From assembly GCA_030765645.1 (NCBI GenBank), contig JAVCCE010000059.1:1-64000 (forward strand): 64,000 nt of DNA. The letters are read 5' to 3'. Both the position numbers and the translations under genes were made by a program. Origin of the DNA: Candidatus Hinthialibacter antarcticus. Lineage in GTDB: Bacteria; Hinthialibacterota; Hinthialibacteria; Hinthialibacterales; Hinthialibacteraceae. Below the pieces are notes generated by a model that saw only the letters and a program-made list of their open reading frames with translations, was not told the origin of the DNA and did not search any database. Below are positions 1 to 64,000 of this stretch, in pieces (the first letter of the stretch is position 1; every line of letters begins with the position of its first letter).

Positions 1-58
1 GGCGGCGCAGGATGGACACTTTCTCTTCCGGGGAGTAATGATTGCGGCTCTTCTTCAT
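1..58 (-). CDS. Transposase N-terminus, partial (HTH_Tnp_1-like)
   Basis: Reading leftward from an ATG at 58, the visible 19 residues begin MKKSRNHYSPEEKVSILRR and run off the window. This matches the opening of the helix-turn-helix transposase subunit (IS3 OrfA-like, HTH_Tnp_1) that binds insertion-sequence ends. Only the start is present, so the family, intactness and partner ORF cannot be judged. The call rests on the resemblance of this short stretch to known OrfA N-termini, which usually continue with a leucine-rich HTH. It is the only transposase-like sequence in the window. Confidence 0.55.
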   Translation of the reverse strand, partial: MKKSRNHYSPEEKVSILRR

Positions 59-150
59 GAGAGATTCCTCCGTTTGACTACACTAACTCAAACGTGGAAT
101 AATTCCATTTCCGACTGAAGCGGAACAAGGCGCGGAGGCAAGGCTTTTAG

Positions 151-193
151 CCCCTCTTTTTAAGGGGGGTGGCGCTGAAAGCGCCGGGGGGAT
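151..193. repeat. Short G/C-run hairpin repeat (family 3)
   Basis: A C-run, a T/A-rich centre and a G-run are followed by GGCGCTGAAAGCGCC and GGGGGAT, giving two adjacent small hairpins. The same layout recurs at 27257-27300, 27720-27765 and, inverted, at 54111-54164. The interspersed copies in non-coding spacers suggest a dispersed repeat. This copy lies between the transposase fragment and the PadR promoter. Confidence 0.6.
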
Positions 194-257
194 CTAAATC
201 AAGCCTATTTATAGATACAGTTAGATGTGGCATTTTTTTAAATAATTCAAGAAATAA

Positions 258-286
258 TTGACAGAATACTATTCTTAGAATAGCAT
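258..286 (+). promoter_or_regulatory. Promoter and palindromic operator of the PadR gene
   Basis: TTGACA (258-263) is followed 17 bp later by TAGCAT (281-286), a plausible sigma-70 promoter 22 bp upstream of the PadR start. Between the boxes lies a perfect 15-bp palindrome at 269-283 (CTATTCT, one base, AGAATAG). A dyad there would block RNA polymerase when occupied, so PadR autoregulation is the likely reading. Operator function is inferred from position and symmetry only. Confidence 0.55.
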
Positions 287-307
287 TGATGATGGAGGGA
301 CAAAATC

Positions 308-661
308 ATGGACTTCAAATCATCTCTCACCAAAGGAACCGTACCGATTCTGCTGCTGGAAATCCTCAGTGAAGGCGAGGCCTACGGCTATGAACTCTGT
401 AAGGATATCGCTAGTCGCAGCGACGGCGCCTTGAAATTCGGACAGGGAACCGTCTACCCGCTGTTGTATAAACTCGAAGAAAAAGGCTGGGTGGTCAGCG
501 AGCGAAAATCCACCCCCGGCGGCAAGGAGCGGCGCTATTACAAGTTGACCGACGCGGGCGCCAAACACCTGGAACGCTGCAAGAAAACCTGGTTCGAAAC
601 CAGCGCCGCCATCGGACGCATCTTAGGCGCCAACCCCATCGCGCAAACCTGTTTTGGCTGA
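308..661 (+). CDS. PadR family transcriptional regulator
   Basis: A 117-residue protein of the PadR family (PF03551), small winged-helix repressors that bind palindromic DNA. The winged-helix core is clear: a PILLLEILSEGEAYGYEL helix, then GTVYPLLYKLEEKGWV, then a basic wing with GGKERRYYKLT. It is short, with only one helix after the wing, as in the class that partners HAAS/DUF1700 proteins. The ATG at 308 follows GGAGG at good spacing. The next gene encodes just such a HAAS-type membrane protein, so the two probably form a regulatory unit. A palindrome lies inside its promoter (269-283), suggesting autoregulation. The ligand is unknown. Confidence 0.9.
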   Translation: MDFKSSLTKGTVPILLLEILSEGEAYGYELCKDIASRSDGALKFGQGTVYPLLYKLEEKGWVVSERKSTPGGKERRYYKLTDAGAKHLERCKKTWFETSAAIGRILGANPIAQTCFG

Positions 662-765
662 ACGAGCGGGCCAGCGCGCCCGTAGGGCTCAGCGATAGAA
701 ACCGAAGGCAGGGACATAATCTGAACCGGTCTCTAGGTGTCACTGTAAAAAAAGGATTTTTCATC

Positions 766-2679
766 ATGTCGAAAAAATCGCCGCAAGAACGCTACGCCGA
801 TATCGTCACGCGCGGGTTGTGGATTCTGCCGCGCCGCCGCCGCAACGCCCGCCGCGAAGTGCTCGACCATTTAGAAGACGCCGCCGAAGCCAAGGGCATT
901 GAGCAATGGTCCGACGAATCGCTGCGCAAAGAACTCGGCCCGCCGAAAAAATTACGCAAACTGTTCATCAATGGCGGCCTGCCCTGGTGGGCGCGCATCG
1001 CCAAACTAGGCGTCTATTTTTTCGCGCTCATTTTGATGGTCTTGGTCGGGTTGGATGTATGGATACTCTGGTTCTATCCAGTGCCGAATATATGGATCAC
1101 GAAAGTACAAGACGACCCAAACTACATGGCGCAGTTTGAGAACACCTTCATGCCCACGCCTCCCGGCATCAAATGGCAGCAGCCTGGCGATGAACAATCA
1201 GAGAAAGCCATTCAAACCATTCTCGATGCACATGAATTAATTAAGCAGCATCATCAAATCATCAATGAAGCAGAGTCAGACTTTTTAGAGCAAACCCGAA
1301 AACGCGCCGCTAGCGAGGGGATCTATGGAACCACATTTCAAGCCAAGACTCGCGCGTATTGGGATGAGTTCATGCAAGAATTTTTTATGAACCAACCCGG
1401 CGCTGCTTCCAGCCCAATGATGATGGGAATGGGCATGACGCGGCAGTATGATATCGCTGAAGGCGAAAAACTGTGGCTGCATCAGTATGCCAAACAACAG
1501 GGGGCGCCGTTTGTTACTCCGCCGCTGGTGAAAGATAATTTTCAAAAGGCCCTTTCATTGTGGAACTCCGTCGATCAATTCGACCGTATGCACTTCAAAC
1601 GCCCTACGGTTGAGCCGGAAGACATCGCCTATTTAAAAGAGATGTATGAGCAAGCGCGAGCCGGACAGTTAGGAAAAGATAACCAGCCCACTCACCCGTC
1701 CCCCGGGCGATGGACTGGCGCCGCGGTGAGTCATGTGATGACTCAAGCGCGATTTGGGCGAGAAGTGGAGTCATATAAAGATATTGTTCAAATCACCAAA
1801 GATTTATTTGTGACGGCTGATTTAAACATTCCATACAACAGTGTTAGTAATACGCTTGCTGACCTTGGCCCCGACTGGGCGCGTCCGGCTAGCGAGACCA
1901 TTTACGTCGCAACGCCTGACCGCATAAACGCTGGCCAGGCGCCCAAGTTGATTCAGTCACACGCGCGTTGGACGCGCCTGTATACTGACGCCGTTTATCC
2001 CCAACCAGAGCCACTGCTTGGCTGGTTAATTGTCATCGCGCAGATGGAAAGGATAGACAGCATGTTGCAAGGCTGGATTCAAACGGTGGACGACCTGCCG
2101 GGTTATCAATCCGCGCTCGAAGAAACCATAGCAATCGACTACGCCAAGATCGACGGCGACTGGCCGGGCTTGGACGAAGTGATTAGAGAAAGTGCGTATT
2201 CCAGTCATCAAATGCGGTTCAAAGACGGGCTGGCGATGTTTTTGTCAGGCTTTTCAATTTTTAAATTTCAATGTTCTGCCATGCAACTGCTTCACTCAAA
2301 GGAGTCGTTTGGCTACACGAGATATAAATGTTTAAAGCGTCTGCGTGAATTTCAAGTGCATACCATGATGAATGCCATTGCGATGCCGAATTTTGAAAAC
2401 GCGAAAGTCCGCACGCAAGTCGCCCGCGCCAAACAAGCGATTGCCCAAGGCGCGTTGGATTTAACGAAATGGATCGAAGCAGGCTCGCCCATTGATGAAT
2501 GGTCGCCGCCGCAGATTGACGACCCATTTCAAGATGACGATTTGTGGATTGAAATCGCGCCGGATGCGGTCGAGTTTCGCAGCGCCGGGCCGGACAAACT
2601 GTTCGGCGATCCGCTCTATAACCCCAGCAATGGCATCACCAGCGTCGGCGACATTGTGTGGAATATCCCACGAAATTAA
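766..2679 (+). CDS. HAAS/permease-prefix-type membrane protein with large unknown extracytoplasmic domain
   Basis: A 637-residue protein. The first ~75 residues (ERYADIVTRGLWILPRRRR, then a helical EVLDHLEDA stretch) resemble the HAAS/DUF1700 or permease-prefix domain found next to PadR regulators. One transmembrane helix follows at ~82-105 (GVYFFALILMVLVGLDVWIL). The remaining ~530 residues should lie outside the cytoplasm. They are mixed and aromatic-rich and I do not recognise a fold. The start follows AAGGA. It lies 104 bp after padR and is probably co-transcribed. In known PadR-HAAS pairs the membrane protein is thought to sense envelope state. Here the exported part is far larger than in the usual short HAAS proteins, so a new sensor or enzymatic domain is possible. 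Confidence 0.6.
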   Translation: MSKKSPQERYADIVTRGLWILPRRRRNARREVLDHLEDAAEAKGIEQWSDESLRKELGPPKKLRKLFINGGLPWWARIAKLGVYFFALILMVLVGLDVWILWFYPVPNIWITKVQDDPNYMAQFENTFMPTPPGIKWQQPGDEQSEKAIQTILDAHELIKQHHQIINEAESDFLEQTRKRAASEGIYGTTFQAKTRAYWDEFMQEFFMNQPGAASSPMMMGMGMTRQYDIAEGEKLWLHQYAKQQGAPFVTPPLVKDNFQKALSLWNSVDQFDRMHFKRPTVEPEDIAYLKEMYEQARAGQLGKDNQPTHPSPGRWTGAAVSHVMTQARFGREVESYKDIVQITKDLFVTADLNIPYNSVSNTLADLGPDWARPASETIYVATPDRINAGQAPKLIQSHARWTRLYTDAVYPQPEPLLGWLIVIAQMERIDSMLQGWIQTVDDLPGYQSALEETIAIDYAKIDGDWPGLDEVIRESAYSSHQMRFKDGLAMFLSGFSIFKFQCSAMQLLHSKESFGYTRYKCLKRLREFQVHTMMNAIAMPNFENAKVRTQVARAKQAIAQGALDLTKWIEAGSPIDEWSPPQIDDPFQDDDLWIEIAPDAVEFRSAGPDKLFGDPLYNPSNGITSVGDIVWNIPRN

Positions 2680-2756
2680 CCCAGGATAAAAAGTTGTAGG
2701 GGCACAGCGAACTGCTGCGCCCCTACGTATATTCATTACGGATCGATTTATTCGCG

Positions 2757-3686
2757 TTAATTAAATATCATCCAGGATTGAACGCCCGTTGGTTCCGCAA
2801 ACGTAGCGGTTGTCCAGTTCAAGTCGTTATCTCCATCGCCAACCCACATCGCCTGGGCTTGAAATCCGCCCGCCGGGAGATCGGTGTCAATCATCAAATG
2901 GGTCAAACTAATCGTGCTTCCTTGCAGCGGGTCGGGAAGCATCGGAGTCCAGCCCAATTGATTCATGACTTGATCATCGACGTCGTCTGGGATGGGATCA
3001 GGATCGCTGTAGTATTTGCTTCTCTCAATCGAAGCCCAGGGGATTTTCGCTTCGATGGTATATTTGCCCTCTTCAACAACCACAACGACTTCCCAGTCTT
3101 CGTTGACTTCGCCCCGAACGACGGTTCCGTCTTCGAGTGTTTTGTCGCTGTTATCAGAACGGCTGCCGGTCCGGGTTCCAACAGACCAGCGGCGGGTTGT
3201 ATCGACGCTTTGGTCTTCCGTCGCGCCAATCGCAATGATTGTTTCGCCTGGCAGCCACATGTTTCCTGATTCAAAATTTTCTAAAAAATCAGGATACAGA
3301 ATCACGTCTTGTTCAGAATTATTGGTAAAATCAATAAACCACTGAACGCCGTCCCGTACCCACCAGGAAAATGCCGTGGTTTCATTGACGTGCGAGATCA
3401 CATCGTCGGTGACTTCGGCTGCGCAATACAACGCTTCTTCGTTATACATCGTCGAGAAGGTGCAGACCGCGTTGGGATCGTTCCAGTTGGTTCCGAATGA
3501 ATCAACAACGCTGTCTTTGTCATACGTAATCCACTCGGCGTTGCTCCAGTCGCTCAAGTCGCCGTTAATCGCGGGGCCGCTGGTGTAGTTGATCGAATGC
3601 GTGGGGGCGTCGGGGTTTTGCGCCCATCCATTCATTCCAATCAGCACCATTGAAAATATAAATATGCTCCTTGCTGCATTGGTCAT
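2757..3686 (-). CDS. Secreted CBM9-like carbohydrate-binding protein
   Basis: A 309-residue exported protein. It starts with a Sec signal peptide (MTNAARSIFIFSMVLIGMNGWAQ) and has a strong ribosome-binding site (GGGAGG). The body matches the CBM9/DOMON-type sandwich: NGDLSDWSNAEWI, an acidic stretch, EEALYCAAEVTDDV, DGVQWFIDFTNN and IEAKIPWASI. These are landmarks of the PF06452 family that binds sugar chain ends or sits beside glycosidases. There is no catalytic domain, so binding or surface display is the likely role. It stands alone, convergent with the HAAS gene. The closest functional relatives in the window are the GH88 and DUF4038 genes more than 40 kb away. Confidence 0.75.
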   Translation of the reverse strand: MTNAARSIFIFSMVLIGMNGWAQNPDAPTHSINYTSGPAINGDLSDWSNAEWITYDKDSVVDSFGTNWNDPNAVCTFSTMYNEEALYCAAEVTDDVISHVNETTAFSWWVRDGVQWFIDFTNNSEQDVILYPDFLENFESGNMWLPGETIIAIGATEDQSVDTTRRWSVGTRTGSRSDNSDKTLEDGTVVRGEVNEDWEVVVVVEEGKYTIEAKIPWASIERSKYYSDPDPIPDDVDDQVMNQLGWTPMLPDPLQGSTISLTHLMIDTDLPAGGFQAQAMWVGDGDNDLNWTTATFAEPTGVQSWMIFN

Positions 3687-3974
3687 TACTGTCCTCCCTT
3701 TGGTAAGAAAAATAGAGTATCACACAGTTGGTATTTCAATCTGTTGATGGAATGAATATTCATTATAGACGAAGAACTAATTCTAAGCGTGTTTATGAGA
3801 ATAAAAAAAAGGTGATTAATCTTTTCGGATGTGCGGTAGATTTTTGATTGCGTTTTTTTGACGCTCAGGATGAAAAACTGTTTTGCATTGAGGATAAAAA
3901 CATGAAAGAATCAATCGTCCTCTATCGTAATTATCATAGAGAACGTCCGCGAATCACGGTATCACGGGGGGGGC

Positions 3975-4256
3975 ATGATGGAACTGTTTTTCCTTTTGTT
4001 GTTCATCGGCGTCGGCGGATATGTCAGTTTCTATATAAAAGGCTGGGCGGTCCTCTTTTATTTTTTCTTAATCGCGTTTTGCATTAAACAAATGTGGATG
4101 CTGCCCAAAGACTTACGCCAGTTACGCTTGCTTGCAAATGATGATGTGAATCCTCACCGTTATCGTCTCGAAAAAAACGCTTTCATCATTCATTGGCTGG
4201 TTACGGTTGCCGTGTTTGTTTATATTGTATGCTGGCCGTTTTTTGGGATTTTTTAG
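3975..4256 (+). CDS. Small two-pass membrane protein
   Basis: A 93-residue protein with hydrophobic segments at ~5-38 (possibly two helices) and ~70-92. A charged linker between them contains MLPKDLRQLRLL. I do not recognise the family. The ATG at 3975 (or the adjacent one at 3978) follows a G-rich stretch. The next gene, 19 bp downstream, has the same plan with a related linker (MPGEIYQLREL), so the two look like diverged tandem paralogues. The function is unknown. Confidence 0.55.
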   Translation: MMELFFLLLFIGVGGYVSFYIKGWAVLFYFFLIAFCIKQMWMLPKDLRQLRLLANDDVNPHRYRLEKNAFIIHWLVTVAVFVYIVCWPFFGIF

Positions 4257-4275
4257 TCTTAGGGAGAGTGACAGA

Positions 4276-4533
4276 ATGGGGCGTATTCTACTCATTATTC
4301 AAGTTGCTATTGCGCTTTTTGTCGTGGGGTGGTTTCTGAAATTGCTGAACAAAATGCCTGGAGAAATCTATCAACTGCGAGAACTGCGGGAAGAAAAGCC
4401 CGACCTGTTTTGGGCCGAGTGTCTGTCTTATTGTTTCACGTGGGCTATATGCTTAATCTTGATGGCCGTTTTTGTTGTACCTTTTGCTATGCAAATCGTT
4501 GGCGGTTGGTCAAAAATTATTGAACTGTTTTGA
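4276..4533 (+). CDS. Small two-pass membrane protein, tandem relative of the preceding gene
   Basis: An 85-residue protein beginning MGRILLIIQVAIALFVVGW at the ATG at 4276, preceded by GGGAGAG. An upstream in-frame start exists but would overlap the previous gene. Transmembrane helices are at ~3-22 and ~52-78. The loop MPGEIYQLRELREEKPDLF parallels the MLPKDLRQLRLL loop of the preceding protein. The pair are probably co-transcribed. The function is unknown. The gene converges on the CPBP protease gene only 23 bp away. Confidence 0.55.
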   Translation: MGRILLIIQVAIALFVVGWFLKLLNKMPGEIYQLRELREEKPDLFWAECLSYCFTWAICLILMAVFVVPFAMQIVGGWSKIIELF

Positions 4534-4556
4534 TTGATTAAAACAAAATGAGTGGA

Positions 4557-5450
4557 TTATTTTCTCGCCTTAACCTCTTTTGTTACCCACCCCTTTTGAA
4601 TCAACCAGTGCGTAATCGGGAAGATGATAAACATCCCAAAAAATGGAATCACGCCGTCGAACATGCGGTTGCCGCCGATGTAATAGGTATCAATAATATG
4701 CGTACGCGAGAACCATTCGCTGAGCGCCGCCGCCGCCCACACCCAGCCGCCGTGCAGCCCGGCGCTATACCACAGCGTCCCGCTTTTTTGTACGGCGAAA
4801 CACAAGATCATGCCCACAACGAAGAGCGAAACCGCGTCAGGAAACAGCGTAAACCCGGTCAGCATGTTGTAGGTCATTTGCCCGCAGAGATAAAAGCCCA
4901 TCCACCAGACGTTGGGGTCGGCAATGGCGCCGCTGGAGTGGCTCTCTAAAAAATGCAGCGAAGAAAAAATAATGCTGCATCCAATCGCGGCTTTCCACCA
5001 GCCGTAATGGGCGCGCAGCGAAAAGAAGATCAGCCCGCGAAAAATGTATTCTTCCAGGCCTGACACCACCGCGCCGCGCAGCAGCCCGACCAGCAGCGCT
5101 TTCGTTAAGTCGTAATCGCTTTGCGGCGTCCACGCGCCAAAGGCGACGTACGCAACCGTCAGCGTGAGCAGAAAGCCCCAGGCGATTGCTGCGCCGAAGA
5201 GGATATTGCGAAAGCATCCCGCATGAATGACGTACCCTACCTTGGCGGGATGCTGAAACCCAATCCAACGACCGGCGCCGATCAGCGACAAAATAACAGA
5301 GATCATCCAGATGCGGCGAAACACGCGGTCGGGACCGTAATGCCATCCCCATTGTTGAACCATGGTGAACACAAACGGAAACAACGCGCACGCCAGCATC
5401 GACGAAGCGAATATTAAAAATAGAATGCGGGCGACAATTCGATAGTTCAT
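4557..5450 (-). CDS. CPBP family intramembrane metalloprotease (CAAX protease-like)
   Basis: A 297-residue polytopic membrane protein with about seven or eight hydrophobic segments. It carries the defining motifs of the CPBP/Abi family (PF02517): EEYIFRG near residue 133 (EExxxR), SSLHFLES with its conserved His, and AGLHGGWVW with a second His. These residues bind the catalytic zinc within the membrane. Family members include eukaryotic Rce1 CAAX protease and bacterial bacteriocin-immunity or processing proteases. The bacterial substrate cannot be deduced here. The ATG at 5450 has a weak ribosome-binding site. The M61 peptidase gene lies 61 bp upstream on the same strand, so they may be co-transcribed. 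Confidence 0.88.
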   Translation of the reverse strand: MNYRIVARILFLIFASSMLACALFPFVFTMVQQWGWHYGPDRVFRRIWMISVILSLIGAGRWIGFQHPAKVGYVIHAGCFRNILFGAAIAWGFLLTLTVAYVAFGAWTPQSDYDLTKALLVGLLRGAVVSGLEEYIFRGLIFFSLRAHYGWWKAAIGCSIIFSSLHFLESHSSGAIADPNVWWMGFYLCGQMTYNMLTGFTLFPDAVSLFVVGMILCFAVQKSGTLWYSAGLHGGWVWAAAALSEWFSRTHIIDTYYIGGNRMFDGVIPFFGMFIIFPITHWLIQKGWVTKEVKARK

Positions 5451-5511
5451 ATAGATTCAGAGGGTGGCAAGGGCAAGTCCGCCGCAGCGGACAGCCCTTG
5501 ATGTATTTGTT

Positions 5512-7410
5512 TTATTTTGATGACAAGTCTCGCCTTGGTTTCAAGATGTCTTCAAGCAAATCCGGCTTGTCTTCATTGCGGACGATGTCAATATATTTCG
5601 GGCCGTCTGCGTAGGGAACCACAACCGTCTTTAGATCGTCGCCTTTGAACAACATGAATTCAATTTCGCGGTTCACCGGGCTTTCAGCGATTGCGTCTTT
5701 GAAACGGGCCGTACTATATTTCTTGCCGTTGACGCTGATGATCTGGTCGCCTTCCGCTAACTTGGCTTGATCAATCAGGCCGCCTGGGATAATCGTTTGT
5801 ATGGTCCCGTTGCCGCTGATGCGCGCGCCGATTGAAGTCAGCGAATCGTCTTTGTCAAAGTCCGTCGGCTTAGGCGAATATTCAAGCCGATAGCCAACAC
5901 GGCTCAACATATCCAACGGAAGGTCTTCACGATAGCTACGGACGCGGTCGTCGATGAGCGATTGCCAGTCGTATTTATGTAGACCGTTTAAGAGGGTAAC
6001 CAGTTCGCTTTCAGTGAAAGGCATCAGCGGCTTCCTGGCGTCATAGCGTCCCAAAAAACGCTGGTTGAAATCATCCAGCGTAACTTTGCCGTCGGTCTCT
6101 TTCCGCAGAATGGCGTCGATCTCAAACCAAAGCAACGCGCCTTCAAAGTAATAGTCCTGCGGGCGGCGCAGCTGCGTCCAATGATTACTGCGGGCGCGTC
6201 GCACGTACGACGACGCTGCGGTGTCTTGCAGGTTCATGAACTTGCGGCCCTTTTGCCGCATGAGGCTGGTCAAGGTTCGCCCAATGCCCATCCAACCGTC
6301 GCGCAGCGCGCCTTCAAACGAAGTGCGTTTTTCGGTAGCGAACAGCCCCGACCGCGCCGCCAACACAACGCCAAGGTATTGGTCCAGCCCTTCATACACC
6401 CACAATAATTTTGTGTCTTTGGGGGTGTTGTAGTCATCGCCAGCCATCCCGGCGGGGCGGTGGTATTTTCCACACCAGCGGTGGCCGAACTCATGCGCCA
6501 GCAATTGGCCGGTTTTGGTTAGTTGCTCGTCGTCTTCGAGTCCATTCTCACTGACGGCGTTGAGTGACGAGCGGGTGTGTTCAAGGCCGATAAACGGCAT
6601 GTTGTTGCTAAGCACCAGCAGAAAGTGATAGTCGTAATCATGCTTGCCGCCCGTCAGCAGCGCGGCTTCTTCGACCAGGTCTCTCAATTTTTGAATGGTC
6701 TTCTCGTCAACGTCGAGCACCCGCTTTGATTCAGAAGCGATGTGAATGAAGTGCTTCGAACGGCCTTCCGGCGTGATGTCATATTTGCGTACGTGCTCAC
6801 CGCAGATGACCGGGCTGTCCATCACTTCCTGCAGCGTCGTCCGTTCGAATTCGATGCTTGAACCGGTTTCTTTTTTGGATTGCAGCGACGACCCCCATGA
6901 CCAGCCTTCCGGCAATTGCAGCGTAAGGTCAATCTCTAAATCAAAGATCGACGCGCCCACCGGATAGAGCAGGCAAGTGTTCCAGCAGATGATTCCTAAG
7001 TGTGGGTTGCCGTACGAATCAACGCCAGTAGAGCCAGTGGTCGATTGGTTGCAGATGTAGGTTGTCTTGACGGTGACGCTGCGAACCCCGGACGGAACTT
7101 CAGCCTGAATATGATAGATATCTTCCGGGTGACGAAACCAGGCGATGCTTTCGCCGTCGGGCGTTATCACTTCGATGCCCGCGACGTTTTGGATCGGGTT
7201 ATTCGGCCCGTGTACGCCTTCGATCCATTGCGGATAATACGCGTCGAGCATCCCCGATTTCACCGGGAGAGTAATCTCAGCCGTCAATAAGCCGCGCGGC
7301 AGATCGGTCGCGTCGACGTGCGCTTTGATGGCGGCGGCGTTTGACGGTTGCACAGAAAGGGCGAGGCAAAAAATAACGGGTAACAAAGGGAACACAAACC
7401 AACGGTTCAT
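5512..7410 (-). CDS. M61 family glycyl-aminopeptidase-like metallopeptidase with PDZ domain
   Basis: A 632-residue exported protein with an N-terminal signal peptide (MNRWFVFPLLPVIFCLALS). The order is an N-terminal beta domain, a thermolysin-like domain with the zinc motif HEFGHRW near residue 306 and the downstream WVYEGLDQYLG glutamate, and a C-terminal PDZ domain (GLIDQAKLAEGDQIISVNGK) near 525-600. This is the M61 architecture. M61 enzymes are zinc aminopeptidases favouring N-terminal Gly or Ala, here presumably periplasmic. The ATG at 7410 follows GAGGA. Length and domain order are typical. The neighbouring CPBP protease and sigma-factor genes lie on the same strand but show no obvious functional link. 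Confidence 0.88.
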   Translation of the reverse strand: MNRWFVFPLLPVIFCLALSVQPSNAAAIKAHVDATDLPRGLLTAEITLPVKSGMLDAYYPQWIEGVHGPNNPIQNVAGIEVITPDGESIAWFRHPEDIYHIQAEVPSGVRSVTVKTTYICNQSTTGSTGVDSYGNPHLGIICWNTCLLYPVGASIFDLEIDLTLQLPEGWSWGSSLQSKKETGSSIEFERTTLQEVMDSPVICGEHVRKYDITPEGRSKHFIHIASESKRVLDVDEKTIQKLRDLVEEAALLTGGKHDYDYHFLLVLSNNMPFIGLEHTRSSLNAVSENGLEDDEQLTKTGQLLAHEFGHRWCGKYHRPAGMAGDDYNTPKDTKLLWVYEGLDQYLGVVLAARSGLFATEKRTSFEGALRDGWMGIGRTLTSLMRQKGRKFMNLQDTAASSYVRRARSNHWTQLRRPQDYYFEGALLWFEIDAILRKETDGKVTLDDFNQRFLGRYDARKPLMPFTESELVTLLNGLHKYDWQSLIDDRVRSYREDLPLDMLSRVGYRLEYSPKPTDFDKDDSLTSIGARISGNGTIQTIIPGGLIDQAKLAEGDQIISVNGKKYSTARFKDAIAESPVNREIEFMLFKGDDLKTVVVPYADGPKYIDIVRNEDKPDLLEDILKPRRDLSSK

Positions 7411-7503
7411 GGCGTTTTCCTCAGGGGGTGATTTTTGTTAGAAAGAAAAGCATAGCAGGTGATGTTCATCGTAGCGATGGTCAACGCGTTTGAATAGCGA
7501 TTG

Positions 7504-7540
7504 GGCAAAAAAAAATGCCGGAGCGAAGGGCCCCGGCGGA
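7504..7540 (-). terminator. Rho-independent terminator of the sigma-factor gene
   Basis: Read on the minus strand, a GC-rich hairpin (GCCGGGG...CTCCGGC with a short loop) is followed by a run of T residues. It lies about 40 bp past the sigma-factor stop codon and before the M61 gene. It would end the sigma transcript and separate it from the peptidase gene. Confidence 0.75.
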
Positions 7541-7579
7541 GATCGAGTCTTTTGCTTAGAAAAGCAAAGGAGATTTTGT

Positions 7580-8410
7580 TTAGTTAGCGAACAACATTTC
7601 CATGCGGGCGCGAATGCGCGGGCGGCGCAGTTTGTCCATCGCTTGTTCTTCGATGCGGCGCACACCTTCTGCGCTCAAGCCCATTTGCTGGCCGACTTTG
7701 CGCAGGCTCATTTTTTTGCCGTTTCCCTTTAAATTAAAGCGGTGAGTTAACACGTCGCGTTCGCGATCAGTCAGCAGGTTCATCGCTTCGTTTAAGCGGT
7801 TCTCGGCCTCGCGTCCCCACAAGGTTTCGCGGGGATCGGGGTGGTCTTCGTCAATCAAGACCCGCTCAAGGCCCGGGTGTTCATCGTCACGCGCATGTAA
7901 GGTTTGAAACGACGGCGCATAATCGGCGATTTGTTCGACCTTTTTGAGATCAACGTCTAATTGCTTGGCAATTTCTTCGTCGTAGGGTTTGCGTCCGTTG
8001 GATGTGAGAAAGACCTGTTCGAAGGCGCGGACTTTGCGCAGCATTTCTAACTTGTTAATCGGCAGATTGACCGGACGCGACTTTTGTTCGAGGGCGCGTT
8101 GCATGTACAGGCGGATCCACCAGGATGCGTAGGTAATCAGGCGGCATTCTCTGGACACGTCGAATTTTTCGACGGCGTCAATCAGCCCCAGAATGCCTTC
8201 TTGCACCAGGTCAGCCAAGCCGAGGCCTTGTTGTCTGAAGCGCATCGCCACTTTCACCACAAAGCGAATATTGGATTCAATCAGTCGGCGCCGCGCGGTT
8301 TCATCGCCCGTCTTTTTATAGAGGCGAATCATTTTTCGCTCTTCTTGTGGGCTTAACGGTTCGGTTGGGCAATCGCTGTTCATAAAACGCTTTATCGTAT
8401 CGTAATCCAT
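7580..8410 (-). CDS. Sigma-70 family RNA polymerase sigma factor (group 2-like)
   Basis: A sigma factor of about 276 residues with regions 1.2 to 4 but no long region 1.1. Region 2 is clear: IESNIRFVVKVAMRFRQQGL, then DLVQEGILGLIDAVEKFD, then LITYASWWIRLYMQRAL. Region 3 has RPVNLPINKLEML. Region 4.2 ends with the HTH SLRKVGQQMGLSAEGVRRIEEQA. This fits a non-essential group 2 factor (RpoS/SigB-like) rather than the housekeeping RpoD. The chosen start is the ATG at 8410. A GTG at 8419 in frame is an alternative. A sigma-54-like promoter lies just upstream (8465-8480), so expression may depend on RpoN and an activator. Genes it controls cannot be seen from sequence. Confidence 0.9.
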   Translation of the reverse strand: MDYDTIKRFMNSDCPTEPLSPQEERKMIRLYKKTGDETARRRLIESNIRFVVKVAMRFRQQGLGLADLVQEGILGLIDAVEKFDVSRECRLITYASWWIRLYMQRALEQKSRPVNLPINKLEMLRKVRAFEQVFLTSNGRKPYDEEIAKQLDVDLKKVEQIADYAPSFQTLHARDDEHPGLERVLIDEDHPDPRETLWGREAENRLNEAMNLLTDRERDVLTHRFNLKGNGKKMSLRKVGQQMGLSAEGVRRIEEQAMDKLRRPRIRARMEMLFAN

Positions 8411-8464
8411 GATATCCACTCAACTTTCATCCCAGTGTGATCAACCTCACCTGCCTTTCCCTAG

Positions 8465-8480
8465 TACAAGGTTTGTGCCA
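8465..8480 (-). promoter_or_regulatory. Candidate sigma-54 (-24/-12) promoter of the sigma-factor gene
   Basis: On the minus strand TGGCAC (8480-8475), five bases, then TTGTA (8469-8465) match the -24/-12 consensus TGGCAC-N5-TTGCA with one mismatch at -12. The predicted transcript would start near 8455, leaving a leader of about 40 nt. A sigma-70 promoter is possible in the same stretch, so this is a motif-based call. Confidence 0.5.
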
Positions 8481-8702
8481 GCCTGTCCAAAAATCATCTG
8501 AGATCATTAAATAACGGGTGGAAATATAGCTAAGATAAACAATTTGTGTTAGTTATATTTCTGAATACAGAAACAATAACGAATAATTCAATCGAATGTG
8601 TTGGGCTGAATGTAATAAGTTGTCATGGGGAAGCGTTGTCAGTGAGCAGGATACTTCACAGATGCGAAGAATCGCTCACAGTAATGGTGTGCAGGATTCT
8701 GC

Positions 8703-9854
8703 TCAGGTGAGGGCGGTTTGGTAGGCTTTTTCTAACTGGTCCGTATGGGATTTCCAATTATATATTGATACCGCCCGTTCCCGGGCAGCGCTTTGCATGG
8801 CGGTTCGCATCGGTTCGTCTTGCAGAATGACGCGGGCTTGTTGCGCCATCGCTTTTGCGTCGCCGCAGGGGACGCAACGCCCCGCCTCGCCGATCATCAC
8901 CGGCGCTTCGCCGATATCCGACGCGACAACCGGGATGCCCATCGCCAAATATTCGGCGATTTTCAACGGAGACTTGGCTTTGGTCACGTCATTCGACTCG
9001 AACGGGGCTAAGGCGAGGTCGGCGCAAGACAGATATCGCGGCACCTCGTCTCCTGGAATGTAATCCGTAAATATGATTTTTTCTTCCACGCTCAAGTCCC
9101 TTGCATGTTGTTTGATGGAGTCTAACTTGCGGCCTCCGCCCAAAATTAGTAATACTGCATTTGGAAAGTCGCCAACAAGATGCGATAACGCTTCTACGGC
9201 TTGTTCTGCGTAACTCGCGACCTCGAGTTGGCCGTGATAAACCAGAGTTGGAAACGAAAGGCTGAACTGCTGAACGATTTCGTCGTCTGTTTCGCGCGGA
9301 CAAAACTGCTCGAGATCAGCGCCTACAGGCGCGTCCCATATCCGGTTTGGGTCAGCGCCCCATTGCAGCGCGTGGTCGTAGAGGTGCTTGCTCGCTGTGG
9401 TGACGGTGTCCGCAAGCGAAGGCAGCAGCCTGTCCCAACGATTGGCGATGTATCCCGCCCAGGATGAACGCGCCAGTTCGGTCGCGATGCCCGTCTCCCA
9501 ATCGTCATAGTCATAATGCAGCGGGACGCCCCAATGGCGGGCGAGTTGAATGGCGGGAATCGAAGCGTCCGGGTAGGATTTCCACAGGTGGACGATGTCT
9601 GGTTTCGGCGAAATCGACTTTAATTTAGTAATATTGGACGGTAGGTCAATGATACGCCGGGGGATTTGAATGATTTCAACATCTTTGAGTTGGCCCTTCG
9701 CAACGCTGGGCAGCTCGCTTTGCCGCTGGGTGTGGACAAAATCAGCCAATATGACTTCGTGTCCGCGCCGGGCTAACTCTTGCGCCTGACAAATCACGCG
9801 TCGGGCGCAAGAAACCGAAGATAAATCAAAGCGTTGAAGAATTAATATTTTCAT
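8703..9854 (-). CDS. Glycosyltransferase family 4 (GT-B fold)
   Basis: A 383-residue retaining glycosyltransferase of the GT4 type. The N-terminal Rossmann half begins MKILILQRFDLSSVSCARRV and holds the acceptor side (ARRGHEVILADF, DIVHLWKSYPD). The C-terminal half carries the nucleotide-sugar site: LILGGGRKLDSI, FTDYIPGDEVPRYLSCADLALAPFES, then SPLKIAEYLAMGIPVVASDIGE with the conserved glutamate. The ATG at 9854 is clear. It has no close partner gene and is followed by the sigma-factor locus on the same strand about 280 bp away. It probably adds sugars to envelope polysaccharide. Donor and acceptor are unknown. Confidence 0.88.
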   Translation of the reverse strand: MKILILQRFDLSSVSCARRVICQAQELARRGHEVILADFVHTQRQSELPSVAKGQLKDVEIIQIPRRIIDLPSNITKLKSISPKPDIVHLWKSYPDASIPAIQLARHWGVPLHYDYDDWETGIATELARSSWAGYIANRWDRLLPSLADTVTTASKHLYDHALQWGADPNRIWDAPVGADLEQFCPRETDDEIVQQFSLSFPTLVYHGQLEVASYAEQAVEALSHLVGDFPNAVLLILGGGRKLDSIKQHARDLSVEEKIIFTDYIPGDEVPRYLSCADLALAPFESNDVTKAKSPLKIAEYLAMGIPVVASDIGEAPVMIGEAGRCVPCGDAKAMAQQARVILQDEPMRTAMQSAARERAVSIYNWKSHTDQLEKAYQTALT

Positions 9855-10068
9855 TGCGGGTGGGGGAAATAATACGGCGATTATGTTATGTTGTGTATAA
9901 TTTGTTGATAACTTAAAACAACAATACTAGAAAATTGTTAAAAAAGTAAGATAACCAGTTGAAAATGCTTGCCATTTTCGCTATTGTAGAGTGATTCTGT
10001 GTGTGAGTGGGCTTTGTGACCTATAAACAGACAACAACGAATTTGAAAGAGAGTGCTCGGAGGCGCCC

Positions 10069-12960
10069 ATGCGGTTGACACGCTATTTCTCCCTATTCGC
10101 GATATTATTGGCGGCCTGCGTACAGTTTACGTTCGCAGCAGGCGTAATTACTTTAACGCCTCAGTCCAATCAAGGCAGCGCTGACGCGCCCGTTGCGTTT
10201 GACGTCTTCCTACAGTCAGAAGACGCATTGAGCGCATATCTGCTGGAATTTCAGTTTGATGGCGTAAGCGTTGGTTCTGCGCAATTTGCCTATGCTGATG
10301 CTTGGGCCTCAACTCCCGCGCCGGTTGATCCGGTTGTGGGCGATTTTGTTGATGGCCAATTGGTCGTTCAATCGTCATTGATTGGCGCCAACGCCGGCCT
10401 CAGTTTTGCTGACGCGACCCAAATCGGTACGCTGACCGTTGTCCCTGGCGGCGAAGGCACCTTGAACGCTGCCGTCTCATTCGGCAACGTCTTTTCCCAA
10501 GGCCTGCTGCAGCCGGAAGGCAGCCTGCTTACCTTGGGCGATCCCGTTTCAGTTGATATCGGCGGCGATATAACCGTTCTCGGTGACGCAAACGGTAATG
10601 GCAGCCTGGATATTATCGATGCGTTGTTAATTCGCCAATTTTTGGCGCAATTACGAGATAGCGTTCCGCAGCCTGAATTAGCCGACATCAACGGCAACGG
10701 CGGCATTGATATTATCGACGCGCTGTTCATCCAACAGATTTTGGCTGGTTTGCGTGCAGACCCAAATACTCAACCTGCCGCTATGATTGCTGCGTATGTT
10801 CCTTATCAAACATCAGCCATGGCAAGTTTGGCGTCAACCCAACCACTGGTTAATACATCTTTAATTGGCGACGCCAATGGAGATGGCGCTTTGACAAAGG
10901 CAGACGCCGAACTAATTCGCGCATACTTGGCAGGCGCGAATGTAAAACTCGTTAACCCAACGTATGCTGATATCAACTTAAATGGCACAATCGATATCGC
11001 CGACGCCCTGTATATTTCACAAATCGTGAATGGTTTACGCGCTGATCCGAACGACCCAGATTCAATCTTTGATCTTGGCTTGAAAGATGACTGGTTTGTT
11101 CGACCATTGCAGGTTCCAGACAACACTCTGACTATCGTGTTTGATGCAGGCTCGTTTGACGTTGGTCAGCAAGCGGTTGGACGCGTCACTGCAAACGTAG
11201 GCGCATCATTGCTGGCTGCCTATGACTTAGTTTTAACCTATGACCAGACGCTTTTAAACGCTGTTAGTGCGGCTGGCGGCGCTGCAACCGATTTTGGAAA
11301 CCCAACAGCAAACCTAACTACCGCTGGTCAGATTCTGATGAACGGCCTAAATATCAACGGTCAGGGTGGAGAAGTTGAATTCGCCCTTATTACCTTTGAC
11401 GTGTTAGCGACTTCTTCTCCTACAACCCCGGTTGATATTTCAATTACTTCATTCGTTGACAACAACTTTAACAACATTGATGTAAATGTTGCATCCGGTA
11501 TAGTGAATTTGCAGCAGGTGGTAGTTGAACCGACCGCAGTGCCGGAAACGCCGACCGCGACTCCGGTTCCACCGACGAACACGCCGGTTCCAGCAACCAA
11601 TACTCCAGTTCCTCCGACGAACACGCCAGTTCCTCCAACGGCGACTCCTGAGACTGGCGGCGAGACGCCGACCGCGACTCCTGTTCCGCCAACCAACACG
11701 CCAGTTCCGCCAACAGCGACGCCAGAATCAGCGACTGCGACTCCAGTAGCGCCAACCGCGACGCCGGAATCAGCAACTGCAACTCCGGTTCCGCCAACCG
11801 CGACGCCGGAATCAGCAACTGCGACTCCAGTCGCGCCGACGGCGACGCCGGAAACAGCGACAGCGACTCCTGTTCCACCGACGAACACGCCTGTTGCGCC
11901 GACTGCGACGCCGGAATCAGCGACAGCGACTCCGGTTCCGCCAACTGCGACGCCTGAAACCGCGACGGCAACTCCGGTTCCAGCAACGCCGACTCCTGAG
12001 ACGGCGACCCCGACTCCAGTTCCGGCGACTGCAACCCCGCAACCGACTCCCGAGCCGGAAGCGACTGCAACCCCGACCGTAATTCCGACGCCGATTGACA
12101 TCACCATCGCGGCGAACGAAGGCTTGTTGCTCTTATCGCATGACGGCGTTGTGTTGAGCCGCGGCTTTGAGTCAGGCAACGAAGTTGAAGTTGAAAATAT
12201 CCCATCGCAACCGATTGACCTTGAGTTGATTGGCGCATCCACCTTGTTGTCAATTAATGTTGACGGCGTGATTGCTCCAGCTGAATTGGTGATTGCAGGC
12301 GATGGCGAAGGCTCCTTGCTCGAAAGCGGCCAGATTGTTGATCTCGAACCCATCGTCACAGGCGCTGGCGTCGAAGGTTACTTAATCTTAGATCGCCTGG
12401 GCAATGTTCGCGCTTATGGTACTGCCGCCTTCCAGGGCGATACCGAATTCGTCCGCACCATTCGCTTCGGCGGTTTGCTGATTGAACAAGCCATCAGTAA
12501 TGCGGTCGATCTTGAATTGGTGGTTGATCCTGCCAATCCGTCTTCCAACCTGGGTTACTACATTCTCAGCAAAGAAGGCGCGTTGGAAAACTTCGGCGCC
12601 GTGCCGGAACTGCCTTCGCTCGATTCAACGGCGTTTGGCTATACGGTTGCCTTTGACCTGCTGGTTAGCGGCGGCTCCGTGAACGGTTACCGCGTCTTGA
12701 CTGAATTCGGTCAAGTCATCGAATGGACGGAAGCGGGCGGGTTTGTCCCGGTTGCGCCTGAAGTACTGCGCATGTTTGACCGCGAGCCGTTGCCTGTTGA
12801 CTTCGCTGAAGTCGACGGCGCGTATTACATCTTGAACGAGCGCGGCTTCCTGTTCGGTCCGTCTGCCGTCGTTGCAGATCCCGAATCGTTAGCTGACTTT
12901 ATTGATAATCCCGGCTTCTTCGATATGGAAGCCGGCGTATTGAACCCGGTCACCGAATAG
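10069..12960 (+). CDS. Large secreted protein with cohesin-like and dockerin-like domains and a Thr-Pro linker
   Basis: A 963-residue exported protein starting at an ATG behind GGAGG. Order: signal peptide (1-24); a cohesin-like beta domain (25-165); a dockerin type I-like pair of calcium loops (~170-231, GDANGNGSLDIIDALLIRQFL and ADINGNGGIDIIDALFI); a second dockerin-like pair (~266-325); a second cohesin-like domain (~355-485); a Thr/Pro/Ala-rich linker (~487-690); and a C-terminal ~270 residues of repeated beta units (LLLLSHDGVVLS, YLILDRLGNVRAYG, YYILSKEGALENFG). Cohesins normally bind dockerins on partner proteins, so one chain holding both could self-assemble. The next gene encodes a PorV-like barrel 32 bp away, so the pair may form an exported surface protein and its transporter partner. 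No enzymatic motif is seen. Confidence 0.75.
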   Translation: MRLTRYFSLFAILLAACVQFTFAAGVITLTPQSNQGSADAPVAFDVFLQSEDALSAYLLEFQFDGVSVGSAQFAYADAWASTPAPVDPVVGDFVDGQLVVQSSLIGANAGLSFADATQIGTLTVVPGGEGTLNAAVSFGNVFSQGLLQPEGSLLTLGDPVSVDIGGDITVLGDANGNGSLDIIDALLIRQFLAQLRDSVPQPELADINGNGGIDIIDALFIQQILAGLRADPNTQPAAMIAAYVPYQTSAMASLASTQPLVNTSLIGDANGDGALTKADAELIRAYLAGANVKLVNPTYADINLNGTIDIADALYISQIVNGLRADPNDPDSIFDLGLKDDWFVRPLQVPDNTLTIVFDAGSFDVGQQAVGRVTANVGASLLAAYDLVLTYDQTLLNAVSAAGGAATDFGNPTANLTTAGQILMNGLNINGQGGEVEFALITFDVLATSSPTTPVDISITSFVDNNFNNIDVNVASGIVNLQQVVVEPTAVPETPTATPVPPTNTPVPATNTPVPPTNTPVPPTATPETGGETPTATPVPPTNTPVPPTATPESATATPVAPTATPESATATPVPPTATPESATATPVAPTATPETATATPVPPTNTPVAPTATPESATATPVPPTATPETATATPVPATPTPETATPTPVPATATPQPTPEPEATATPTVIPTPIDITIAANEGLLLLSHDGVVLSRGFESGNEVEVENIPSQPIDLELIGASTLLSINVDGVIAPAELVIAGDGEGSLLESGQIVDLEPIVTGAGVEGYLILDRLGNVRAYGTAAFQGDTEFVRTIRFGGLLIEQAISNAVDLELVVDPANPSSNLGYYILSKEGALENFGAVPELPSLDSTAFGYTVAFDLLVSGGSVNGYRVLTEFGQVIEWTEAGGFVPVAPEVLRMFDREPLPVDFAEVDGAYYILNERGFLFGPSAVVADPESLADFIDNPGFFDMEAGVLNPVTE
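11527..12095 (+). repeat. In-frame degenerate Thr-Pro repeat tract (linker coding)
   Basis: About 570 bp encodes tandem near-repeats of 6-12 residues such as PVPPTNT, PVPPTAT and PESATAT. The DNA repeat (GCGACTCC, CCAGTTCC and GCGACGCCGGAA variants) is degenerate but strongly periodic and could change length by slippage. The same kind of linker occurs in the FG-GAP protein at 52663-53020 with different words. Confidence 0.85.
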
Positions 12961-12992
12961 TGTGACGCGAAACAGGTTATTGAGGCTTAAAA

Positions 12993-14159
12993 ATGAATAG
13001 ACGAACAACACTAAAACGATCCATGTGGGGGTTACTCAATATGAAACGTAGCTGCGCTACACTTTTGGCACTCGGCCTCGTCTCCACACTGTTTCTTGCG
13101 CCGATTACTGCTCAGGCTCAAGATGATTATCTGGCCTTGTACAATCGCTACCTGTTCCATCACATCGGGCTGAATGCGCGCTCGGCTGCGATGGGCGGGG
13201 CTTACACCGCGCTGAAGGGCGGCGATATGGGGCTGAGCGGCAACCCGGCGAGTTTGGGTTTCCAGACGGAACGCTATGTGGCGATCGAAGGCGGCTTTGA
13301 AGACGTCACCAGCGACTCGTCAATGGCGATCGGCGGTATGTCGGATGTCGCTTTTAACGAAACCGAAATTTGGAACGTCGGCGCAGGTCTCATTTATCCA
13401 TTTGAATGGGGCGCATTGGCGCTGAACTACAACTTCCGTGATGACGATTTCGAGACCGATGATTACTTCTTGCTCGGAACTCGCTACCAGCAAGAGGGCG
13501 ACCTCGAACGCCACAGCGTATCGTTAGGCGGCGGTTACGCCATTAACGAATGCTTCACAATTGGTTACCGCTATAGTTACCTCGACTGGGACCGCGATAC
13601 GTCACTCATTGACGTCGGCGCGTTTGTTCCTGCGACAGTGGCGACCATTAACGAAGAGTTTCAGGGCCATCGCAACCAGTTTGGTATGCAATATGAATAT
13701 GGCGAAAACTGGCGCTTTGGTTTCGACGGTATGTATGGAATCGGCGATCGCGATATCGACGGTTTGGGTGAAGCCGACGCCGACTCGTGGCATGTCCGCG
13801 GCGGTGTTGCGTATGACTTTGCCGAATATGCGCCGGTTATCGTGACCGTAGACCTGAACTTTGAAAACCGCGAACTCGACGGCGCTGGCCAAGACCTCGA
13901 AGACGACTTGTTTGGCGTTCACTTTGGCGCTGAATATGAAGTCTACGAGAACCTGTTCTTGCGCGCTGGTTATCAGTGGGAAGACATCGACTATCAAGAC
14001 GCTGTCAACGCCATTGATGAAGAAGTTGATTTAAGCGGCTTCTCGGGTGGTCTGGGTTATGAGTGGAACCAAGTTTCGCTTGACTATGGCGTGATGTACA
14101 TCGACACGGGCGGAGAAGGCGACTTGATGCACGTGTTCGGCGTTGGTTACCGCTTCTAA
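12993..14159 (+). CDS. PorV/PorQ-like outer-membrane beta-barrel protein (UPF0164)
   Basis: A 388-residue exported barrel. The signal peptide is MKRSCATLLALGLVSTLFLAPITAQA, starting at a second ATG (13041). The ATG at 12993 (behind GAGG) would add 16 residues, and either may be used. After cleavage comes LNARSAAMGGAYTALKGGDMGLSGNPASLGF, the hallmark opening of the PorV/PorQ family. Alternating aromatic strands follow and the chain ends in the C-terminal aromatic YRF. In Bacteroidota PorV is a shuttle or partner for type IX secretion. No other type IX components occur in this window, so that role is only a hypothesis. Its 32-bp spacing from the cohesin/dockerin gene implies one transcript. Confidence 0.8.
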   Translation: MNRRTTLKRSMWGLLNMKRSCATLLALGLVSTLFLAPITAQAQDDYLALYNRYLFHHIGLNARSAAMGGAYTALKGGDMGLSGNPASLGFQTERYVAIEGGFEDVTSDSSMAIGGMSDVAFNETEIWNVGAGLIYPFEWGALALNYNFRDDDFETDDYFLLGTRYQQEGDLERHSVSLGGGYAINECFTIGYRYSYLDWDRDTSLIDVGAFVPATVATINEEFQGHRNQFGMQYEYGENWRFGFDGMYGIGDRDIDGLGEADADSWHVRGGVAYDFAEYAPVIVTVDLNFENRELDGAGQDLEDDLFGVHFGAEYEVYENLFLRAGYQWEDIDYQDAVNAIDEEVDLSGFSGGLGYEWNQVSLDYGVMYIDTGGEGDLMHVFGVGYRF

Positions 14160-14182
14160 GTTTTCTGAATTGATCCATCTAA

Positions 14183-14208
14183 ACGGCCCGCAATCGCGGG
14201 CCGTTTTT
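14183..14208 (+). terminator. Rho-independent terminator after the PorV-like gene
   Basis: A perfect stem (ACGGCCCGC / GCGGGCCGT) with a 4-nt loop is followed by TTTTTC. It sits 24 bp past the stop codon and separates the barrel gene from the polysaccharide operon. Confidence 0.85.
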
Positions 14209-14303
14209 CGTTTCACTAAAACACGTTCTTCCTCAAATTTCACTTCCTAGATTGCGCTCAGCAACTATAATTTTAGTTAAGATTATGTGAGGCGTTTTAA
14301 TTG

Positions 14304-15014
14304 ATGAATTTAAAATTTAATCTTTCAGAATTTTCGGGGCAGGCGCCCGTTTTCCCGCTCCCGCATGTTATACAGTTTCCTCAAACCATGCTGCCGCTTC
14401 ATATTTTTGAAGAACGCTATCAGGCAATGCTGGAGGCTGCGCTTGACGGTGAAAAAATGATTGCAATGGGCGTGTTAAAACCCGGTTGGGAAGAAAATTA
14501 CAGCGGCAACCCCGATATTTATGCGACTGTTTGCCTCGGAACCATCATACAGCATGAGCCGTATGAAGACGGTCGCAGCAATATCATTCTTTATGGACTC
14601 AGCCGCGCGCGCATTCAGAAAATTATTACGCCCCGCCCATTTCGAACCGCAAAAATACAATTGCTTGAAGATCAATATGATGGTCTCAATGTCGCGGCGA
14701 TTGAGGCGTTGCAAAAACGCATCCTCGAATTGTACGGCGAGTATGTGATTGAGTTTGCCGACAACGGGGTTAAGTATCCTACTTTATCTGACGGCGAGTT
14801 TACGCTTGGCGCGTTAGCGGATGCGGTTTCCGCCGTGTTAGGGCTTTCGCCGGAAGACATGGTGTATTTACTGGAAGAGTTGCGCGTCGAAATGAGAGCG
14901 CAGTATCTCATTCGCCGCTTACAAGAGAAAATGAAAACCCATTTTTCTCCTCCGTATAAACCGCTCGCTACTGACCACATCCTTCCCAATTTCAAACAAA
15001 TCCACTTAAATTAA
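14304..15014 (+). CDS. LON peptidase substrate-binding domain protein
   Basis: A ~236-residue protein. The first ~190 residues match the Lon N-terminal substrate-binding domain (PF02190): FPLPHVIQFPQTMLPLHIFEERY, then GVLKPGW, TIIQHEPYEDGRSNIILYGLSRARI and FRTAKIQLLEDQ. The AAA+ ATPase and protease parts of full Lon are absent, as in stand-alone LON-domain proteins. A TTG at 14301 directly precedes the ATG at 14304 and both lie downstream of GAGG. The gene opens the run leading to the polysaccharide ABC ATPase, with 42 bp between them. The function of isolated LON domains is unclear, with adaptor or peptide-binding roles likely. Confidence 0.85.
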   Translation: MNLKFNLSEFSGQAPVFPLPHVIQFPQTMLPLHIFEERYQAMLEAALDGEKMIAMGVLKPGWEENYSGNPDIYATVCLGTIIQHEPYEDGRSNIILYGLSRARIQKIITPRPFRTAKIQLLEDQYDGLNVAAIEALQKRILELYGEYVIEFADNGVKYPTLSDGEFTLGALADAVSAVLGLSPEDMVYLLEELRVEMRAQYLIRRLQEKMKTHFSPPYKPLATDHILPNFKQIHLN

Positions 15015-15056
15015 CCGCTGCACAAATAATTGTCCGTTTGTTTTCCTGAGTTCAAT

Positions 15057-16268
15057 ATGATTGAAGTGGTAAATGCCGGAAAGCAGTATCGTTTGTACGA
15101 CCGTCCCGTTTACCGGGCGATTGAAGCCGTTGGGCTGCGGCGGAAATTGCACCGTGAATTCTGGGCGCTGCGCAATGTCTATCTTTCCATCGACCAAGGC
15201 GCATGTTTTGGCGTCGTGGGCCGCAACGGCGCGGGGAAATCCACGCTGCTCAAACTCATTTCAGGAATCACCAAAGCGACTGAAGGCTCCGTGACGGTTC
15301 ACGGTTCCGTCTCTTCGATTCTTGAATTGGGCGCCGGGTTTCATCACGGGTTCACCGGGCGAGATAACGTATTTCTCAATTGCGCGTTACAGGGTTATAC
15401 GCGCCAGGAGGCCGAGCGCCTTCTACCTCAAATTGTCGAATTCGCCGAATTAGGCGATTTTATTGACCAACAGGTACGTACCTATTCAACGGGCATGGTT
15501 TTGCGCTTAGCGTTTGCGGTGGCCACCAGCGTAAATCCCGATATCTTGATAATTGATGAAGCGTTGGCGGTTGGCGATGAGCGTTTTCGCGCGAAGTGTA
15601 TGCAGCGCATTCAGGAATTTAAATCAAACGGCAAGACGATTTTGTTTGTCTCGCATGACCTCGCAACCGTTCGTCACCTTTGTTCGCACGTTGCGCTTTT
15701 GAATGAAGGCCAACTGGTCGCGACTGGACGCCCCGAAGAAGTGCTCGATCAATATTTGGAACTCGCGCACAAAGACCAGGTGCGCGAAACCGATGCGCCC
15801 CGGGGCGCGTTTGGGCGGCCGCGTTGGGGTTCGGGTGAAATTCAGTTTGAAACGGTTGCTGTTTCATCTGTGGACGGCGTAGCGGGTTCCGTCTTTGATA
15901 CGAACCGGGCGTTCAGCGTCCAAATGGATTACGTGGTTAAAACGCCGATTGAAGACGCGGTGTTTGGCTGCCAGTTTTATCGCTCTGATGGTACCTACTT
16001 AAACGGTTCCAATCACTTTTGGCATGACCAGCCGCAGTCGTTCTCGTTTCAGCAGGCGGGCGAGCAGGGGTCGGTAATTTGCCAGATACCCTGTTTGCCG
16101 TTGCTGCCGGGTGATTACTACCTCTCGGTTTGCTGCTATAGTCTACGCGACGGCGTCCCTCAGGCGATTGACCATTGGGAGCGCGCCCATGAATTCACCA
16201 TCAGCGAGCGCGTTTCCGATCAACACGGCGTGATCGCATTTGAGACAAATTGGACGCTCAATCGTTGA
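15057..16268 (+). CDS. Polysaccharide ABC transporter ATP-binding protein, Wzt-like
   Basis: A 403-residue ABC ATPase of the O-antigen/teichoic-acid export class. Walker A is VVGRNGAGKSTLLKLISG, the signature is YSTGMVLRLAF (degenerate LSGGQ, typical of this class), Walker B is ILIIDEALAVGD and the switch His is in FVSHD. Residues ~260-403 form a Wzt-type carbohydrate-binding C-terminal domain with beta strands such as FGCQFYRSDGTYLNG. The ATG at 15057 is chosen because the family starts MIEVVNAGKQYRLYD. An upstream TTG would add nine residues. The partner permease (Wzm-like) is not in this window. The methyltransferase and GT4 that follow fit glycan-chain termination and export. Confidence 0.92.
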   Translation: MIEVVNAGKQYRLYDRPVYRAIEAVGLRRKLHREFWALRNVYLSIDQGACFGVVGRNGAGKSTLLKLISGITKATEGSVTVHGSVSSILELGAGFHHGFTGRDNVFLNCALQGYTRQEAERLLPQIVEFAELGDFIDQQVRTYSTGMVLRLAFAVATSVNPDILIIDEALAVGDERFRAKCMQRIQEFKSNGKTILFVSHDLATVRHLCSHVALLNEGQLVATGRPEEVLDQYLELAHKDQVRETDAPRGAFGRPRWGSGEIQFETVAVSSVDGVAGSVFDTNRAFSVQMDYVVKTPIEDAVFGCQFYRSDGTYLNGSNHFWHDQPQSFSFQQAGEQGSVICQIPCLPLLPGDYYLSVCCYSLRDGVPQAIDHWERAHEFTISERVSDQHGVIAFETNWTLNR

Positions 16269-16311
16269 TAGTTGTGAGAATATTTTACGCAAAGCGCTGA
16301 CAAAAAATATA

Positions 16312-18951
16312 ATGGCTAAAACGAAGGCTCGAAAACCAAACCAACCGACCCAACCCACGCATCCCTTAGACCGTCTGTATAACAAGGGATATTTTCATGG
16401 CGAAACCAGCGGCTACGGCAAAGAAGGCTACGCCGAAGAACGCCCCGACCGTTCCGCGTTAATTCAAGCCGTCAAACAATACGTTCGCGATTCGGCGCGA
16501 TGGCTGGATGTCGGGTGCGCGTATGGATTTCAGATCGAAGAAGCCGCCAAGGCGGGGTTCGACGCGTGCGGCGTTGACATTAGTTCGTATGCGTTAGGGC
16601 AGTATAAAAACGGCGCGAAAAGCGCCGCGCAAGCGGTGGCGGAACAGTTGCCGTATGTGAACGGGTCGGTTGATGTGGTTTCGGCGTTTGATTTGGTCGA
16701 ACACCTCCATGACCCGGCAGCGTTTATTGATGAGGCCGAACGGGTGTTGTCCACCAGCGGTGTTTTGTTGATCGCGACGCCCGATCCCATTTATTTTAAA
16801 CGGCCTGAACCGACGCATGTGTTTGAGCGGCCTCCATCATTTTGGGCGCATGAACTGGTGCGGCGCGGCTTCACCCTGGCGGTGAGGTTTGGCGCGAAAC
16901 CCTATGAAGTAGAAATCGCCGCCGTCAAAACGCCGACCGAACATTGGGCGGCGTTCAAACGGGAATTTGAATCACAGACCTTCCCGGCTGCTTCGCTGCT
17001 TGAATCAAACGGCGTCCATGCAGCAGTGCGAAATGCCTCCAGCGAGAGCCTTTGGCATGACGGCGACCGGTTGTATGCGCTCAACGCCGACGCCGCGCCT
17101 GTTCGTTTGCGGGTTGAATTTGAGTCAGACGAAGAACGCCATTTTGACGTATTCTTCGGCGACTTAAAGTTGCGCTATGCGGGTTGCAGACAAACAAGCC
17201 CTTCCCGCGTTCATACGTGGCATTCCGTTTCGTTTTCGCCTGGAGGGCGCGAGCTCTCGCTGGTGAACGGCGGCGACGGCATTGCGGGAACCTGGCGGCT
17301 GATTGCGGAACCCATCGCCCGCGAAGACTACACCCTCGAACTCGCCTTCGACCATTATCAACGCTACCGTTTCGTTTCACAAATTCTTCCTCATATCGCG
17401 CCGGACGCAAAACGAATTCTTGACGTCGGCGGCGCGTTGGGGCGCTTGCCGTTGTTTTTCCCTGATGCGGAAATCGAAGTAATTGATTGTTCGTGGGAAG
17501 ACGCGCCCTGGGCGCGCATCTATGACGGCTCTCGTTTGCCCTATGACGACGCTTCGTTTGACGCGGTGGTGTCGATTGACACGCTTGAGCATGTCCCGCC
17601 GCAACAACGGGAACCGTTTCTACAAGAAGTGGCGCGGGTGTCTCGCGATGCGGTTTTGATCTGCGGGCCGTTCCATGATCCTGACGTGATCCAGGCGGAA
17701 GCCGCGCTGCGCGACTTCGCCGAGACGCAATTGGAACTCAATGACCGCTTTCTGCATGAACACGCCGAGTATGAATTGCCTCCGGTTTCTCTGGTCAGCG
17801 AAGAGTTGACTGATCTGGGGTATTCAGTGATGGGATTGCCCAACGGGTATTTGCCGCGTTGGCTGGCGATGCAATGCGCGGAGTTTATTCTCGGCAAGTC
17901 GCCCGAGTCGGCTGGCGCGAAGGCCCGCGTCAATAAACTCTATAACGCGAACTATTATGATTTCGATAATTGCACCCCGGCCTATCGCATTGCCGTCATC
18001 GCCACCCGCGAGCCGCTGCCGGATGATGCGAAACGCTCGTTGTCTTCCTTGATTTCCCGGGGCGGTTCAAACGACGGCGGGATGTGGAACATCGCCAACC
18101 TGGCGGCGTCGATTGGACAGTTCCGCTTAGTCCATGAGCAAGAGTCTCACTTGCGCCAGCGCAGCATGCAACAAGACCAACTTCTTAAACATATTCAGAA
18201 TCTAGAAGAGTCGCTGCATCGTTCGCAAACCCGCAACGAGAATTTACATGAGCATACAGAAAACCTCGACCAGCTGCTGAAAGAACTGCATACGCACATG
18301 CGTCAACAAGACGCGAGCGTAAAAGCGTTAATTGCCCAACAAGATGTGAGCGCTAAAGCACTAATCACACAGCAAGACGCGAGCGCTAAAGCACTAATTG
18401 CCCGACAAGACGCCGGACATATTAGCCATATCAAGAATTTGGAACACGCAAAAAACGAAACCGTAAAACACGCGGAAAACCTTGAGCAGCACGCGAAAAA
18501 CGTCGAGCAACACGCGAAATATACCGAGCAACTTTTGGCGGACCAACAAAAGCACGCTTCAAACCTGCAAGCCATGTTGCAAAACATGGAGGGGCTTGTT
18601 CAGCAAAAGGGCGAAGAAACCACCGAGCGGGATGCGTACATTCAGTCATTGCGCGAGCGCGTAATTCAACTGGCCAGCAAGTCGCTTTCGATTGCCGCGA
18701 GCGATGCGAGTTCGAGCCGGTCGGAGATCGAGATTGCGCTAACCAGTTTGATCTCGATTGTTTCAGAACTCGGCGGTGACAACGGCGGCTTATCGGACGC
18801 GCTGAACTCGCTGCTGCATCAAGTGGGCGGCGCCTTAGAAGAACGAGACAACTTGCGCGAGCGTCTCGAAAGTTATCAGCGGTCGCGTCGCTATCGCTTT
18901 TTACGTCGTCTCGGTTTGGCGCCGAAGTTGGAGGACAGTCCGGCTGAATGA
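16312..18951 (+). CDS. Tandem SAM-dependent methyltransferase with C-terminal coiled coil
   Basis: An 879-residue protein starting MAKTKARKPN at ATG 16312 (an upstream TTG is less likely). The first domain (~20-190) has the SAM motif WLDVGCAYGFQIEEAAKAG and FDLVEHLHDP. A second (~360-470) has ILDVGGALGRLPLFFPDAEIEVIDCSWE and VVSIDTLEHVP. Both resemble Methyltransf_11. A beta domain of ~190 residues lies between them. Residues ~605-840 are a long coiled coil including degenerate repeats around QQDASVKALI. This resembles chain-length regulators such as WbdD, which pair a modifying enzyme with a coiled-coil ruler beside a Wzt-like ATPase. The analogy is mine and untested. The stop overlaps the next start by 4 bp (ATGA). 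Confidence 0.82.
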   Translation: MAKTKARKPNQPTQPTHPLDRLYNKGYFHGETSGYGKEGYAEERPDRSALIQAVKQYVRDSARWLDVGCAYGFQIEEAAKAGFDACGVDISSYALGQYKNGAKSAAQAVAEQLPYVNGSVDVVSAFDLVEHLHDPAAFIDEAERVLSTSGVLLIATPDPIYFKRPEPTHVFERPPSFWAHELVRRGFTLAVRFGAKPYEVEIAAVKTPTEHWAAFKREFESQTFPAASLLESNGVHAAVRNASSESLWHDGDRLYALNADAAPVRLRVEFESDEERHFDVFFGDLKLRYAGCRQTSPSRVHTWHSVSFSPGGRELSLVNGGDGIAGTWRLIAEPIAREDYTLELAFDHYQRYRFVSQILPHIAPDAKRILDVGGALGRLPLFFPDAEIEVIDCSWEDAPWARIYDGSRLPYDDASFDAVVSIDTLEHVPPQQREPFLQEVARVSRDAVLICGPFHDPDVIQAEAALRDFAETQLELNDRFLHEHAEYELPPVSLVSEELTDLGYSVMGLPNGYLPRWLAMQCAEFILGKSPESAGAKARVNKLYNANYYDFDNCTPAYRIAVIATREPLPDDAKRSLSSLISRGGSNDGGMWNIANLAASIGQFRLVHEQESHLRQRSMQQDQLLKHIQNLEESLHRSQTRNENLHEHTENLDQLLKELHTHMRQQDASVKALIAQQDVSAKALITQQDASAKALIARQDAGHISHIKNLEHAKNETVKHAENLEQHAKNVEQHAKYTEQLLADQQKHASNLQAMLQNMEGLVQQKGEETTERDAYIQSLRERVIQLASKSLSIAASDASSSRSEIEIALTSLISIVSELGGDNGGLSDALNSLLHQVGGALEERDNLRERLESYQRSRRYRFLRRLGLAPKLEDSPAE

Positions 18952-20759
18952 GAGTCCTTCAAGTCATCCATGATTTTTTGCCAAACCATCAAGCCGGCTC
19001 TGAATTATATTGTTACCACTTGAGCAAAGCATTGCAGCGCCGGGGCCATGATGTCTCTCTGTTTTATAGTGAGATTGACCATGAACGCGCTGCATTTTCG
19101 ACGCGGCGCGGCGAGTTTGACGGCCTGCCTTTCGTCGAAATTGTTAACAACCATTCCTATCAGTCATTTCAGGAAACCTATCTCAATCCAGTCGTTGAAC
19201 GCGCGTTTGGCGACTATTTAGATGAATGGGCGCCCGACGTGGTACATTTTCATCACCTGCATTCGTTATCGTATGGTTGCATTGACGCGTGCTATCAGCG
19301 CCGCTTGCCGATAGTGTTTACGCTGCATGACTATTGGCTGACCTGTCCGCGCGGCGGCGGGCAGCGCTTTCGCGGCGAAGGCATGGTCTGCCATGAGGTC
19401 GATCCGTCTTTGTGCGCGCAGTGCGTATCTCGTTATGCGTATTCGCTGAGCGGCGCGTCCCGCTGGATCAAGCGCATTCTGAACCGGCTCGATCATCCTA
19501 GCGATCCGACCTTGTTGCCGAAGATGCAGCGCGGCAAGATCAATGCGCAACAAAAGAACTTTGTCGCTCCAGGAACGCTGACCGTCGGCGATCAGGCGCG
19601 CGAGGCGCTGTTCGCGCACCCGCCCGCCTCTATCGCGATTCGCTGCAAGACGCCGTTTGCGTCGCAACTGTTGTTTTCGATTGCGATGGACCCGAGCACC
19701 TACGATCAAAGCGGCGCCGGAGTGTTGTTTCGCATTCGTAAAAACGGCGAGACGATTTTTGAGCGCTCGCTTCACGCAAAAATAAATTCGGATGATCGCG
19801 GTTGGCATGATGAGTCGCTTCTGCTTGAGGCGTCCGCAAAATCCTACACGCTGACTTTCGAGACAGAGGCCCATTCCAGCGACAGTAATGAATTTTGCGC
19901 GGCGGCGTGGGGCGAGCCGCGATTGGTTTCAACCCAACCGCAGCAATACGCGCCTAGTTTGACTGCGCAATTTCGGGCGTGGGGTGAATCGGTCTTAGGG
20001 CGAATGCAAGGCGCCCGCTTGCGTTCACAGGTAGAGGCGCGGCGCAGCAAGACGCTGGCTCTGTTTGAACAGATTGATTTGTTTGTCGCTCCTTCGCCGT
20101 TTTTGCGAAAAACATTTATTGATTATGGAATGCCGGAAGAGAAGATCGTGTTTTCTGATTACGGTATTGCCGATCTTGGATACCAGCCAGCGGCGACGCC
20201 GCCTCAGCGCCCCATTCGCTTTACCTATGTTGGCACCTTGGTCGAACATAAGGGCGTCCATGTGCTGATCGAGGCCTTCAATCGCTTGCCGCGCGACGGA
20301 GCCATTTTGAATGTGTTTGGCTCGATGGATGAATTCACCGGCTACGTGAAGCGCATCCAAAATTTAATCGCTCACCCCGGCGTTCGCTTGCGGGGCAGGG
20401 CGGAGAACAAAGACGTTCCTGGAATCCTCTCGGAAACAGATGCGCTCATTGTCCCCTCAATCTGGTTTGAGAATTCACCAATCACCATCCATGAAGCGTT
20501 TTTGGCGCGCGTCCCGGTGATTACCTCTAACTTTGGCGGCATGGCTGACTTGGTGCAGGACGGAAAAAATGGATTGCTGTTTGACGTCGGCGACGTTGAA
20601 GCGCTGTCTGCCTGTTTGCAGCGTTGCGTGGATGATCCGCAACTGCTCGAACGATTGAAACCAAACCCTGCGTCCGTCAAAACGCTTGACGACGACGGGA
20701 AATGGATGGAAGAACAATATCAGATTATCCAGCGAAGGAAAGAAGAAACTCCCGCGTAA
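18948..20759 (+). CDS. Glycosyltransferase family 4 with large central insertion
   Basis: A 603-residue GT4 enzyme. The N-terminal GT-B half is clear: MRVLQVIHDFLPNHQAGSE, DVVHFHHLHSLSYG and IVFTLHDYWLTCPRGG. Unusually, residues ~185-345 insert a beta-rich module (VGDQAREALFAHPPAS to FCAAAWGEPRLVS) absent from standard GT4 proteins. It looks like a lectin- or jelly-roll-type domain. The C-terminal half has FTYVGTLVEHKGVHVLIEAF and ALIVPSIWFENSPITIHEAF with the catalytic-site glutamate. It is translationally coupled to the double methyltransferase gene (4-bp overlap) and ends the operon just before tRNA-Leu. The insert may bind acceptor glycan. Confidence 0.87.
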   Translation: MRVLQVIHDFLPNHQAGSELYCYHLSKALQRRGHDVSLFYSEIDHERAAFSTRRGEFDGLPFVEIVNNHSYQSFQETYLNPVVERAFGDYLDEWAPDVVHFHHLHSLSYGCIDACYQRRLPIVFTLHDYWLTCPRGGGQRFRGEGMVCHEVDPSLCAQCVSRYAYSLSGASRWIKRILNRLDHPSDPTLLPKMQRGKINAQQKNFVAPGTLTVGDQAREALFAHPPASIAIRCKTPFASQLLFSIAMDPSTYDQSGAGVLFRIRKNGETIFERSLHAKINSDDRGWHDESLLLEASAKSYTLTFETEAHSSDSNEFCAAAWGEPRLVSTQPQQYAPSLTAQFRAWGESVLGRMQGARLRSQVEARRSKTLALFEQIDLFVAPSPFLRKTFIDYGMPEEKIVFSDYGIADLGYQPAATPPQRPIRFTYVGTLVEHKGVHVLIEAFNRLPRDGAILNVFGSMDEFTGYVKRIQNLIAHPGVRLRGRAENKDVPGILSETDALIVPSIWFENSPITIHEAFLARVPVITSNFGGMADLVQDGKNGLLFDVGDVEALSACLQRCVDDPQLLERLKPNPASVKTLDDDGKWMEEQYQIIQRRKEETPA

Positions 20760-20809
20760 TCCCTTGGCGTTTTGTGGAGAGAGTGAATACAATACTCGAC
20801 GGTGCTCAT

Positions 20810-20891
20810 GCGAGGATGGCGGAATTGGTAGACGCGCTAGATTTAGGATCTAGTGGCCTAGGCCGTGAGGGTTCGAGTCCCTTTCCTCGTA
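20810..20891 (+). tRNA. tRNA-Leu (anticodon TAG)
   Basis: An 82-nt class II tRNA. The acceptor GCGAGGA pairs with TCCTCGT (G1-T72 wobble). The anticodon arm CTAGA-TTTAGGA-TCTAG gives anticodon TAG at 20844-20846, which decodes CUN leucine codons. The long variable arm and the T-arm (GAGGG TTCGAGT CCCTT) fit tRNA-Leu. The terminal CCA is not encoded. Confidence 0.95.
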
Positions 20892-20938
20892 TTTTCCCGC
20901 TTCATATAAAAATTTGGCAATCAGTATAATTGTTCTCT

Positions 20939-23152
20939 TTAACGTGAATCGAGCCGCTCGCGTACTGCCTTGTTTAATTGCAACGGCGTGAACGGTTTTT
21001 GTAAGAGATGAACGCCTTCGTTAACCGTCCCGTTATGGACCACGGCGTTTGCGGTATAGCCGGAAATAAACAATACCGGCAAATCCGGTTGTTTCAGCAA
21101 AAGCGCGTCGGCTAACTCTCTCCCGCTCATATAGGGCAAGACTACATCGCTTAATAATAAATCGATCCGAATCTCAGACGTCTGAAATGCCTCAATCGCT
21201 TCATCCGATTGGCGGGCGGCAATGACGTTGTATCCATTTTCTTTTAAAGTTTCAAAAATGAATTCGCACGCGGCGGAGTCATCTTCGACCAGTAAAATCG
21301 TTTCGCATCCGCGTTTTATTTCAGGGATTGTTGATGCTGCCTGAGTCGGCTCTGCAATGTGGTTGGAGCGTTTGAAATAGAGTTTAAATATGGTCCCTTT
21401 TTCTAATTCACTATAGACTGAAATATGGCCGTGGTTTTGTTTGACGACGCCATACACGGTTGAGAGACCCAGCCCGGTGCCTTTTTCAGGATTCTTTGTG
21501 GTGAAAAACGGTTCAAAAATATGGGGAAGCGATTGGCTGTCAATGCCGGAACCGGTGTCGCTGATTGACAAGAGAATGTAGGCGCCTGGTTCAATGTTGA
21601 ATTTCCGTTTCGCATACGATTCATCCAGTACGATGTTCGTGGTTTCAATCGTGATCGCTCCGCCTTTCGGCATGGCGTCTCGCGCATTCAAGGTCAAATT
21701 TAAGACGATTTGCTCCATTTGGCTTGGATCAAATGTGATTAAACCCAGGTCAGGTTCCAAATATAAATGTAGCAAAACTGTTTCACCCCAAAAACGCTTG
21801 AGCATTTTTTCACTTTGCTGCAATAGTTCATTTAAGTTGAATTCTTTTGGTTGAATCATTTCTTTGCGGCTGAATGCGAGCAGCTGCCGGGTGACGGCCG
21901 CCGCTTGTTCGCCGGCATGGATGATCTGGTCTAAATCAGATTGTATGGGATGGTCTTTATCGAGGCGCTCTTTGGCGAGTTCGCCATAGCCGGTCACGAC
22001 CAGCATTAGATTGTTAAAGTCGTGGGCAACGCCGCCGGCAAGTTGCCCGATGGCTTCCAACTTTTGCGCTTGAAGCAGTTGTCCTTCCAGTTCGGTTTCG
22101 CGGGTGGCGTCGCGCATGACGGCGACAAAACTCACCATCGCATGATTGTCGTCAAAGACGGGAGAAACAGTCAAATCGCAAGGGAATGTTTTTCCATCTT
22201 TGCGTTTGCTAAAAATCCGGTCTTTCCACATTTGGCCGTTTCGCAATGTGTTCCAGATATTCTCGTGAAATTCATCGCTGTGTTTGTCGCTATAGAGAAT
22301 ATGGGGCGTTTGACCGAGGGCTTCGTTTTTTGAATATCCGGTCGTGGTTTCAAAGGCTTCATTTACATATTGAATTTCGCCGTCGGTGTTTGTGATTAGC
22401 ACGCTTTCGGCTGCGTGTTCAATCGCTTTGACCAGCATAGCGTTTTGTTGCAGAGCGCTTTTGAATTCGGAAATATCAAGCGCCGTGAATACCATGCCAT
22501 CTGAGAGATTGGCTGGATTCAGTGCGGATGAACTGAGCAGCAAATCGAAGATGCTTCCATCTTTTCGTTTCCATTGCGTTTCAACGGTCCCGATGCCGTG
22601 ATTCTCTACTTGGGGGTGTTTAATCGCTCCAACGCGAATGTATTCCTCTTCGCTTGGGTATAGAAAACGAGCATTGTGATTGTGTAGCTCGCTTTTTGAA
22701 TACCCAAGCATTTCTGACAGGCGCTCATTGCTCCAATTGATAACCCGGTTGTTGACGGAACCGATGCCAACCGGGGCGGCGCGCACCACGCTTTTCAACA
22801 TGGCTTGGCTTTCTTCTAAGTCTTGAACGGTCTTTCGAAAGCGTTGAGAAATGGAGAAAAAAGATTCTGAAATCAAGACAAGGCAAATTGAAACGATAAT
22901 TAGTGTTTCCGTCGATCGCCAAAAATTGCTTGATTGGTAATAAAAGATGATCAGGCAGAGCACAATGCTGATTGCTAAACCTATCAAATAGTAGCGTTTT
23001 TTGAATTGTTGAGAGGCTGTAAGTACCGGAAGAATGGTGAAGAACATACAATCGCCAAGGATTATATCTAGAAAGAAGTAGCAAGCGCAACCTAATAGAA
23101 AAGCGCTTGAGATAGATATAAGCATAGCGCGTAGCACTGATGAAGAAGTCAT
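20939..23152 (-). CDS. PAS-domain hybrid sensor histidine kinase with C-terminal receiver
   Basis: A 737-residue membrane sensor. Order: three or four N-terminal hydrophobic segments (~10-95); two PAS domains (~118-235 and ~240-355, with GYSKSEL and GYSKNEALGQTPHILYS); HisKA with the phosphoacceptor in GGVAHDFNNLMLVV near 380; HATPase (N box LNLTLNARDAM, then DTGSGID and GTGLGLSTVYG); and a C-terminal receiver (~615-735) with ILLVEDDSAA, LLLSDVVLPYMSG holding the phospho-Asp, and LLQKPFTPLQL. The HDFNN variant places it in the group of hybrid kinases that phosphorylate their own receiver. No separate response regulator is adjacent, so the output partner is unknown. Confidence 0.92.
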   Translation of the reverse strand: MTSSSVLRAMLISISSAFLLGCACYFFLDIILGDCMFFTILPVLTASQQFKKRYYLIGLAISIVLCLIIFYYQSSNFWRSTETLIIVSICLVLISESFFSISQRFRKTVQDLEESQAMLKSVVRAAPVGIGSVNNRVINWSNERLSEMLGYSKSELHNHNARFLYPSEEEYIRVGAIKHPQVENHGIGTVETQWKRKDGSIFDLLLSSSALNPANLSDGMVFTALDISEFKSALQQNAMLVKAIEHAAESVLITNTDGEIQYVNEAFETTTGYSKNEALGQTPHILYSDKHSDEFHENIWNTLRNGQMWKDRIFSKRKDGKTFPCDLTVSPVFDDNHAMVSFVAVMRDATRETELEGQLLQAQKLEAIGQLAGGVAHDFNNLMLVVTGYGELAKERLDKDHPIQSDLDQIIHAGEQAAAVTRQLLAFSRKEMIQPKEFNLNELLQQSEKMLKRFWGETVLLHLYLEPDLGLITFDPSQMEQIVLNLTLNARDAMPKGGAITIETTNIVLDESYAKRKFNIEPGAYILLSISDTGSGIDSQSLPHIFEPFFTTKNPEKGTGLGLSTVYGVVKQNHGHISVYSELEKGTIFKLYFKRSNHIAEPTQAASTIPEIKRGCETILLVEDDSAACEFIFETLKENGYNVIAARQSDEAIEAFQTSEIRIDLLLSDVVLPYMSGRELADALLLKQPDLPVLFISGYTANAVVHNGTVNEGVHLLQKPFTPLQLNKAVRERLDSR

Positions 23153-23320
23153 AGAAGAAAACCATCTGATGTTGAATATGCTTTGATGTTTGTTTTTATG
23201 CCAGTGTGCGTATTTTTTGCGACTTTTTGTGTTTTCAATAATTATAGTATACTTGGATGCGGGTGTAAAAGAAATATGTCTATTATGCAGAATTTCTTGC
23301 TAAATGTTATATATTATGTT

Positions 23321-23887
23321 CTATAACATCTCAAGAAAATTGGCTAACAGGCGTTTGCCTTCGACCGTCAATATTGATTCCGGGTGGAATTGAACGCCAA
23401 AGATGGGCAGCGTTTTATGACGCAGCCCCATAATTTCGCCCTGGTCGGTTTCTGCGGTGATTTCTAAACAATCGGGGAAGGTTTCGCGCTCGACCAGTAG
23501 GGAATGGTATCGGGTGGCTACGAATGGATTGTCGAGGCCTTCGAGGATGCCCTGGCGTTTGTGATAAATCAGCGAGGTTTTGCCGTGCATAATGCGGTCA
23601 GCGCGTTTAACGACGCCGCCAAAATATTGCCCGACGGCTTGATGGCCTAAGCAGACGCCAAAAATGGGTTTGGTTTGATGAAAGCGCTCAATCACCGCAA
23701 GTGAGATGCCCGCGTCATCCGGCGTACAGGGGCCGGGCGAGATGAGGATGCCTTTGGGGTCTTTCGCGGCGATTTCATCCGGCGTGATTTCGTCGTTGCG
23801 AAACACTTCCATCTCGGCGCCGAGTTCGCCCAGATATTGCACCAGATTATACGTAAACGAATCGTAGTTATCGAGAACGAGCAGCAT
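23321..23887 (-). CDS. trpG: Anthranilate synthase component II, glutamine amidotransferase
   Basis: A 188-residue class I glutamine amidotransferase that makes ammonia for anthranilate (or p-aminobenzoate) synthesis. It opens [20 protein letters not shown]. The oxyanion motif is [14 protein letters not shown], the nucleophile Cys is in [11 protein letters not shown], and the His/Glu pair is in [10 protein letters not shown]. It lies 2 bp after trpE on the same strand, so the two subunits are co-translated. In many bacteria one such protein serves both TrpE and PabB, so a dual role is possible. The remaining trp genes are not in the window. Confidence 0.92.
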
Positions 23888-23889
23888 AA

Positions 23890-25374
23890 TTATTCCTTCG
23901 AACTTTCCGCCAGTTCAATCGCCCGCAGCATCGCCCGGCTTTTATTCATACACTCTTTATATTCTAACTCCGGTTCCGAATCCGCCACGATGCCCGCTCC
24001 GGCTTGCACGTAGGCGGTGGCGCCGACGGTGACGATGGTGCGCAGGGTGATACAGAAATCCATGTCGCCGGAGAGGCCGAAGTAGCCCAGTGCGCCCGCG
24101 TAAGGCCCGCGTTTTGTGGTTTCGAGTTCTTCGATGATTTGCATGGCGCGAACTTTCGGCGCGCCAGTGACGGTACCCGCAGGGAAGACCGCCCGCATCA
24201 CATCGAAACCGTTGCAGCCGTCTTGCATGACGCCTTCGACATTGGATACTAAGTGCATGACGTGCGAGTAGCGCTCGACGTACATTAAGTCGGTCACTTC
24301 GACCGTGTGGAATTTGCAGACTCTGCCGATGTCATTGCGGCCCAAATCCACCAGCATAATATGTTCGGCTTGTTCTTTGGGATCGTTGATGAGTTCTTTT
24401 TCAAAGAACAGGTCTTCTTCGGGCGTTTTGCCGCGCCGCCGCGTCCCGGCGATGGGGCGGTAGGTGACGCGCTCGTCTTCGAGTTTGACCAAAATTTCCG
24501 GCGACCCGCCGACCAGACACATGTCATCGCAACGGAAGAAAAATGTATACGGCGACGGGTTCACGCGGCGTAGTGCGCGGTAAAGGTCAAGCGGAGTCGA
24601 TTTAAAATCCATCTGGTTGCGGATGCCGATGACCACCTGGCAGACGTCGCCTGCGCGGATATATTCTTTGGCTTGTTCTACTGACTGTTTGAACGCGTCC
24701 GGCTCGACGTTTGAGCGAAAGACGGGGTTGTCGTCGCGTCCGGCGCCGAAACTGGTTTGCGGAAGCGGCGCTTTTAATTTTTCGACGACTTCGTCAATTC
24801 GCTTGACCGCTTCATCGTAGGCGGCTTGAACGTCGCCGTCGATGTAGGCGTTGCTGATGACGCGAATGGTGCGGTCAAAGTGGTCGAATGCAATCACGGT
24901 GTCGGCGAAAAAGAAAACCGAATCCGGGGTCGCCATCGCGTCTTCATTATTGAAATCCAGTTTTTCAAAAAACTGGATCATTTCATAGCCAAGAAAACCC
25001 ACCAGACCGCCGTAAAACGGCGGCATATTTTCGACGGGCGCGGGTTGAAAGCGTTTGGTGAATTGTTCGAGATGGTGTAAGGGGTCTTCGCCGCGTTTCA
25101 CCGTGTGGGTGGTTTCGTTTCCATCATGGTATTCCGTCAGCGTGTCGCCGCGACTGATGAAACGGTGCGACGGGCTAAAGCCAATAAATGAAAACCGGCC
25201 CAGTTTTTCGCCATGTTCCACGCTTTCAAGCATGAAGGCATGGGGATCGTTATGCGCCAGTTTCATAAATGCGGTAACGGGTGTTTCGAGGTCGGCCATG
25301 ATGACCCGGCTCACCGGGATGCTGTTTCCCTGTTGTGAGAGGGCGTTGAATTGGTCAAACGTGGGCTGGTGCAT
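23890..25374 (-). CDS. trpE: Anthranilate synthase component I
   Basis: A 494-residue chorismate-utilising enzyme that forms anthranilate, the first step of tryptophan synthesis. The N-terminal domain opens [24 protein letters not shown], typical of TrpE, which supports the ATG at 25374. A GTG 33 bp upstream would lie at the promoter. The C-terminal chorismate-binding domain has [25 protein letters not shown] and [18 protein letters not shown]-terminal residues [17 protein letters not shown] include the region that binds feedback tryptophan. It is followed by trpG. A clear sigma-70 promoter lies 27 bp upstream of the start. No leader peptide was seen. Confidence 0.92.
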
Positions 25375-25407
25375 AACAGTTAAATACCTAAATTTGTGCG
25401 ATTTCAC

Positions 25408-25436
25408 ATTGTAGGCGCCGTAAATGCGCTTGCCAA
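25408..25436 (-). promoter_or_regulatory. Sigma-70 promoter of trpEG
   Basis: On the minus strand TTGGCA (25436-25431), a 17-bp spacer and TACAAT (25413-25408) make a near-consensus promoter. Transcription should begin near 25401, giving a leader of about 27 nt before trpE. That is too short for a classic attenuator. This position also argues against the upstream GTG as the trpE start. Confidence 0.7.
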
Positions 25437-25538
25437 GCCTCTAAACAAGCAAGCAACGATGATCGCAGTGTTTTTTTTTGGTTCTTCCGAAAACTGAGTA
25501 GTTTTTTATAAATGGAATTGAAATTTCGCTGCATGCTG

Positions 25539-25614
25539 CATGGGTACAACTCTGCTCGCTTCAGTGCGGGCTTTCAGGCCCTTTTGCACAGGCGCTTCCA
25601 GAGTTGCACCCATG
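25539..25614. repeat. Palindromic structured repeat, family 1 copy A
   Basis: The spacer between trpE and the porin gene contains a 76-bp element. Outer arms CATGGGTACAACTCTG and CAGAGTTGCACCCATG pair. Inside lie conserved segments CGCTTCAGTGCGGGC and GCACAGGCGCTTC, with an inner hairpin GGGC-TTTCAG-GCCC. Copies occur at 35916-35999, 38362-38437, 48978-49052 (inverted) and 57407-57453 (truncated). The rest of the spacer to 25988 is AT-rich with no gene. I do not recognise the family. Confidence 0.85.
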
Positions 25615-25988
25615 CCGGAATACGTTTTTGTAATCAAATACCGGATGAGCCTTATTTTTGTACTATATCCACTATTTCGAGATTGCATTCCCAAAATATA
25701 AATAATACTGTAGGCAGTATTGGGGCGTGAGTTCTAAGTCATTTTAAAATAGCACGTTATGTTTATTGCGGCGTGTTGGATTTAGGTTGAAATTCCTGTG
25801 TCATTCGTTTAAAGGTAGCCGATAGTGTGGCATTTTTTAGAAAGTGTGGTATTTAGGTAACAGTTTTGTGATGAATTTGAAGCTTTTTGATTGACGTGGT
25901 TACAAGTTCCCATAGAATGATTCATAGAAAACTTGACCCGAAGTGGTCATTCAAATGCTCTGAAAAAGAGTTAAGGAGAAAAAGTATT

Positions 25989-27110
25989 ATGAAAAGCAAA
26001 CTGTTTCTGAGTGCAGTATTGGCAGTTGCGATGGCTTTGCCTGTTAGCGCTGGCCCTCTCGCAGATGCTACAGCAGACATGCTGTGGGGCGTTGAGTTGG
26101 GTGGTTATTTGGACGTCGCTTCAACCTACAACTTGAACGATCCGAACACCGATATGAATTCGTACCGCACCTTCGATACCGATGACGGCGATTTCGTTGA
26201 CATCCACGCCTTCCAGTTCTATATTGACAAATTGCCGGAAGACATTGACGAAGTTGGTTTCCGCGTCGACATGCTTTATGGCGAAGACGCAGAATTAATC
26301 GGCGGCGGCGACGGCGTATTGGATGATGGCAACTTGAACATCTATCAAGCCTACATCTCCTACATCGCTCCGGTTGGCAATGGCTTGACCATCGACCTCG
26401 GTCGTTTCGCCACATGGCACGGCTACGAAGTCATTGAGAGCGGCGCGAACGATCAGTACAGCCGTTCCTTCCTCTTTGGCCTCGGGGTTCCTTTCACACA
26501 CACAGGCGCCCGCTTGACCTACACCATCAACGAAATGTGGGAAGTTAGCTACGGCCTGACCCAAGGTTGGGACACAGTCGAAGACACCAACGACAGCCTG
26601 ACCCACCATGTTGCAGTCCGCACCATGCCGACTGACGACATCTACATTCAGAACTCAATCGCTTATGGCCCGGAAATGGCCGGCGACAATGGTTCTTACA
26701 CCCTTCTGTATGACTTGGTTGCCAATTGGCAAGCCACCGACCAACTGATGCTCGGCGCCAACTTTGACTATGGCATCTCCGAAGACGTTGGCGTAGGCGG
26801 CGGCGACGCCGACTGGTGGGGCGTTGCTGGTTACGCTCGCTATGACATCACCGACAAACTCTACGGTGCGGTTCGCGGCGAATGGATGAACGACGAAGAC
26901 AACACCCGCTTCCTCGCAGGCGCTTTGACTGACGTTGAAGTTTGGGAAGTCACCCTTACCCTCGGTTACGAAGTTGTTGACGGCCTCTTGACTCGCGTCG
27001 AATACCGTCACGATGACTCCGACCAAGACATCTTCGCGGATGATGGCGCTGCTGGTTCAATGACCGACAGCCAAGACACCATCGCTTTCGAAGTGATCTA
27101 CAGCTTCTAA
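25989..27110 (+). CDS. Outer-membrane beta-barrel porin-like protein (BBP2/OmpL-like)
   Basis: A 373-residue exported barrel starting MKSKLFLSAVLAVAMALPVSAGP at ATG 25989, directly after AAGGAG (an upstream start 102 bp earlier is unlikely). Mature sequence features GGYLDVASTYNLNDPN, then YRTFDTDDGDFVDIHAFQFYIDKL and many alternating Y/D strands, and it ends in YSF, the aromatic terminus of barrel proteins. The opening pattern fits the putative beta-barrel porin-2 family (PF07642). The acidic, Asp/Glu-rich loops suggest binding of cations or small polar solutes, which is my inference. The gene stands alone with its own terminator. Confidence 0.8.
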   Translation: MKSKLFLSAVLAVAMALPVSAGPLADATADMLWGVELGGYLDVASTYNLNDPNTDMNSYRTFDTDDGDFVDIHAFQFYIDKLPEDIDEVGFRVDMLYGEDAELIGGGDGVLDDGNLNIYQAYISYIAPVGNGLTIDLGRFATWHGYEVIESGANDQYSRSFLFGLGVPFTHTGARLTYTINEMWEVSYGLTQGWDTVEDTNDSLTHHVAVRTMPTDDIYIQNSIAYGPEMAGDNGSYTLLYDLVANWQATDQLMLGANFDYGISEDVGVGGGDADWWGVAGYARYDITDKLYGAVRGEWMNDEDNTRFLAGALTDVEVWEVTLTLGYEVVDGLLTRVEYRHDDSDQDIFADDGAAGSMTDSQDTIAFEVIYSF

Positions 27111-27147
27111 TTCACGAAAAAAGAACCCCAGTTTGGGTTTGTGTGAA

Positions 27148-27175
27148 CAGGGCGGTTGCTTGCAACCGCCCTGTT
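27148..27175 (+). terminator. Rho-independent terminator after the porin gene
   Basis: A perfect 12-bp stem (CAGGGCGGTTGC / GCAACCGCCCTG) with a tiny loop is followed by TTTT. It lies about 38 bp past the stop codon and before the repeat-rich spacer. Confidence 0.85.
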
Positions 27176-27211
27176 TTGCGTTTAGGGGGAGGGAAATTCG
27201 CAATTGCCTGG

Positions 27212-27330
27212 TCCCCCCGGGCGATGATTAAGTCAATCGCATTGGTGGTAAACGCCCCCCTTAAAAAAAGGGGAGTGGCGTCGAAGACGCCGGGGGGATA
27301 TCAAAACAGCATAAACAAAACGACACATTC
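27212..27330. repeat. 119-bp direct repeat, copy 1
   Basis: This unit is repeated exactly 465 bp further on at 27677-27795 with a single mismatch seen (GGGGAGTGG versus GGGGGGTGG). It contains a family 3 hairpin (GCCCCCCTTAAAAAAAGGGG, then GGCGTCGAAGACGCCGGGGGG) and flanking sequence (GCGATGATTAAGTCAATCGC). Near-identity implies a recent duplication or gene conversion. The spacer 27176-27820 holds no gene that I can support. Confidence 0.9.
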
Positions 27331-27360
27331 AAGCAATATTTCAAGGGCTGGCTTCATTAT

Positions 27361-27386
27361 CCGCACATAATTCTGGCAACCACTAT
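27361..27386 (-). repeat. Family 2 dispersed repeat, short inverted copy
   Basis: On the minus strand this reads TATAGTGGTTGCCAGAATTA followed by TGTGCGG. It matches the left ends of longer copies at 38558-38650 and 48788-48908. Only this end is present here. Confidence 0.65.
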
Positions 27387-27433
27387 AAAGGTTCTGCTTG
27401 AGAAATCCTAATTCAGATAATGTTTTGATTTCG

Positions 27434-27517
27434 TGGGGAGGGCGAACCTCCTGGTGAGCCGGATAAAACAGTACGCATTTCTCATTCTTGCGGCTCGGCG
27501 GGAGCCTCGCCCTCCCA
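27434..27517. repeat. Imperfect inverted repeat with GGGAGGGCGA arms
   Basis: The arm GGGGAGGGCGAACCTCCTGG (27435-27454) is mirrored at 27491-27517 (GGCTCGGCGGGAGCC, then TCGCCCTCCCA). The loop is about 30 bp. Arms of the type GGGAGGGCGAGGCTCC are, from memory, common dispersed repeats in planctomycete-like genomes. It sits between the two 119-bp direct repeats. Confidence 0.6.
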
Positions 27518-27676
27518 CAGTCCGCTCAATTGTTTTTAAGAACCGCCGGGTGGCGAGCCAAGGCCGCGAAACGAACAGCCCTTGAAGCAATCTGTGGTAC
27601 ATAAAATCATAATCAATGAACCAATAGGCAAGAAATCAAGGGAAACTCTCATCTGATTCGGCCACTCCTCTGCTGA

Positions 27677-27795
27677 TCCCCCCGGGCGATGATTAAGTCA
27701 ATCGCATTGGTGGTAAACGCCCCCCTTAAAAAAAGGGGGGTGGCGTCGAAGACGCCGGGGGGATATCAAAACAGCATAAACAAAACGACACATTC
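27677..27795. repeat. 119-bp direct repeat, copy 2
   Basis: Second copy of the unit at 27212-27330, same orientation, 465 bp apart. It ends 26 bp before the stop codon of the FG-GAP gene, so it lies in that transcript's 3' region, where its hairpins could act as a terminator. There is no coding potential in it. Confidence 0.9.
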
Positions 27796-27820
27796 CAGGG
27801 CTGCTCTCATCTGATTCGTG

Positions 27821-29527
27821 CTAATACGTTTGCAGCCCCAAAATGGCGTTGAGAATTTGCAATGCACTTACTGTAGTACCATCGCCTGGAAGCGCATCCT
27901 GCCAAAAACGGCTGATGGTAAAGAGGTCGTTCTTATCGCGGCGTCCGTCTTGGTTGACATCGCCTCCAACCGAATGAAACGGCAGAATATATCCAACCCG
28001 GTCTGGAAAACTCTCATCACCAGCGGCGCTGACGACGACTTTCAGATTGCCCGAACGGTCGACAAAAAAATCTTGCGATGCGCCCAGGCGCTGTTCATCA
28101 AACTGTCCATAGATCGCCGCGTCCATGCGTAATGGCGCGTTCAAGTCTCTGATGTTGGCGCCCAGTGAGGATTCATGGCCCACATACACCGCCCCCGTAG
28201 AAGCGCCTTGTACAAAAGGAGAAAACGTCTGCGGCGCGCCAACCAATAGGCGGTTGTTGCGGACGGAGACTGATTGTCCAAATTGCGCTTTCGGGACGGC
28301 GTGTCCTAGCATGGTGATCCGCTCTGATTGTGCGTCATAACTCAGGGCGCCGGTGATGTCCTGCCCGCCGGGAACCACAACCACGGCGCCGGACGAATCA
28401 TCCTGTCCTTTGGCGTCCGCCTGAACAAAACTCAATACCAAATCAGAAACGCCGTCATTGTTGAGGTCGCCGCCTGTAATTTGATTGAGCGCATGAGCGT
28501 TGCGTTCAACAAACAAGGGCAGATCAATTTGCGCGTCGCCGACGCCTGTGACCTCCGCTACCCAGGTCCCGACGCGGCGTTCTCCGCCCGGTAAGACATA
28601 GAGCGAGGCAAAATAGGGCTCCTCAGAAGCGTAACCCAGCGAGACGATGACGTCGTTTTGCGCGTCTCCTGTGATGTCGCCGGGAGACTGCACGATGGGG
28701 TTGAAATTAGTGTTCAAACGCCCATCGTCTGGAATCGGCGGCGTAATGAGGGTCAGCGTGTTTTCAGGGTCGAGTTCGTCCATCCGAAACGTCGTGTTTA
28801 AGATGTCCTCGCTGCCATAAATGATGTAACCAAGGATTTCATCTCCATCTAAGGTTCGAGAGAATGCGGGGGCGGGAAGAATGATGTCTGACAAACCGTC
28901 GCCGTCGATATCGGCGCTTGGTCCCAGTGGTTGCCGCAACGGCATACTGAACGTGCCTCCTAATGTGAGAAGAATAAAACCTTGATCTTGTGGATCGCCA
29001 AGATTAATGGTATTCGGATTGACTTTTGGATTATTGGGATCGAGTTGCAGACTGGTACCAATGCCGAGAATGTATACGACTCCCGCTTCTCCTGCGAAGG
29101 GCGCGGCGACGGCAATGTCTCCGAAGCCGTCGCGGTCTAGGTCTCCCGCGTTCGCGACGCTAAATCCGAATTCGGTGTCGTCTTCTCCATGTATGGTGAT
29201 AATGCGCGCCAAGTTGGGGGCTTGAGTGAAGTTTATAGGGAAGTTTGTATCTGCAAATTCGCCTTGCAGAATATAAACGCTGTCGAGAAAAATTGATTCA
29301 ATGCCGGGAAATGGAAGAGAAAATGCGATGTCATCCACCGCGCCGCCAATGATATTGTCAATCGTTTGCACCTGTATATCGAGTTCTGGTTGATTGTTGG
29401 GCGCCATCCCGCTCTGGATGTTTTTACTGCCGCTTGGCAGGTTATTTAGATTGATCGGTTGGCAGTCAACGCTCCCGCTCAAGCCGAATAGAAATACAAA
29501 CACCAAACAAACAATTGTCCAACGCAT
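27821..29527 (-). CDS. Secreted FG-GAP/integrin-like repeat protein with C-terminal dockerin-like segment
   Basis: A 568-residue exported protein starting MRWTIVCLVFVFLFGLSG at ATG 29527, 8 nt after AAGGA. Upstream in-frame ATGs lack a better site. The body has repeated FG-GAP/VCBS blades: NAGDLDRDGFGDIAVAAPFA, SADIDGDGLSDIILPAP, PGDITGDAQNDVIVSLG and GGDLNNDGVSDLVLSF. These calcium-binding DxDxDG loops form a beta-propeller in adhesins. The last ~50 residues (GDVNQDGRRDKNDLFTISRFW) resemble half of a dockerin type I. It may anchor to a cohesin-like domain such as those encoded at 10069 or 60063, which is speculation. Confidence 0.75.
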   Translation of the reverse strand: MRWTIVCLVFVFLFGLSGSVDCQPINLNNLPSGSKNIQSGMAPNNQPELDIQVQTIDNIIGGAVDDIAFSLPFPGIESIFLDSVYILQGEFADTNFPINFTQAPNLARIITIHGEDDTEFGFSVANAGDLDRDGFGDIAVAAPFAGEAGVVYILGIGTSLQLDPNNPKVNPNTINLGDPQDQGFILLTLGGTFSMPLRQPLGPSADIDGDGLSDIILPAPAFSRTLDGDEILGYIIYGSEDILNTTFRMDELDPENTLTLITPPIPDDGRLNTNFNPIVQSPGDITGDAQNDVIVSLGYASEEPYFASLYVLPGGERRVGTWVAEVTGVGDAQIDLPLFVERNAHALNQITGGDLNNDGVSDLVLSFVQADAKGQDDSSGAVVVVPGGQDITGALSYDAQSERITMLGHAVPKAQFGQSVSVRNNRLLVGAPQTFSPFVQGASTGAVYVGHESSLGANIRDLNAPLRMDAAIYGQFDEQRLGASQDFFVDRSGNLKVVVSAAGDESFPDRVGYILPFHSVGGDVNQDGRRDKNDLFTISRFWQDALPGDGTTVSALQILNAILGLQTY

Positions 29528-29615
29528 AATAAACATCCTTGAATTGCAGTAATTTATAGGCGACTGTATCATAAATCCCTATTGCCGTCATGACAGTCTT
29601 AGAACACAGGTGAGG

Positions 29616-30302
29616 ATGAAACCGCTAACCGGGAAATCTATTTTAATCGCTTCGGGGCCGACTTCAGCCCCGCTAGACGATGTGCGCACGGTTACGAACA
29701 AGTCGTCAGGACGCCTGGGCAGCGTGATTGCCTATAGGTTGCATCAATGCGGCGCCCGGGTCGAACAACTGGCGGGACGGGGCAGCCTGACCGCGCCCGC
29801 GTTGTATCCCCAACAGCAACTCAGCGGGCTTGTTGTTACTCCATTTGAGACCGTGGATGAACTCAAGCAGGCGCTTCAAGTGCGCTTAAAGGATCGCGCG
29901 GTTGACGCGGTCATCATGGCGGCGGCGGTGTTAGATTACATCCCCGAACGTGTGGAAGGGAAAAAATCGTCCAGCGATGATGTTTGGACGGTGATCTTTC
30001 GACGCGGCGAAAAACTGATCGAGCAGATTCAGCATTGGGCGCCGGATACGCTGATCGTCGGCTTTAAACTCGAAAGCCGAATTTCGCTGGATGAATTAAC
30101 CGCGCGAGCGGAAAATCTGATGGCGCGCAGCCAAGCGAAAATCGTAATTGCTAATCGCTTGGAAGAGGTTTGCGAAGACTCGCATATTGCTTATATGATG
30201 GTTTCAAGTGAGCAGAGAACCGAAGTGTCAGCCGCCTTGCCCTCGCGAGAGGCGATTGCTGAGCGTTTGGCCATCCAGTTAGAATCAATCTGGCGGAAAT
30301 AA
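29616..30302 (+). CDS. coaB: Phosphopantothenoylcysteine synthetase domain protein (stand-alone CoaB)
   Basis: A 228-residue protein matching the CoaB half of the usual CoaBC fusion, which ligates cysteine to 4'-phosphopantothenate using CTP in most bacteria. The nucleotide-binding opening is ILIASGPTSAPLDDVRTVTN followed by SSGRLGS. Later come AVIMAAAVLDYIPERVEGKK and DTLIVGFKLE. The ATG at 29616 is chosen, with a GTG at 29610 as an alternative. The decarboxylase CoaC lies 11 bp downstream as a separate gene, so the two activities are split and in reverse order compared with the usual fused protein. The product feeds coenzyme A synthesis. Confidence 0.85.
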   Translation: MKPLTGKSILIASGPTSAPLDDVRTVTNKSSGRLGSVIAYRLHQCGARVEQLAGRGSLTAPALYPQQQLSGLVVTPFETVDELKQALQVRLKDRAVDAVIMAAAVLDYIPERVEGKKSSSDDVWTVIFRRGEKLIEQIQHWAPDTLIVGFKLESRISLDELTARAENLMARSQAKIVIANRLEEVCEDSHIAYMMVSSEQRTEVSAALPSREAIAERLAIQLESIWRK

Positions 30303-30313
30303 GGAACCAAGAC

Positions 30314-30868
30314 ATGAAACTCAACCAACAACATATTCTGGTGGGCGTGACGGGCGGCATTGCGGCGTATAAAACCGCGACGTTTGTACGTTTGTTGAAA
30401 AAGCAGGGCGCCGAAGTGCGGGTTATTATGACGAGCGCTGCGGAAAAATTCATCACGCCGCTCACAATGGCGACCTTGTCGGAGAATGAAGTCGGTTTGG
30501 ATTTGTTCGACCAACTGCCGTTGCATGATGTCCGCCATATTCATTGGGCGGAGTGGGCGAATCTCGTCGTTGTGGCGCCTGCGACCGCCAATACGCTGGC
30601 AAAAGCCGCCAACGGCCTCGCAGACGACCTGCTATCAAGCACTTTGCTTGCGGTGCAATGCCCGCTGGTGATGGTTCCAGCGATGCACCATCAGATGTGG
30701 ACGCATCCCGCCACCCAGCGCAATATCAAAACTCTGAAAGCCGACGGCGTACATATCATGCCGCCTGCCGAAGGCGATCTCGCATCCGGCGACGTCGGGC
30801 CGGGGAGGATGCCCGAACCAGAGCAAGTGCTTCAATTTATTTTGGAACTCAATAAACAGGCGGTATAG
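30314..30868 (+). CDS. coaC: Phosphopantothenoylcysteine decarboxylase (stand-alone CoaC)
   Basis: A 184-residue HFCD flavoprotein that decarboxylates phosphopantothenoylcysteine, using FMN, to phosphopantetheine for coenzyme A. It opens ILVGVTGGIAAYKTATFVRL. The catalytic His is His75 in VRHIHWAEWANLVVVAPATANT. The substrate-clamp motif PxMNxxMW reads PAMHHQMW (His at 125 instead of Asn) and the usual Cys in the LACGDxGxGRM loop is Ser158. These positions match E. coli Dfp N125 and C158 by my count. As I recall, actinobacterial CoaBC proteins have similar changes, so the enzyme is probably active by a variant route. It follows coaB by 11 bp. Confidence 0.87.
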   Translation: MKLNQQHILVGVTGGIAAYKTATFVRLLKKQGAEVRVIMTSAAEKFITPLTMATLSENEVGLDLFDQLPLHDVRHIHWAEWANLVVVAPATANTLAKAANGLADDLLSSTLLAVQCPLVMVPAMHHQMWTHPATQRNIKTLKADGVHIMPPAEGDLASGDVGPGRMPEPEQVLQFILELNKQAV

Positions 30869-30951
30869 TTACGCAGGCGTTTTGCCGTATTTACTGTAAG
30901 TGGAGTTGAGTGTTTGTATTGAAGAAGATATTTTCGTTTTGAATTTAGCGT

Positions 30952-31113
30952 TTATTTTCCTTTGTAGTCGGGGCATTTTCTGGCGTTTGGCTTTTCAGGG
31001 CGCGTACAAATGCTGCCGTAGTTCCACTTGCACGAGTCGCACAAAAAGGCGTCGCCTTTCGAAATTGAGATCATGCGGGACCACCAAATTTTAAACTGGG
31101 TGATAAAACTCAC
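30952..31113 (-). CDS. Small four-cysteine protein, probable zinc-binding
   Basis: A 53-residue protein starting at a GTG (31113) exactly eight bases after AAAGGAG. Longer in-frame TTG or ATG starts lack such a site. A hydrophobic N-terminus (VSFITQFKIWWSRMISISKG) is followed by FLCDSCKWNYGSICTRPEKP and RKCPDYKGK, giving cysteines at 25, 28, 36 and 47 (CX2CX7CX10C). This looks like a small zinc ribbon or Fe-S module. The exact family was not recognised. It converges with coaC. Confidence 0.6.
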   Translation of the reverse strand: MSFITQFKIWWSRMISISKGDAFLCDSCKWNYGSICTRPEKPNARKCPDYKGK

Positions 31114-31287
31114 AGGTTCTTCTCCTTTCATTCTTGTTAATATCCTACCGTGTTCGTTGCTGAATGGCAATTGTAAGCCCAATAAGCCGCAGAGTGACCC
31201 AATTTTACGGAATTTATGCGTTTTGAGTTGGCGCCCGGCGTTGACTCTTTTGAAGCGCCGAATATACTATTCGAGTTAAATTAATCG

Positions 31288-31361
<74 letters not shown>

Positions 31362-31405
31362 AGGTTTCTTGAAGTACACGTCTATCGGCGTAGCAAAACC
31401 AATAA

Positions 31406-31431
31406 AGAGACCCAGTAGAGGTCTCTTTTTT
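31406..31431 (+). terminator. Hairpin terminator between tRNA-Val and thrS
   Basis: A stem AGAGACC / GGTCTCT with a 7-nt loop and a T-run. It ends 13 bp before the thrS ATG. Either it ends the tRNA transcript, or it is a leader hairpin controlling thrS, which lacks a clear Shine-Dalgarno sequence. Confidence 0.75.
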
Positions 31432-31444
31432 CATCACTAAAAAA

Positions 31445-33397
31445 ATGAATATAACGACTTCAGACATATTAAATTTGAGCGTTGCTGGACGCGAAGCGCC
31501 CCTGCAAGTTGCGGTTGGAACCACGCCGCAGCAGTGGATGCAAGACAACGCCGATTTGCCGCAGGATGCGGTCGCCGCCAGAGTTGACGGTGTGGTGGTT
31601 GATCTGAAGCGTCCGGTTGAATCGGGCGCCGGGGTTGAATTTTTGACCTGGGACGACCCGGACGGTCAGGAAGTTTATTTTCATAGTTGCACTCACCTGA
31701 TGGCGCAAGCCGTTGTTGAATTGTTCCCGGAAGCGAAGCCGACCATCGGCCCGTCGATTGAAGACGGTTACTTCTACGATTTTGACGTTCCCAAGCCATT
31801 CACGCCGGACGACCTGCAAAAAATTGAAAAGCGCATGCGCAAAAAAGCGCAGCAAAAGATCAAGGTCGAGCGCTATGAGATGTCGCGCCTTGAAGCCATT
31901 GAACTCTTTAAAAACGAAAAAAACGAATACAAAGTTGAAGTGCTAGAAGGTTTGGCCGAAGAAGAAACGGTCAGTTTTTATAAACAAGCCGATTTTAGCG
32001 ACCTGTGCCGCGGGCCGCATATTCCAGACACGGGTTATCTAAAACACTTTAAATTGTTGAACAGCGCAGGCGCGTATTGGCGCGGCGATGAACACAACCC
32101 GATGCTGCAGCGCATCTACGGCACGGCGGCCCCCAGCAAAGAAGCGCTGGAAGCGTATCTGCAACGGCTCGAAGAAGCCAAAGAACGCGACCACCGGAAA
32201 TTAGGCAAAGAACTCGACTTGTTCAGCATCCATGAAGACGTCGGGGCCGGTCTGGTGTTGTGGCACCCAATGGGCGCCCGGGTGCGGAACCTAATCGAAA
32301 ACTTCTGGCGCAATGAGCATTACCGCGCGGGGTATGAATTGGTCTACGGGCCGCACATTCAGCGCGAAAACCTGTTCATCCAATCGGGCCACCTCGAAAA
32401 TTACAGCGAGAACATGTACGCCCCCATGGAAATCGACGGCGCGAATTATTACGCCAAGCCGATGAACTGCCCGGGGCATATTATTATTTATAAAAGCCAT
32501 CTTCACAGTTACCGCGAGTTGCCGATCCGCTATGCGGAACTGGGCACGGTCTACCGTTACGAGCGCTCCGGCGTGTTGCACGGTTTGCTGCGCGTACGCG
32601 GATTTACGCAGGATGATGCGCACATTTTCTGTCGTCCCGATCAGTTAGAAGCCGAAATCAAAGGCGTGATTGAACTGGCCGACTATATGATGAAATCCTT
32701 CGGCTTTGAATATAAACTCAGCCTGGCCTTGCGCCCTGAAAAGTCGATCGGCTCCGATGAAATCTGGGACTTCTCGATCGAAGCCTTGCGAAAAGTGCTC
32801 GATGAAACCGGGGCCCCTTATGGCGTCGAAGAAGGCGGCGGCGCATTTTACGGCCCCAAGATCGACGTGAAATTGCTTGACGCGCTTGGGCGCGAATGGC
32901 AAGGCCCGACCATTCAACTCGACTTTAACCTACCCGAACGCTTTGAAGTGGACTATATTGACACTGATGGCGAACGAAAACGGGTTGTTATGATCCACCG
33001 CACCGTGCTCGGTTCGATGGAACGCTTCATGGGCAACCTGATTGAGCACTACAAAGGCGCCTTCCCAACTTGGCTCGCGCCCGTGCAAGCCAAGGTGTTG
33101 ACCATCACCGATGACCCAATTGAGTATGCTCAATCGTTCTTGCAGCGCTTGATTCAATCGGGAATTCGCGCTGAACTGGATGACCGGAACGAGAAAATCG
33201 GTTATAAAATCCGGGAAGCGGAATCAAACAAGGTCCCCGTGATGTTCATCGTCGGCAAAAAAGAAGCCGCTGACGGCGTTATCGCTGTTCGTGGACGGGG
33301 CCGAAAAGACTTAGGCGTGATGGGCCTTGATGAGGCCCTTCAACATATAAAATCTCAAGCGCAGCCGCCGCAACCCAATACCGGTTCGGTCAATTAG
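31445..33397 (+). CDS. thrS: Threonine-tRNA ligase
   Basis: A 650-residue class II aminoacyl-tRNA synthetase that charges tRNA-Thr. Order: TGS domain (1-65), editing domain with HxxxH (HSCTHLMAQAV and CRGPHIPDTG), class II core with motif 2 (YRYERSGVLHGLLRVRGFTQ) and zinc ligands (MNCPGH), motif 3 (GSMERFMGNLIEH), and a C-terminal anticodon-binding domain from ~550. Length and order are standard. It heads the thrS-infC-rpmI-rplT-pheS group. In E. coli this operon start is autoregulated by ThrS. Here a hairpin ends 13 bp before the ATG and no Shine-Dalgarno is visible. Confidence 0.96.
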   Translation: MNITTSDILNLSVAGREAPLQVAVGTTPQQWMQDNADLPQDAVAARVDGVVVDLKRPVESGAGVEFLTWDDPDGQEVYFHSCTHLMAQAVVELFPEAKPTIGPSIEDGYFYDFDVPKPFTPDDLQKIEKRMRKKAQQKIKVERYEMSRLEAIELFKNEKNEYKVEVLEGLAEEETVSFYKQADFSDLCRGPHIPDTGYLKHFKLLNSAGAYWRGDEHNPMLQRIYGTAAPSKEALEAYLQRLEEAKERDHRKLGKELDLFSIHEDVGAGLVLWHPMGARVRNLIENFWRNEHYRAGYELVYGPHIQRENLFIQSGHLENYSENMYAPMEIDGANYYAKPMNCPGHIIIYKSHLHSYRELPIRYAELGTVYRYERSGVLHGLLRVRGFTQDDAHIFCRPDQLEAEIKGVIELADYMMKSFGFEYKLSLALRPEKSIGSDEIWDFSIEALRKVLDETGAPYGVEEGGGAFYGPKIDVKLLDALGREWQGPTIQLDFNLPERFEVDYIDTDGERKRVVMIHRTVLGSMERFMGNLIEHYKGAFPTWLAPVQAKVLTITDDPIEYAQSFLQRLIQSGIRAELDDRNEKIGYKIREAESNKVPVMFIVGKKEAADGVIAVRGRGRKDLGVMGLDEALQHIKSQAQPPQPNTGSVN

Positions 33398-33432
33398 TGT
33401 AGCTTGGGGCGAAGAGAGGAGCGTGAAAGCGT

Positions 33433-34089
33433 ATTAAGAAACGATTCACTGGACGGGGGAGCCGTGAGCGCGATACTACCCGGATCAACGATGCAATTCA
33501 CGAAGATCAGGTTCGCCTCATTGATTCAAAAGGGGAACACGCCGGGGTCGTAACTGTCCCTGAGGCGATTGCGATGGCTGAAGCGGCAGGGCTTGATCTT
33601 GTCGAAGTCAGCGCGAAGTCCAAGCCGCATGTCTGTCGCATCATGGACTACGGACAATATAAGTATGAACTGGCCAAGAAACAAAAAGAGGCCAAGAAAA
33701 AACAGAAGCAAATTGTCGTCAAAGACATTAAAATGCGCCCGCGCATCGACAACCATGATTATGATTTTAAAATCAATCATGCAGTCAAATTTTTAGAGCA
33801 TGGCGATAAAGTACGCTTCATCATGCAATTCCGCGGACGTGAAATGGCCCACAAAGACCTGGGCCGTAAAGTCTTAGACCGCGTGGTTGATGATTTACAA
33901 GATGTTGGGTTGATTGAACAACACCCACGGATGGAAGGCCGAGTGATGAACATGACTCTGACGCCCGCTCCTCCAAAAAAAGTAAAAAAATCGGATAGCG
34001 AAGACAGTCACATCGAAAACGACGCGAATCCGGTCAATGTAGATAATGCGGAGAGTCCCGCAACCGTAGAAACAGAAATTGAACCTTAA
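33433..34089 (+). CDS. infC: Translation initiation factor IF-3 with AUU start codon
   Basis: A 218-residue IF-3, which keeps 30S subunits free and proofreads start codons. Reading from ATT at 33433 gives IKKRFTGRGSRERDTTRIND, continuing into the RINDAIHEDQVRLID opening universal to IF-3. In-frame stop TGA at 33424 is followed only by AAG and CGT before ATT, and the next ATG (33574) would delete the N-terminal domain. So AUU is the likely start, as in E. coli infC, where it lets IF-3 repress its own translation. AGGAG lies at 33417-33421. The C-terminus carries an acidic extension of about 35 residues after the IF-3 core. It lies between thrS and rpmI. Confidence 0.93.
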   Translation: MKKRFTGRGSRERDTTRINDAIHEDQVRLIDSKGEHAGVVTVPEAIAMAEAAGLDLVEVSAKSKPHVCRIMDYGQYKYELAKKQKEAKKKQKQIVVKDIKMRPRIDNHDYDFKINHAVKFLEHGDKVRFIMQFRGREMAHKDLGRKVLDRVVDDLQDVGLIEQHPRMEGRVMNMTLTPAPPKKVKKSDSEDSHIENDANPVNVDNAESPATVETEIEP

Positions 34090-34101
34090 CGGAGCAGAAC
34101 C

Positions 34102-34299
34102 ATGCCCAAGATGAAAACCAACCGCGGAGCAGCAAAGCGGTTCCGTAAAACTAAGAACGGAAAAATTAAACGCGAACGCGCCTTTTTGCGCCACTGCCGT
34201 TCTAGTAAAACCACCAAGCAAAAACGCCGCTTGCGTCAACAAACCTTAGTTTGCGCACAAGAAGAGAAGCGCGTCAAGCGTATGTTGGCGTGCGGGTAA
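34102..34299 (+). CDS. rpmI: 50S ribosomal protein L35
   Basis: A 65-residue basic ribosomal protein: [20 protein letters not shown], then [18 protein letters not shown]. Length and motifs are standard for bL35. The ATG follows GGAG and lies 12 bp after infC, the usual infC-rpmI-rplT order. Confidence 0.97.
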
Positions 34300-34308
34300 A
34301 TTGAGAAA

Positions 34309-34369
34309 TTTCAGGCTTCGGGTCACTGTGAAAGCCATTTAATTTTTCATCCCGAAAAGCCTTCTGAAA
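34309..34369 (+). promoter_or_regulatory. Intergenic hairpin between rpmI and rplT
   Basis: Arms TTTCAGGCTTCGGG (34309-34322) and CCCGAAAAGCCTTCTGAAA (34351-34369) pair with two small bulges, enclosing an AU-rich 28-nt loop. The 98-nt gap holds no gene. It lies 28 bp before rplT, so it could be an RNA-processing, attenuation or L20-binding site. Confidence 0.45.
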
Positions 34370-34397
34370 GACCGTAGATAAAAAGGAGTGAGATACC

Positions 34398-34757
34398 ATG
34401 CCGCGCGCTATAAGTCAGGTCGCGTCGCGCCGCCGGCGCAAAAAAGTTTTAAAGCAATCCAAAGGCTTTCGCCAAGGGCGCAACAATCAGCTGCGTTCCG
34501 CCCGTCACGGCGTTCATAAAGCCTTACAATACGCCTATCGTGATCGCCGCAATCGCAAACGCGATTTCCGCCGTTTGTGGATCGTGCGCATCGCCGCCGC
34601 CGCAAAACTAGAAGGCACGTCTTACAGCGTGTTGATGGGTGGATTGATTAAGGCAGGCGTTGAGATCAACCGCAAAGCGTTGTCTGAACTCGCAATCAGC
34701 GATCCCGATGCATTTCGTGGATACGTTCAGGTCGCCCAACAGGCGATGGCGGCGTAA
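34398..34757 (+). CDS. rplT: 50S ribosomal protein L20
   Basis: A 119-residue bL20 that helps 50S assembly and often autoregulates its operon. It has RKKVLKQSKGFRQGRNNQLR, AYRDRRNRKRDFRRLWIVRI and MGGLIKAGVEINRKALSELA. The ATG follows AAGGAG. A strong terminator comes after it. Confidence 0.97.
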   Translation: MPRAISQVASRRRRKKVLKQSKGFRQGRNNQLRSARHGVHKALQYAYRDRRNRKRDFRRLWIVRIAAAAKLEGTSYSVLMGGLIKAGVEINRKALSELAISDPDAFRGYVQVAQQAMAA

Positions 34758-34794
34758 GCCGTTCGATCTTTGCATGTCAACTGAAGCGCATTCA

Positions 34795-34827
34795 GAGGCG
34801 GGGCCGCGCGGCCCCGCCTCTTGTTGT
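34795..34827 (+). terminator. Rho-independent terminator after rplT
   Basis: A perfect 12-bp stem (GAGGCGGGGCCG / CGGCCCCGCCTC) with a 2-nt loop is followed by TTGTTGTT. The poor T-run suggests partial read-through into pheS, which starts 39 bp later. Confidence 0.8.
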
Positions 34828-34865
34828 TGAATTAACGAGAAAAATACCAATAAGGATTCATCATC

Positions 34866-35870
34866 ATGTCTGAACGGGAGCAATTGCAGAAGCAACTTCT
34901 AGAGGCGCAAGAAAAAGGCGCCGCCGACTTTGACGCGGCGGGTTCCCCCCAGTCGCTGTATGAAGCGCGCACAAAATATCTCGGCAAAAAAGGCGTGGTC
35001 AAAGGCATCCTGCGCGGGTTGGGCGGTCTCTCGAACGAAGAACGCCCCGTAGTCGGTCAGACAGCCAATGAAGTGGCGGATGCGCTCGAAGCCGTCTATC
35101 AGTCGCGACTGCTCGACCTCAAGCGCGTTGAGTCCGAGGCGCAGCTCGAACGCGATGCGGTTGACGTAACTTTCCCCGGAACCTGGGTGCGTCGCGGAGC
35201 CCGGCACCCATTGATGATGATGCTCGAAGAGATCGAAGAAATATTTTACTCGATGGGATATGACATCTCCGAAGGGCCGGAGATCGAAGAAGAGTATTAT
35301 AACTTCGATGCGTTGAATATTCCGTCCGACCACCCGGCGCGGGATATGCAAGACACCTTCTGGATGAAGAGCGGGCATGTCTTGCGTACGCACACCTCGC
35401 CGGTGCAGATTCGCTATATGAAGTCGCACACGCCGCCGTTGCGCATGATTGCGCCGGGGCGCGTGTATCGTTGTGATTCCGACGTCACCCACTCGCCGAT
35501 GTTCACCCAGGTGGAAGGTCTCGTTGTCGGGCCTGACATTTCGTTTCGCCATTTAAAGGGAACGCTCGACGATTTGCTGAGCCGCGTATTTGAGAGCAAT
35601 ATCGAAATCCGTTTGCGCCCTTCGTATTTTCCGTTTACGGAACCGAGCGCTGAGGTCGATATCCGCCGCGAAGGTTCGGACTGGATGGAAGTTCTCGGCT
35701 GTGGCATGGTGCATCCTGCGGTGTTTGAGTCAGCCGGGTATGATCCCGAAAAGTTTTCAGGATTTGCGTTTGGTTTGGGAATCGAACGCTTCGCCATGAT
35801 GAAATACGGCATCAAAGATATCCGTCATTTTTATGAAAACGACGTGCGCTTTCTGCAGCAGTTTCGGTAA
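34866..35870 (+). CDS. pheS: Phenylalanine-tRNA ligase alpha subunit
   Basis: A 334-residue catalytic subunit of the heterotetrameric PheRS. An N-terminal coiled coil (~1-90) is followed by the class II core: HPLMMMLEEIEEIFYSMGYDISEGPEIEEEYYNF, here in pieces HPLMMM, GYDISEGPEIE and FDALNIP, plus LRTHTSPVQIRYM, RVYRCDSDVTHSPMFTQVEG and GLGIERFAMMKYGI. Length is typical. It follows rplT beyond a strong terminator. The beta subunit gene pheT does not follow. Instead there is a palindromic repeat and convergent transporter genes, so pheT must be elsewhere. Confidence 0.96.
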   Translation: MSEREQLQKQLLEAQEKGAADFDAAGSPQSLYEARTKYLGKKGVVKGILRGLGGLSNEERPVVGQTANEVADALEAVYQSRLLDLKRVESEAQLERDAVDVTFPGTWVRRGARHPLMMMLEEIEEIFYSMGYDISEGPEIEEEYYNFDALNIPSDHPARDMQDTFWMKSGHVLRTHTSPVQIRYMKSHTPPLRMIAPGRVYRCDSDVTHSPMFTQVEGLVVGPDISFRHLKGTLDDLLSRVFESNIEIRLRPSYFPFTEPSAEVDIRREGSDWMEVLGCGMVHPAVFESAGYDPEKFSGFAFGLGIERFAMMKYGIKDIRHFYENDVRFLQQFR

Positions 35871-35915
35871 TTAGAACGAAAGAATTGAGAGTCGAAATCA
35901 TTCGTTAATCTTCTT

Positions 35916-35999
35916 GAGGCTTGGGTTTGTCTCTCTTCGCTTCGGTGCGGGCTTTTCGCCCTCTTTGCACAGGCGCTCACAGAGACATACCCAAGCCTC
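35916..35999. repeat. Palindromic structured repeat, family 1 copy D (diverged stem)
   Basis: This 84-bp element keeps the core CGCTTCGGTGCGGGC and GCACAGGCGCTC of the family. Its outer arms read GAGGCTTGGGTTTGTCTCT and AGAGACATACCCAAGCCTC, pairing at 18 of 19 positions with a sequence unlike copies A-C. Changes on both arms therefore compensate each other. It lies between the convergent ends of pheS and the sugar-binding protein gene, where it may also terminate transcription. Confidence 0.85.
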
Positions 36000-36047
36000 T
36001 TGTTGTATATAGGGTGCGTGAAGCATCTAACGTCAGATGTTCTGTAT

Positions 36048-36992
36048 CTACTTCATTGACAACGACCGGAAGTCGATCACTTCCAACGGGGTTGGAATGT
36101 AATCCGCAACGGTCTTTCCATCCAAAATATCTTTCGCTGTTTGCACGCCGAATTCGCCCATCTTTTCAGGATGTTGGTCAATGGTTGAAATCATGGCGCC
36201 TGCAAGGACCGCTTCTTGGGCGGCGTCTAAATTATCATAAGACGTGACCGCGATTTGTCCGGTTTTGCCTGCGGCGTCAATGGCGCGGATGGCGCCTAAC
36301 GCCATGCTGTCGTTTGAGGCGAACAACCCGGTGATGTTGGGGTGCGCGGTCAGCATGTTGCTGAAGACTTGATAGCCTTGTTCTGTTTCCCACTCAGCGG
36401 TTTGCGACGCGACGACTTGGATTTTTGGCTCTGCGTTTAAGATTCGGCGGGCGCCTTGTTTTCGCAACTCGGCGTTTATCACGCCGGGGATGCCTTCTAA
36501 GATCGCGACCTCGCCCTGCCCGCCCATCGCGGCGACGAGATCATGACAGGCGAGAGATGCGCCCATCGCGTTGTCTGACCCAACGAACGGACATTGGAAA
36601 TTAAATTGCTTCTTGGTTTTTTCGTCGAGAGGGTTATCAATGTTCACCACTTTTATGCCCTGTGCTTGTGCGCGAAATAAAACGGGAACCAGCCCTTCCG
36701 AACTTGCAGGCGCGATGACAATCGCGTCGACGCCGCGCGTCATAAAATTTTCGACGATGCTGACTTGTTGAGCGACGTCCGTTTCTTTGTTGGTGCCTTG
36801 AACAAATAATTCAACGCCAAGTGTTTTTGCGGCTTCGCGGGCGCCGACTTCCATGGCGTGAAAAAACGGGTTGGACAGCGCTTTCATCACCAGCGCGATT
36901 TTGTAAGTTTTCCCTTGAGCGAGCAACGAAGCGGGAGCCAGCGCCGTCGCGGAGATTGCGCTTAGTTGTTGTATTACCGTGCGTCGTTTCAC
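36048..36992 (-). CDS. Sugar ABC transporter substrate-binding protein, ribose/RbsB-like
   Basis: A 314-residue periplasmic binding protein. The GTG at 36992 follows GGGAGG by six bases and gives VKRRTVIQQLSAISATALAP, a signal peptide with a Tat-like twin-Arg start. The body is a type I periplasmic binding fold: YKIALVMKALSNPFFHAMEVGAREAA, VEIFVQGTNKETDVAQQ-type segments (here VELFVQGTNKETDVA), IVIAPASSEGLVP, GLFASNDSMALGAIRAI and VTSYDNLDA. It resembles RbsB-family proteins binding pentoses or related sugars. The permease gene lies 95 bp upstream. No ATPase gene is adjacent. Confidence 0.88.
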   Translation of the reverse strand: MKRRTVIQQLSAISATALAPASLLAQGKTYKIALVMKALSNPFFHAMEVGAREAAKTLGVELFVQGTNKETDVAQQVSIVENFMTRGVDAIVIAPASSEGLVPVLFRAQAQGIKVVNIDNPLDEKTKKQFNFQCPFVGSDNAMGASLACHDLVAAMGGQGEVAILEGIPGVINAELRKQGARRILNAEPKIQVVASQTAEWETEQGYQVFSNMLTAHPNITGLFASNDSMALGAIRAIDAAGKTGQIAVTSYDNLDAAQEAVLAGAMISTIDQHPEKMGEFGVQTAKDILDGKTVADYIPTPLEVIDFRSLSMK

Positions 36993-37087
36993 AATATTCC
37001 TCCCAAAACGATGGACCAAATTATTATTATTTTTTATCCACCTCACATTGTACGATAGATGGATTTATATAGATAGCAGGGACGGAA

Positions 37088-38143
37088 TCAATCCGATTCT
37101 CCGTACAATCGGCGGCGGTAATAATCGAGCAGCACCGCAAAGATAATCATGCCCCCGATGACCATTTGTTTGATGTGGTCAGTGACTTCCATGAGTTCGA
37201 GGCCGTTTCGCAATACACCGATAATGAGCGCGCCGAACAAAGCGCCGATCACGCCGCCTTTGCCGCCGAACAAACTGGCGCCGCCGATGACGACTGCCGC
37301 GATGGCGTCGAGTTCATAGCCTTCGCCTGCGTTGGGGTCTCCCATGAAAATTCGAGACGTCTGAATAATTGACGCAATCGCCGCGCAAAGCCCCGACACA
37401 ACAAACACCATGAAGCGGGTTCGGGCCACCGGGGCGCCGCTTAAGTATGACGCCTGGCGGTTGCCGCCGACTGCCATCACGTGGCGCCCAAAGCGTGTCC
37501 ACGCGAGCACGACGGCGGCCAATAGCGCAACGCTTAGCGCAATGACTGCGCTGTAGGTAATGCGAAATTCCCAAAATTCATACAAGACGCCCGCGCCGAT
37601 TTGCATGAATTGCGGCGGCATTCCGGTAATGGGGGCCGCATTTGTTAACCAGCGAGCGAGCCCGCGCAAAATTAACATAAATCCGAGCGTGACAATAAAA
37701 CTGGGGACGCCGAAGCGTACGACAATAAAACCGCTGGCGCCGCCTGCGAGTGCGCCGGGTAGTAAGGCTAAAAACAAAAACGATAGTACCGCAAGCGCCC
37801 ACCAAGTCGGGTTTCCATAAAACAAATCAGGCAGCGGCGAAGTTAGCGCGTCGGCGAACGCCATGGGAATGTTGCGTCCGGTTTCGGGATCGAGTTTTAA
37901 TATCATCGCGGTGGTCATGCCGCACAATGCGAGTAACGATCCAACCGATAAGTCAATTTCCGCCGCGCAAATGACATAGGTCATTCCCGCTGCAATAATA
38001 ATATTGACAGATGTATGTACGAGTATCATTGAAAGATTGCGCGGTGTAGGGAAAATATCAGATTGCAAAGTAAATAAGACGCATAAGAAAAACAAAACCG
38101 CCCCGATGCCGATGAAATCAAAAAACCGTTTGAAAGAATTCAT
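37088..38143 (-). CDS. Sugar ABC transporter permease, RbsC-like
   Basis: A 351-residue permease of the BPD_transp_2/RbsC family with about nine or ten hydrophobic segments. Family landmarks: MTYVICAAEIDLSVGSLLAL, FIVTLGFMLILRGLARW, TRFGRHVMAVGGNRQASYLSG and AIAAVVIGGASLFGGKGGVIGALFGALIIGVL. The ATG at 38143 (MNSFKRFFDF) fits family N-termini. An upstream ATG at 38215 would add 24 residues. It translocates the sugar delivered by the downstream binding protein. The matching ATPase (RbsA-like) is missing, which is unusual, as it normally precedes the permease. Confidence 0.9.
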   Translation of the reverse strand: MNSFKRFFDFIGIGAVLFFLCVLFTLQSDIFPTPRNLSMILVHTSVNIIIAAGMTYVICAAEIDLSVGSLLALCGMTTAMILKLDPETGRNIPMAFADALTSPLPDLFYGNPTWWALAVLSFLFLALLPGALAGGASGFIVVRFGVPSFIVTLGFMLILRGLARWLTNAAPITGMPPQFMQIGAGVLYEFWEFRITYSAVIALSVALLAAVVLAWTRFGRHVMAVGGNRQASYLSGAPVARTRFMVFVVSGLCAAIASIIQTSRIFMGDPNAGEGYELDAIAAVVIGGASLFGGKGGVIGALFGALIIGVLRNGLELMEVTDHIKQMVIGGMIIFAVLLDYYRRRLYGESD

Positions 38144-38361
38144 TATTTTTTTGTCTATCCGTTGCAAAATTATACTTCGATGAACGCTATCAAACTTAGA
38201 AACGATAGTCAACATTAGACGTAAGCCCAGAGGGCGAAATTATGATAAATAAAGGCAGTCGTTGGGCTAGGGAAGCGGATAAAAAATAAGCAAAATGTTG
38301 ATTCTTCCGTAAATTGGATGCTTTATTTTAATAAATTGAATTGAGGTTTCGCTGCATGTGG

Positions 38362-38437
38362 CATGGGCGCAACTCTGCTCGCTTCAGTGCGGGCTTTCAG
38401 GCCCTTATGCACAGGCGCTCCCAGAGTTGCACCCATG
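38362..38437. repeat. Palindromic structured repeat, family 1 copy B
   Basis: A 76-bp copy nearly identical to copy A: arms CATGGGCGCAACTCTG and CAGAGTTGCACCCATG, the same core and the same inner hairpin. The gap from the permease to 38849 (about 700 bp) also holds a family 2 copy but no gene. Confidence 0.85.
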
Positions 38438-38557
38438 CCCATATTTGGTTTTTCAATTTTTGATATGCCGGAATAGGTTTTCATAACCAAAATCATGTCC
38501 ATCCATCAATGTAGGTACTCACTTACCGGATGAACCAGAATGTTTAACAATATCTTC

Positions 38558-38650
38558 TATAGTGGTTGCCAGGATTATGTGCGGATTGAATTTCCGTAAC
38601 TGCTGAGACCTACGGGAGCGATTTCCGCATAATTTTTTGACAAACGCTCT
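38558..38650 (+). repeat. Family 2 dispersed repeat, copy 1
   Basis: It begins TATAGTGGTTGCCAGGATTA and ends GACAAACGCTC. The same two ends and middle blocks (GTGCGGATTGA, TTTCC, CTACGGGAG) recur at 48788-48908, about 28 bp longer there. It lies 120 bp downstream of family 1 copy B. Confidence 0.75.
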
Positions 38651-38848
38651 TAATAATCCGTTAGAGAAATTTCATTTGCGGGTAAAAAACTCTTTATCAA
38701 AATTAATTGATCTTGAATTAACAATAAGTGGTGAAAATAATTTGGAAAAACCGAAATAATAAATTATACTTTGTATATAGACAAAATTATTTCCAGTTCT
38801 ATACTTCTGTTAAATAATTAAGACAATTTGAAAGGACGCGCCAACGAA

Positions 38849-39340
38849 ATGCCAATTAAGCCGAATTCAAAAACAATCCTGAGTACATATTCTTTAGACG
38901 AATTGCTGTCATTAGTAAAAGATAAAGCCGCAATCGAAGCCGAAGCAAAACTGCAAGAGGTTCGCACTGCGTTGGCTGCTCTGACAGGAATGGAAGCGCC
39001 CAAAAAACGCGGCCCCAAACCCGGCGCCAAACGCGGTCCAAAACCGGGGGCCAAGCGCGGCCCTAAGCCTGGCAAGAAAACGGGGCGCGGCCCTGGTCGT
39101 CCCCGCTTGAGCAAGCCAGGCCGGAAGCCCGGCAGCGCCAAGAAGCCTTTAAAAGGTTACTTGCTGGAAGTCTTATCAAAAGACGCGATGAAAATCGAAG
39201 AAATTATGGCCGCGTTGAAAACAGCCGGGTATAAATCAAAGTCAAAAGACCCGCGTCGCGTGTTGTATTTGGAACTGAAAAAACAAGTCAGCAGCGGCGC
39301 CGTCAAAAAATCCGGTCGTGGATTGTATGCGCTGAAATAA
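38849..39340 (+). CDS. Basic DNA-binding protein with AT-hook-like repeats and C-terminal helical domain
   Basis: A 163-residue protein. Residues ~10-48 form a helix (TYSLDELLSLVKDKAAIEAEA). Residues ~52-104 are Lys/Gly/Pro repeats (KRGPKPGAKRGPKPGAKRG and GRGPGRPRLSKPG) like AT-hooks. The last ~60 residues look like a small winged-helix domain (YLLEVLSKDAMKIEEIMAAL, RRVLYLELKKQV, GRGLYALK). I infer nucleoid or chromatin-like DNA binding, without recognising a named family. The ATG at 38849 is preferred over an upstream TTG. It has its own spacer with two repeats upstream and a terminator after, and no partner gene. Confidence 0.6.
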   Translation: MPIKPNSKTILSTYSLDELLSLVKDKAAIEAEAKLQEVRTALAALTGMEAPKKRGPKPGAKRGPKPGAKRGPKPGKKTGRGPGRPRLSKPGRKPGSAKKPLKGYLLEVLSKDAMKIEEIMAALKTAGYKSKSKDPRRVLYLELKKQVSSGAVKKSGRGLYALK

Positions 39341-39364
39341 ATACGCATTGCTTCGAAATCTTTC

Positions 39365-39400
39365 AACGCCCTCTTGGTTTTCGCGCCGAGAGGGCGTTTG
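39365..39400 (+). terminator. Rho-independent terminator after the AT-hook gene
   Basis: Arms AACGCCCTCT (39365-39374) and AGAGGGCGTT (39389-39398) pair perfectly around a 14-nt loop, followed by TGTTTG. It lies 24 bp past the stop codon. Confidence 0.75.
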
Positions 39401-39508
39401 TTTGCTCATCCAGCGAAAAATGCCTATGAAATCACAAAAAACCTTTTACAATTTCAAGTTAGGCGCCGATACTATCGACAGACCCTAAATTTTCGATGAG
39501 ATAGACCG

Positions 39509-40531
39509 ATGGTTCGTGGAGCAAAAGAAAAAACAAAGCTGTCCGGGCGCAAAAAAGCCGCCATCCTCATGATTACCTTGGGGCCGGACATCTCTGCGGA
39601 CGTTTATCGCTGTCTATCTGACGATGAAATCGAACAGATTACCCTCGAAGTCGCGAATATCGGCAACGTCCCGCAGGAACTGATAGGCCAGGTCATCGAA
39701 GAGTTTTACCATACCGCGATGGCCAAGCAGTACGTCAGCCACGGCGGTATTTCCGCCGCCCGCGAAATTCTCGAAAAAGCCTTGGGGCCAGGCAAGGCGA
39801 TGGAAGTGATCGAGCGCTTGCAGGGGATGCTGCAAGGGACGCCGTTTGACTTCCTGAAAAAGGTTGATCCTAACCACCTACTCAATTTTATTCAGAGCGA
39901 ACACCCGCAAACGGTTGCGTTGATTCTCGCGCACCTCGAATATGACCAATCGGCGGTCATCATGTCGGCGCTGCCGCCTGAAATGCAGACCGAAGTTGCG
40001 CTGCGCATCGCGACCATGGACCAGACCTCGCCGGAAATTATTTCCGAAGTCGAGCGCGTGTTAGAACGAAAAATTGCGACCGTCCTCTCGCAGGAGTTCT
40101 CCGTGGCGGGCGGTATCGAAGCGTTGGCGGAACTGCTGAACCGGGTGGATCGCGCAACTGAAAAATCAATTCTGGAAACGCTGGAAGAAGAAAACCAGGA
40201 ACTCGCCGTCGAAATCAAAAAACTGATGTTCACCTTTGACGATGTCATCTTGTTGGACGACCGCGCCATTCAGATGGTGTTGCGTGAAGTCGATTTGAAA
40301 GAACTCGCCACTGCGCTCAAAGGCGGCAACGAAGAAGTCAAAACCAAAATCTTCAGCAACGTGTCTTCGCGCGCGGCGGACAACATTCGCGAAGATATGG
40401 AATTTATGGGGCCGGTGCGCGTCAAGCAGGTTGAAGAAGCCCAGCAAAAGATCGTCGCGATCATTCGCCGCCTGGAAGAATCAGGCGAAATCGTCATTAA
40501 TCGCGGCGGAGCCGATGAAATGATGGCGTAG
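39509..40531 (+). CDS. fliG: Flagellar motor switch protein FliG
   Basis: A 340-residue full-length FliG, the switch protein coupling the MS ring to the stator. The N-terminal domain has KKAAILMITLGPDISADVYR, the middle has EHPQTVALILAHLEYDQSA and LPPEMQTEVALRIATMDQ, and the C-terminal torque domain has LDDRAIQMVLREVDLKELATALKG and SRAADNIREDMEFMGPVR. The charged residues of the torque helix are kept, so the protein looks functional. No other flagellar gene occurs within the window. The neighbours are an AT-hook protein and a GT2 enzyme, so it is an isolated copy. Confidence 0.93.
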   Translation: MVRGAKEKTKLSGRKKAAILMITLGPDISADVYRCLSDDEIEQITLEVANIGNVPQELIGQVIEEFYHTAMAKQYVSHGGISAAREILEKALGPGKAMEVIERLQGMLQGTPFDFLKKVDPNHLLNFIQSEHPQTVALILAHLEYDQSAVIMSALPPEMQTEVALRIATMDQTSPEIISEVERVLERKIATVLSQEFSVAGGIEALAELLNRVDRATEKSILETLEEENQELAVEIKKLMFTFDDVILLDDRAIQMVLREVDLKELATALKGGNEEVKTKIFSNVSSRAADNIREDMEFMGPVRVKQVEEAQQKIVAIIRRLEESGEIVINRGGADEMMA

Positions 40532-40687
40532 TCAACGCTTGTCCCACATCGTTTATCCTCTCTTAAAATTAGCCTTTCCACGATACGATACGATATTCTT
40601 AAATACAGCCGCTTTCGGTATCATCATGGTTGTCATTTGTTAGAATGAATGCAACTTTGGCGTTACGCCAATCTGGGATATTGCATC

Positions 40688-41632
40688 ATGAATTTAGAGT
40701 CGCCGTATTTTTCAGTTGTCATTCCATTGTTTGATGAGCGCGATACTTTGCGCCCGTTGTATGAACAGATCTGCGCTGCGTTGCAGCCGCTGGAGCGTCC
40801 GTTTGAAATTCTCTTTGTGGACGACGGCAGCCGCGACGGTTCATACGATGTATTGAAAAAACTCCATGAGAACGATGCGCGCGTTCGCGTATTTCGGTTC
40901 CGAAAAAATTCCGGCAAGTCGCCCTCGCTGGCGGCGGGCTTCGACCATGTGCGCGGCGAGATCGTATTCACCATGGACGCCGACCTGCAAGACGACCCCG
41001 CTGAACTGCCTCGCTTATATCATAAGTTAGAAGAAGGCTTCGATTTGGTTTCCGGCTGGAAGCGCGACCGCAAAGACCCCCTGTCAAAACTCATCTTTTC
41101 AAAATTTTTTAATGGCATTGTCGGTTGGTTCACGGGCATCAAACTGCACGATTTCAATTGCGGTTTAAAAGCCTATCGCCGCGAAGTGGTCGACCAACTC
41201 AGCGTGTATGGCGAGATGCACCGCTTTCTGCCCGTCTGGGCGGCGCGGTATGGATTTCGCGTTACCGAACTGCCGGTCGTTCATCATCCGCGCAGGGCGG
41301 GGCATAGCAAGTTTGGGATGGAACGTATCCTCAACGGCTTTTTGGATTTCGGTACGGTGTTATTCATCACGCGGTCGCTGAAGCGCCCGGTTCATTTGTT
41401 GGGGCGTTTTGGAATTTGTTTCGGATTGATCGGATTGCTGATATTTTTGTTCGGCGCGGGCGCCATTGCGTTGCAGCATGTTGTCTTAGGCGCGGTCGCG
41501 CTTGGCGTGGGCGGCCTCTGTATTCTCATGGGGTTTCAGGCAATTTTTTTAGGATTAATCGCGGAACTGATTACGTTTTATCGCCGCGAAGATGAACCGC
41601 CTTATTACATAAACGAGCGACTCGACGCATGA
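40688..41632 (+). CDS. Glycosyltransferase family 2, dolichol-phosphate-mannose-synthase-like
   Basis: A 314-residue membrane-linked GT2 enzyme. The GT-A domain has YFSVVIPLFDERDTLRPLYE, EILFVDDGSRDGS, RKNSGKSPSLAAGFDHVRGE, TMDADLQDDPAEL (DxD) and FNCGLKAYRREV. Two transmembrane helices at the end (~235-300) resemble ArnC/DPM1-like enzymes that load a sugar onto a polyprenyl phosphate. The ATG at 40688 is chosen. It overlaps the GT39 gene by 4 bp, so the lipid-linked sugar it makes is probably used by that enzyme. Confidence 0.9.
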   Translation: MNLESPYFSVVIPLFDERDTLRPLYEQICAALQPLERPFEILFVDDGSRDGSYDVLKKLHENDARVRVFRFRKNSGKSPSLAAGFDHVRGEIVFTMDADLQDDPAELPRLYHKLEEGFDLVSGWKRDRKDPLSKLIFSKFFNGIVGWFTGIKLHDFNCGLKAYRREVVDQLSVYGEMHRFLPVWAARYGFRVTELPVVHHPRRAGHSKFGMERILNGFLDFGTVLFITRSLKRPVHLLGRFGICFGLIGLLIFLFGAGAIALQHVVLGAVALGVGGLCILMGFQAIFLGLIAELITFYRREDEPPYYINERLDA

Positions 41633-43380
41633 TTGAACTTTCTATCTTTTTGACCGCTATCGCATTTTCACTCTATACCGTCACCTATCGGATACAGGCT
41701 GAACAACCCGTTGCGCATAAAGAACGCGTGGTTTGGATCCAAGCGATTGGCTTTGCGCTATTGGGGACGCTGCCGTTTCTCAATAAGCCGTTTCATATTG
41801 ACGATACGGTGGTGTTGGAAGTCGCGCGCAATGTGTTGAATAATCCATTGCGGCCGTTTGGCAGCAACTTCGATTGGTTTGGCGAGTTGCAGCCGCTTTG
41901 GCAGGTCACCACCAATCCGCCGTTTTTGAGTTATTGCCTTGCGCCGTTTGTGTGGATGTCGAGCGGGGATGAAGTCGCGCTTCATGCGGTGATGAGTATT
42001 TTTATATTCTGCCTGGCTGTAGGCGCGGTGCTGCTATCAAAACGGTTTTGCGCGGACTCGATTTGGCCCGCAGCGTTTTTGTTGGCAAGCCCCGCCGTGG
42101 TCGTTTCGGGAAACGTCATGCGCGACGTTCCTGCGGTAGGGCTTTCGACGCTGGGCGTTGCATTGTTTGTGATGGGCGTAGACAAAGAACAACGCCGTTG
42201 GTTGATTGCCGGCGCGGTTTTATGCGGCCTTTCGGTGCTGACGAAATACTCCGCCGTCATCACCTTGCCGGTATTGTTTTTATATCCGTTGTTGCAAAAA
42301 AAATACCGGCTTGCGGTGTGGATTTGGCCTGCGGTCGCGATCATTGTTCTCTGGTGTTTGCAAAATGTTTTCGCGTATGGCTCCGTGCATATCATCTATC
42401 TCTTGTTAGAACGGCGCAGCGAGTCGGGCATCTCATGGCAAGACAAACTCTACGGCGCCTTTTTGGTTATCGGAAGCGTCTTATATCTTCTCCCGGCGTT
42501 GTTGGTGCGAGCAGTTGGCGGTCGAGATTGGACCGCGTGGATCGGCGCGGTCTTGCTGGCGCCGTTGTGGTGGCTGGCGATCAACCAATACCTGGGCGAG
42601 GTAGAAAACGAATACCTGCTGTGGGCGCTTTCGGGTTCTGCGCTGTTGTTTATCCTGCTGTTTGATGGAATTCGCGTTGGTTCGGGTTGGATCAAACAAT
42701 TTGAACCGGGCAAGCACGCGGACTCTTTATTTTTATTTGCATGGGTGTGTGCGCCGTTGGTGTTTTGCGTTCTGTTTGTGCCTTTCGAAGCGGTGCGCCA
42801 TTTGCTTCCTGTATTGCCGCCGCTTGTTCTGCTTGCGGCCCGCTATCTGAACGAAACCAAAAATAAAAAACTGAGTTCCGCCATTCATTTTCTGGTCGCG
42901 ATATTGTTTGCGGTGCAGTTCTTCGCGGCCCAAGTGATTCAACGGGCTGATTATGAATACGCCGCCACCTATCGCAACTTCGCCGTCCGCGCCCAGGAAG
43001 AATGGCTGTCGGATGAGCATGAAACCTGGTACGTCGGTCACTGGGGCTGGCAGGAATATGCGAACCGGGCGGGATTACGTCAAATGCGTTTGGGTGAGTT
43101 CCCCAATGAAGGGGATGTTTTGATTGTTCCGTATCGGGTGGATAAAGGGCGCGTGTTTGAGCAGGACCGGGACTATCTCTCCCGCCAGGAATTGGTGGAC
43201 GAGGTCACTTATGAGGGATACGCGCCCGTGCGGACGCAGAATTTTTGGGGCGCCGGATTTTATTCAACGATAAGTCTATTTGGGCATAATATTCCATACC
43301 GCATCATGCAGGATGAATTTTTGGAATCGTTTGAAGTGTATCGCATTGCTAACCCTGAACCCGTTGTGGCCGAAGAATAA
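41629..43380 (+). CDS. GT39/ArnT-like polyprenyl-phosphate-sugar glycosyltransferase
   Basis: A 583-residue integral membrane protein with about 10-12 hydrophobic segments. Near the N-terminus lies NKPFHIDDTVVLEVARNVL, the Asp-rich loop of GT39/PMT_2 (ArnT-like) enzymes, followed by WFGELQPLWQVTTNPPFLSY. The C-terminal ~130 residues (after ~445) are soluble and periplasmic. It probably moves a sugar from the GT2-made polyprenyl phosphate onto an envelope acceptor such as lipid A or protein. The start codon overlaps the GT2 stop (ATGA), showing coupling. The acceptor is unknown. Confidence 0.82.
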   Translation: MIELSIFLTAIAFSLYTVTYRIQAEQPVAHKERVVWIQAIGFALLGTLPFLNKPFHIDDTVVLEVARNVLNNPLRPFGSNFDWFGELQPLWQVTTNPPFLSYCLAPFVWMSSGDEVALHAVMSIFIFCLAVGAVLLSKRFCADSIWPAAFLLASPAVVVSGNVMRDVPAVGLSTLGVALFVMGVDKEQRRWLIAGAVLCGLSVLTKYSAVITLPVLFLYPLLQKKYRLAVWIWPAVAIIVLWCLQNVFAYGSVHIIYLLLERRSESGISWQDKLYGAFLVIGSVLYLLPALLVRAVGGRDWTAWIGAVLLAPLWWLAINQYLGEVENEYLLWALSGSALLFILLFDGIRVGSGWIKQFEPGKHADSLFLFAWVCAPLVFCVLFVPFEAVRHLLPVLPPLVLLAARYLNETKNKKLSSAIHFLVAILFAVQFFAAQVIQRADYEYAATYRNFAVRAQEEWLSDEHETWYVGHWGWQEYANRAGLRQMRLGEFPNEGDVLIVPYRVDKGRVFEQDRDYLSRQELVDEVTYEGYAPVRTQNFWGAGFYSTISLFGHNIPYRIMQDEFLESFEVYRIANPEPVVAEE

Positions 43381-43382
43381 CT

Positions 43383-43676
43383 TTACGCTGTCTGCTTTTT
43401 TGTATGAATGAAATAAATGTTTCTTCCATAAATGATGCTGTTAAACAATAAACCCACAATAAACACCGGTTCTTCTTTGTGAAATGCATAGGACAATAAA
43501 ATCAAACCGCCAACAGTGCGCAGATACCAAAAAGCAGCGGGAACAACGCTTTCACGTCGTTTTTCTGAGACAACCCATTGCACCAGAAAACTGGATGCGA
43601 ACATGACTTGGCCGGTATAGCCGATAATTTCCCATACGCTAATTGTCAAAAAAACTTCAGAGAGCCACTGCAACAT
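43383..43676 (-). CDS. LAB_N domain membrane protein (lipid-A-disaccharide synthase N-terminal-like)
   Basis: A 97-residue protein with three hydrophobic helices. The sequence IGYTGQVMFASSFLVQWVVSEKRRESVVPAAFWYLRTVGGLILLSYAFHKEEPVFIVG matches the LAB_N domain (PF07578), in pieces GYTGQVMFASSF, QWVVSEKRRESVVP and FWYLRTVGGLILL. Stand-alone LAB_N proteins often sit beside GT2 and GT39 genes and may help move or modify lipid-linked sugars. The gene converges on the GT39 gene with only 2 bp between stops, so shared function is suggested by proximity. It has a good ribosome-binding site (AAAGGAG). Confidence 0.85.
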   Translation of the reverse strand: MLQWLSEVFLTISVWEIIGYTGQVMFASSFLVQWVVSEKRRESVVPAAFWYLRTVGGLILLSYAFHKEEPVFIVGLLFNSIIYGRNIYFIHTKKQTA

Positions 43677-43877
43677 GGGCGCTTCTCCTTTAAAGAACCA
43701 TTCAGAATATCAATCTTGGTAAAATCTGCTAAAATGGTGCGACCAGTAAGAATGATTCAGCCTGAAAACGGTTCAAGGGGCTGAGAAAAAAAAGTGAACC
43801 TGACCGTTTATATATAATGGAATCTGTCGTATTATTATTCATTCGCTTTAATATGTCTTCTGTAATGATGGGGAACG

Positions 43878-44345
43878 ATGGTCCGACCTAAGAGTTGTCG
43901 GCGAATAGAATCAGAGCCGGGCGCTTATTTCTTTAAGCCTCAGGGTATCCCGTTGCGCAAGCTCGGTGAAGAAAAACTCAACCTGGATGAGATGGAAGCA
44001 ATCCGTCTCGCCGATGTTGAAGGGCTTTATCACGAGCAGGCAGCCAAACGCATGCAGGTGTCCCGCGCCACTTTTGGGCGGATCGTGCAATCCGCCCGCC
44101 GAAAGATTGGTCGCGCACTCATCGAAGGAAAAGCCATACGGATTGGCGGCGGCAACGTGGAATACGTAGAAATGCGTGATTTCCGTTGCGACGACTGCAA
44201 TCATACTTGGCAAGTCGAGATGGGGTGTTGTCCACCTGGCGCGTGTCCAGAATGCGGTTCGAGCCGACCTGTGTGTTTGTTAGCTGAAAATCATGGCCCG
44301 TGCTGCAAATTGGGTTCGCCCTCGGATGTAGAAGCGGCTTTGTAA
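43878..44345 (+). CDS. DUF134 family DNA-binding protein
   Basis: A 155-residue protein of the UPF0251/DUF134 family (PF02001). It opens MVRPKSCRRIESEPGAYFFKPQG, then an HTH at ~38-80 (LDEMEAIRLADVEGLYHEQAA and MQVSRATFGRIVQSARRKI). The C-terminal part is a zinc-ribbon-like module with cysteines at 104, 107, 123 and 126 (CDDC, CPEC) plus a further Cys-rich tail. Family members look like small metal- or redox-linked regulators, but targets are unknown. The gene is monocistronic and ends 6 bp before the stop of the convergent glycosidase gene. Confidence 0.85.
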   Translation: MVRPKSCRRIESEPGAYFFKPQGIPLRKLGEEKLNLDEMEAIRLADVEGLYHEQAAKRMQVSRATFGRIVQSARRKIGRALIEGKAIRIGGGNVEYVEMRDFRCDDCNHTWQVEMGCCPPGACPECGSSRPVCLLAENHGPCCKLGSPSDVEAAL

Positions 44346-44351
44346 TTCGCC

Positions 44352-45893
44352 TTACTTGGCATGAAGAACCACAGGCCCGGCTTTCCAGTTTGAAGGCGGA
44401 GTAAACCTGTTGCGTCCGTTTAAAAGTGTTCCTGCGCTCAACGTTTCTCCGCTAAAGGGACGCAACCACTGCGCCCGCATGGGGGCTGATAATCCTTCCA
44501 CAAAAAGCTCAAATTCAAACGGCGCTTGTTGATAGACGATGTATTCCTTCTGGGGAATATTTAAGCAAAAGCCTTTGTTGACGATTTTCGGGTTGGGCGT
44601 CATTTGCCAAAATGGAACCTGCTTGAAGAAGTCCTTCAAATTTTTCAGATAATGATACCCCGGCGGCGTGTGTTGTGTTTTTACAACATCCCAGGCGGTA
44701 TGAGTGTAATAGTAAACGGGATAACCGCCTGACATGACGATTTCCCAGGTGCGGCGCGCTACTTCTTCGGGCGTTTGGGCGACGCGCCAGGTTTTGTCTT
44801 CCAACCCGCCCGGCCCGTGTTCGTAGCCATACTCGACGTTGACGATGGGCCATTGATGTTGTTTTTGTTGTTGCAGCAGGGTCGCGCCCCAATTTTTATG
44901 CTGTTGGTCGGAGCGGAAATCAACGATGCCATTATATGCGCCGGATTCGTAGGCGGGGTTGTCGTCGTGGACGGTGATTAAGCGGTGATACGGGTCGTGC
45001 TCTCGAACCAGGCGCATCCGGTCTTGTTTGTACGCAACGTCTTTTTCAAGATGGGCTTCTTTTGAGAAATCCCAGACGATGTTTGGATAGGCCGCATACC
45101 GGGCGATCAGGTTTTTGAAATAGAGGTCGTCTTCTGCGCTTTTTAATTCCGGCCATTTTACTTCTTTGTTGTAGACCTTAATCATCAGGTGGGCGATCAC
45201 GCCGCGTTGAAAGAGGGCGTCGACCACTTGGTCGAAGTGCTGCCAATATTTCAAGTTGAGCCGCGAATGGTCGGGATTAAAATTGCTCCCCTCCCAGGGA
45301 ACCATCGCGGGCGGGCCGAAGTCGTCAGGGCTGGTATTACCCTTTTGCCAGGACGTATCAAAAGCAAACGCATTGAGAATGATGTAGTTGAAGCCGAATG
45401 TCTGGATATGGTCGATGAAATTCTGCGTCCGATCCAGGTTGGGGGTTGCTAAATCAATCGCCCACAGCCAGTCGCATTCATATCCCATTAAAAAAAAGCG
45501 AGTTCCATCTTCATAAACAAAATGGCGTGTGTGTTCGGGATCAATTGTCAGCCCGCCGTGCACGTTCGGGTTTGTGTTGTCGGTGCAGGTGAATTCGACG
45601 CGCTGGTTCTCGAGCGGTTTCTGGTCGCTATGAGTTTGGAGGCTCCAGGCTCCGGTCTGGTTGGGGGCAATACGCAGCGACCAGGTGTTGTCTCCAGAGT
45701 AAAAGCCAAGCGTCTCGAACGCCTCGCCAGCAGGCGGTTGTACCGTCGCGCTGAATGCGACCTCGAACGGGTTTTCGACAGATTGTTCGCTGGTGAAATG
45801 AAACGTATGTGGATGCCAGCGCTCGATTTCGACGGCGTTTGATGTGGTGGCAACCAATAGGAAAAAAACGGAAAAAGCAATCACTCGAATCAT
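44352..45893 (-). CDS. Secreted DUF5060/DUF4038-type glycoside hydrolase
   Basis: A 513-residue exported protein with a signal peptide (MIRVIAFSVFFLLVATTSNA). An N-terminal beta domain (~25-115, RWHPHTFHFTSEQ, NTWSLRIAPNQTGAW) resembles DUF5060. A TIM barrel of the DUF4038/apiosidase class follows: RHFVYEDGTRFFLMGYECDW, NAFAFDTSWQ, YPNIVWDFSKEAHLE, VNVEYGYEHGPGG and PVYYYTHTAWDVV. The glutamates in KEAH and NVEYGY are candidate acid/base and nucleophile. Related enzymes cut plant or algal polysaccharide side chains. The substrate here is not deducible. The gene stands alone between the DUF134 and a small ORF. Confidence 0.8.
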   Translation of the reverse strand: MIRVIAFSVFFLLVATTSNAVEIERWHPHTFHFTSEQSVENPFEVAFSATVQPPAGEAFETLGFYSGDNTWSLRIAPNQTGAWSLQTHSDQKPLENQRVEFTCTDNTNPNVHGGLTIDPEHTRHFVYEDGTRFFLMGYECDWLWAIDLATPNLDRTQNFIDHIQTFGFNYIILNAFAFDTSWQKGNTSPDDFGPPAMVPWEGSNFNPDHSRLNLKYWQHFDQVVDALFQRGVIAHLMIKVYNKEVKWPELKSAEDDLYFKNLIARYAAYPNIVWDFSKEAHLEKDVAYKQDRMRLVREHDPYHRLITVHDDNPAYESGAYNGIVDFRSDQQHKNWGATLLQQQKQHQWPIVNVEYGYEHGPGGLEDKTWRVAQTPEEVARRTWEIVMSGGYPVYYYTHTAWDVVKTQHTPPGYHYLKNLKDFFKQVPFWQMTPNPKIVNKGFCLNIPQKEYIVYQQAPFEFELFVEGLSAPMRAQWLRPFSGETLSAGTLLNGRNRFTPPSNWKAGPVVLHAK

Positions 45894-46115
45894 TGTAGGT
45901 TCCTGTATTTGTGATGATTGCGATTATCAGAGCAATGCGAAGCGCTGTCAACGAATCGGCTGTTTGTTACGTAACGGATTTCATCGGAGAAAAAATAAAT
46001 AAAAAAAAATGAAAATATTTTCACTTTAGAAACGTATTAGTTAGTAATCCGGCTGACGCGAACGATACATCATCATGAGGCCGCATTTATTGGATTGGTG
46101 TTTGAGGTAAGGACT

Positions 46116-46304
46116 ATGTTAATTTCAAGAGATAAACGAAACGCCGTACGCAACGACGACAACCATGGCGCCAAACAAGAGCCGACCGCCCGTTACAACG
46201 ACGGCAACCAAAACACAGTACGCTTTCAGCGCTATCTCGAAAACCGTGGTTGCCCGATTCGCTTAGCGTCGCCGAAGTCAGACGATATCCGTTGGCTCGG
46301 ATAA
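46116..46304 (+). CDS. Small basic hypothetical protein
   Basis: A 62-residue ORF starting MLISRDKRNAVRNDDNHGAK at ATG 46116, behind GAGG and AAGG. It is polar, with no hydrophobic segment or recognised motif. A strong terminator follows 61 bp after its stop, which supports a real transcript. No homologue is recognised. Confidence 0.4.
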   Translation: MLISRDKRNAVRNDDNHGAKQEPTARYNDGNQNTVRFQRYLENRGCPIRLASPKSDDIRWLG

Positions 46305-46364
46305 ACCAAACGAAATAAAACTTATCACTTCCCCGTGATAAACCCGACCTACCCCTATGTTTAT

Positions 46365-46408
46365 GCGGAGCCGCCCGCACCCAAACCGGAGCGGCTCCGC
46401 AATTTTTT
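46365..46408 (+). terminator. Rho-independent terminator
   Basis: Arms GCGGAGCCGC (46365-46374) and GCGGCTCCGC (46391-46400) pair perfectly around a 16-nt loop, followed by AATTTTTTTT. It terminates the small ORF transcript. It lies 340 bp before vapB. Confidence 0.85.
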
Positions 46409-46573
46409 TTCAAAAGCCCCCGAGCAAAAAAGTTGTACTTCCTGGAAAACTAGATATCAGTTCAACAAAATATTTTCGTTTCACTACATTTTTCCGCGAT
46501 AGTGTTTTCTCAATAAGAAAATTTCTTGATTATTACCCCCTTTGTCATTACGATTGAGTAAGGATTAAATAAA

Positions 46574-46726
46574 GTGCAAGGATTCGCGCCATGCCTTCTT
46601 CACAAGCCTGGAATCAAGGCCGTAACCATTGAAGAAATGAATTGCTCTCCGCAAACGCTTTCAAACCATCTAGGTATTGTTATAAAAAGAGATTTGATAT
46701 TGATTTTGGTTGGTATATACTATTGA
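46574..46726 (+). other. Possible relic or tiny ORF with HTH-like segment
   Basis: From a GTG at 46574 a frame of 50 codons is open. It contains KPGIKAVTIEEMNCSPQTLS then NHLGIVIKRDLILI, which resembles the recognition helix of an ArsR-like or toxin-antitoxin HTH. It ends inside the vapB promoter region. The call is weak. It may be a remnant of an older TA module or chance. Confidence 0.2.
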
Positions 46727-46736
46727 TGTATATCAA
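46710..46736 (+). promoter_or_regulatory. Candidate VapBC operator
   Basis: An interrupted dyad, TTGGTATA (46710-46717) and TATATCAA (46729-46736), matches at 7 of 8 arm positions. It lies 12 bp before the vapB start and overlaps the ribosome-binding region. AbrB-fold antitoxins bind such sites with VapC to repress the operon. The function is inferred. Confidence 0.4.
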
Positions 46737-46748
46737 GTGGAGGGCAAT

Positions 46749-46988
46749 ATGAGCGATACGGGAAAAGTGTTTATGAATGGGCGTTCTCAGGCGGTCCGGC
46801 TTCCTGTCGACTATCGCTTTAATACAAAAGAAGTGTACATTCGAAAAAATGAAGAAACTGGCGAGGTCATTCTCACCGAAAAGCCCGAAGGATGGACAGG
46901 ATTTTTTGCCTTGGCTGACAAAACCAGCGGGGCAAAGGATTTCTTGCTAGATAGACAAGACGAAGTCGCGCAAGTGCGTGATCTTTAG
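46749..46988 (+). CDS. vapB: VapB family antitoxin (AbrB fold)
   Basis: A 79-residue antitoxin starting MSDTGKVFMNGRSQAVRLPV at ATG 46749 behind GGAGGG. The N-terminal swapped-hairpin AbrB/MazE-type DNA-binding domain is recognised by the MNGRSQAVRLP core. The C-terminal half (EGWTGFFALADKTSGAKDFL) is the toxin-binding tail. The ATG is preferred to an earlier in-frame start at 46710 that falls inside the operator. It is 2 bp from the toxin gene, the normal arrangement. Confidence 0.88.
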   Translation: MSDTGKVFMNGRSQAVRLPVDYRFNTKEVYIRKNEETGEVILTEKPEGWTGFFALADKTSGAKDFLLDRQDEVAQVRDL

Positions 46989-46990
46989 CG

Positions 46991-47401
46991 ATGGTCAGGC
47001 CAACTTTATACATGCTTGATACTAACATCGCGAGTTTTATGATTCGCGGCGGCAACCCAAACATTCGAAAACGATTAAACAGGGTCCCATTGAGCAATGT
47101 TTGTGTATCGGTAATAACACAAGCCGAATTATTGTATGGAATCGAACTCAAACCCGAAGCGATTAATCTTAAGAACCTGGTTCGTGAGTTTTTGTTACGG
47201 CCAGCCATTTTGCCTTGGGATGAACGGGCGGCAATAGAATATGCTGTTTTGTGCGCGAGTTTAGCCAGGGCGGGGACGCCGATGGGGAATCTGGATACTA
47301 TGATCGCCTCCCATGCTTTATCGGTAAACGCTACTTTAGTCACAAACGATAATTCCTTTAGTCGTGTTGTTGGGCTTAAGGTCAAAGATTGGTCAAAATA
47401 G
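46991..47401 (+). CDS. vapC: VapC family PIN-domain ribonuclease toxin
   Basis: A 136-residue PIN-domain RNase. The acidic active site is present: Asp10 in YMLDTN, Glu46 in ITQAELLYG, Asp102 in GNLDTMIASHAL and Asp120 in TNDNSF. These bind Mg2+ to cut tRNA or rRNA. The length is standard for VapC. It follows vapB by 2 bp. The intact active site suggests a functional toxin. Confidence 0.92.
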   Translation: MVRPTLYMLDTNIASFMIRGGNPNIRKRLNRVPLSNVCVSVITQAELLYGIELKPEAINLKNLVREFLLRPAILPWDERAAIEYAVLCASLARAGTPMGNLDTMIASHALSVNATLVTNDNSFSRVVGLKVKDWSK

Positions 47402-47530
47402 TTGAATGCAGAATAAAAAGATTCATGTCCTGAAATAAAACTAATATCCAGCCCCTCTCAATTTTTCATTAGATTTCTTTTATACTAATCCTCTCAAGAT
47501 TTGATTTATTTCTTTTAGGGGAACCTTATT

Positions 47531-48781
47531 ATGCCTGTTCCATTTTCTCGTTTAGAGTTTGCGGTGCAACGCATCGTACAAGAGACGCCCATCGTCGATA
47601 TGCACACCCACCTCTATCCGCCCTCCTTTGGCGGTCTGCTGTTGTGGGGCATCGACGAGTTGCTCACCTATCATTACCTGATCGCCGAAGTGATGCGCGT
47701 CGCTGAGATCAACTACGATGACTTCTGGAAGATGAACAAAACCCAGCAAGCCGACCTGATCTGGGACGAACTCTTCATCAAACGCGCTCCCATTTCCGAA
47801 GCCTGCCGCGGCGTCGTTACCGTGATGCGCAATTTGGGGCTTGACCCCAGTACGCGTAATTTGCAAGAAGTGCGTGATTATTTTCACGAGGCGGACGTGA
47901 ACGAATACATCGAGTTGGTGTTCACCAAAGCCAACGTCATGTATGGGGTGATGACGAACGACCCGTTCGACAAAACCGAAACGCCATTTTGGGATTCCAT
48001 CGGCGGCAACCACCCGCGTTTGCAAGCAGCGCTGCGGATTGATCCGCTGTTGATTGCTTGGGACCAGGCGGCGGACACGCTGCGCGAGCAAGGCTACGAA
48101 GTCGATTCGACGCTGAATGAAAAAACCTACGCCAGCGTTCGCAAATTTCTCGCAGACTGGGCCAAAAAAATGAAGCCGCGCTACCTGGCGGTTTCGCTGG
48201 GGCCTGACTTCGTCTACCCCGATGATTCGGTCACAACCAAGATCATCGACAATTGCATCTTGCCGTTTACCCGTGAAGCGGGCATTCCATTTGCGCTGAT
48301 GATTGGCGTGAAGCGCTCGGTGAATTCTAAACTGAAACTGGCGGGCGACGGCGTGGGCCGCGCCGATTTGAGTTGCCTGGAAAACTTGTTAGATAAAAAC
48401 CCGGACAACAAATTCTTCGCCACCTTATTAAGCCGCGAAAACCAGCACGAGTTTTGCGTGTTGGCGCGCAAGTTCCCCAACCTGATGCCGTTCGGCTGCT
48501 GGTGGTTTATGAATAACCCCAGTTTGATTGATGAAATCACCCGCGAACGGTTGGAACTTTTGGGTTGGAGCATGATTCCCCAACATTCAGATGCGCGTGT
48601 TCTCGATCAACTTTTGTATAAATGGCCGCATTCGCGCAATATCGTCGCGCAAGTTCTAATCGAAAAATATCAGGATATTGTTGACTCTGGTTGGAAAGTG
48701 TTTGAGTCGGAAATCCACCGCGACGTTTCTCGGTTGTTTGCGCAAAACTTTGAAGATTTCGCTCCGGCGATGGATGGGTAA
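47531..48781 (+). CDS. Uronate isomerase-like amidohydrolase
   Basis: A 416-residue protein of the glucuronate isomerase group of the amidohydrolase superfamily. It has PIVDMHTHLYPPSFG (metal-binding HxH), LAVSLGPDFVYPDD, GCWWFMNNPSLIDEI and IPQHSDARVLDQLLYKW, all matching landmarks of UxaC-like proteins. Canonical UxaC is about 470 residues and this is somewhat shorter. It may open and isomerise glucuronate, galacturonate or related acids, or act on a different substrate. It is monocistronic with AGGGGA before the start. The GH88 gene 6 kb away could supply unsaturated uronates. Confidence 0.75.
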   Translation: MPVPFSRLEFAVQRIVQETPIVDMHTHLYPPSFGGLLLWGIDELLTYHYLIAEVMRVAEINYDDFWKMNKTQQADLIWDELFIKRAPISEACRGVVTVMRNLGLDPSTRNLQEVRDYFHEADVNEYIELVFTKANVMYGVMTNDPFDKTETPFWDSIGGNHPRLQAALRIDPLLIAWDQAADTLREQGYEVDSTLNEKTYASVRKFLADWAKKMKPRYLAVSLGPDFVYPDDSVTTKIIDNCILPFTREAGIPFALMIGVKRSVNSKLKLAGDGVGRADLSCLENLLDKNPDNKFFATLLSRENQHEFCVLARKFPNLMPFGCWWFMNNPSLIDEITRERLELLGWSMIPQHSDARVLDQLLYKWPHSRNIVAQVLIEKYQDIVDSGWKVFESEIHRDVSRLFAQNFEDFAPAMDG

Positions 48782-48787
48782 TTCTTT

Positions 48788-48908
48788 TATAGTGGTTGCC
48801 AGAATACGGTGCGGATTGAGTTTCCATAACTGTATCTATCGCTGAGCCCCTGCCTGCGGCGGGCAGGCTACGGGAGGGCTTTACGCACATATTCATGACA
48901 AACGCTCA
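48788..48908 (+). repeat. Family 2 dispersed repeat, copy 2
   Basis: It begins TATAGTGGTTGCCAGAATAC and ends GACAAACGCTC, matching 38558-38650 with an insert that contains an inverted GCCTGCGGCGGGC. It occupies the spacer after the uronate-isomerase-like gene. Family 1 copy C follows 69 bp on. Confidence 0.75.
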
Positions 48909-48977
48909 AAAATTCATCTGGAAATAATGATTTCGAAAAAAGTTTTAGTTTGTCAAAAATGAACAAGCCAATGCTGG

Positions 48978-49052
48978 CATGGGTGCAACTCTGGGAGCGC
49001 CTGTGCAATAGGGCCTGAAGCCCGCACCGAAGCGAGCAAAGTTGTACCCATG
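48978..49052. repeat. Palindromic structured repeat, family 1 copy C (inverted)
   Basis: A 75-bp copy in the opposite orientation to copies A and B. Outer arms CATGGGTGCAACTCTG and CAAAGTTGTACCCATG pair with one mismatch and G-T pairs. The core is conserved. It lies between convergent genes beside a family 2 copy. Confidence 0.85.
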
Positions 49053-49103
49053 CAATGCATAACGATGGATACACTTTTTTTGAAATGGCTATATCTATAG
49101 AAA

Positions 49104-49132
49104 GAAAAAGGGGGCTTTTCGCCCCCTTTTTT
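49104..49132. terminator. Bidirectional terminator
   Basis: An A-run, GGGGGC, a 5-nt loop, GCCCCC and a T-run form a symmetrical terminator. It lies between the uronate-isomerase-like gene and the convergent hypothetical gene and could end transcription from both sides. Confidence 0.8.
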
Positions 49133-49182
49133 GTTTGCCGTTGTGTTTTTCGTTATTTCGTGTGTCAGACTACGCGAACCGC

Positions 49183-50469
49183 TTAGTCTGAGGGTTTGAT
49201 TGAAGCCTCTTGTTTTGTTGCTGATAGAATTTTTTCTTCCAGATCATGCAGGCGTTCATTAAGCGATTCGTCATACTCATCCTGCAGCGTTTTAACATGG
49301 CGGTAGACATTAAACGCGCCGCCCCATTCGTCTTTATCATAGAGCAGGTCGCCGTAACGGCGCCAAAGGTCGGCGTTCTGCGGTTGGCTTTTGAGATCAA
49401 TGATGAAATTGGTCTCGTCGCTTGGATTGATCTTCTCGGCTTGCTCGCCGCTTTGACGATAAAGCCGCAAGACAAACGGGTTCCATTCAGAGGGGAAATG
49501 CGACGCAAAGACCGCTGCGTTGATAAGCGCGGGGTCTTTGTCAAATTCAATATCGCCGAATGCAGCCGTTTTGATTGACGCTGCGACCTCGCGGTCGATG
49601 CGGGTCAAGTTATGATTGGTAATGTCATTGCGCAGGGCTTCGATCAGGCGTTGCATTTTTTCATCTTCGCTTACGTCTTCCTGGGGCGCGTTGGCCTCGC
49701 TCGGGGTGACGATCAACTTTTGCCCGGCGCCTTTCATGCAATCGGGGTAATGCAGCAGTCGGAAAAAGCGCAGCCCGAATGGTTTCTTCACGCGCTCGAA
49801 CAGTTCCAACGCGCGCATGGAGACGGACAAGAAAAAGTCTTCGCGAATGGTTTTGACGTCCTCGAGAAGTTTCTTCCAATCGGCGTCGCCAAAGGTGTCG
49901 TCGAGCATAGTGGAATAACGAAACTGGTGAGGTTCTTTGCCGTCTACGAAGTCAGTAACTTTTTGCGCAATCTCAAGCGAGTTGCCAAGCGACGCGAGAA
50001 CAATGGCGCGAATGACCGGCGATTCGGTGGGATTTTGGCCGGATGAAATCGAAATGGCAACGCTGGCGGCGGCCCACAACAACACGCGTTTGATGCCTTT
50101 TACCTTGGTCTGTTTGGCGACCGCTAACAGAAAATCCAACACCACTTGCGGTTGGATGTGCGGCGCAATTTGTTGGATGAGTTGGTTGTAATATTCTTCA
50201 TGTTCGATCTGGCGGCCCGACAACGAGGCGCGGCTTTGCATCTGGCTCTCGAGGGTTTGGGCCATGGCCAACATCTGAAATGGATGATAGAGAATGCGCC
50301 GCAACGACGGGTGTTTGCGCAATTGCTCTTGCAAGGCGGGCAGGTTGCGCACCGCTGCTTGCGGATCGTCGAGTTCTTTTTTTATAATTTCATTTTCTTT
50401 GTCAGACAGAATATGATGCAGCGCATGGGAGCCAGCGCCGCGGCGGCCCGGTTTTTGTCGCTTGTTCAT
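49183..50469 (-). CDS. Hypothetical protein with C-terminal TPR-like helices
   Basis: A 428-residue mostly helical soluble protein with no signal peptide. It opens MNKRQKPGRRGAGSHALHHI and contains long helices (LPALQEQLRKHPSLRRIL, EEYYNQLIQQIAPHIQPQVV). The C-terminal third has a TPR-like unit (ADLWRRYGDLLYDKDEWGGA) and ends in a coiled coil. I do not recognise the family. The start overlaps the stop of the exported protein gene upstream by 4 bp (ATGA), so the two are co-translated and probably work together. Confidence 0.55.
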   Translation of the reverse strand: MNKRQKPGRRGAGSHALHHILSDKENEIIKKELDDPQAAVRNLPALQEQLRKHPSLRRILYHPFQMLAMAQTLESQMQSRASLSGRQIEHEEYYNQLIQQIAPHIQPQVVLDFLLAVAKQTKVKGIKRVLLWAAASVAISISSGQNPTESPVIRAIVLASLGNSLEIAQKVTDFVDGKEPHQFRYSTMLDDTFGDADWKKLLEDVKTIREDFFLSVSMRALELFERVKKPFGLRFFRLLHYPDCMKGAGQKLIVTPSEANAPQEDVSEDEKMQRLIEALRNDITNHNLTRIDREVAASIKTAAFGDIEFDKDPALINAAVFASHFPSEWNPFVLRLYRQSGEQAEKINPSDETNFIIDLKSQPQNADLWRRYGDLLYDKDEWGGAFNVYRHVKTLQDEYDESLNERLHDLEEKILSATKQEASIKPSD

Positions 50470-51197
50470 GGAGTCTTGCCTCCTTGCAATTCTTCTATAT
50501 ATCGCCGAAACGCGCCGCTGCCTGCTCGTGGCTTTGGAGTGGGCGGGCCGCGTCGAATCGGTGGAGTTGCACTTTGGATTTGCGCACTGGTTGCATTCAA
50601 GACCGAGTTGTTTCCAGAGTGTAAAGATTCAAGCCCTAGCCTGTCGAATTGAGAAGGGCTGTCAGTCGGTGGAACACTCTCAACCTCCGATGGAACGCCG
50701 GAGATGACCCAGCGCATTGAAGTCGCCGCTTTGCCGTACAACCCATTGAGAACAAAGTCGCGGGCGGTTACGCCTGGCGTCAAGACAAATGACAGATAGG
50801 GCATGTAGTTGGGTTGGTTTTGTACCGGAATCGGCATACGCAGATACTCGCCTGCTGCGTCGCCGACAATGAAGTGCCATTCGCCGTTTTCTTGCGCTTC
50901 GAACCCGAGAATGTAAGCGCCCGGGTCGATGAAATAAGTCCCTAATTTGAGTTGGACGTTGGTTTGCAGGGTCGCCATGCGCGGCGACAGAAAGCGGTTC
51001 ATGTCAGTGGCGTACCGCACGGCGCCGTTGGCCCCGGCGTCGCCCCAATATTGCGCCTTGAAGCGTACGTGTATCTTGCCGCCGTCCCGTGTTTCTAACA
51101 TACTGCTGATGGTCGGGACGTCAGCGTTCGCGGGGCTGAGTTGTGCGTGAGTGGATGCACAAAAAATCAGTGCGATGATTCCAATGGCGGTCCTCAT
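50466..51197 (-). CDS. Exported hypothetical protein, DUF2911-like
   Basis: A 243-residue protein with a signal peptide (MRTAIGIIALIFCASTHAQL). The middle (~45-175) has LGTYFIDPGAYILGFEAQEN and GEWHFIVGDAAGEYLRMPIP, whose pattern resembles DUF2911, a periplasmic beta-rich family. The match is tentative. The C-terminus is proline- and arginine-rich (PPIRRGPPTPKPRAGSG). The gene overlaps the downstream hypothetical gene by 4 bp. The function is unknown. Confidence 0.5.
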   Translation of the reverse strand: MRTAIGIIALIFCASTHAQLSPANADVPTISSMLETRDGGKIHVRFKAQYWGDAGANGAVRYATDMNRFLSPRMATLQTNVQLKLGTYFIDPGAYILGFEAQENGEWHFIVGDAAGEYLRMPIPVQNQPNYMPYLSFVLTPGVTARDFVLNGLYGKAATSMRWVISGVPSEVESVPPTDSPSQFDRLGLESLHSGNNSVLNATSAQIQSATPPIRRGPPTPKPRAGSGAFRRYIEELQGGKTP

Positions 51198-51361
51198 TTG
51201 ATATCACCCTTGCCTATCCGAGGTTTTTTGCATTGTACCATTAATTGACGGGTTTTTGGATCGGGTTTACTTTGATCCTCCCAAAAAACAATCATTCTTT
51301 GCTGATAATTTTCTCGGATTACGATATTATGACGATATTCGATTTGAATTGAAATGAACGT

Positions 51362-54082
51362 ATGAGATCGACACTTCTTTTCGTTGTCTTGTTGGCGGCG
51401 GCGCTGACGCAATCGGCCTGGGCGCAGATTACCCTGCCGGTTTTTATTCCCGACCCAAACGGGCCGACATTTCTCGAACCGCCGCGCATTGTCTCCATCC
51501 CGCCAGTTAGCGCGCAAAGCGAGTTGGTGGTGAATGATATTTCCAGCGACGGGCGTCTTGAGTTGTTCGCGACGATATTGGGGCAATCGCGCCAGATTCA
51601 AGTCTTGCAGGATTTTGGTAGCGTCGATTTCGGTCTGCGTTTATCGCTGCCGTTGTCGCTTGACCCGGTGAAGATGCTATCCGTCCCGATGGATGGCGAC
51701 GGCGTCAATGATTTGGTCTTGCTCTCCAAATTCTTTAATCAGTCCGGTAACCGCATCGAAATCATTCGTTTTGCCGGCGGCAACCTAAGCCCGGACCAAT
51801 TTGAATTTCAGACGGTGTTTGAGTTTCGCGGCGGCGGGACATTCGAATCCGATTTTTCTCAACTCGCGTCAGGAGACGTAGATAATGACGGCGACGTCGA
51901 TTTGATTTACCACATGGTTTCGTTTGACGCCGGAGAAGATTCTCGAACCTATTTGTTGACGAATTTTGGCAAAGGGCAGTTTGAAGCAAAATTATTAAAT
52001 TTGAAAAACTTGAGTGACCGCAATTTATCGGCGAGTTATTTTCTCATGCGGGATTTAGATTTAGACGACGACTTAGACCTGATCGTATGTTTGAATACCA
52101 ATTTTCAGGGTTTGCCCGCCGATGTGCAGCCCGTGCAAATTTATGAAGGGTTCGGCAATGGCGAGTTTCGCTTCGTCGCGCATTTGTCTTTTCCCTCGTC
52201 TCCGCTCAAGGTAGAAACCGTTCAACTCAATGACGCTTGGCCTGACCTGCTTGTGTTTGATTCAGACTTTACGTCGGAAGCGTCTGTCCATCATTTTCAA
52301 CAAAACGCGCCGTTTCAGTTTCATTTGATTGACACCCAAACCGCCGGGCGCCGGGCAGCTGATATGGCGGTAGCCGATTTCAACCTAGACGGTACGCCTG
52401 AGGTTGTTGTTCCTTTTACTGAATTCTTGCCGGGCGGGGCTGTCGGTAAATTTCGCATCTGGAAGTTTCTTGATCCTTTCTCCGGCGCCAAAGAGTCGCT
52501 TGATATTGAAATGCGTTCTTCGTCGGGCGTGTCGGTGTTTCCTGGCAAAGTCTCGGTGGCGAAAATCAATAATGATGCGTGGCCTGATCTGGCATTTTTG
52601 GGATCACCCTTCACCGGAAACAGCAGCGTGATGGGCGTATTATTACAGAAATTGGTGTTTGTGACTCCAACCCCTGGCGGCTCGTTACCGCCAACCGCGA
52701 CGCCGACGCCTGTGCCAACCGTGACGTCAACTCCCGAGCCGACGGTCACCTCGACGCCTGTACCGACTCTGACCCCAACACCGCCGCCGACGGTCACCCC
52801 GACGCCTGTTCCAACCATGACGCCAACGCCGCCGCCGACTGTCACCTCGACGCCTGTGCCAACCGTGACGCCGACGCCAGAGCCGACGGTCACGCTAACG
52901 CCTGTTCCAACCTCGACGCCAACGCCGCCGCCGACGCCAACGCCGCCGCCGACGGCTACTCCGACGCCCGTACCAACGATGACGCCAACGCCGCCGCCGA
53001 CGGTCACCTCGACGCCGTCCGGGTTTGATCCAAACCGCTTCTTGCAGAGTTTTGTTCGCATTGACCGCTTTGGCAATAAGCGAAGTTGGACCGACATCAC
53101 CGCGACGGATTTTGATCGCGATGGTCAGGATGAATTGGCGGCGGTTTCTGATGATGACGACCGTTTACTGGTGGTGCGTTGGAACGGCGCAGACGAATTT
53201 TCAGATTTCGCTGAACGGGCGATTCAATCCGATCCGGTTTCGATTGCGGTCATGCCGCAAAATCGCAGCCGCTTGGTCGCGGCTGTGCGTCGGGAGCCTC
53301 GTTTGGCGTTCATTGACTATCAACCCGGAAGCGGTTTGCAATTGGTGGACGAGTTCCTGCTGGATGAAGAACCCGCTCGCGTGTTCGCAGCGGATGCGGA
53401 AGGCGACGGCGACGCCGACCTGTTTTCTATCAGCGCGTTTGTGGGACAAATGACAGTCTTCTTGCAACAAGTAAATGGCTTCGATGAAGGCGACGTGAAA
53501 ACCGTTGGAGCAGGCCTCATTGACGCCGATGCGGGCAATGTTCTTGGAGACGCTTCAGCCGAGATCGCCTCTATTTTCTCGAACCGTTCTGAGATGACGC
53601 TGTTTCAGTTAATCGGCGGGCGCTTTTTGTTCCCGGCTATTACCCGAAACATGGGCGCGGCCCCGGGCGCGGTGCGCATCGCAGATTATGACGGAGACGG
53701 TTTCAATGATGTTGCAGGGATGAACCGCAACGGAAATACCATCACGCTTTGGTTGAGCAATACGCTGCAGGGGTTGCAGCAGCGTCTCAATCTGCCTGCC
53801 ATGCGGCCTGCGCGTATGGCAACGGCTGACTTGACGGGCGACGGCGCCGCCGACCTTATCATCAGCCAGTCTGACGGCTCTTCGGTTCGGATTATTGCAG
53901 GCGGTTATTGGGACCAACCAGTCGAGTTCCCAACCGTGCTCTCGCCGCTTGCCGTGACCTCCGGCGATTGGAACCAAGACGGTCGTTTGGATTTCGCCGC
54001 CGCCAGCGACACCCAAGACGCGATGACGATCTATTTGTCGATCCCGCCCGCCAGCGCTGACGATTGGCGCATTCACGAGTAG
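51362..54082 (+). CDS. Secreted FG-GAP/VCBS repeat protein with Thr-Pro linker
   Basis: A 906-residue exported protein. The signal peptide is [22 protein letters not shown]. Residues ~50-435 carry FG-GAP/VCBS blades ([49 protein letters not shown]). A Thr/Pro/Val linker spans ~434-553. A second propeller (~555-900) has [47 protein letters not shown] and [15 protein letters not shown]. The acidic loops bind calcium. It resembles integrin-alpha-like surface proteins of unknown ligand. The start lacks a strong ribosome-binding site. It stands alone, divergent from the DUF2911-like gene. Confidence 0.8.
52663..53020 (+). repeat. In-frame Thr-Pro repeat tract (linker coding)
   Basis: About 360 bp of degenerate tandem units encode words such as PTVTSTP, PTPPPTV and PTPVPT. 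It connects the two FG-GAP propellers. Like the tract at 11527-12095, it yields a spurious long antisense reading frame. Confidence 0.85.
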
Positions 54083-54110
54083 ACGCATATCTGTTGCGCG
54101 TTGTCGTGTT

Positions 54111-54164
54111 GATCCCCCCGACGCTTCGCGCCACCCCCCTTAAAAAAGGGGGGCTAGGGGGGAT
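54111..54164. repeat. Short G/C-run hairpin repeat (family 3), inverted copy
   Basis: It begins GATCCCCCCGACGCTTCGCG and continues CCACCCCCCTTAAAAAAGGG, ending GGGGGGATTG. Arms pair and the motif matches copies at 151, 27257 and 27720. It is 29 bp past the FG-GAP stop and may act as its terminator. Confidence 0.65.
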
Positions 54165-54224
54165 TGATTTCCGATAAACCTCAAGCAAGGACTCGCCCCA
54201 CGCGCACTCCATTTGGCGCTATGG

Positions 54225-54536
54225 TTATTTCTTCGGTTGGTCTAATTCATCTGGCTCGTCGAGTTCAGGGTAGTGTAAGCGGTCTTCTTCGCGGGGGGCG
54301 TCGCCTGCTTTGCGTTCTTCTTCGCGTTCCTCTAGAATTTCATTTCTTGCATTTCGGGCGTCGGTTTCAAAAAACGAATTCAACTCGTTCAATGCGTTGC
54401 CCACGCCAGACCCGCCGCCGCCGCTCTTGCGATAATAAACCCAGCCGCGGTCTTCCATCCATAACATGAGCCGATGGGCGCTGTATCCAATCACAACGAC
54501 TGCGCAGAGAGATGCGATGACAATAATTGTATGCAT
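54225..54536 (-). CDS. Small membrane-anchored hypothetical protein
   Basis: A 103-residue protein. One N-terminal hydrophobic helix (MHTIIVIASLCAVVVIGYSA) is followed by a glycine-rich turn (KSGGGGSGVG) and a highly charged Glu/Asp/Arg tail (ILEEREEERKAGDAPREEDR). The layout suggests a single-pass anchor with an acidic cytoplasmic tail. No family is recognised. It lies 65 bp after the GH88 gene on the same strand and may be co-transcribed. Confidence 0.5.
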   Translation of the reverse strand: MHTIIVIASLCAVVVIGYSAHRLMLWMEDRGWVYYRKSGGGGSGVGNALNELNSFFETDARNARNEILEEREEERKAGDAPREEDRLHYPELDEPDELDQPKK

Positions 54537-54601
54537 AGGCCGCGTCCTTTGACGTATAGGTAAACTCTAATACGAAAAATTGGCGGCCTTGGTTCCGTTT
54601 T

Positions 54602-55984
54602 TTATTGGATCCCGCCGAAAAATGTGAGATAGGGTTGGGCGTTGGCTTCGCGCAGCAACAACACGCCCAGTTCACGCGCATGATAATCGCCCCACATCGA
54701 CGACTCGCCGTAGGGGATTTTGCTGCCCGCCGGGACGTAATCCCAACCGTTGGGGCGGTGGTAGATTGAATGCAGAATCAATCCCTGATGGTTTTCATCG
54801 GTGGAGAGATAGGGTTCTGAAAAGACCGTGTTCGCAACCGTCAACCCGGCGTTGCGGTAATTGGCGGCTTCGTTGGTTTTGCCTTTTTGTGTGAGATAAT
54901 TGCCCAGGCGAACCAACCCTTGCGCGGCAATCGCGGCGGCGGAACTGTCGATTGGTTCGTGATCGTTGTAAGGATTGGAAGCCTTGTTTAGATAATCGCC
55001 CAGATTGACCAGACCCGGCGCGCCTGTGTCCCAATAGGGGACGCCGTCGGTCGGCGTATTTTCAATATAAAAGTCGCAGGTCGCCAGCGCCGCCTCTAAA
55101 CATTCTTCGATGACCGCGGTCTTGCCGCCGTGCGTTTCGAACGCCTCCGAGTCAAGCGTGTCCAGATATTCCAATTCTTCGGTAAAGCCCAACATCGCCC
55201 AGGCGAGGCCGCGCGTCCAAGTGGAGAAGGGCGAGTATCCTTGCTGCGAACTGGGACAGCGGAAGTTGCCGTCGTTGCAATTGAAAACCGCTTCGTGGAC
55301 GGTGCGTCCGCGCAGGTCGTATGAATCGCGCCCGGTTCCATAATAAACGCTGAAGCGGGCGGTGTTGCGGGCGTGGTAAATCAACCGGTCAAGCAGCGAG
55401 ACCGGCTTGTCGTTTTCATCCATCAAGACATGGCCCAGTTGGTGCGACGCCGCCAGCGCGCGCATACTGCGAATGGTATCGACGAACAGCGAATGCGGCC
55501 CGTTGAACGAATAGACATAGCCGAAACCGTTGGCGGTTTTTGACCAGCGCATCGCCTGGACGGCGCCGGTGCACTTGACCGCGAGTTGGTAGAATTCGCG
55601 CTCTCGCTGGTTATCTTCAATACGGCCTTCGTTCATTAGCCGCAAGAGGTTGCCATAGGTGGAAATGTTGTTAAATCCGTGGTCGTGGACGCCGCGATGG
55701 GTGATGTGAGGCGCCATACGTTCGACGGTATCTTTGCGGCCTGATTCAAGGAACTCGGTTTCGCTGGTCGCGTCGAATTGCAAAATCGCCGAGCCGTACT
55801 GAAAGCCTTGCGTCCATTCCGTCCAACCGCGCGCGGCGTAAAGCCCGCTGACGGTGAAGACCGGCGCACCATTCGCCGGGTCCCACATCGTATCAATGCG
55901 GCGGATTTTTTCCGCTGAGTATTCAAACATGCGCTCGACGGTCGGTTTGAGAGACGCCGCAGACAGATCGGTACGAATTTGCAT
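54602..55984 (-). CDS. GH88 unsaturated glucuronyl hydrolase
   Basis: A 460-residue protein without a signal peptide, hence cytoplasmic. It belongs to GH88 (PF07470), which hydrate and release the unsaturated uronic acid left by polysaccharide lyases. Catalytic-site Asp residues are in HDHGFNN (Asp101) and SLFVDTIRSMRAL (Asp169). Other landmarks: WTRGLAWAMLGFTEEL, YWDTGAPG, PIDSSAAAIAAQGL and SSMWGDYHARELGVLLL. Lengths of 380-460 are usual. Likely substrates are unsaturated disaccharides of glycosaminoglycan, ulvan, alginate-like or xanthan-type chains. No lyase is in the window, so the substrate is inferred only by family. Confidence 0.9.
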   Translation of the reverse strand: MQIRTDLSAASLKPTVERMFEYSAEKIRRIDTMWDPANGAPVFTVSGLYAARGWTEWTQGFQYGSAILQFDATSETEFLESGRKDTVERMAPHITHRGVHDHGFNNISTYGNLLRLMNEGRIEDNQREREFYQLAVKCTGAVQAMRWSKTANGFGYVYSFNGPHSLFVDTIRSMRALAASHQLGHVLMDENDKPVSLLDRLIYHARNTARFSVYYGTGRDSYDLRGRTVHEAVFNCNDGNFRCPSSQQGYSPFSTWTRGLAWAMLGFTEELEYLDTLDSEAFETHGGKTAVIEECLEAALATCDFYIENTPTDGVPYWDTGAPGLVNLGDYLNKASNPYNDHEPIDSSAAAIAAQGLVRLGNYLTQKGKTNEAANYRNAGLTVANTVFSEPYLSTDENHQGLILHSIYHRPNGWDYVPAGSKIPYGESSMWGDYHARELGVLLLREANAQPYLTFFGGIQ

Positions 55985-56039
55985 AATGCACCCCCAGGTT
56001 ACAAACGAAATCCCCCCGTTTTCAGAGAGGGGAATGAAT

Positions 56040-56075
56040 TATTGTCATTGCCAAACGACTGTGCGGATTGAATCG
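56040..56075 (+). repeat. Diverged family 2 repeat fragment
   Basis: This weak match contains TTATTGTCATTGCCA and GACTGTGCGGATTGAATC, related to the left end of family 2 copies. It lies in the spacer between GH88 and bioF. The call is tentative. Confidence 0.35.
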
Positions 56076-56194
56076 GACAATAACCACGTTTTCCTTGTGA
56101 TTTTTGTCGATTCTACCTGAATACAATACAACCAGATTCATGGCAACTATCCTACCAACATTCTAAACAAATGAGCGGCTCGATGCGAGGGCTG

Positions 56195-57367
56195 TCAAGA
56201 TTCGCTTGTGGCGACGCGCGCGATGATTTTCGCTGCCCGTTTTAAATCAGCCGTCGTATGTACAGCCGAGACGGAGACGCGCAGCCGGGCGGCGCCTTCA
56301 GGAACCGTGGGAGGCCGAATGGCGGATGCGATGATGCCCTCGTCCCGCAACCGACTGGCGCAGTCAAGCGCTCTCTGGTTGTCGCCAAGATGAATGGGGA
56401 TGATCGGCGTCAGGCCGTCGGAAATCTCAAGCCCTTCTTTCTTGAGGGCGGTGCGCATGGTCTTGATTGCCTTGCGCAAATTTTTGATGCGTTGCGGCTC
56501 GTCTTGAATACGGGTAATGTTAGCGTGAGCGATGCCCGCCATCAGCGGCGATAGCCCTGTCGTATAAATAAACGACCGCGAATGGTTCACAAGAAAATCA
56601 ACCACTTGCTTTGAGGCGCATATAAACCCGCCTTGCGCGCCGACCGCTTTGCTGAGGGTCCCCATCAGGATGACGTGCGGCTCCCACTTGAGCCGAAAAT
56701 GCGCCCAGGCGCCCGCGCCCTTGGCGCCCAATACGCCGGAAGCGTGAGCTTCGTCAACAATCAGCAACGCATCATATTGTTTCGCCAACGCATTCAATTC
56801 GGGCAGCGGCGGGATATCGCCGTCCATTGAGAAGACGCCGTCGGTGACGATAATTCGCCGTCCCCGCTTCTGCGCCTTGAGTTGGCTTTCGAGATCATTC
56901 AAATCGAGATGTTGATAGCGGTGAAAGGCCGCGTCCGAAAGGCGGCAGCCGTCATAAATCGAGGCATGATTGAGTTTGTCGCCGTAGATTGTATCGCCGC
57001 GACAGCCCAGTGCGCTCAATAAACCGACATTGGCTTGGAAGCCGCTGGGGTATACCAGCGCCGCTTCGGTTTTCTTCCAATTAGAGAGAAGGCGTTCGAG
57101 TTCTGCGTGCAGCGCCAGGTTGCCGGTTATCAGGCGGGAGGCGCCTGCGCCTAGCGGCAGAATTTCGCTCAAAACGCTGATGTCTTCACGGCTGAACGGG
57201 TCAGTGGTGAAGCCGAGATAATCATTGGCGCTCAGATTCAAATAGCGCACTTCGCCGCAGACCAGATAGCCGCCTTCGGCGTTGTCATACAATGGAAGGC
57301 TTCGGTGCTGGGCATTGCTGCGGTCTGATTTGAGTTTCGCCTCAAAAAAAGAATTCCATTCACTCAT
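56195..57367 (-). CDS. bioF: 8-amino-7-oxononanoate synthase (BioF-like)
   Basis: A 390-residue PLP-dependent enzyme of the alpha-oxoamine synthase family that makes 8-amino-7-oxononanoate for biotin. Landmarks: LNLSANDYLGFTTDP, PLGAGASRLITGN, DEAHASGVLGAKGAGAW, and the PLP lysine in GTLSKAVGAQGGFI. The C-terminal domain has TPIIPIHLGDNQRALDCA and IRPPTVPEGAARLRVSVSA. These favour BioF, though close paralogues (KBL, HemA) share the fold. The start is ATG 57367. No other bio gene is near. Confidence 0.85.
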   Translation of the reverse strand: MSEWNSFFEAKLKSDRSNAQHRSLPLYDNAEGGYLVCGEVRYLNLSANDYLGFTTDPFSREDISVLSEILPLGAGASRLITGNLALHAELERLLSNWKKTEAALVYPSGFQANVGLLSALGCRGDTIYGDKLNHASIYDGCRLSDAAFHRYQHLDLNDLESQLKAQKRGRRIIVTDGVFSMDGDIPPLPELNALAKQYDALLIVDEAHASGVLGAKGAGAWAHFRLKWEPHVILMGTLSKAVGAQGGFICASKQVVDFLVNHSRSFIYTTGLSPLMAGIAHANITRIQDEPQRIKNLRKAIKTMRTALKKEGLEISDGLTPIIPIHLGDNQRALDCASRLRDEGIIASAIRPPTVPEGAARLRVSVSAVHTTADLKRAAKIIARVATSES

Positions 57368-57406
57368 ATAAAATTTCGTTAAACCTTATCAATAAGAATT
57401 AAAAGC

Positions 57407-57453
57407 AGGCTTGGGCGCCTCTCTCCTCGCTTCAGTGCGGGCTTCACGCCCGG
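57407..57453. repeat. Palindromic structured repeat, family 1 copy E (truncated)
   Basis: Only the 5' half of a copy is present: AGGCTTGGGCGCCTCTCT, then CTCGCTTCAGTGCGGGCTTC and ACGCCCGG. The 3' half is missing. The arm resembles copy D. It lies just upstream of bioF, in the divergent spacer. Confidence 0.7.
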
Positions 57454-57528
57454 ATTATTTCAGTTTGTACGAAAATAACGATAAGATCAACATGAAAAGT
57501 GATAGTTGTCAGGGAAATGTTCTTTAAA

Positions 57529-57564
57529 CCGATACTTGACGCCGTCAAGTATCGGCGGTAGTAT
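57529..57564 (+). promoter_or_regulatory. Promoter with perfect 27-bp palindromic operator upstream of the Fe-S carrier gene
   Basis: Arms CCGATACTTGACG (57529-57541) and CGTCAAGTATCGG (57543-57555) are perfect 13-bp inverted repeats around one base. TTGACG (57536-57541) lies inside the left arm and TAGTAT (57559-57564) follows at 17 bp, giving a sigma-70 promoter whose -35 box is the operator. The leader is about 95 nt. The likely binding protein is the MarR regulator encoded two genes on. Confidence 0.7.
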
Positions 57565-57664
57565 TTATGTTATACAGATTGAACGCTGTTAGATTCACAA
57601 CATATTGTCAAAGAAGGGAAGTTATACGCAATATCTAGTTTTTGCGTATTTAAGGAGACCGAGA

Positions 57665-57991
57665 ATGATTACTTTGACCGAAAAAGCAGCCAGTGAAGTG
57701 AAACGGTTGATCGAAGCGCAAAGTTTGCCTGAAGCGACTGCGTTGCGGGTTGGCGTACGGGGCGGTGGATGCTCAGGCCTCAGCTACTCGCTGAACTTTG
57801 ACGCTGAATCAAAAGACAACGACCGCAGTTTCGACTGCAACGGCATTAAGTTGGTGGTTGATTCGAAAAGTTTTCTCTATCTGAGCGGAACGACGTTGGA
57901 TTACGCTGACGGCTTGAACGGAAGCGGATTTACATTTGATAATCCCAACGCAAGCCAAAGTTGCGGCTGTGGTTCCTCGTTCTCTGCGTAA
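57665..57991 (+). CDS. A-type Fe-S cluster carrier (IscA/ErpA/SufA family)
   Basis: A 108-residue protein starting MITLTEKAASEVKRLIEAQS at ATG 57665 behind AAGGAG. An upstream in-frame start would add 20 residues but lacks support. Cysteines at 36 (GGGCSGLSY) and 100/102 (SCGCGSSF) are the three cluster ligands of this family. It carries iron-sulfur clusters from scaffold to target enzymes. No other isc/suf genes are in the window. The MarR gene follows by 21 bp in the same transcript, and the promoter has a strong palindrome. Confidence 0.93.
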   Translation: MITLTEKAASEVKRLIEAQSLPEATALRVGVRGGGCSGLSYSLNFDAESKDNDRSFDCNGIKLVVDSKSFLYLSGTTLDYADGLNGSGFTFDNPNASQSCGCGSSFSA

Positions 57992-58012
57992 ACTGATTTT
58001 TTAGGGGGATGA

Positions 58013-58621
58013 ATGTCATTACATGATTCGGCGCAATCCACTCTCAGCGAACAACGCACCCGCGATCAATTGACGCGCGGATTGATCTTGTTCGCCGCTT
58101 CGGTGCGTCAAGCGACAAGCGGTGAATCGCTCTCAAAAGAACTGGCCCACCGGGTGACCGAATCGCAGGCGGATGCGCTGCGGTTTTTGGCGATGAATGA
58201 CAACGTGACCATCGGTGAACTTGCGGTTGGGCTAGGGCATACCATTTCAGGCGCCACCAAAGCGGTCAATCGGCTTGAAAAAAATGGATGGGTGGAGCGC
58301 TTGCATGATCCTAACGATCACCGCACCGTTTATGTTCATTTGAAAAATGATGGAAAAGCGCTGGCAGATCAATTGCTGTCGCAAACCGAAGAACGGTTGC
58401 ACCGGATTCTCACAAAACTGCGTCCCGAGACGCTGCATTTGCTGGGCCATGTGATCGAAGATTTTTTGACGGATTCTATCGACGACAAAGATGTTGCGAC
58501 TAAATTGTGCGTTGCATGTGGGTTTGAAGGTGGAATGAACTGCTGCGAGTCGGATGTGAACTGCGTTGTGGCGCGTACGGTTCAGTCGATTGAAATTCCC
58601 GAAACGCTTGTCTCCCGCTAG
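58013..58621 (+). CDS. MarR family regulator with C-terminal cysteine cluster
   Basis: A 202-residue winged-helix regulator. The MarR core spans ~35-140: NVTIGELAVGLGHTISGATK, AVNRLEKNGWVERLHDPNDH and RTVYVHL. After it come five cysteines at 166, 169, 177, 178 and 184 (CVAC, then CC, then C). This arrangement is not part of a standard MarR and looks like an Fe-S or metal site. It is co-transcribed with an A-type Fe-S carrier behind a palindromic operator. I infer cluster-sensing autoregulation, functionally like IscR or SufR. It follows AGGGGG at good spacing. Confidence 0.82.
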   Translation: MSLHDSAQSTLSEQRTRDQLTRGLILFAASVRQATSGESLSKELAHRVTESQADALRFLAMNDNVTIGELAVGLGHTISGATKAVNRLEKNGWVERLHDPNDHRTVYVHLKNDGKALADQLLSQTEERLHRILTKLRPETLHLLGHVIEDFLTDSIDDKDVATKLCVACGFEGGMNCCESDVNCVVARTVQSIEIPETLVSR

Positions 58622-58869
58622 TTGAGTTTCTTCTGTTTTTTTCATGCTTTATTAAAGCCTCCTAACCTTTTACATTTACTTAATTTGCATAATAGATTTA
58701 CCTTTCGCTTTGTTTTGATTAATTGAAGCAAGTTTTTTTTCGACTTTTTTTAATTTTTGTGTAATGTTTCTTGACAGTAATCAAATTTTTGTTTATTGTG
58801 GTTTCTGGAATGGGACATCGAATATTTAATTGAATTGAAGTTCGGATGGATTTGTGAGAGTGAACTCCA

Positions 58870-59880
58870 ATGACACGAAAACGTATTAGTTTTAGTCAGA
58901 TCGTTTATAAAAGCGCAAAAGTAGATCAAATTGTGCGTACCGCACAGCGTATCGCCAATTCAGGCATGCTGGTTCTAGTTACTGGCGAAGATGGAACGGG
59001 GAAAGAAACGCTTGCGCAGGCGATCCACTTTGCCAGCGACCGTTCTGCGGGGCGCATCGTCTCTGTCAATTGCGCGGCGCTGCCGGATACGCTGTTAGAG
59101 ACCGAACTGTTTGGCCATGAGAAGGGCGCCTTCACCGGTGCGGTGTATTCCCGTAAAGGGAAATTAGAACAAGCCCAAGGCGGGACCCTGTTCTTAGATG
59201 AAATCGGTGAAATGAGCGCAACGACTCAAGCCAAACTGTTGCGCGTTTTGGAAGAAGAAGTGGCGGAACGAATCGGCGGAGGAGAACCCCTCCCCGTTGA
59301 TGTACGAATTATTACCGCCTCCAACCAGAATTTATTATCAATGGTGAAGGACGGCAAATTCCGTCAGGACCTCTACTATCGGTTAAAAGAAGTCCATCTC
59401 GATATTCCACCCTTGCGGGAACGAAAAGAAGACATCCCCGTGTTGGTCGACCATTTTATTCGGGTATATAACAAGCAATATCACAAGACGATTTCCGGCA
59501 TCTCTGATGCGGCGCTTCAATTTTTGATGCGTCACGATTGGCCGGGCAACGTACGTGAGTTGCACCATGTGATTAAATGCGCGGTCTTGATGAACGACGC
59601 CCAAGACATGATCTGGTTGGAGCATATCCCGCTAGACATTCATTTGGCTGAATCGGCCCGCAAATCAGACGATGCGTCTGAAACCAAGGCGGATGAGTTA
59701 CTTGAAATTTTATCGCTGGATGAATCGGAAAAACGTCATATCTTGCGAATTCTCGAGTTTACGCGCTTCAATAAGAGCCAGGCTGCGAATATTTTGAAAA
59801 TATCCCGGCCTACCCTGGACCGGAAAATCGAGAAGTATCAATTGCATAACATTAAAGTTCAAGAAAAAATGAATGCGTGA
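58870..59880 (+). CDS. Sigma-54 interaction domain activator with Fis-type HTH
   Basis: A 336-residue bacterial enhancer-binding protein with no receiver or sensor domain. Walker A is LVTGEDGTGKETLAQ, the sigma-54 loop is GAFTGAVYSRKG, Walker B is GGTLFLDEIGEMS, and the arginine finger region is FRQDLYYRLKEV. A Fis-type HTH ends the chain (NKSQAANILKISRPTLDRKI). It drives RpoN-dependent promoters and may be constitutively active or controlled by partner proteins. The gene is monocistronic. A sigma-54-like promoter in this window (8465-8480) is a possible target, though no upstream binding site was searched for. Confidence 0.92.
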   Translation: MTRKRISFSQIVYKSAKVDQIVRTAQRIANSGMLVLVTGEDGTGKETLAQAIHFASDRSAGRIVSVNCAALPDTLLETELFGHEKGAFTGAVYSRKGKLEQAQGGTLFLDEIGEMSATTQAKLLRVLEEEVAERIGGGEPLPVDVRIITASNQNLLSMVKDGKFRQDLYYRLKEVHLDIPPLRERKEDIPVLVDHFIRVYNKQYHKTISGISDAALQFLMRHDWPGNVRELHHVIKCAVLMNDAQDMIWLEHIPLDIHLAESARKSDDASETKADELLEILSLDESEKRHILRILEFTRFNKSQAANILKISRPTLDRKIEKYQLHNIKVQEKMNA

Positions 59881-60062
59881 CGCCTGAGGCGTTCAGGCCA
59901 AAGATCGCTTGACAGGCGGCTGCCCCTACGATACTTTCCAAGGTTGAGCGGTGGTACAGTCTCAAACGCTTATGCGCGTTCTCCATTAACGGTTCGTATG
60001 ACTCGTGCGTTATTTTGTATAGGGAAACCACTAACAGACCAAAATATGGAGACGCATGAATA

Positions 60063-62003
60063 ATGATGGAACCTAAAAAACTAACCCGATATGTGCTGTC
60101 AATCTCGCTGGGCGTGTTCTCGTTCGCCCCGCTAGATGCGCTTGCGCAATATAATAACTACAGCGGCGGCGGTTATAACCAATATAACCAATCCGGCATT
60201 GGTACGAATAACGGCAACGCCTCCCAATTCAACCGGGCGGGCGGCTATGGCGGTCAGGGCGGTCAATATGGCGGCCAGGGCGGCTACGGCGGTTCCAGCC
60301 AATATGGCGGAAGCAGCGGTTTTGGCGGGGGCAGTTCGTTCGGCGGCGGCGGATTTGGCGGCTCTAGCCGATCAGGCGGTTTTGGCAGTGGTGGTTCGAG
60401 CGGCTTTGGCGGTTCGAGCCGAAGCGGACGCAGCGGACGTAGCGGACGCTCAAGTCGAAACAATAGCTACGGCAATCAGGATTATGGAAATAGCAGTTAT
60501 GGCAACCAGTCTGGCAACAGCCGCAGCCGTGGGCGAGGCCGCAACAGTCAAAATAATTCCGCCAATAACCCCTATGGCGGTCAATTTCAAAATCAAAATA
60601 ACGACCCAAATAATATCGGACAGACTCAGTCGAGCCGTCCGGCAACCGCAAACGCTGGCGCAGCAGCCGGACAGGGCGGGGCGCCGCAAGGCGGCATTCA
60701 AATTCAAGGGACCACAGGCGGCGGCGTTCCAGGACAACCTGGCAAACCCCAACAGAAAAACCGTAAAGCGCAATCAACGGAAACACAGTTCCGTACGCGT
60801 GATTCGGCGATGTTATATTTGAAGCCGTCCCGTTCGGTGAGTGCGCCCAATGAGCCGGTTACCGTTGATGTCATGTTGTCAAACACCGCCCGGGTTGAAT
60901 TTGACGAACTGCGTTTACAACTACGGTTTGACCCCTCAATTGTCAAAGTGGTCCAAGCGGGGGATGACGGCGAATGGGCGGACGCGAAAGCATTGCGCGT
61001 GGTCCCGACCGAAGATGAGCAAACACGGTTGGATGAAGCGAACAACCTCTCAGGCAAAAAAACAAAATTTATTTTAGACCCGGCAAATAATAAATATGAA
61101 GTTACGGCGAACGAAGTCAAAGCCAGCGAAGGCGTCATTGACTTCAAAGTAAACGCTGTTGATAAATCCGGCAGCGATACGGGAATCCTGGCCCGCTTCA
61201 CTGCGATTCCCCAGCCGGGAAACGATATGGTCAGCATCGGGTTTCAGTTTGCGGACGTCTCTAGCACTAAGGTTGCGACGAAAGATTCATTACTTACCTA
61301 TCTCCGCTTAGATGGAAAAGACCAGTTAGGCTCTTCGTATGACCCGGCGGACGGCGTGATTAGTTTGGAAGTCTCGATTCTTGATGGAGATGAGGACCTC
61401 TCCTCCCGCAATCAGATTACCCGCGCGGACCGCGAACGTCGCTTTGACGGCGAAGATGATGGAACCGGGATGGTGCAATTGCACTTGCTCAACCAGGAAC
61501 CAGTCGTCGATGTTGGCGATACGGTTGAAGTGGATGTATATTTGCAAAACCCTGACAATGAAGAATTTGATTCGCTGAGTTTATTGGTTGCGTTTAATCC
61601 CCGGATTTTAGAACCCATTGACGGCGACGAAATCGCTTCAGGAATCAATCTGGATGAGTCGGAAGGCAAGGCGAAATTTTCGTTTGATTTCCCGTTGCTC
61701 AACTCCGTTGACTCTGAAAAAGGCTTAATTGATTTTCGTCGGCGAAGTTTAAATAAATCTGTTTCTCAGCAAGGGGTGGTCGCCACTGTGCGTTTTCGGG
61801 CCGTTCGCCCGACCAAAAAAACTACTTTCCGTATTTTAGTGAATGGCAAAGGCGAAGACCCGACGACAGGCGTCTTTTTCCGTGGACAAGACCGTTTAGG
61901 CGCCTCTATAGACCCGTTTGACGGTTTTACGACAACTTCGATCTCAGTACGTCCAACCATGGCGTATTTAAATAAACTGCGTAAAAGCAGCGGCAACGGT
62001 TGA
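60063..62003 (+). CDS. Secreted Gly-rich protein with two cohesin-like domains
   Basis: A 646-residue protein with a signal peptide (MEPKKLTRYVLSISLGVFSF, cleaved near ALAQ). Residues ~30-185 are glycine-rich (YGGQGGQYGGQGGYG, FGGSSRSGRSGRSG) and flexible. Two cohesin-like beta domains follow at ~245-430 (SVSAPNEPVTVDVMLSNTAR, LQLRFDPSIVKVV) and ~465-640 (VVDVGDTVEVDVYLQNPDN, LLVAFNPRILEP). The ATG at 60063 or 60066 both work. Cohesin-like domains also occur in secretin/pilus partner proteins. The pilMN fusion begins 89 bp downstream, so a role in pilus or secretion-system assembly is likely but unproven. Confidence 0.7.
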   Translation: MMEPKKLTRYVLSISLGVFSFAPLDALAQYNNYSGGGYNQYNQSGIGTNNGNASQFNRAGGYGGQGGQYGGQGGYGGSSQYGGSSGFGGGSSFGGGGFGGSSRSGGFGSGGSSGFGGSSRSGRSGRSGRSSRNNSYGNQDYGNSSYGNQSGNSRSRGRGRNSQNNSANNPYGGQFQNQNNDPNNIGQTQSSRPATANAGAAAGQGGAPQGGIQIQGTTGGGVPGQPGKPQQKNRKAQSTETQFRTRDSAMLYLKPSRSVSAPNEPVTVDVMLSNTARVEFDELRLQLRFDPSIVKVVQAGDDGEWADAKALRVVPTEDEQTRLDEANNLSGKKTKFILDPANNKYEVTANEVKASEGVIDFKVNAVDKSGSDTGILARFTAIPQPGNDMVSIGFQFADVSSTKVATKDSLLTYLRLDGKDQLGSSYDPADGVISLEVSILDGDEDLSSRNQITRADRERRFDGEDDGTGMVQLHLLNQEPVVDVGDTVEVDVYLQNPDNEEFDSLSLLVAFNPRILEPIDGDEIASGINLDESEGKAKFSFDFPLLNSVDSEKGLIDFRRRSLNKSVSQQGVVATVRFRAVRPTKKTTFRILVNGKGEDPTTGVFFRGQDRLGASIDPFDGFTTTSISVRPTMAYLNKLRKSSGNG

Positions 62004-62092
62004 TCGCTAACCCTTCCTATCTCTAGGGAGTTTTGGTAGAATCGCCGACGGTCGCCGCCCCAAACTAAAAGGCAGCGAAGGCAGCGGGGAGC

Positions 62093-64000
62093 ATGGCTAA
62101 AAATCCATTACTGGTTATTGATATCGGGCAAAATCGAGTCAAGGTTCTCGAACTTGCTCTTAGCGGGAAGTCCGGGGTTAAAATCGTTAAGTCCGGGTCT
62201 GAAACATTATCGTTAGACCCAAAAGCAGAACAAGCGGAAATTTATCAACGCATTCAAGAAACGCTTCCGCTGCTTCTGCAAAGCCTCGGCATCAAGCAAA
62301 AACGCGCCATCGTCAGTCTTCCAGGACGGGCCGCGTTTACGCGCCGCTTACAGGTTCCCGTGGTTCGCGGGCGTCAGTTAAATCGCATTATCCGCTATGA
62401 GGCCCGCCAGCATGTTCCCTTCCCGTTGGAAGAGATCAACATGGACTACGAGGTCGGCAAGCGCGATGAGCAGTCTGCTGAACTCGACATCAACCTCGTT
62501 GCTGTCCGAAAAGAGATTGCGGACGGGTATGTCCGCGTCCTGAAAAAATGCGGCATTCGCGCTGACTTGATCGAAGCCGCGCCTCTCTCCATCTATAACG
62601 CCTACGCCGCTACGCCTCACCGCGACCCCGAAGAAGTTACAGCGGTGGTTTCGATCGGCGCGTCCAGCACTGATATCGTCGTTGAACAAAACGGCAAGAT
62701 GCAATTCATGCGCAGTGCACCAGTCGCAGGCGCATTTTTAACGGAATTGCTTGTCAAAAAATTTGATATTACCGCAGAACAAGCGGAAGAGTATAAATGC
62801 AAACAGGCCGACCAATACACCGGTTCGGATGTAATAACCGCCGAAGACGTTGCGGGCGTGTTAGAAGGCGGGTTTGAGCGCATCGTAACCGAAGTACAGC
62901 GCTCGTTCGATTTTTACGTCAGCCAGCCTGACGCGATGCCGGTGACCCGCGTATTTGTGTGCGGCGGCACTGTCAACATGGACGGCGTGGGCGAATTTTT
63001 AGAAGACCGCCTGGGCGTTCCCGTCTCTCAGTTGGATACGAGTGAAATTGAAGGCATCGAAGCCAGCCCTGAGAATGCGGGTGCGCTGAATAATGAAGCG
63101 GCCTTGGCAGGCATGGCGGTCCGTGTTGGAGGGCGCGCCGCTTGTGCGCTGAGTTTTGCTCCAGCATCGGTAAAGCAGCGTCTTGAACTCGAACGGCGTA
63201 CGCCGATTCTTTCCGTGATGGGCGTTATTTTAGTCGTCATGCTCGCAGGCGCGGTTTTCGCCTTGAATACCTGGGTCGAAAAACAAGCCCAAGCGGTTGA
63301 GCAGATGCAGCAAATTATCAGCCCGGGCGATCTGGCCAACCCTGAATTAAAAAAACAACGCGAAATACAAGATAAATATAACAACCGCTATTCGCGCATC
63401 TTCCAGGTTGCGAGTAAGCGCGGCGTTTTGAGCCGCATTTACCTCGAAGTTCAGGAAATGCTCCCTCAGGATATTTGGCTTGATTCCATCGACGTGAAAA
63501 GCGACCGCCTGACCATTGAAGGCCGCGCGTTGAACGATATGAAAATCGCCGCGTATATCCAAAACCTTTCGTTGTCGCCGTTTTTTGACAACGAGACTGT
63601 TTTACTTGAAAACGCGGTGTATTCATCTGATTCAAGCGGCGACTCGTCGCAGGTTGAATTCACCATTCAAATTGTCGCGTTTAATGATCCAACGGATGCT
63701 GAAATCAAGTTTATTGATGAACTTCGCAGCCGGATGGCGGACAGCACGATTGTGGCCATTCGGATTATCCGGCCTGAAAATTCAGCGCCGGACGCTGATG
63801 CGTCTCTGTTGGTTGGTTTGTATCAAACCGAATTTTCTGACGACAAGAGCCGCTTGGCCCTGTTCAATAAAATTGACAAGGCATTAGCCGCTGCTCAGTT
63901 CGACGTCGTCAAAACGATTGAACTGCGCATGCACGGCGGCAAGAACGATGAACGCGAACGCATGATTATTACCCGCGACAAACTCGCGAACTTTGGGGAA
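62093..64000 (+). CDS. PilM-PilN fusion protein (partial at window end)
   Basis: At least 636 residues, running off the window. Residues 1-~355 are PilM, an actin-like ATPase: LLVIDIGQNRVKVLELAL, IIRYEARQHVPFPLEEINMD, VSIGASSTDIVVEQNG and FVCGGTVNMDGVGEFLEDRL. A single transmembrane helix lies at ~371-394 (ILSVMGVILVVMLAGAVFAL). A PilN-like region follows (~440-530, RIYLEVQEMLPQDIWLDSID, LTIEGRALNDMKIAAYIQNL). PilM and PilN are normally separate proteins that form the inner-membrane platform of type IV pili. Here one chain covers both. PilO may follow beyond the window. The ATG at 62093 is preceded by GGGGAG. Confidence 0.88.
   Translation, partial: MAKNPLLVIDIGQNRVKVLELALSGKSGVKIVKSGSETLSLDPKAEQAEIYQRIQETLPLLLQSLGIKQKRAIVSLPGRAAFTRRLQVPVVRGRQLNRIIRYEARQHVPFPLEEINMDYEVGKRDEQSAELDINLVAVRKEIADGYVRVLKKCGIRADLIEAAPLSIYNAYAATPHRDPEEVTAVVSIGASSTDIVVEQNGKMQFMRSAPVAGAFLTELLVKKFDITAEQAEEYKCKQADQYTGSDVITAEDVAGVLEGGFERIVTEVQRSFDFYVSQPDAMPVTRVFVCGGTVNMDGVGEFLEDRLGVPVSQLDTSEIEGIEASPENAGALNNEAALAGMAVRVGGRAACALSFAPASVKQRLELERRTPILSVMGVILVVMLAGAVFALNTWVEKQAQAVEQMQQIISPGDLANPELKKQREIQDKYNNRYSRIFQVASKRGVLSRIYLEVQEMLPQDIWLDSIDVKSDRLTIEGRALNDMKIAAYIQNLSLSPFFDNETVLLENAVYSSDSSGDSSQVEFTIQIVAFNDPTDAEIKFIDELRSRMADSTIVAIRIIRPENSAPDADASLLVGLYQTEFSDDKSRLALFNKIDKALAAAQFDVVKTIELRMHGGKNDERERMIITRDKLANFGE

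Follow-up and report, generated by a model that had tools for sequence, protein, structure and literature searches.

Introduction

To our knowledge, the known regulators of Fe-S biogenesis belong to the Rrf2 (IscR, RirA) and ArsR/DeoR-like (SufR) families. IscR, of the Rrf2 family, is an autoregulated Fe-S sensor that controls Fe-S biogenesis and A-type carrier genes; we propose the same role here for a MarR-family protein that differs from IscR in both Cys motif and operator. SufR, an ArsR/DeoR-type [4Fe-4S] repressor of suf, resembles this protein in combining a winged helix with C-terminal cysteines, but its ligands are C164/C171/C206, whereas a CX2CX7CX6C motif is carried on a MarR domain here.

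Within the MarR family, the cyanobacterial regulator ChlR contains an O2-sensitive [4Fe-4S] cluster (PMC4500134, PMC13421787). The two proteins share the family, and Fe-S sensing is published for ChlR and proposed for the protein described below. ChlR is a 135-aa activator of tetrapyrrole genes with N-terminal Cys18/Cys25, whereas the present protein has four C-terminal cysteines, is a probable repressor and has suf and erpA as predicted targets. The ChlR site, TTMCC-N3/4-GGWAA, is similar in its palindromic layout to the TTGAC-N3-GTCAA element reported here (PMC13421787, PMC4500134). Another MarR-family protein, MexR, controls an efflux pump; its PII site, GTTGACCTTATCAAC, has the form GTTGA-N5-TCAAC, and the accessible part of its description makes no mention of a Cys tail (PMC9892617). 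Searches of the open-access literature turned up no account of a MarR protein that controls suf.

Results

A MarR-family protein with a conserved cysteine tail

The window analyzed is a 64,000-nucleotide stretch of the genome of Candidatus Hinthialibacter antarcticus. Its relevant features are:

57529..57555, no strand assigned: candidate operator palindrome CCGATACTTGACG-C-CGTCAAGTATCGG, with perfect 13-bp arms, 5' of erpA-marR
57536..57564, + strand: predicted sigma-70 promoter TTGACG-N17-TAGTAT, with the -35 element within the palindrome (from sequence)
57665..57991, + strand: erpA/iscA-type gene for an A-type Fe-S carrier of 108 aa (Pfam Fe-S_biosyn, 1.2e-22; NCBIfam ErpA)
58013..58621, + strand: gene for a MarR-family regulator with a Cys tail, 202 aa, ATG start (ORF and Pfam)
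58508..58564, + strand: CX2CX7C(C)X5/6C motif, C166, C169, C177, (C178) and C184 (from alignment)

The 58013-58621 product has a MarR winged-helix DNA-binding domain. Pfam matches to MarR_2 (E 1.9e-13) and MarR (E 7e-12) at residues 49-106 are above the cut-offs, and the top PDB matches are MarR folds. MarR is the best match in the Pfam scan, in which no Rrf2 domain was detected; the SufR model is not among the NCBIfam matches of the protein, and the ChlR-type N-terminal pair C18/C25 is absent. Cysteines 166, 169, 177, 178, and 184 are the only ones in the protein, with none before residue 166. All five lie past the last MarR dimerisation helix, in a C-terminal tail, and the original prediction had correctly placed them beyond the MarR fold.

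Orthologs are present in all six genomes of the source family, a set that includes 'Candidatus Omnitrophota bacterium SURF_12' (contig QZKN01000182.1), where the matches in the other five have 62-76% identity; in the next-best genome, outside the family, the match falls to 26%. Overall, the six orthologs are 57-75% identical. In the alignment, C166, C169, C177, and C184 are unchanged in all six orthologs. Since these proteins have diverged overall, such invariance argues against a chance occurrence of the tail cysteines. Position 178 is a Tyr in SURF_12, and the five-cysteine CX2CX7CCX5C cluster as initially described therefore reduces to a putative ligand set of four, CX2CX7CX6C. The tail alone had no significant match in Pfam. 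AlphaFold2 models of seven sequences gave a good MarR core, with the Cys tail at pLDDT <50 and no usable metal-site geometry.

The conserved tail probably holds an Fe-S cluster on Cys166/169/177/184. The main rival to a cluster is zinc: the protein may control erpA and suf while its four cysteines form a structural or regulatory zinc site, or else a thiol/disulfide switch, with Fe-S status sensed indirectly. CX2C pairs are common zinc ligands, zinc-dependent MarR proteins are known (AdcR/ZitR), and the protein has a sub-threshold AdcR-family match. However, that match (model NF038251) reaches 25.4 bits against a cut-off of 175 and covers residues 47-130, outside the Cys tail. We consider this explanation unlikely, also in view of the regulon and of the distant relatives described below.

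Linkage to an Fe-S carrier gene

The product of the gene upstream of marR scores 119.1 bits against the NCBIfam ErpA model (cut-off, 117), and the Fe-S carrier gene that had been reported as linked is thus genuine. In the window, marR starts 21 bp past the end of erpA, and an ErpA/IscA-type gene is located directly 5' of marR in every one of the six family genomes, at distances of 21-265 bp.

Other genes of the region were also noted. An AAA+ sigma-54 activator that has a Fis HTH and lacks an N-terminal sensor domain is encoded at 58870-59880, and its gene is found 3' of marR in five of the six family genomes. The product of 60063-62003 is a secreted-looking Gly-rich protein with cohesin-type domains, kept beside the marR/sigma-54 locus in several genomes; that of 51362-54082 combines FG-GAP repeats with a long PT-rich linker.

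A palindrome shared by erpA, suf, and radical-SAM promoters

The palindrome at 57529-57555 has TTGAC-N3-GTCAA as its core and TA[C/G]TTGAC-N3-GTCAA[C/G]TA as its consensus. It is conserved on the promoter from which marR itself is transcribed in 6/6 genomes, each time overlapping the -35 element; the -35/-10 spacing in the other five is 16-17 bp. When the six erpA promoters were aligned on the palindrome, pairwise identity was 95% inside it versus 25% and 32% in the flanks. A palindrome conserved amid diverged flanks is a clear footprint of a putative operator.

A pattern search of the six family genomes located a second palindrome locus in each, consisting of two tandem copies 28-31 bp apart, and in all six this is the promoter of the suf operon (sufBCDSU). 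In the genome of the window, the operon comprises, by Pfam, sufB, sufC, sufD, sufS, and sufU together with a gene for a DUF59-type assembly protein. The first palindrome copy at the sufB promoter lies over the -35 element and the second at the -10/+1 region. Some weaker matches converge on one orthologous gene for a B12-binding radical-SAM protein. A weight matrix trained on 18 erpA and suf palindrome sites found a site 5' of this gene in four of the six genomes (18.9-33.7 bits), but not in G001 or G005, and the sister family has none there either. Radical SAM enzymes themselves carry a [4Fe-4S] cluster.

These sites are strong sequence evidence that the palindrome ties erpA, suf, and radical-SAM genes into a predicted Fe-S biogenesis regulon, and the common element on the three promoters gives strong support to the earlier proposal that the MarR protein is connected with Fe-S biology. 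The regulon comprises Fe-S assembly and Fe-S-using genes, and no zinc genes were seen at palindrome sites, which speaks against the zinc reading of the tail. A perfect palindrome in G002 (L088:6778, G002:C47:72777) fits this picture less well: it lies ahead of a gene resembling serine hydrolases, for which no tie to Fe-S is evident.

Few sites were found in eight sister/class genomes and two others. In G011 and G013, which are more distant in the class, suf genes are present, no MarR ortholog was found, and the suf loci have no palindrome site (best, 4.4 bits). G008 has a strong site (26.4 bits) over the promoter of an iscS gene (L101:1499, G008:C512), and a search of this genome for a tailed MarR did not find one. 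The G008 MAG is 94% complete, has 8% contamination, and is split into 810 contigs, so its marR may be missing or the iscS contig may be foreign.

Which protein reads the palindrome

The arrangement TTGA...TCAA recalls FNR sites. In these the spacer is 6; here it is 5, and an FNR-type reading was therefore rejected. The half-site and spacing, STTGA-N5-TCAAS, are identical to those of the PII site of MexR, itself a MarR protein (PMC9892617). A similar palindrome, TAGTTAAC-N3-GTTAACTA, is located 5' of the tailed marR-kor genes of G019 and G306, members of another lineage. Because of the MexR-like geometry, the site on marR's own promoter in all six family genomes, and the palindrome of G019 and G306, we infer that the MarR protein itself reads the erpA and suf palindromes.

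The palindrome could instead be read by an IscR-like Rrf2 protein or another Fe-S regulator, with MarR a passenger in the erpA operon responding to a ligand of its own. Indeed, eight Rrf2 proteins score over the cut-off in the genome of the window, some with three clustered cysteines as in IscR, and the iscS palindrome of G008 occurs where a tailed MarR was not found. However, no member of this Rrf2 set is encoded within 80 kb of suf, the erpA contig carries none of them, and the three observations that point to MarR as the reader all stand against this alternative, to which we give little credence.

Proposed mechanism

We consider it likely that the MarR protein represses Fe-S biogenesis as a dimer, regulates its own gene, and senses an Fe-S cluster in its tail. 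The holo-protein would carry the cluster, most likely [4Fe-4S], on Cys166/169/177/184 and would bind TTGAC-N3-GTCAA at the erpA-marR and sufBCDSU promoters and, in some genomes, at the radical-SAM promoter, blocking RNA polymerase. As with IscR and SufR, iron scarcity or destruction of clusters by oxidants would make the apo-protein leave the DNA, and carrier and assembly genes would then be expressed until clusters are again in sufficient supply. The opposite sign of control, with holo-MarR switching its targets on, has a precedent in ChlR, a known Fe-S MarR that is an activator (PMC4500134). Yet sites over the -35 element and, at sufB, also at -10/+1 form a repressor layout, and we find activation hardly credible here. 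The predicted operator and regulon of the MarR protein are defined and open to direct test.

Tailed MarR proteins in other lineages

With a tail profile, MarR proteins with CX2CX7CX8C tails or close variants were found in G019, G306, G112, G386, G387, G207, G250 (two copies, one with the variant CX2CX7CX9C), and G279. In the first six, the neighbor of the tailed marR gene belongs to 2-oxoglutarate:ferredoxin oxidoreductase and encodes its small ferredoxin subunit. The delta, alpha, beta, and gamma subunits were identified in G019 (korDABC) and delta in G387 and G207; the subunits of G306, G112, and G386 were assigned by sequence similarity. The G279 gene adjoins a gene for a NifS-type cysteine desulfurase. 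Hence, when neighbors of the tail are checked, as had been suggested at the outset, the six kor-linked copies and that of G279 are next to Fe-S genes, but the two G250 copies have no Fe-S gene directly adjacent. The neighborhoods in these lineages extend the tie of tailed MarRs to Fe-S biology, and the adjacency of distant relatives to low-potential Fe-S enzymes is a further argument against zinc. A core-domain tree neither rejected (p-AU 0.31) nor demonstrated a single origin of the tail.

On balance we favor, with somewhat less assurance than the mechanism itself, a new class of Fe-S sensor, in which a MarR protein would carry an intrasubunit cluster on a C-terminal tail of the form CX2CX7CX(6-8)C. 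Such a protein would replace IscR/SufR as the repressor of suf and erpA in the family studied here, and would elsewhere control genes for 2-oxoglutarate:ferredoxin oxidoreductase or cysteine desulfurase. If the tail does bind a cluster, sensing of Fe-S homeostasis also arose on the MarR scaffold. The Cys tail would provide a searchable signature for Fe-S- or redox-sensing MarRs across phyla, one that would reach relatives linked to low-potential ferredoxin metabolism.

Neither the full profile nor the tail profile detected a tailed MarR in viral contigs. Among the matches listed for plasmids (tblastn) there was no CX2CX7CX8C protein; these were other MarRs and a distinct group of plasmid-borne proteobacterial MarRs with a CX2CX4CX2C C-terminal tail (L170:2414-2908, L171:2414-2893, and L172:2378-2920), for two of which (L170 and L171) msrA is nearby. 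Given this separate group, a Cys-rich tail is a design that recurs among MarR proteins. With CX2CX7CX8C tails in several lineages and the plasmid group, MarRs with Cys-rich tails are not as rare as originally thought, and ChlR is already published as an Fe-S MarR. A further plasmid MarR, from Klebsiella and relatives (L166:3995-4417), is encoded beside a YeeE/YedE thiosulfate transporter gene; its tail keeps the first CX2C pair alone and appears truncated.
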